From the NCBI GenBank assembly GCA_027065935.1, contig JAMONI010000095.1:1-15231 (forward strand): a stretch of DNA of 15,231 bases, given 5' to 3'. Below the pieces are notes generated by a model, which was not told the origin of the DNA, searched no databases, and was given only the letters and a program-made list of their open reading frames with translations. This stretch comes from Flavobacteriales bacterium (lineage in GTDB: Bacteria; Bacteroidota; Bacteroidia; Flavobacteriales; Flavobacteriaceae). The translations under genes and the position numbers were made by a program. Below are positions 1 through 15,231 of the stretch, one piece after another; position 1 is the first letter of the stretch, and every line of letters begins with the position of its first letter.

Positions 1-281
1 CGTTCGGCCGCTTTTTCTTTCGAGACAAAAATGACGCTTTTAACCAAAGTATCATTCTTCAAGCTTTTTTCCATTTGCTTAATTTCCGCACGCGGCGTTT
101 GGCTCTTAAAGTAAACCGTCAATGTAAGCTGTTCTTTGAAATAATTGTTCAAGTAACCGGCGTTCATCACCAAAAGTCCGAAAATACCCAACAACAAAAA
201 CATCAAAAACAAACTGATAAACAGGGAAACGAACAATTTGTTTTTCTTCCGTTTGTAATATTGTTGTTCTATGTTCGGCAT
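1..281 (-). CDS. ftsX: Cell division protein FtsX, N-terminal part (3' end outside window)
   Basis: FtsX is the membrane partner of the ATPase FtsE in the divisome. The FtsEX complex relays cytoplasmic ATP hydrolysis to activate peptidoglycan hydrolases outside the membrane. The window holds 93 codons, starting at ATG 279-281. The N-terminus is short and basic, with a run of Lys and Arg around residues 10-15. One long hydrophobic segment follows at about residues 16-41. After it comes the start of the first extracytoplasmic domain, with a KEQLTLTVYFK stretch and a VSKEKAAE stretch, both typical of Bacteroidota FtsX. The start codon lies 3 bp after the cysS stop, so the two are almost certainly cotranscribed. 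The remaining domain and the other three membrane segments lie beyond the window edge. The assignment rests on recognised family sequence, not on a search. Confidence 0.86.
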   Translation of the reverse strand, partial: MPNIEQQYYKRKKNKLFVSLFISLFLMFLLLGIFGLLVMNAGYLNNYFKEQLTLTVYFKSQTPRAEIKQMEKSLKNDTLVKSVIFVSKEKAAE

Positions 282-284
282 ACG

Positions 285-1769
285 TTATTGGATTTCGTAT
301 TCGGTTCCTTCTTTTCCGTCTTTGAGTTTGATGCCCAAGGCTGCCAGTTCGTCTCTTATTTTGTCGGATAGTTCCCAGTTTTTTTGTTTGCGTGCTTCAT
401 TACGCAATGCAATCAAAACCCTGATAACTCCGTCTAAATTTTTGTTTTCTTCGCCTTCGATTCGACTTTCGGGCAGGCCGAAAATATCGAACATAAATTC
501 TTTGAATGTTTTTTTTAGCAAGGCTTTGCTTTCGTGACTCAATCCTCCTTCACCCGAAGTTATTTTATTAACGGCTTTTGCACCTTCAAACATCCGGGCA
601 AGGGTAACGGGCGTGTTAAAGTCGTCATTCATAGCCTCATAAAGCGAATCACGCCATTTTTCCACATCAAAACCATCCCGGCCGGTTTGGGGAATTTTAT
701 CGATTTTTCCGTAAGCTTCCCAAAGCCGTTTCAATCCTTTTTCGGCCGACTCGAGCGCTTCTTCCGAAAGGTCGAGAACGTTACGGTATTGTGCCATAAG
801 GAAAAAGAAGCGTACCACGGCGGGTGAATAAGCTTTGGTCAGCTTATCGTTATTTCCCGAAAAAATTTCTTCGGGCAACAGGGTATTTCCGGTGGATTTG
901 GACATTTTTTTGCCGTTCATAGTGAGCATGTTGGCGTGCATCCAATAACGAACCGGGTCTTTTCCGCTCAATGCCTTGCCTTGAGCTATTTCGCATTCGT
1001 GATGCGGGAATTTCAAATCCATTCCGCCTCCGTGTATGTCAAATTGTTCTCCGAGATATTTGGTACTCATCACGGTACACTCCAAATGCCATCCGGGAAA
1101 GCCTTCGCCCCAAGGAGACGGCCAACGCATGATGTGTTGGGGTTTGGCTCTTTTCCACAGGGCGAAATCCTGCGGATTCCGTTTTTCCTCCTGCCCTTCC
1201 AGTTCGCGCGTACGGGCAATGAGTTCTTCAATCTTTCTGCCGCTTAATTTCCCGTAGCGGTCCACTTCCTTGTTGTATTTTATCACGTCGAAATAAACCG
1301 AGCCGTTTACTTCATAAGCCAATCCCTTTTCCAGAATTGCTTTGGTTGCTTCGATTTGTTCGATGATATGCCCGGTGGCCGTTGGTTCTATACTTGGCGG
1401 AAGGTTGTTCATTTTGTCCAAGATGCGATGAAAATCCACCGTATATTTTTGCACGATTTCCATGGGTTCGGTTTTCTCCAGCCGGGCTTTTTTGGATATT
1501 TTATCTTCGTCGCTATCATCTTCCAAATGCCCCGCATCCGTTATATTTCGCACGTACCGGACCTTAAAGCCCAAGTGTTTAAAATAACGATATATGACAT
1601 CGAAGGACACAAAAGTCCGCACATTTCCCAAATGAACATGGTTATATACGGTAGGTCCGCAAACATACATACCCACATGACCGGGTACCAAAGGAGTGAA
1701 AATTTCCTTTGTTCCGGTTAATGAATTATAAATCTTCAGTTCCTTTCGGTAATCCTCGGGCTTTTTCAT
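285..1769 (-). CDS. cysS: Cysteine--tRNA ligase
   Basis: This cytoplasmic class I aminoacyl-tRNA synthetase charges tRNA-Cys with cysteine using ATP. The 494-residue length is normal for the family, a little longer than E. coli CysS. The HIGH signature is seen as HVHLGN at residues 44-49, and the KMSKS loop is at 288-292. The four zinc ligands that select cysteine are present as C37, C231, H256 and E260, with the same 231-256-260 spacing as C209-H234-E238 in E. coli. The C-terminal third is the helical tRNA-binding part (DALR-like), ending in an [21 protein letters not shown] stretch. The gene starts 8 bp after folE and is followed 3 bp later by ftsX, so it is the middle gene of a compact cluster. 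Nothing is truncated or unusual. Confidence 0.97.
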
Positions 1770-1777
1770 CTTTGGAC

Positions 1778-2452
1778 TTATTTCAAGAAATCGGAACTCA
1801 TGTTTATATAGTTTAAAAATTCCTTACGCACTTCCGGGTCTTTAAATTTGCCTCCGAACTCGGCCGTAACGGTCGAACTTTCGGGATGTTGAACGCCTCG
1901 TGAGTTTACACAAAGGTGCTTGGCATCGATAACGCAAGCTACGTCATCGGTTTTTAACGTGGCTTTTAAAAACTCCACGATTTGGCGGGTCAGTCGTTCT
2001 TGCACTTGCGGGCGCCTTGAAAAATAATCCACGATACGGTTGAGTTTGGAAAGCCCCACCACGTGTCCGTTGGAAATATAAGCCACATGGGCAAAGCCTA
2101 CAATGGGCAATAGATGATGCTCACAGGTAGAGAAAACGCGTATGTTTTTTTCCACCAACATCTCCCCGTATGCATATTTGTTTTCAAATGTGGACATGCT
2201 CGGCATATTTTCCGGTAGTAATCCGCGGAAAATTTCTTTGACATACATCTTGGCCACCCGGCGCGGCGTTCCGCAAATACTGTCGTCGTGGACATCCAAG
2301 CCCAAAATGTTTAAAATTTCTTCGATATGGTAACTTATTTTTTCGATTTTCTCATCGGGCGACATTTCAAAAGCACCGGCACGCAAAGGATAATGTACGC
2401 TTCCGATATGGTTATCGCCGATTTCATCTATTTTTTTATCGTTACAAGCCAT
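1778..2452 (-). CDS. folE: GTP cyclohydrolase I
   Basis: FolE converts GTP to 7,8-dihydroneopterin triphosphate, the first step of folate (and other pterin) synthesis, as a cytoplasmic homodecamer. The 224-residue length matches the type IA family. The zinc ligands are C110 and H113 (in the STCEHH motif, residues 108-113) and C181 (in [11 protein letters not shown]). These have the same numbers as in the E. coli enzyme. The N-terminal 30 residues are variable, and M30 could be an alternative start. I keep M1 because an exact Bacteroidota -7 element lies 19 bp before it. Folate pathway genes are not next to it; it leads the folE-cysS-ftsX cluster. A Zn-independent type IB enzyme is excluded by the intact CEHH and Cys ligands. 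Confidence 0.96.
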
Positions 2453-2470
2453 TTTATCTTATTTAAAATA

Positions 2471-2478
2471 CAAAGATA
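2471..2478 (-). promoter_or_regulatory. Candidate Bacteroidota -7 promoter element for folE-cysS-ftsX
   Basis: On the minus strand this octamer reads TATCTTTG, an exact match to the Bacteroidota -7 consensus TAnnTTTG. It ends 18 bp upstream of the folE ATG, which would give a leader of only about 12-14 nt. No convincing TTG -33 box is seen about 20 bp upstream, so the call rests on the -7 match and its position. Confidence 0.5.
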
Positions 2479-2622
2479 CATATTAAATACGAATGCACGT
2501 TCCGGTGAAATCCCGGGCATAAAAACGACATTCACGGCAAAGAAAAAGTTGAAATAATTTTACGCCTGACCGGCTCCTAAAAACAAGTTCCTTATAACCC
2601 AAAACTTAATGTGCGAACAAAT

Positions 2623-2727
2623 AAAAAAGGGCAAGCGATCCGCATCACACCGCTACAACCTCCTTACCCTTGCTGCATTCCTGCCCTGGGGGATTCGGAG
2701 GGAGCTGGTTGTGCGGGACTTGCCCGG
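2623..2727 (-). ncRNA. ffs: Small SRP RNA (4.5S-type) with its terminator
   Basis: This is the signal recognition particle RNA, which binds Ffh and helps target membrane and exported proteins co-translationally. On the minus strand the apical domain reads CCAGGGCAGGAAUGCAGCAA. It contains a GGAA tetraloop (2678-2681) closed by GCA/UGC and followed by the conserved AGCA internal-loop strand that forms the Ffh-binding site. The ends close with a perfect 7-bp helix, GGGCAAG (2719-2725) pairing with CUUGCCC (2629-2635). Six U residues follow at once (2623-2628), so the closing helix doubles as an intrinsic terminator. The mature length is about 97 nt, a small bacterial SRP RNA without an Alu domain. 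The predicted start agrees with the promoter just upstream. Exact ends are inferred. Confidence 0.92.
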
Positions 2728-2729
2728 TG

Positions 2730-2760
2730 CAAATTTACAAAAATTTCCCGGCCCGAACAA
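2730..2760 (-). promoter_or_regulatory. Bacteroidota-type promoter of ffs
   Basis: On the minus strand a TTG (2758-2760) is followed by 20 bp and then TAAATTTG (2730-2737). This matches the Bacteroidota -33/-7 consensus (TTG, about 20 bp, TAnnTTTG). The predicted transcription start, 4-6 bp further on, falls on the first bases of the closing helix of the SRP RNA. The -33 box begins 3 bp after the stop codon of the upstream gene. Confidence 0.8.
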
Positions 2761-2763
2761 CGT

Positions 2764-3321
2764 TCAAATTTTAATTTTAAGCCCTACGGCGTGAAAAGTT
2801 CCCGAATAAACCGCTCCGAACTTTTTCATTCGGGGTAAGTAATGTACATAAAACCTGCTGAACGGAACAATGAAGGGTACCGGCGTGGTTTCCAAATACA
2901 CGTATTTCCCTATCCTGAAATTCAAGGTTATACTGAAATTCAAGTTCACCCCGGGTTGAACAAAGGCAGCGCTATCTGTCCAAGAAAGTAACGAAAAGCC
3001 GCCTCCCATACCCAGCATATAAAAAATATTGTTTTTCCATAAAGGCAATTTATAATAGCGTTGATAATCCGCTATAAGCCATTGGGAATAAACCCCAGGA
3101 TAATAATCCGTCATAAAATGTCCCATATAAAAGGTATGTTCTACGGAAATTCCGTAAGCGGTACGTGATGTTTTAAAACGCTGAAACTCCGTAAAGAACC
3201 TGCCGCCTAACGCATTATATGAATCCAAATGAAAACCCGTTTGTAGCGATACGAACGACCCGGATTGGGCGTATATCTGCCCCACCCAAAGCGTAACTAA
3301 AGTGAAAAAAAATTGCTTCAT
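2764..3321 (-). CDS. Predicted exported hypothetical protein, possible outer-membrane beta-strand protein
   Basis: I do not recognise the family. From the chosen start (ATG 3319-3321) the protein is 185 residues. It opens with a signal peptide: MKQFFFTLVTLWVGQIYAQS has a Lys, a hydrophobic core and a likely cleavage near A-Q. The mature part is rich in aromatic and Gly residues and in alternating polar/hydrophobic stretches, for example GVNLNFSITLNFRIGKYVYLE. This suggests beta strands of a small outer-membrane or periplasmic protein. An upstream in-frame ATG at 3384 would add 21 residues. That extension is rejected because it would start within the end of trpB2, run through its terminator hairpin and place a charged tail before the signal peptide. 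The gene sits between trpB2 and ffs, with no clear promoter and no functional link visible. Confidence 0.7.
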   Translation of the reverse strand: MKQFFFTLVTLWVGQIYAQSGSFVSLQTGFHLDSYNALGGRFFTEFQRFKTSRTAYGISVEHTFYMGHFMTDYYPGVYSQWLIADYQRYYKLPLWKNNIFYMLGMGGGFSLLSWTDSAAFVQPGVNLNFSITLNFRIGKYVYLETTPVPFIVPFSRFYVHYLPRMKKFGAVYSGTFHAVGLKIKI

Positions 3322-3345
3322 AAAATTTTTTGAGGGCAATATAAC

Positions 3346-3373
3346 AAAAAAACGCCCGACATTGCCGGACGTT
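3346..3373 (-). terminator. Rho-independent terminator after trpB2
   Basis: On the minus strand AACGTCCGGC pairs with GTCGGGCGTT: 10 bp including two G-U pairs, with a 3-nt loop. A run of seven T overlaps and follows the 3' arm. The hairpin begins 8 bp past the trpB2 stop codon. Confidence 0.85.
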
Positions 3374-3380
3374 TTATGAT

Positions 3381-4775
3381 TCACTTTTGTTTTTCGATTT
3401 TCGGAAAACCCATTTGGTCTAAAACTTTCAAATTTTCGGCTATCTCCTCATCCGTAACGGAATAATTATCAATGGCATTACTCAAATACTGCTCGTAAGC
3501 CCCCAAGTCGATATGGCCGTGACCGGAAAGGTTAAACAAAATGGTGATTTCCTTCCCCTCGGCTTTGGCTTTGAGCGCCTCTCTAATGGTTTGCGTTACC
3601 GCATGGGTGGATTCCGGAGCCGGAATGATGCCTTCGGTACGTGCAAAGAGCATACCCGCTTCAAAACTTTCCAACTGAGGCACCGCCGAAGCTTCGATAA
3701 AACCGTCATTCAACAACTGGCTCACTATGGCGCCCGCCCCGTGATATCGCAACCCGCCTGCGTGAATGGCCGGAGGCATAAAACCGTGACCCAATGTGTA
3801 CATCGGAATAAGCGGCGTCATACCGATGGTATCGCCGAAATCGTAGCGGAATTGCCCGCGCGTAAGCTTGGGACACGAATCCGGTTCTACGGCTATAATA
3901 CGTATATCTTTTCCGCCGACAATTTTATCCCGGACAAACGGAAATGAAATACCGGCAAAATTGGAACCGCCTCCAAAACATCCGATCACCACATCGGGAT
4001 AAGCATCTACTTGCTCCATCTGCGCTTTGGCTTCCAACCCGATAACCGTCTGATGCAATAGCACATGATTCAAAACCGAACCTAACGAATATTTTGTCGA
4101 AGGATCATTAACCGCCATTTCCACCGCTTCGGATATGGCTATGCCCAAGCTTCCGGGATTACCGGGATCTTCGGCCGATATTTTCCTTCCCGTATCCGTA
4201 ATTCCGGAAGGAGAAGGCGTAACGGAAGCTTTCCAAATATTCATCATGGTTTTTCTGTAAGGTTTTTGATTGTAACTGACTTTGACCATAAAAACTTGCA
4301 GTTCGATACCGAACAGTTGAGTGGCATAACTTAAAGCACTCCCCCACTGTCCGGCTCCGGTTTCGGTGGTGATTTTCTTTACGCCCTCTTCGGCATTATA
4401 AAAGGCTTGTGCCACCGCTGTATTGGGTTTGTGGGATCCGGACGGACTTACACCTTCATACTTGTAATAAATTTTGGCCGGTGTGTCCAAGGCTTTTTCC
4501 AATTCATAAGCCCGGATAAGCGGCGAAGGCCTCCAAATTTTATAAATTTCACGCACGGGAGCGGGAATTTCCACATAACGCTCTTGCGTTACCTCTTGCA
4601 TGATAAGTGCCTCGGGAAATAAAGGCGCCAAATCATCCGGCCCGACCGGCTTCTTGGTGGCGGGATGTAACGGAGGCAAAGGTTTGTTGGGCATATCCGC
4701 CACGATGTTATACCACGCCTTCGGTAATCTTTCTTCGGGTAAATAAATTTTCTTGGAATGTGTTTTTCGGTTCAT
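3381..4775 (-). CDS. trpB2: Tryptophan synthase beta-like protein, TrpB2 type
   Basis: TrpB enzymes are PLP-dependent and condense indole with L-serine to give L-tryptophan. At 464 residues, with an N-terminal extension of about 70 residues, this is the longer TrpB2 class rather than the roughly 400-residue TrpB1 that partners TrpA. The PLP lysine is K116 in SGSHKPNTA. The substrate carboxylate loop is ETGAGQWG (138-145), and the PLP phosphate loop is GGGSN (268-272). A C-terminal [10 protein letters not shown] stretch carries the Ser near the pyridine nitrogen. No trpA or other trp gene adjoins it, so it may serve indole salvage or act with a TrpA encoded elsewhere; this is inference. Upstream lies a leader with three Trp codons and an attenuator, which independently supports a role in tryptophan synthesis. 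A terminator follows. Confidence 0.94.
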
Positions 4776-4805
4776 AATTATATGGTTTTAAGTTCGTCTC
4801 CTAAC

Positions 4806-4835
4806 AAAAAAGGCGTCCCGCAACGAGGACGCCTT
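4806..4835 (-). terminator. Attenuator terminator in the trpB2 leader
   Basis: On the minus strand AAGGCGTCC pairs perfectly with GGACGCCTT (9 bp, 8-nt loop), and a run of six T overlaps the end of the 3' arm. It lies 30 bp upstream of the trpB2 ATG and about 230 bp downstream of the ppdK stop. ppdK already has its own terminator at 5014-5043, so this one is placed to control trpB2 rather than to end ppdK. The mirror direction has no T-run. Confidence 0.85.
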
Positions 4836-4862
4836 ATATGGATTAAAGAGCGCAAAAATACG

Positions 4863-4928
4863 TTACGGGCAAGCGGAACATTCCGTTTGCCACCACCACG
4901 TGTTTTGCGTTTTAAATAACGGCTTCAA
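4863..4928 (-). CDS. Putative trp leader peptide (21 aa) with three tandem Trp codons
   Basis: The frame ending at UAA 4863-4865 encodes a peptide ending TWWWQTECSACP. The only common start codon in frame after the upstream stop is TTG at 4926-4928, giving 21 residues. There is no in-frame ATG or GTG, so the start is uncertain; ATT further upstream would also be possible. A purine-rich AGAAGG lies 2 nt before the TTG. A poor -7-like TATTATTG lies at 4951-4958 with no good -33 box. The peptide itself probably has no function: its translation would sense charged tRNA-Trp. The three tandem Trp codons just before a hairpin-and-terminator set are the main support. Confidence 0.65.
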   Translation of the reverse strand: MKPLFKTQNTWWWQTECSACP

Positions 4929-5013
4929 TACCTTCTGGTTTTTCTTGATACAATAATATGAAATATTTTCTTACTATCGAAAACGCTGTCAAAAAAAACG
5001 TTATCCATTCGTC

Positions 5014-5043
5014 AAAAAAGCGATTCCCGGAAGGAAATCGCTT
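5014..5043 (-). terminator. Rho-independent terminator after ppdK
   Basis: On the minus strand AAGCGATTTCC pairs with GGGAATCGCTT: 11 bp with one G-U and a UUCC loop. A run of six T overlaps and follows the 3' arm. It starts about 20 bp after the ppdK stop codon. Confidence 0.87.
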
Positions 5044-5062
5044 AAAATTAACTCATCGGATT

Positions 5063-7789
5063 TCATTTGTTCCTGATACGTGCTTGTGCTGCAGCCAAGC
5101 GGGCGATGGGTACGCGAAACGGCGAACAACTTACGTAGTGCAAATCGGCCCTGTGAAAAAAGTCGATGGATTGCGGATCGCCCCCGTGTTCGCCGCAAAT
5201 GCCCAACGAAATATCGGGTCGTGTTTGACGGCCTTTTTCCACGGCGGTTTTCACCAATTGTCCCACACCTTCCTGATCGAGGTGGGCAAACGGATCATCT
5301 TTCATCAAACCTTTTTCACGATAAATTTTCAAAAATTTCCCCGCGTCGTCACGTGAAAAACCGAAGGTCATCTGCGTAAGGTCATTCGTTCCGAAGCTAA
5401 AAAATTCGGCAGGTCCGGCAATCTCGCCGGCCGTGAGTGCCGCCCGGGGGATTTCAATCATCGTTCCTATTTTGAAATCGATGCGTTCGCCATATTCTTC
5501 GAATACTTTTTCGGCGGTTGCGCTTATAATTTCTTTTTGCATTTCCATTTCGGATTTCATACTCACAAGAGGCACCATTATTTCGGGAACGGCTTTTATG
5601 CCCCGCTTTTTCAAATTTAAAGCGGCTTCCAAAATAGCCCGGGTTTGCATTTCGGTGATTTCGGGATACGTGTTGCCCAACCGGCACCCCCGGTGTCCCA
5701 GCATAGGGTTAAACTCGGTTAATTCCTCCACCTTTTGTTTGATTTTTTCTACCGGAACCCCCATTACCCGGGCCATCTCCCGTTGTCCCTGTTCGTCGTG
5801 CGGAATAAATTCATGCAGGGGCGGATCCAATAATCTTACCGTCACCGGATAACCTTCCATGGCCTCGAAAATTCCTTCAAAATCGGTGCGTTGCATGGGT
5901 AATAATTTTTCCAACGCCCGTCGGCGTCCTTCTTCGTCATCGGCCAAAATCATTTCGCGCATGGCGATAATTTTATCGCCTTCAAAAAACATGTGTTCCG
6001 TCCGGCAAAGTCCTATACCTTTGGCCCCGAATTTTCTTGCCACACTTGCATCGTGGGGCGTATCGGCGTTGGTTCTTACGTAAAGTTTGGCGTGCTTGTC
6101 TGCCAATTCCATCAATTTGGCAAAAGCATCGGTCAGTTCCGGGTCCACGGTTTCTATTTTACCGAGAAATACTTCGCCCGTTGAACCGTCCAATGAAATC
6201 CAATCGCCTTCTTTGAGAAGTAAATCCCCTACTTTTATTTGGCGTTTTTTGTAATCGATTTCCAACTCGCCGGCACCGGCCACACAGGTTTTTCCCATGC
6301 CTCGTGCCACTACTGCGGCGTGGGAAGTCATTCCGCCGCGAGCGGTTAAAATTCCGTTGGCCGCGTGCATGCCGGCCAAATCTTCGGGTGAAGTTTCCAA
6401 ACGGACCAAGATAACATCTTCACCTTTCCCGGCCAGTTCTACGGCTTCATCGGCAAAGAAGACGATTTTACCGGTAGCTGCACCCGGCGATGCGGGTAAT
6501 CCTTTGGTTACAACCTTAAGGTCTTGCGCATTGTTTTTGTTGAAAACCGGATGCAACAGTTCGTCCAACTTTTCGGGTTCGACACGCATCAAAGCTTCTT
6601 CTTCGGTGAGCAAGCCTTCTTCGAGCATATCCATAGCTATTTTAACCATTGCCATTCCGGTTCGTTTACCGTTACGGGTTTGCAGTATCCATAATCGACC
6701 TTCTTGAACGGTAAATTCCAAATCCTGCATGTCTTTGTAATGGCGTTCCAATTTTTGTTGAATTTCAAACAGTTCCTTATACACTTCGGGCATCAGTTCT
6801 TCCAGTGAGGGATATTTTTGCCGCCTTTCTTCTTCCGAAATGCCTTGTAACTTAGCCCATCTGCGCGAACCTTCCAAGGTAATTTGTTGAGGTGTTCGCA
6901 CGCCGGCCACCACATCTTCGCCTTGAGCATTCACCAAATACTCGCCGTTAAATATTTTTTCGCCCGTTGCCGCATCACGCGTAAAGGCCACACCGGTGGC
7001 GGAATGATCACCCATGTTTCCGAATACCATAGCTTGCACGTTCACCGCCGTTCCCCAATCGTGGGGAATTTTGTTCAGTTCACGGTATGTGCGGGCCCGG
7101 TCGTTGTTCCAACTGCGAAATACGGCCAAAACGGCTTCCCATAATTGTTCCCACGGATCTTCCGGAAAATCTTTTCCGGTTTGCCGCTTAATAGCGTTTT
7201 TGAATTCCGACACCAAAAATTTTAAATCTTCCGTGGTCATGTCGGTATCGGATTTGTATCCTTTTTCTTCCTTGAGCTTGTCCATTATGGCTTCAAAAGG
7301 ATCGATATCTTCTTTGGACTCGGGTTTCATTCCCAATACCACGTCGCCGAACATTTGCACAAATCTCCGGTATGAATCCCATGCAAAGCGTTCGTTTCCC
7401 GTCTTTTTTGCCAACCCCTTAACGGTGTCATCGTTCAGCCCAAGATTCAATACCGTATCCATCATGCCGGGCATGGAAACCCGCGCACCCGAGCGCACCG
7501 AAAGCAACAACGGATTGTCGGGGTTGCCGAAACGCGCCCCCATTTCCGCTTCGATCATCGCTACGGCTTTTTTTACTTCGGGTTCAAGTCGTTTGATGAT
7601 TTGTTCCTTTCCGGCTTTTTCATATTCGGTACTTACTTCGGTAGTTATGGTAAATCCGGGCGGAACGGGAATGCCTATTTTGCGCATCTCGGCCAAGTTG
7701 GCGCCTTTTCCACCCAACAAATTTCTTAAGGATGCTTCGCCATCCACTCGTTCTTTTGTAAAAACATACACGCTTTTTCTTTCGTCCAT
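5063..7789 (-). CDS. ppdK: Pyruvate, phosphate dikinase
   Basis: PPDK interconverts pyruvate + ATP + Pi and phosphoenolpyruvate + AMP + PPi in the cytoplasm. It works in gluconeogenesis or, with PPi, in glycolysis. At 908 residues it has the full domain order: N-terminal ATP-grasp domain (GGKGANLAEM, 26-35, and a conserved RSGARVSMPGMMDTVLN stretch from 99), swivelling phosphohistidine domain, and C-terminal PEP/pyruvate barrel. The phospho-accepting His is H490 in GGMTSH, and T488 matches the Thr phosphorylated by PDRP regulators in plant and some bacterial enzymes. The acid/base Cys is C865 in SLGICGEHGGDP. It is monocistronic, with terminators on both sides. A near-consensus -7 element (TAACTTTA, 7804-7811) is the only promoter hint. 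Phosphoenolpyruvate synthase is less likely: PPDK has its own GGKGANLAEM N-terminus and length. Confidence 0.96.
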   Translation of the reverse strand: MDERKSVYVFTKERVDGEASLRNLLGGKGANLAEMRKIGIPVPPGFTITTEVSTEYEKAGKEQIIKRLEPEVKKAVAMIEAEMGARFGNPDNPLLLSVRSGARVSMPGMMDTVLNLGLNDDTVKGLAKKTGNERFAWDSYRRFVQMFGDVVLGMKPESKEDIDPFEAIMDKLKEEKGYKSDTDMTTEDLKFLVSEFKNAIKRQTGKDFPEDPWEQLWEAVLAVFRSWNNDRARTYRELNKIPHDWGTAVNVQAMVFGNMGDHSATGVAFTRDAATGEKIFNGEYLVNAQGEDVVAGVRTPQQITLEGSRRWAKLQGISEEERRQKYPSLEELMPEVYKELFEIQQKLERHYKDMQDLEFTVQEGRLWILQTRNGKRTGMAMVKIAMDMLEEGLLTEEEALMRVEPEKLDELLHPVFNKNNAQDLKVVTKGLPASPGAATGKIVFFADEAVELAGKGEDVILVRLETSPEDLAGMHAANGILTARGGMTSHAAVVARGMGKTCVAGAGELEIDYKKRQIKVGDLLLKEGDWISLDGSTGEVFLGKIETVDPELTDAFAKLMELADKHAKLYVRTNADTPHDASVARKFGAKGIGLCRTEHMFFEGDKIIAMREMILADDEEGRRRALEKLLPMQRTDFEGIFEAMEGYPVTVRLLDPPLHEFIPHDEQGQREMARVMGVPVEKIKQKVEELTEFNPMLGHRGCRLGNTYPEITEMQTRAILEAALNLKKRGIKAVPEIMVPLVSMKSEMEMQKEIISATAEKVFEEYGERIDFKIGTMIEIPRAALTAGEIAGPAEFFSFGTNDLTQMTFGFSRDDAGKFLKIYREKGLMKDDPFAHLDQEGVGQLVKTAVEKGRQTRPDISLGICGEHGGDPQSIDFFHRADLHYVSCSPFRVPIARLAAAQARIRNK

Positions 7790-7863
7790 AACTTCAATTT
7801 TTTTAAAGTTAATGAATATAGGAAATTTTTATATAACCGCCGGATGAATTTTGTCATAAAAAC

Positions 7864-7888
7864 AAAAAAAGGACGTCAAAAGACGTCC
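7864..7888 (-). terminator. Rho-independent terminator after the rpoB-rpoC-DUF3467 operon
   Basis: On the minus strand a perfect 7-bp stem, GGACGTC with GACGTCC, encloses a TTTT loop and is followed by seven T. It starts 18 bp after the DUF3467 stop codon. Confidence 0.88.
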
Positions 7889-7906
7889 CGGATAATTTCG
7901 TTGTGT

Positions 7907-8224
7907 TTATGCTTCGCCTTGCGGTCCGAAACTTATGGGCGGCCCTTGATTTTTGTCGTCGTATTCCTTAATGGCTCCGTGAACCGCTTCAAAGCGTCGA
8001 ACGTTTTCCTGCAAGGCACGCAAAAATTTCTTGGCATGTTGCGGGGTCAATATGATACGCGAACGCACTTTGGCTTTTTGAACGCCTGGCATAATGGTTA
8101 TGAAATCCAAAACGAATTCCGAAACGGAATGATTGATTACCGCCAAATTACTGTACACGCCTTGTGCTACGTCTTCGGTCAGTTCTATATTAATCGGATT
8201 GTTTTTCTTGGGTTGTTGGCTCAT
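7907..8224 (-). CDS. DUF3467 domain protein
   Basis: This is a 105-residue soluble protein of unknown function. I recognise it as the DUF3467 family by its INIELTEDVAQGVYSNLAVINHS opening, the EFVLDFITIMPGVQKAKVRSRIILTP core and the HAKKFLRALQENVRRFEAVHG helix. It has no signal peptide, membrane segment or metal-ligand cluster. The ATG lies 2 bp after the rpoC stop, and a strong terminator follows, so it is the last gene of the RNA polymerase operon. From general knowledge this placement after rpoC is common in Bacteroidota. Constant linkage hints at a role near transcription, but that is only inference. Acidic and basic residues are mixed throughout, and the C-terminus is a short Gly/Pro-rich tail. 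Confidence 0.88.
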   Translation of the reverse strand: MSQQPKKNNPINIELTEDVAQGVYSNLAVINHSVSEFVLDFITIMPGVQKAKVRSRIILTPQHAKKFLRALQENVRRFEAVHGAIKEYDDKNQGPPISFGPQGEA

Positions 8225-8226
8225 GG

Positions 8227-11200
8227 TTAATTGGTTTTTAGCGTTACATTTTGCGTTTCATCTTCGGTTTCACCCGCGATAATTTTCTCAAACAAACGCA
8301 TACCCGTACCGGCCGGGATTTTCTTACCTACAATCACGTTTTCTTTCAATCCTTCGAGGTAATCCACTTTGGCCGCTACGGCCGCTTCGTTCAACACTTT
8401 AGTGGTTTCTTGGAACGATGCCGCCGATATCCATGATTTGGTTTGGAGTGCCGCACGTGTTATTCCTTGAAGAACCGGTTCGGCCGTAGCAGGAACTGCA
8501 TCGCGCACAACGGGCACTTTTTTATCTTCCCGTTTCAAGCGCGACATTTCATCGCGCCATTCACGCAAGCTAATAATTGCTCCCGCCTTAAGGCGTTCGG
8601 AATCTCCCGGATCTTCAACGACTTTCATGTTGTGAATACGGTCGTTTTCTTCGATAAATACATCTTTATGCACCAATTGATCCGGAAGGAAGTTGGTATC
8701 GCCCGGCTCCACGATGCGCACCTTACGCATCATCTGACGCACCACCACTTCGAAGTGTTTGTCGTTAATGGCCACATTCTGCCGGCGATACACTTCTTGA
8801 ATTTCATTCACCAAATATTGCTGAACAACCGAAATTCCTTTAATCTTCAATATGTCGTTAGGCGTAATGGCGCCGTCGGAAAGGGGTGTACCGGCTTTTA
8901 CGTAATCGTTTTCCTGTACTAACAACATTTGGCTTGATAATTTGACCAAATATTTCTTTTTTTCTCCGGTCTTGCTTTCCACGATGATTTCGCGGTTACC
9001 CCGTTTGATTTTACCGAACTTAACGATACCGTCAATTTCGGAAACCACCGCGGGGTTGGAAGGGTTACGGGCTTCGAAAAGCTCGGTTACCCGTGGCAAA
9101 CCTCCCGTAATATCGCCCGCACGCGCCGACCGGCGTGGAATTTTGGCGATTACCGTTCCGGGCTTGATTTTTTCGCCTTCTTTTACCGTCAAACGGGCGC
9201 CGGTAGGCAAGTTATACACCCGTAATACTTCTTCGGTTTTCGGATCGACGATGTTGATAGCCGGAAGCAGTTTGTTGTTTTTCGTCTCGATAATTACGAT
9301 TTCCTTCTTATGAGTGGATTCGTCGATTTCAATATTATAGTTGATTCCTTCCACCAAGCTGTCGTAGAACACTTTACCGCCTACTTCCGAAATGATAAGC
9401 GAGTTATGCGGATCCCACTCGGCTATCACTTCACCCCGTTTCACTTGTTCTCCCGACGATTTATATAGATACGAGCCGTAATATAACGGATGCTTGCTCA
9501 ATACCTGACCGGTTTTTTCGCTTATAATTTTAATTTCCGATGTACGTGAGATGACGATATCCACTTCCTCGCCTTCGTTGTTTTCACCTTTGATGGTTCG
9601 CAAATCGGTGATTTCCAAAATACCGTCGTATTTGGCCACGATTTTGGATTCTTCGGCCACGGAACCCGCAACCCCGCCTTGATGGAAGGTTCGCAGTGTC
9701 AGCTGAGTTCCCGGCTCTCCGATGGATTGGGCCGCTATCACACCGACCGCTTCACCGAGCTGAACCATCTTGCCGGTAGCTAAGTTTCGTCCGTAACACT
9801 TGGCACAAACACCGCGCTTGGCCTCACAGGTCAAAGGTGAACGCACTTCAACGGCTTCAATTCCGGCTTTCTCGATTTTTTCAACAATTTCCTCGGTTAT
9901 TTCTTCTCCTTCCTTTACGATAAGTTCGCCCGTTTGCGGATCGTACAAGTCGTCCAAAATCACACGACCGAGAATTCTTTCGCCCAGCGTTTCAACAATT
10001 TCATTGTTCTTTTTCAAGGCGGTTATTTGGATGCCACGCAAGGTGCCGCAATCCTCTTCGTTGACCACAACGTCTTGCGATACGTCCACCAAACGGCGGG
10101 TCAAGTAACCCGCATCGGCGGTCTTCAAAGCCGTATCGGCCAAACCTTTACGTGCACCGTGTGTTGAAATAAAATATTCTTGAATGGTCAAACCTTCCTT
10201 GAAGTTGGAAAGAATCGGGTTTTCTATAACTTCTCCTCCTCCCGCTGTTGATTTCTTGGGTTTTGCCATCAATCCCCGCATTCCCATAAGCTGACGAATC
10301 TGTTCTTTGGAACCTCGCGCACCGGAATGCAACATCATAAATACGGAATTAAATCCTTGATCGTCGTTCTGAAGTTTTTTCATCACCACGTCGATCAAAC
10401 GGGTATTGGCATGTCCCCAAACGTCAATGGTTTTGTTGGAGCGTTCTTTTTTGGTGATAACACCCTCTTCATAGTCGGTACGTATTTGGTCCACTTGCTT
10501 TTTGGCTTCCTCCAAGATAATTTTTTTCTCTTCGGGCACCTCGATATTGGCCAATGTAAACGACAATCCGCCTTCAAATGCTTTCATGAATCCGGTTTTC
10601 TTGATTTTATCAAGAAATTCGGCGGTGGTAGGCACATCGGTTTTTTTCAACACTTTGGTGATGATTCTTTTCAATTGTTTTTTGGTAAGCAATTCGTTGA
10701 TGTAGCCCACACCTTCGGGCACCAATTCGTTGAACAAGACGCGTCCCGGTGTTGTTTCCATCATACGTATAACCGGTTTTCCGTCGGCATCGACATCTTT
10801 AACGCGACACTTAACAGGGGCGTGCAAATCCACTTTTTTGTGTGCCAAAGCCAATTTGACTTCTTCGGGGCTGTAAAAAATCATTCCTTCACCCTTGACC
10901 GGATGTTCGGGGGTGGATTTTCTTTCTTTGGTCAGGTAATACAATCCCAGTACCATGTCTTGCGAAGGAACGGTGATGGGTTCGCCGTTGGCCGGATTCA
11001 ATATGTTTTGTGAAGCCAACATCAGTAAATGGGATTCCAGAATCGCTTCGGGACCTAAGGGTAAATGCACCGCCATTTGGTCGCCGTCGAAGTCGGCGTT
11101 GAAAGCCGTACAAACCAAGGGGTGCAATTGAATGGCCTTGCCTTCGATCAACTTGGGTTGGAAGGCTTGAATTCCCAACCGGTGCAAGGTGGGGGCGCGG

Positions 11201-12519
11201 TTGAGCAATACGGGATGTCCTTTCAATACATCTTCCAGGATATCCCAAACTACGGGATCGCGCCGGTCGATAACTTTTTTGGCACTCTTAAGTGTTTTCG
11301 CTATGCCGCGTTCCATCAACCTGCGGGCTATGAACGGCTTGTATAATTCGGCCGCCATTTCTTTGGGAATACCGGTTTCGTATATTTTCAATTCGGGACC
11401 TACAACGATGACGGAACGGGCCGAATAATCGACACGTTTTCCGAGCAGGTTTTGACGAAAACGTCCTTGCTTTCCTTTCAGGCTGTCGGAAAGGGATTTT
11501 AACGGCCGGTTCGATTCGGTTTTGACCGCCGTGGATTTTCGCGTATTGTCGAACAGTGAATCCACCGCTTCTTGAAGCATGCGCTTTTCGTTGCGCAGAA
11601 TCACTTCGGGCGCTTTGATACTCATCAAACGTTTTAAGCGGTTATTTCGTATGATCACGCGCCGGTATAAGTCATTCAAATCGGATGTGGCGAAACGTCC
11701 GCCGTCGAGGGGTACCAAGGGCCGTAATTCGGGAGGAATTACGGGGATAATGTTCATAATCATCCACTCGGGACGGTTTTCCCGTCGTTTGTTGGCTTCG
11801 CGGAAAGCTTCCACCACTTGCAGGCGTTTTAAGGCTTCCGTACGGCGCTGTTTGGATGTTTCATGCTTGCTGGCGTGACGCAGTTCATAGGACAATTCGT
11901 CCAAATCGATTTGCTGGAGCAGTTCACGCAAGGCTTCGGCCCCCATTTTGGCAATAAACTTGTTCGGGTCTTCATCGGGCAAGAATTTGTTGTCTTCGGG
12001 CAACAATTCCATTACTTGATGGTATTCTTCTTCGGTCAATAAATCCATTTTTCGGAGCGGACGCCCGTTGATATCGGTGGCCACGCCGGGCTGAATCACC
12101 ACATAACGTTCGTAATAGACGATGGATTCCAACTTCTTGCCGGGAATACCGAGCAAATAGGCTATTTTATTGGGGTTGGAACGGAAATACCATATATGTG
12201 CCACCGGGACCACCAGCTCGATGTGTCCCATTCTTTCGCGACGTACTTTTTTTTCGGTTACTTCCACGCCACAGCGGTCGCATACCACGCCTTTGTATCT
12301 GATTCGTTTATATTTACCGCAAGCACATTCATAGTCTTTTACGGGACCGAATATTCTTTCGCAAAACAATCCGTCCCGTTCGGGCTTATGGGTACGGTAG
12401 TTTATGGTTTCGGGTTTCAACACTTCACCGTGCGACATTTGTTTAATCACGTCGGGTGAAGCCAATCCGATGGAAATCCGGTCGAATTTGATTGATTTTT
12501 GGTCTCTTTTTCTGGCCAT
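8227..12519 (-). CDS. rpoC: DNA-directed RNA polymerase subunit beta'
   Basis: This is the largest catalytic subunit of RNA polymerase. The 1430-residue length is normal for a beta' with an SI3 insertion. The first zinc site is C65, C67, C80, C83. The absolutely conserved NADFDGD (474-480) supplies the three Asp (476, 478, 480) that hold the catalytic Mg2+. The second zinc site is C824, C898, C905, C908. The bridge helix and base of the trigger loop lie around 768-810. After the trigger-loop segment [13 protein letters not shown], an insertion of about 180 residues (roughly 955-1134) precedes the conserved DITGGLPRV. Its [16 protein letters not shown] stretch resembles the E. coli SI3 insertion. 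The gene starts 50 bp after rpoB and ends 2 bp before the DUF3467 gene. No truncation is seen. Confidence 0.98.
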
Positions 12520-12569
12520 AACGATTTGAGTAATTAATGGTTTAGTTTACGAAAAAAATGCAATCCTTT

Positions 12570-15231
<2,662 letters not shown>

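Follow-up and report, generated by a model that had tools for sequence, protein, structure and literature searches.

The window analysed here, a stretch of 15,231 nt from a Flavobacteriales bacterium, raises the question of why a stand-alone trpB2 gene should be preceded by what looks like a tryptophan attenuator. Such attenuators are textbook controls of biosynthesis, and the original prediction had proposed one at positions 4806-4928, its location ahead of an isolated trpB2 being the unusual part. The proposed UGG run and the positions given for hairpin, antiterminator and terminator, together with the distance to trpB2 (ATG at 4775, 30 nt downstream of the element), are all correct in the sequence (Table 1), and the UAA stop of the leader frame does lie inside the antiterminator strand (TAA 4865-4863 within 4869-4861). 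A conserved frame with tandem Trp codons, an overlapping 1:2 hairpin, a competing antiterminator and a terminator ahead of the first gene are all present, and both the conservation of the leader in nine of nine genomes of the genus and its folding support the attenuator reading. Judged from its sequence, the element is very probably an attenuator of transcription of the classical leader-peptide type, with charged tRNA-Trp as its signal and the one-gene unit trpB2 under its control.

When tryptophan is plentiful, the ribosome would pass the three UGG codons, reach the UAA and cover segment 2, which would lead to the terminator. When it is scarce, the ribosome would stall at the UGG codons and cover segment 1; segment 2 would then capture the loop and 3' arm of the still incomplete terminator and, with the antiterminator formed, RNA polymerase would continue into trpB2. 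The product would join external indole, presumably taken up by the cell, to serine (or phosphoserine) to give tryptophan, a route proposed because trpA, trpC and trpD are absent from the host.

Table 1. Features of the trpB2 locus (positions in the window).
Feature	Position	Strand	Remarks
Putative -7 promoter element TATTATTG	4951..4958	-	22 nt upstream of leader start
Leader peptide frame, peptide MKPLFKTQNTWWWQTECSACP	4863..4928	-	TTG start, 21 codons, TAA stop
Tandem UGG (Trp) codons x3	4890..4898	-	kept in 9/9 genus genomes
1:2 (pause/protector) hairpin	4868..4891	-	90% of 90 cells paired; double-sided changes in 2 pairs
Antiterminator strand (segment 2), contains UAA stop	4861..4869	-	pairs with 4817-4825 in 87.7% of 81 cells; double-sided changes in 2 pairs
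Leader TAA stop codon	4865-4863	-	
Antiterminator partner (segment 3)	4817..4825	-	terminator loop + beginning of 3' arm
Intrinsic terminator, U6 run	4806..4835	-	10-pair stem (scan) 4835-4810, U run to 4806
trpB2 (TrpB-like PLP enzyme), stand-alone	3381..4775	-	NF009057 731 bits, TIGR01415 650 bits, both over cut-off
Terminator-like hairpin directly 3' of trpB2	3349..3375	-	consensus match

The upstream neighbour, by eye a pyruvate phosphate dikinase gene, has its stop at 5063. A box starting with TA and ending with TTG occurs at the -7 position in all nine sequences of the genus (by eye); the box of the window, which we take to resemble the Bacteroidota consensus, would mark the transcription start.

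The trpB2 gene and missing tryptophan-pathway genes

The trpB2 product scores only 137.5 bits against the trpB family TIGR00263, for which the cut-off is 392.45, and the PDB chains closest to it in sequence are 6hul_B, 4qys_B and 6hte_B. The gene looks like a one-gene unit since a terminator-like hairpin follows it (3375-3349). One frame further on, a Bacteroidales_small_SRP RNA was detected (RF04183, 106.5 bits; 2625-2732, minus strand); the same RNA also occurs downstream of trpB2 at locus L111 (3551-3658) and the neighbourhood is therefore partly conserved.

The pathway search covered TrpA, TrpC and TrpD. None of the nine genomes of the genus has a TrpA match over the cut-off (two weak matches lie below it), and neither TrpC nor TrpD was found in any of them, each search being positive in 14 of 14 controls; six of the nine genomes reach 90% completeness or more, with contamination no higher than 5%. 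These absences are the likely reason for the isolated trpB2 that the original prediction had pointed out, and because of them trpB2 is probably an indole-salvage gene in this genus, a role of which we are less sure than of the attenuator. In Thermococcus kodakarensis, TrpB1 and TrpB2 are cited for indole salvage (PMC11085991).

The relation between leader and pathway was surveyed in 91 trpB2 loci of known trpA status, namely the window and its eight genus mates, 48 loci of the genome_contigs set, six loci from the family and 28 from the class. Of the 80 genome_contigs loci, 49 were checked for trpA, comprising all those with a leader and a chosen part of those without; the other 31 include the records titled as other phyla, apart from one Ignavibacteria record (L014) that belongs to the set. 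One genome_contigs locus, L002, has an upstream sequence identical to that of L114, and the two were counted once. When leaders were read by hand, trpA was missing in 28 of the 31 loci with a Trp-rich leader versus 11 of the 60 without. An automatic call of W-rich frames outside long frames gave 26/30 versus 13/61 (Fisher 2.5e-9) and, when a terminator was also required, 21/22 versus 18/69 among the others (Fisher 4.7e-9); the rows behind both values are not independent, nine leaders coming from one genus and five from another. After these two genera had been collapsed to one row each, trpA was missing in 16 of 19 loci with a leader and in 11 of 60 others (Fisher 3e-7). The class sample, the only part not chosen by hand, gave 7/7 versus 9/22 (Fisher 0.008 for the hand-read and 0.044 for the automatic call), five of its seven leaders belonging to one genus. 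On a quick TrpB2 tree the hand-read leader changes eight times and yields six independent pairs, on average 4.1 agreeing and 0.0 disagreeing (median p 0.125, range 0.0625-0.625); the automatic call yields eight pairs, with 3.1 agreeing and 0.2 disagreeing (median p 0.25). Counts thus show a strong association between leader and missing trpA; on the tree it points one way only and is not significant.

For the hand-read set, L015 and L182 were removed as they have no hairpin, and three were added: L018 and L040, hidden behind spurious frames, and L017, which like L012 has a single Trp codon. By the automatic rule, the W-rich frame lacks a terminator at L048, L062, L012 and three of the five f44 loci; at L012 a terminator is visible by eye. 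Similar W-rich peptide ends are seen at L048 and L062, both from Bacteroidales (WSWWRSSRAANTIS and WAWWPASPAAIL), where no U-run terminator was found and where the leaders are perhaps a translational version. Five genomes of one genus (loci L168-L172; G411, G340, G189, G312 and G389), without trpA and trpC, carry short W-x-W frames (GWGWVW, RGWVWR) ahead of trpB2, with no terminator by rule in three of the five.

TrpC, looked for in 41 survey genomes, is absent from 20 of the 22 with a leader; among those without a leader it is absent from all 11 that lack trpA and present in all eight that have it. Of four exceptional loci with a leader, three (L012, L017 and L031) have trpA and the fourth, L062, combines leader and trpC with no trpA. 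Since 11 leaderless loci also lack trpA, the leader is dispensable for a salvage-like state. At four leaderless loci (L026, L178, L179 and L180), from genomes without trpA and trpC, trpB2 lies, by eye, close behind a frame on the same strand, and these may perhaps be a second form of trpB2 without leader control; the TrpB2 of L026 and L178 are identical.

A leader that attenuates trpB2 as proposed might also serve an enzyme with another PLP reaction or substrate than indole salvage. Such an enzyme would fit the NCBIfam name, which is TrpB-like and not TrpB, as well as the three genomes in which leader and trpB2 coexist with trpA: L031, which also has trpC, and L012 and L017 (genomes G503 and G505), which have a trpA match and no trpC match and are either incomplete or hold a partial pathway. 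Control by Trp codons and the absence of pathway genes, however, both indicate a function in tryptophan supply, and we regard another reaction as unlikely.

Conservation of the leader in the genus

All nine genomes of the genus, that of the window included, have trpB2 (80-89% identity of the eight other products to that of the window) preceded by a leader with WWW and a terminator, the reading frame and stop position being unchanged throughout. The start codon is TTG in the window and G107 and ATG in the other seven genomes, with 10 to 13 codons from the start to the first Trp. All nine peptides end with Cys-Pro-stop, with Pro as the eighth residue after the last Trp. Slow release at a Pro-stop and the arrest peptide TnaC are both known, and a TnaC-like peptide in which free tryptophan slows release at Cys-Pro-stop, so that the ribosome on segment 2 forces termination and charged tRNA is not the main signal, would account for this ending. 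Against it, the leaders listed from outside the genus do not end in Pro, and the codons TGC CCG TAA double as the antiterminator strand, so that RNA pairing alone accounts for their conservation; an arrest peptide as the main sensor thus appears improbable when compared with the attenuator.

The leader RNA folds at -41.4 kcal/mol (z-score -2.96), a stability equalled or bettered in one of 200 shuffles, and the antiterminator helix of the window (9 bp, including one G-U) was matched in three of 200 shuffles of the spacer, a control that gave 0 to 153 of 200 at other loci. Of 103 real upstream regions of trpB2, 25 were called as having a W-rich leader with a terminator; four of these calls (L034, L036, L037 and L067) were rejected and discarded, being located inside coding genes. 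A plain intergenic terminator with an accidental Trp-rich frame and a constitutive trpB2 is very hard to credit since, although terminator-like hairpins are common (0.7 expected by chance per 450 bases) and the leader of the window starts with TTG, the frame, WWW and stop position are conserved in every genome of the genus, none of 306 dinucleotide-shuffled upstream regions yielded leader plus terminator, and a hairpin between a promoter-like box and trpB2 would then presumably do no more than silence the gene.

With regard to the helices of the proposed attenuator, the nine sequences pair at 36-54% in slid registers of the 1:2 helix as opposed to 90% in the true one, and at 25-37% as opposed to 87.7% (88%) for the 2:3 helix. 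Among 500 column shuffles of the 1:2 helix, the real value was attained by none for the covariation score, by two for cells with double-sided changes, by 50 for pairs with such changes and by 41 for the percentage paired; the score itself (0.172) is slightly over that of one slid register (0.158). The corresponding figures for the 2:3 helix are 61, 61, 28 and 61 of 500, and covariation in the antiterminator is suggestive only because shuffles often attain the same values. The terminator was compared sequence by sequence, the 5' arm of the window and G107 being one column out of register in alignments A1 and A4 and the window fragment one base off in A2. At its seventh pair the window and G107 have T-A, four genomes (G100, G101, G102 and G106) A-T, and G104 G-C, whereas G103 and G105 show an A.C mismatch. 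G104 also carries an A in place of the third G of the antiterminator partner; this A faces a U both in segment 2, where the pair changes from C-G to U-A, and in the terminator arm, by which both exclusive helices are preserved. G103 and G105 combine a mismatch in the stem with an altered terminator loop and an antiterminator of just 6 bp, the uninterrupted helix measuring 6-10 bp across the nine leaders. The comparison of related upstream regions originally proposed as a check thus bore out the UGG run, frame and stop position in full and recovered the three helices with some double-sided changes, the antiterminator falling short in two genomes.

A covariance model built from the nine leaders (R1) matched each of them at trpB2 (E 3e-19 to 4e-15), as it must by construction. 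Elsewhere in the nine genomes it gave no convincing site: the hits that follow have E values of 0.003 or weaker, and the best of them is antisense to the trpB2 site.

Predicted alternative folds and switching

In folding without a ribosome, the 1:2 hairpin and the terminator form in eight of the nine leaders, G104 forming the antiterminator instead. With segment 2 masked by a ribosome at the stop codon, the terminator forms in all nine. A stall at the second Trp codon was modelled by masking the first 18 nt; for a transcript ending three bases past segment 3, the antiterminator is then the lowest fold in eight of nine leaders, and in G106 it wins at no stage tested. For the complete transcript it is still the lowest in four of nine, including the window, where the antiterminator fold reaches -20.1 kcal/mol and the terminator alone, in the stop-codon case, -16.8 kcal/mol. 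The remaining five leaders would need kinetics for antitermination at full length.

The original prediction had cautioned that a small overlap between antiterminator and terminator stem makes their exclusion partial. The overlap with the 3' arm is indeed small, two bases or, with the closing C-G pair counted differently, three, and the partner otherwise consists of terminator loop; that exclusion would be partial is weakened by the folding and by the same layout in all 17 loci over the cut-off of RF01692, the Bacteroid-trp family. A formed antiterminator engages the terminator loop along with the first bases of the 3' arm. Its own loop then encloses the 5' arm, and no linker separates it from what is left of the 3' arm, so that by geometry the two helices could hardly coexist. 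Scored by the longest uninterrupted helix, the loop plus 3' arm is the best placement in 9/9 genus leaders, 6/15 other trpB2 leaders and 20/26 RF01692 loci (3/9 of those below the cut-off). A measure by duplex energy was dropped, as it allows bulges and so mixed 5' arm, loop and 3' arm.

Relation to known attenuators and to Dysgonomonas operons

The E. coli type of trp attenuator has Trp codons followed by 1:2, 2:3 and 3:4 helices. The window shares this order and logic, whereas its segment 3 is the terminator loop and 3' arm and not the 5' arm, and a single gene lies downstream; the corresponding family, Trp_leader (RF00513), has no match in the window. Another trpB2 leader, that of L159 (genome G399; MRNNTTYTNLSWWCTSWRQSCWW), has a terminator and scores 33 bits with RF00513, for which the cut-off is 41.

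Bacteroid-trp is listed in a table of cis-regulatory motifs of Bacteroidetes (PMC2864571). Like the window, it is a Trp leader of Bacteroidota with a UGG run, hairpin, antiterminator and terminator, and like the genus leaders it has an antiterminator that takes the terminator loop and 3' arm; it differs in that trp biosynthesis genes follow, whereas the window has trpB2 as the single downstream gene and trpA, trpC and trpD were not found in its genome. Whether the leader belongs to this family had been left open by the original prediction, and by the family model the answer is negative: RF01692 (cut-off 49 bits) gave no match at E <= 10 on the window or on 4780-4990 alone, and none at E <= 1 on the eight other genus loci. 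All Rfam families, T-box included, were also run on the whole window and on 4780-4990; at the leader both scans gave sub-threshold matches only, each of the 15 listed for 4780-4990 being below its own cut-off. In the class, RF01692 is over its cut-off in 17 of 395 genomes (stricter filters), and among 26 RF01692 loci downstream genes were read for the 12 forward ones (14 are reverse); these 12 precede frames that are TrpE-, TrpB1- or TrpD-like by eye rather than by family search. Several RF01692 loci are matched by R1 (best 37.5 bits, E 1e-5), as is the trpB2 leader of L069 (33.5 bits), on account of which the genus leaders and RF01692 may be distant kin; antisense matches of R1 also occur, some with E as low as 0.01, and runs of Trp codons with terminators could alone explain the cross-matches.

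Attenuators with UGG codons have been predicted ahead of actinobacterial trp operons, including trpB2A of Corynebacterium diphtheriae (PMC1262725). That operon contains trpA and stands beside a second one, trpB1EDGC, which also has a candidate attenuator (PMC1262725), whereas the trpB2 of the window stands alone. In Chlamydia trachomatis, trpRBA resembles our proposal in being a tryptophan-responsive control of an indole-salvage tryptophan synthase; unlike the window it has no leader peptide and relies on the repressors TrpR and YtgR, in what has been termed trans-acting attenuation (PMC9378776, PMC7755916). In the literature searched, with most subscription papers outside the search, no leader attenuator is described on a stand-alone trpB2 of Bacteroidota. 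The kind of attenuator is already known, and what is new is its target and setting, a lone trpB2 where trpA, trpC and trpD are absent. An attenuator on a probable salvage gene, in organisms seemingly unable to make tryptophan from scratch, would link ribosome-mediated sensing to indole exchange in communities, and a Trp-rich leader ahead of a lone trpB2 could serve as a genomic marker of candidate indole dependence.

A possible route to this arrangement is seen in Dysgonomonas. Three regions (L221-L223, around L050, L004 and L009) have in order a WWW leader, a terminator, trpB1, trpE, trpG, trpB2 and trpD, with trpC, trpF and trpA further downstream (genes assigned by Pfam in L221, by eye in L222 and L223). 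In Dysgonomonas sp. 520 (L064), which has neither trpA nor trpC, a similar leader lies immediately ahead of trpB2. The leaders of all four align with one another; L223 (57.3 bits), L222 (50.8) and L064 (49.2) are over the RF01692 cut-off and L221 is below it. In the TrpB2 tree, L064 and L050 are sisters. The simplest account of these sequences is decay of an operon around leader and trpB2, the regulator having apparently survived the loss of most pathway genes. For the genus of the window, no operon ancestor was found.

On about even odds, the decay of trp operons in Bacteroidota would repeatedly end with leader plus trpB2, the biosynthetic genes being lost and the Trp attenuator and the indole-condensing subunit retained. 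The pair would then mark users of their neighbours' indole that sense their own tryptophan before salvage, and in the genus of the window release may in addition be slowed by the Pro-stop at the end of the leader peptide. The three Dysgonomonas trp operons themselves hold both trpB genes, with trpB1 as first gene and trpB2 in the interval between trpG and trpD.
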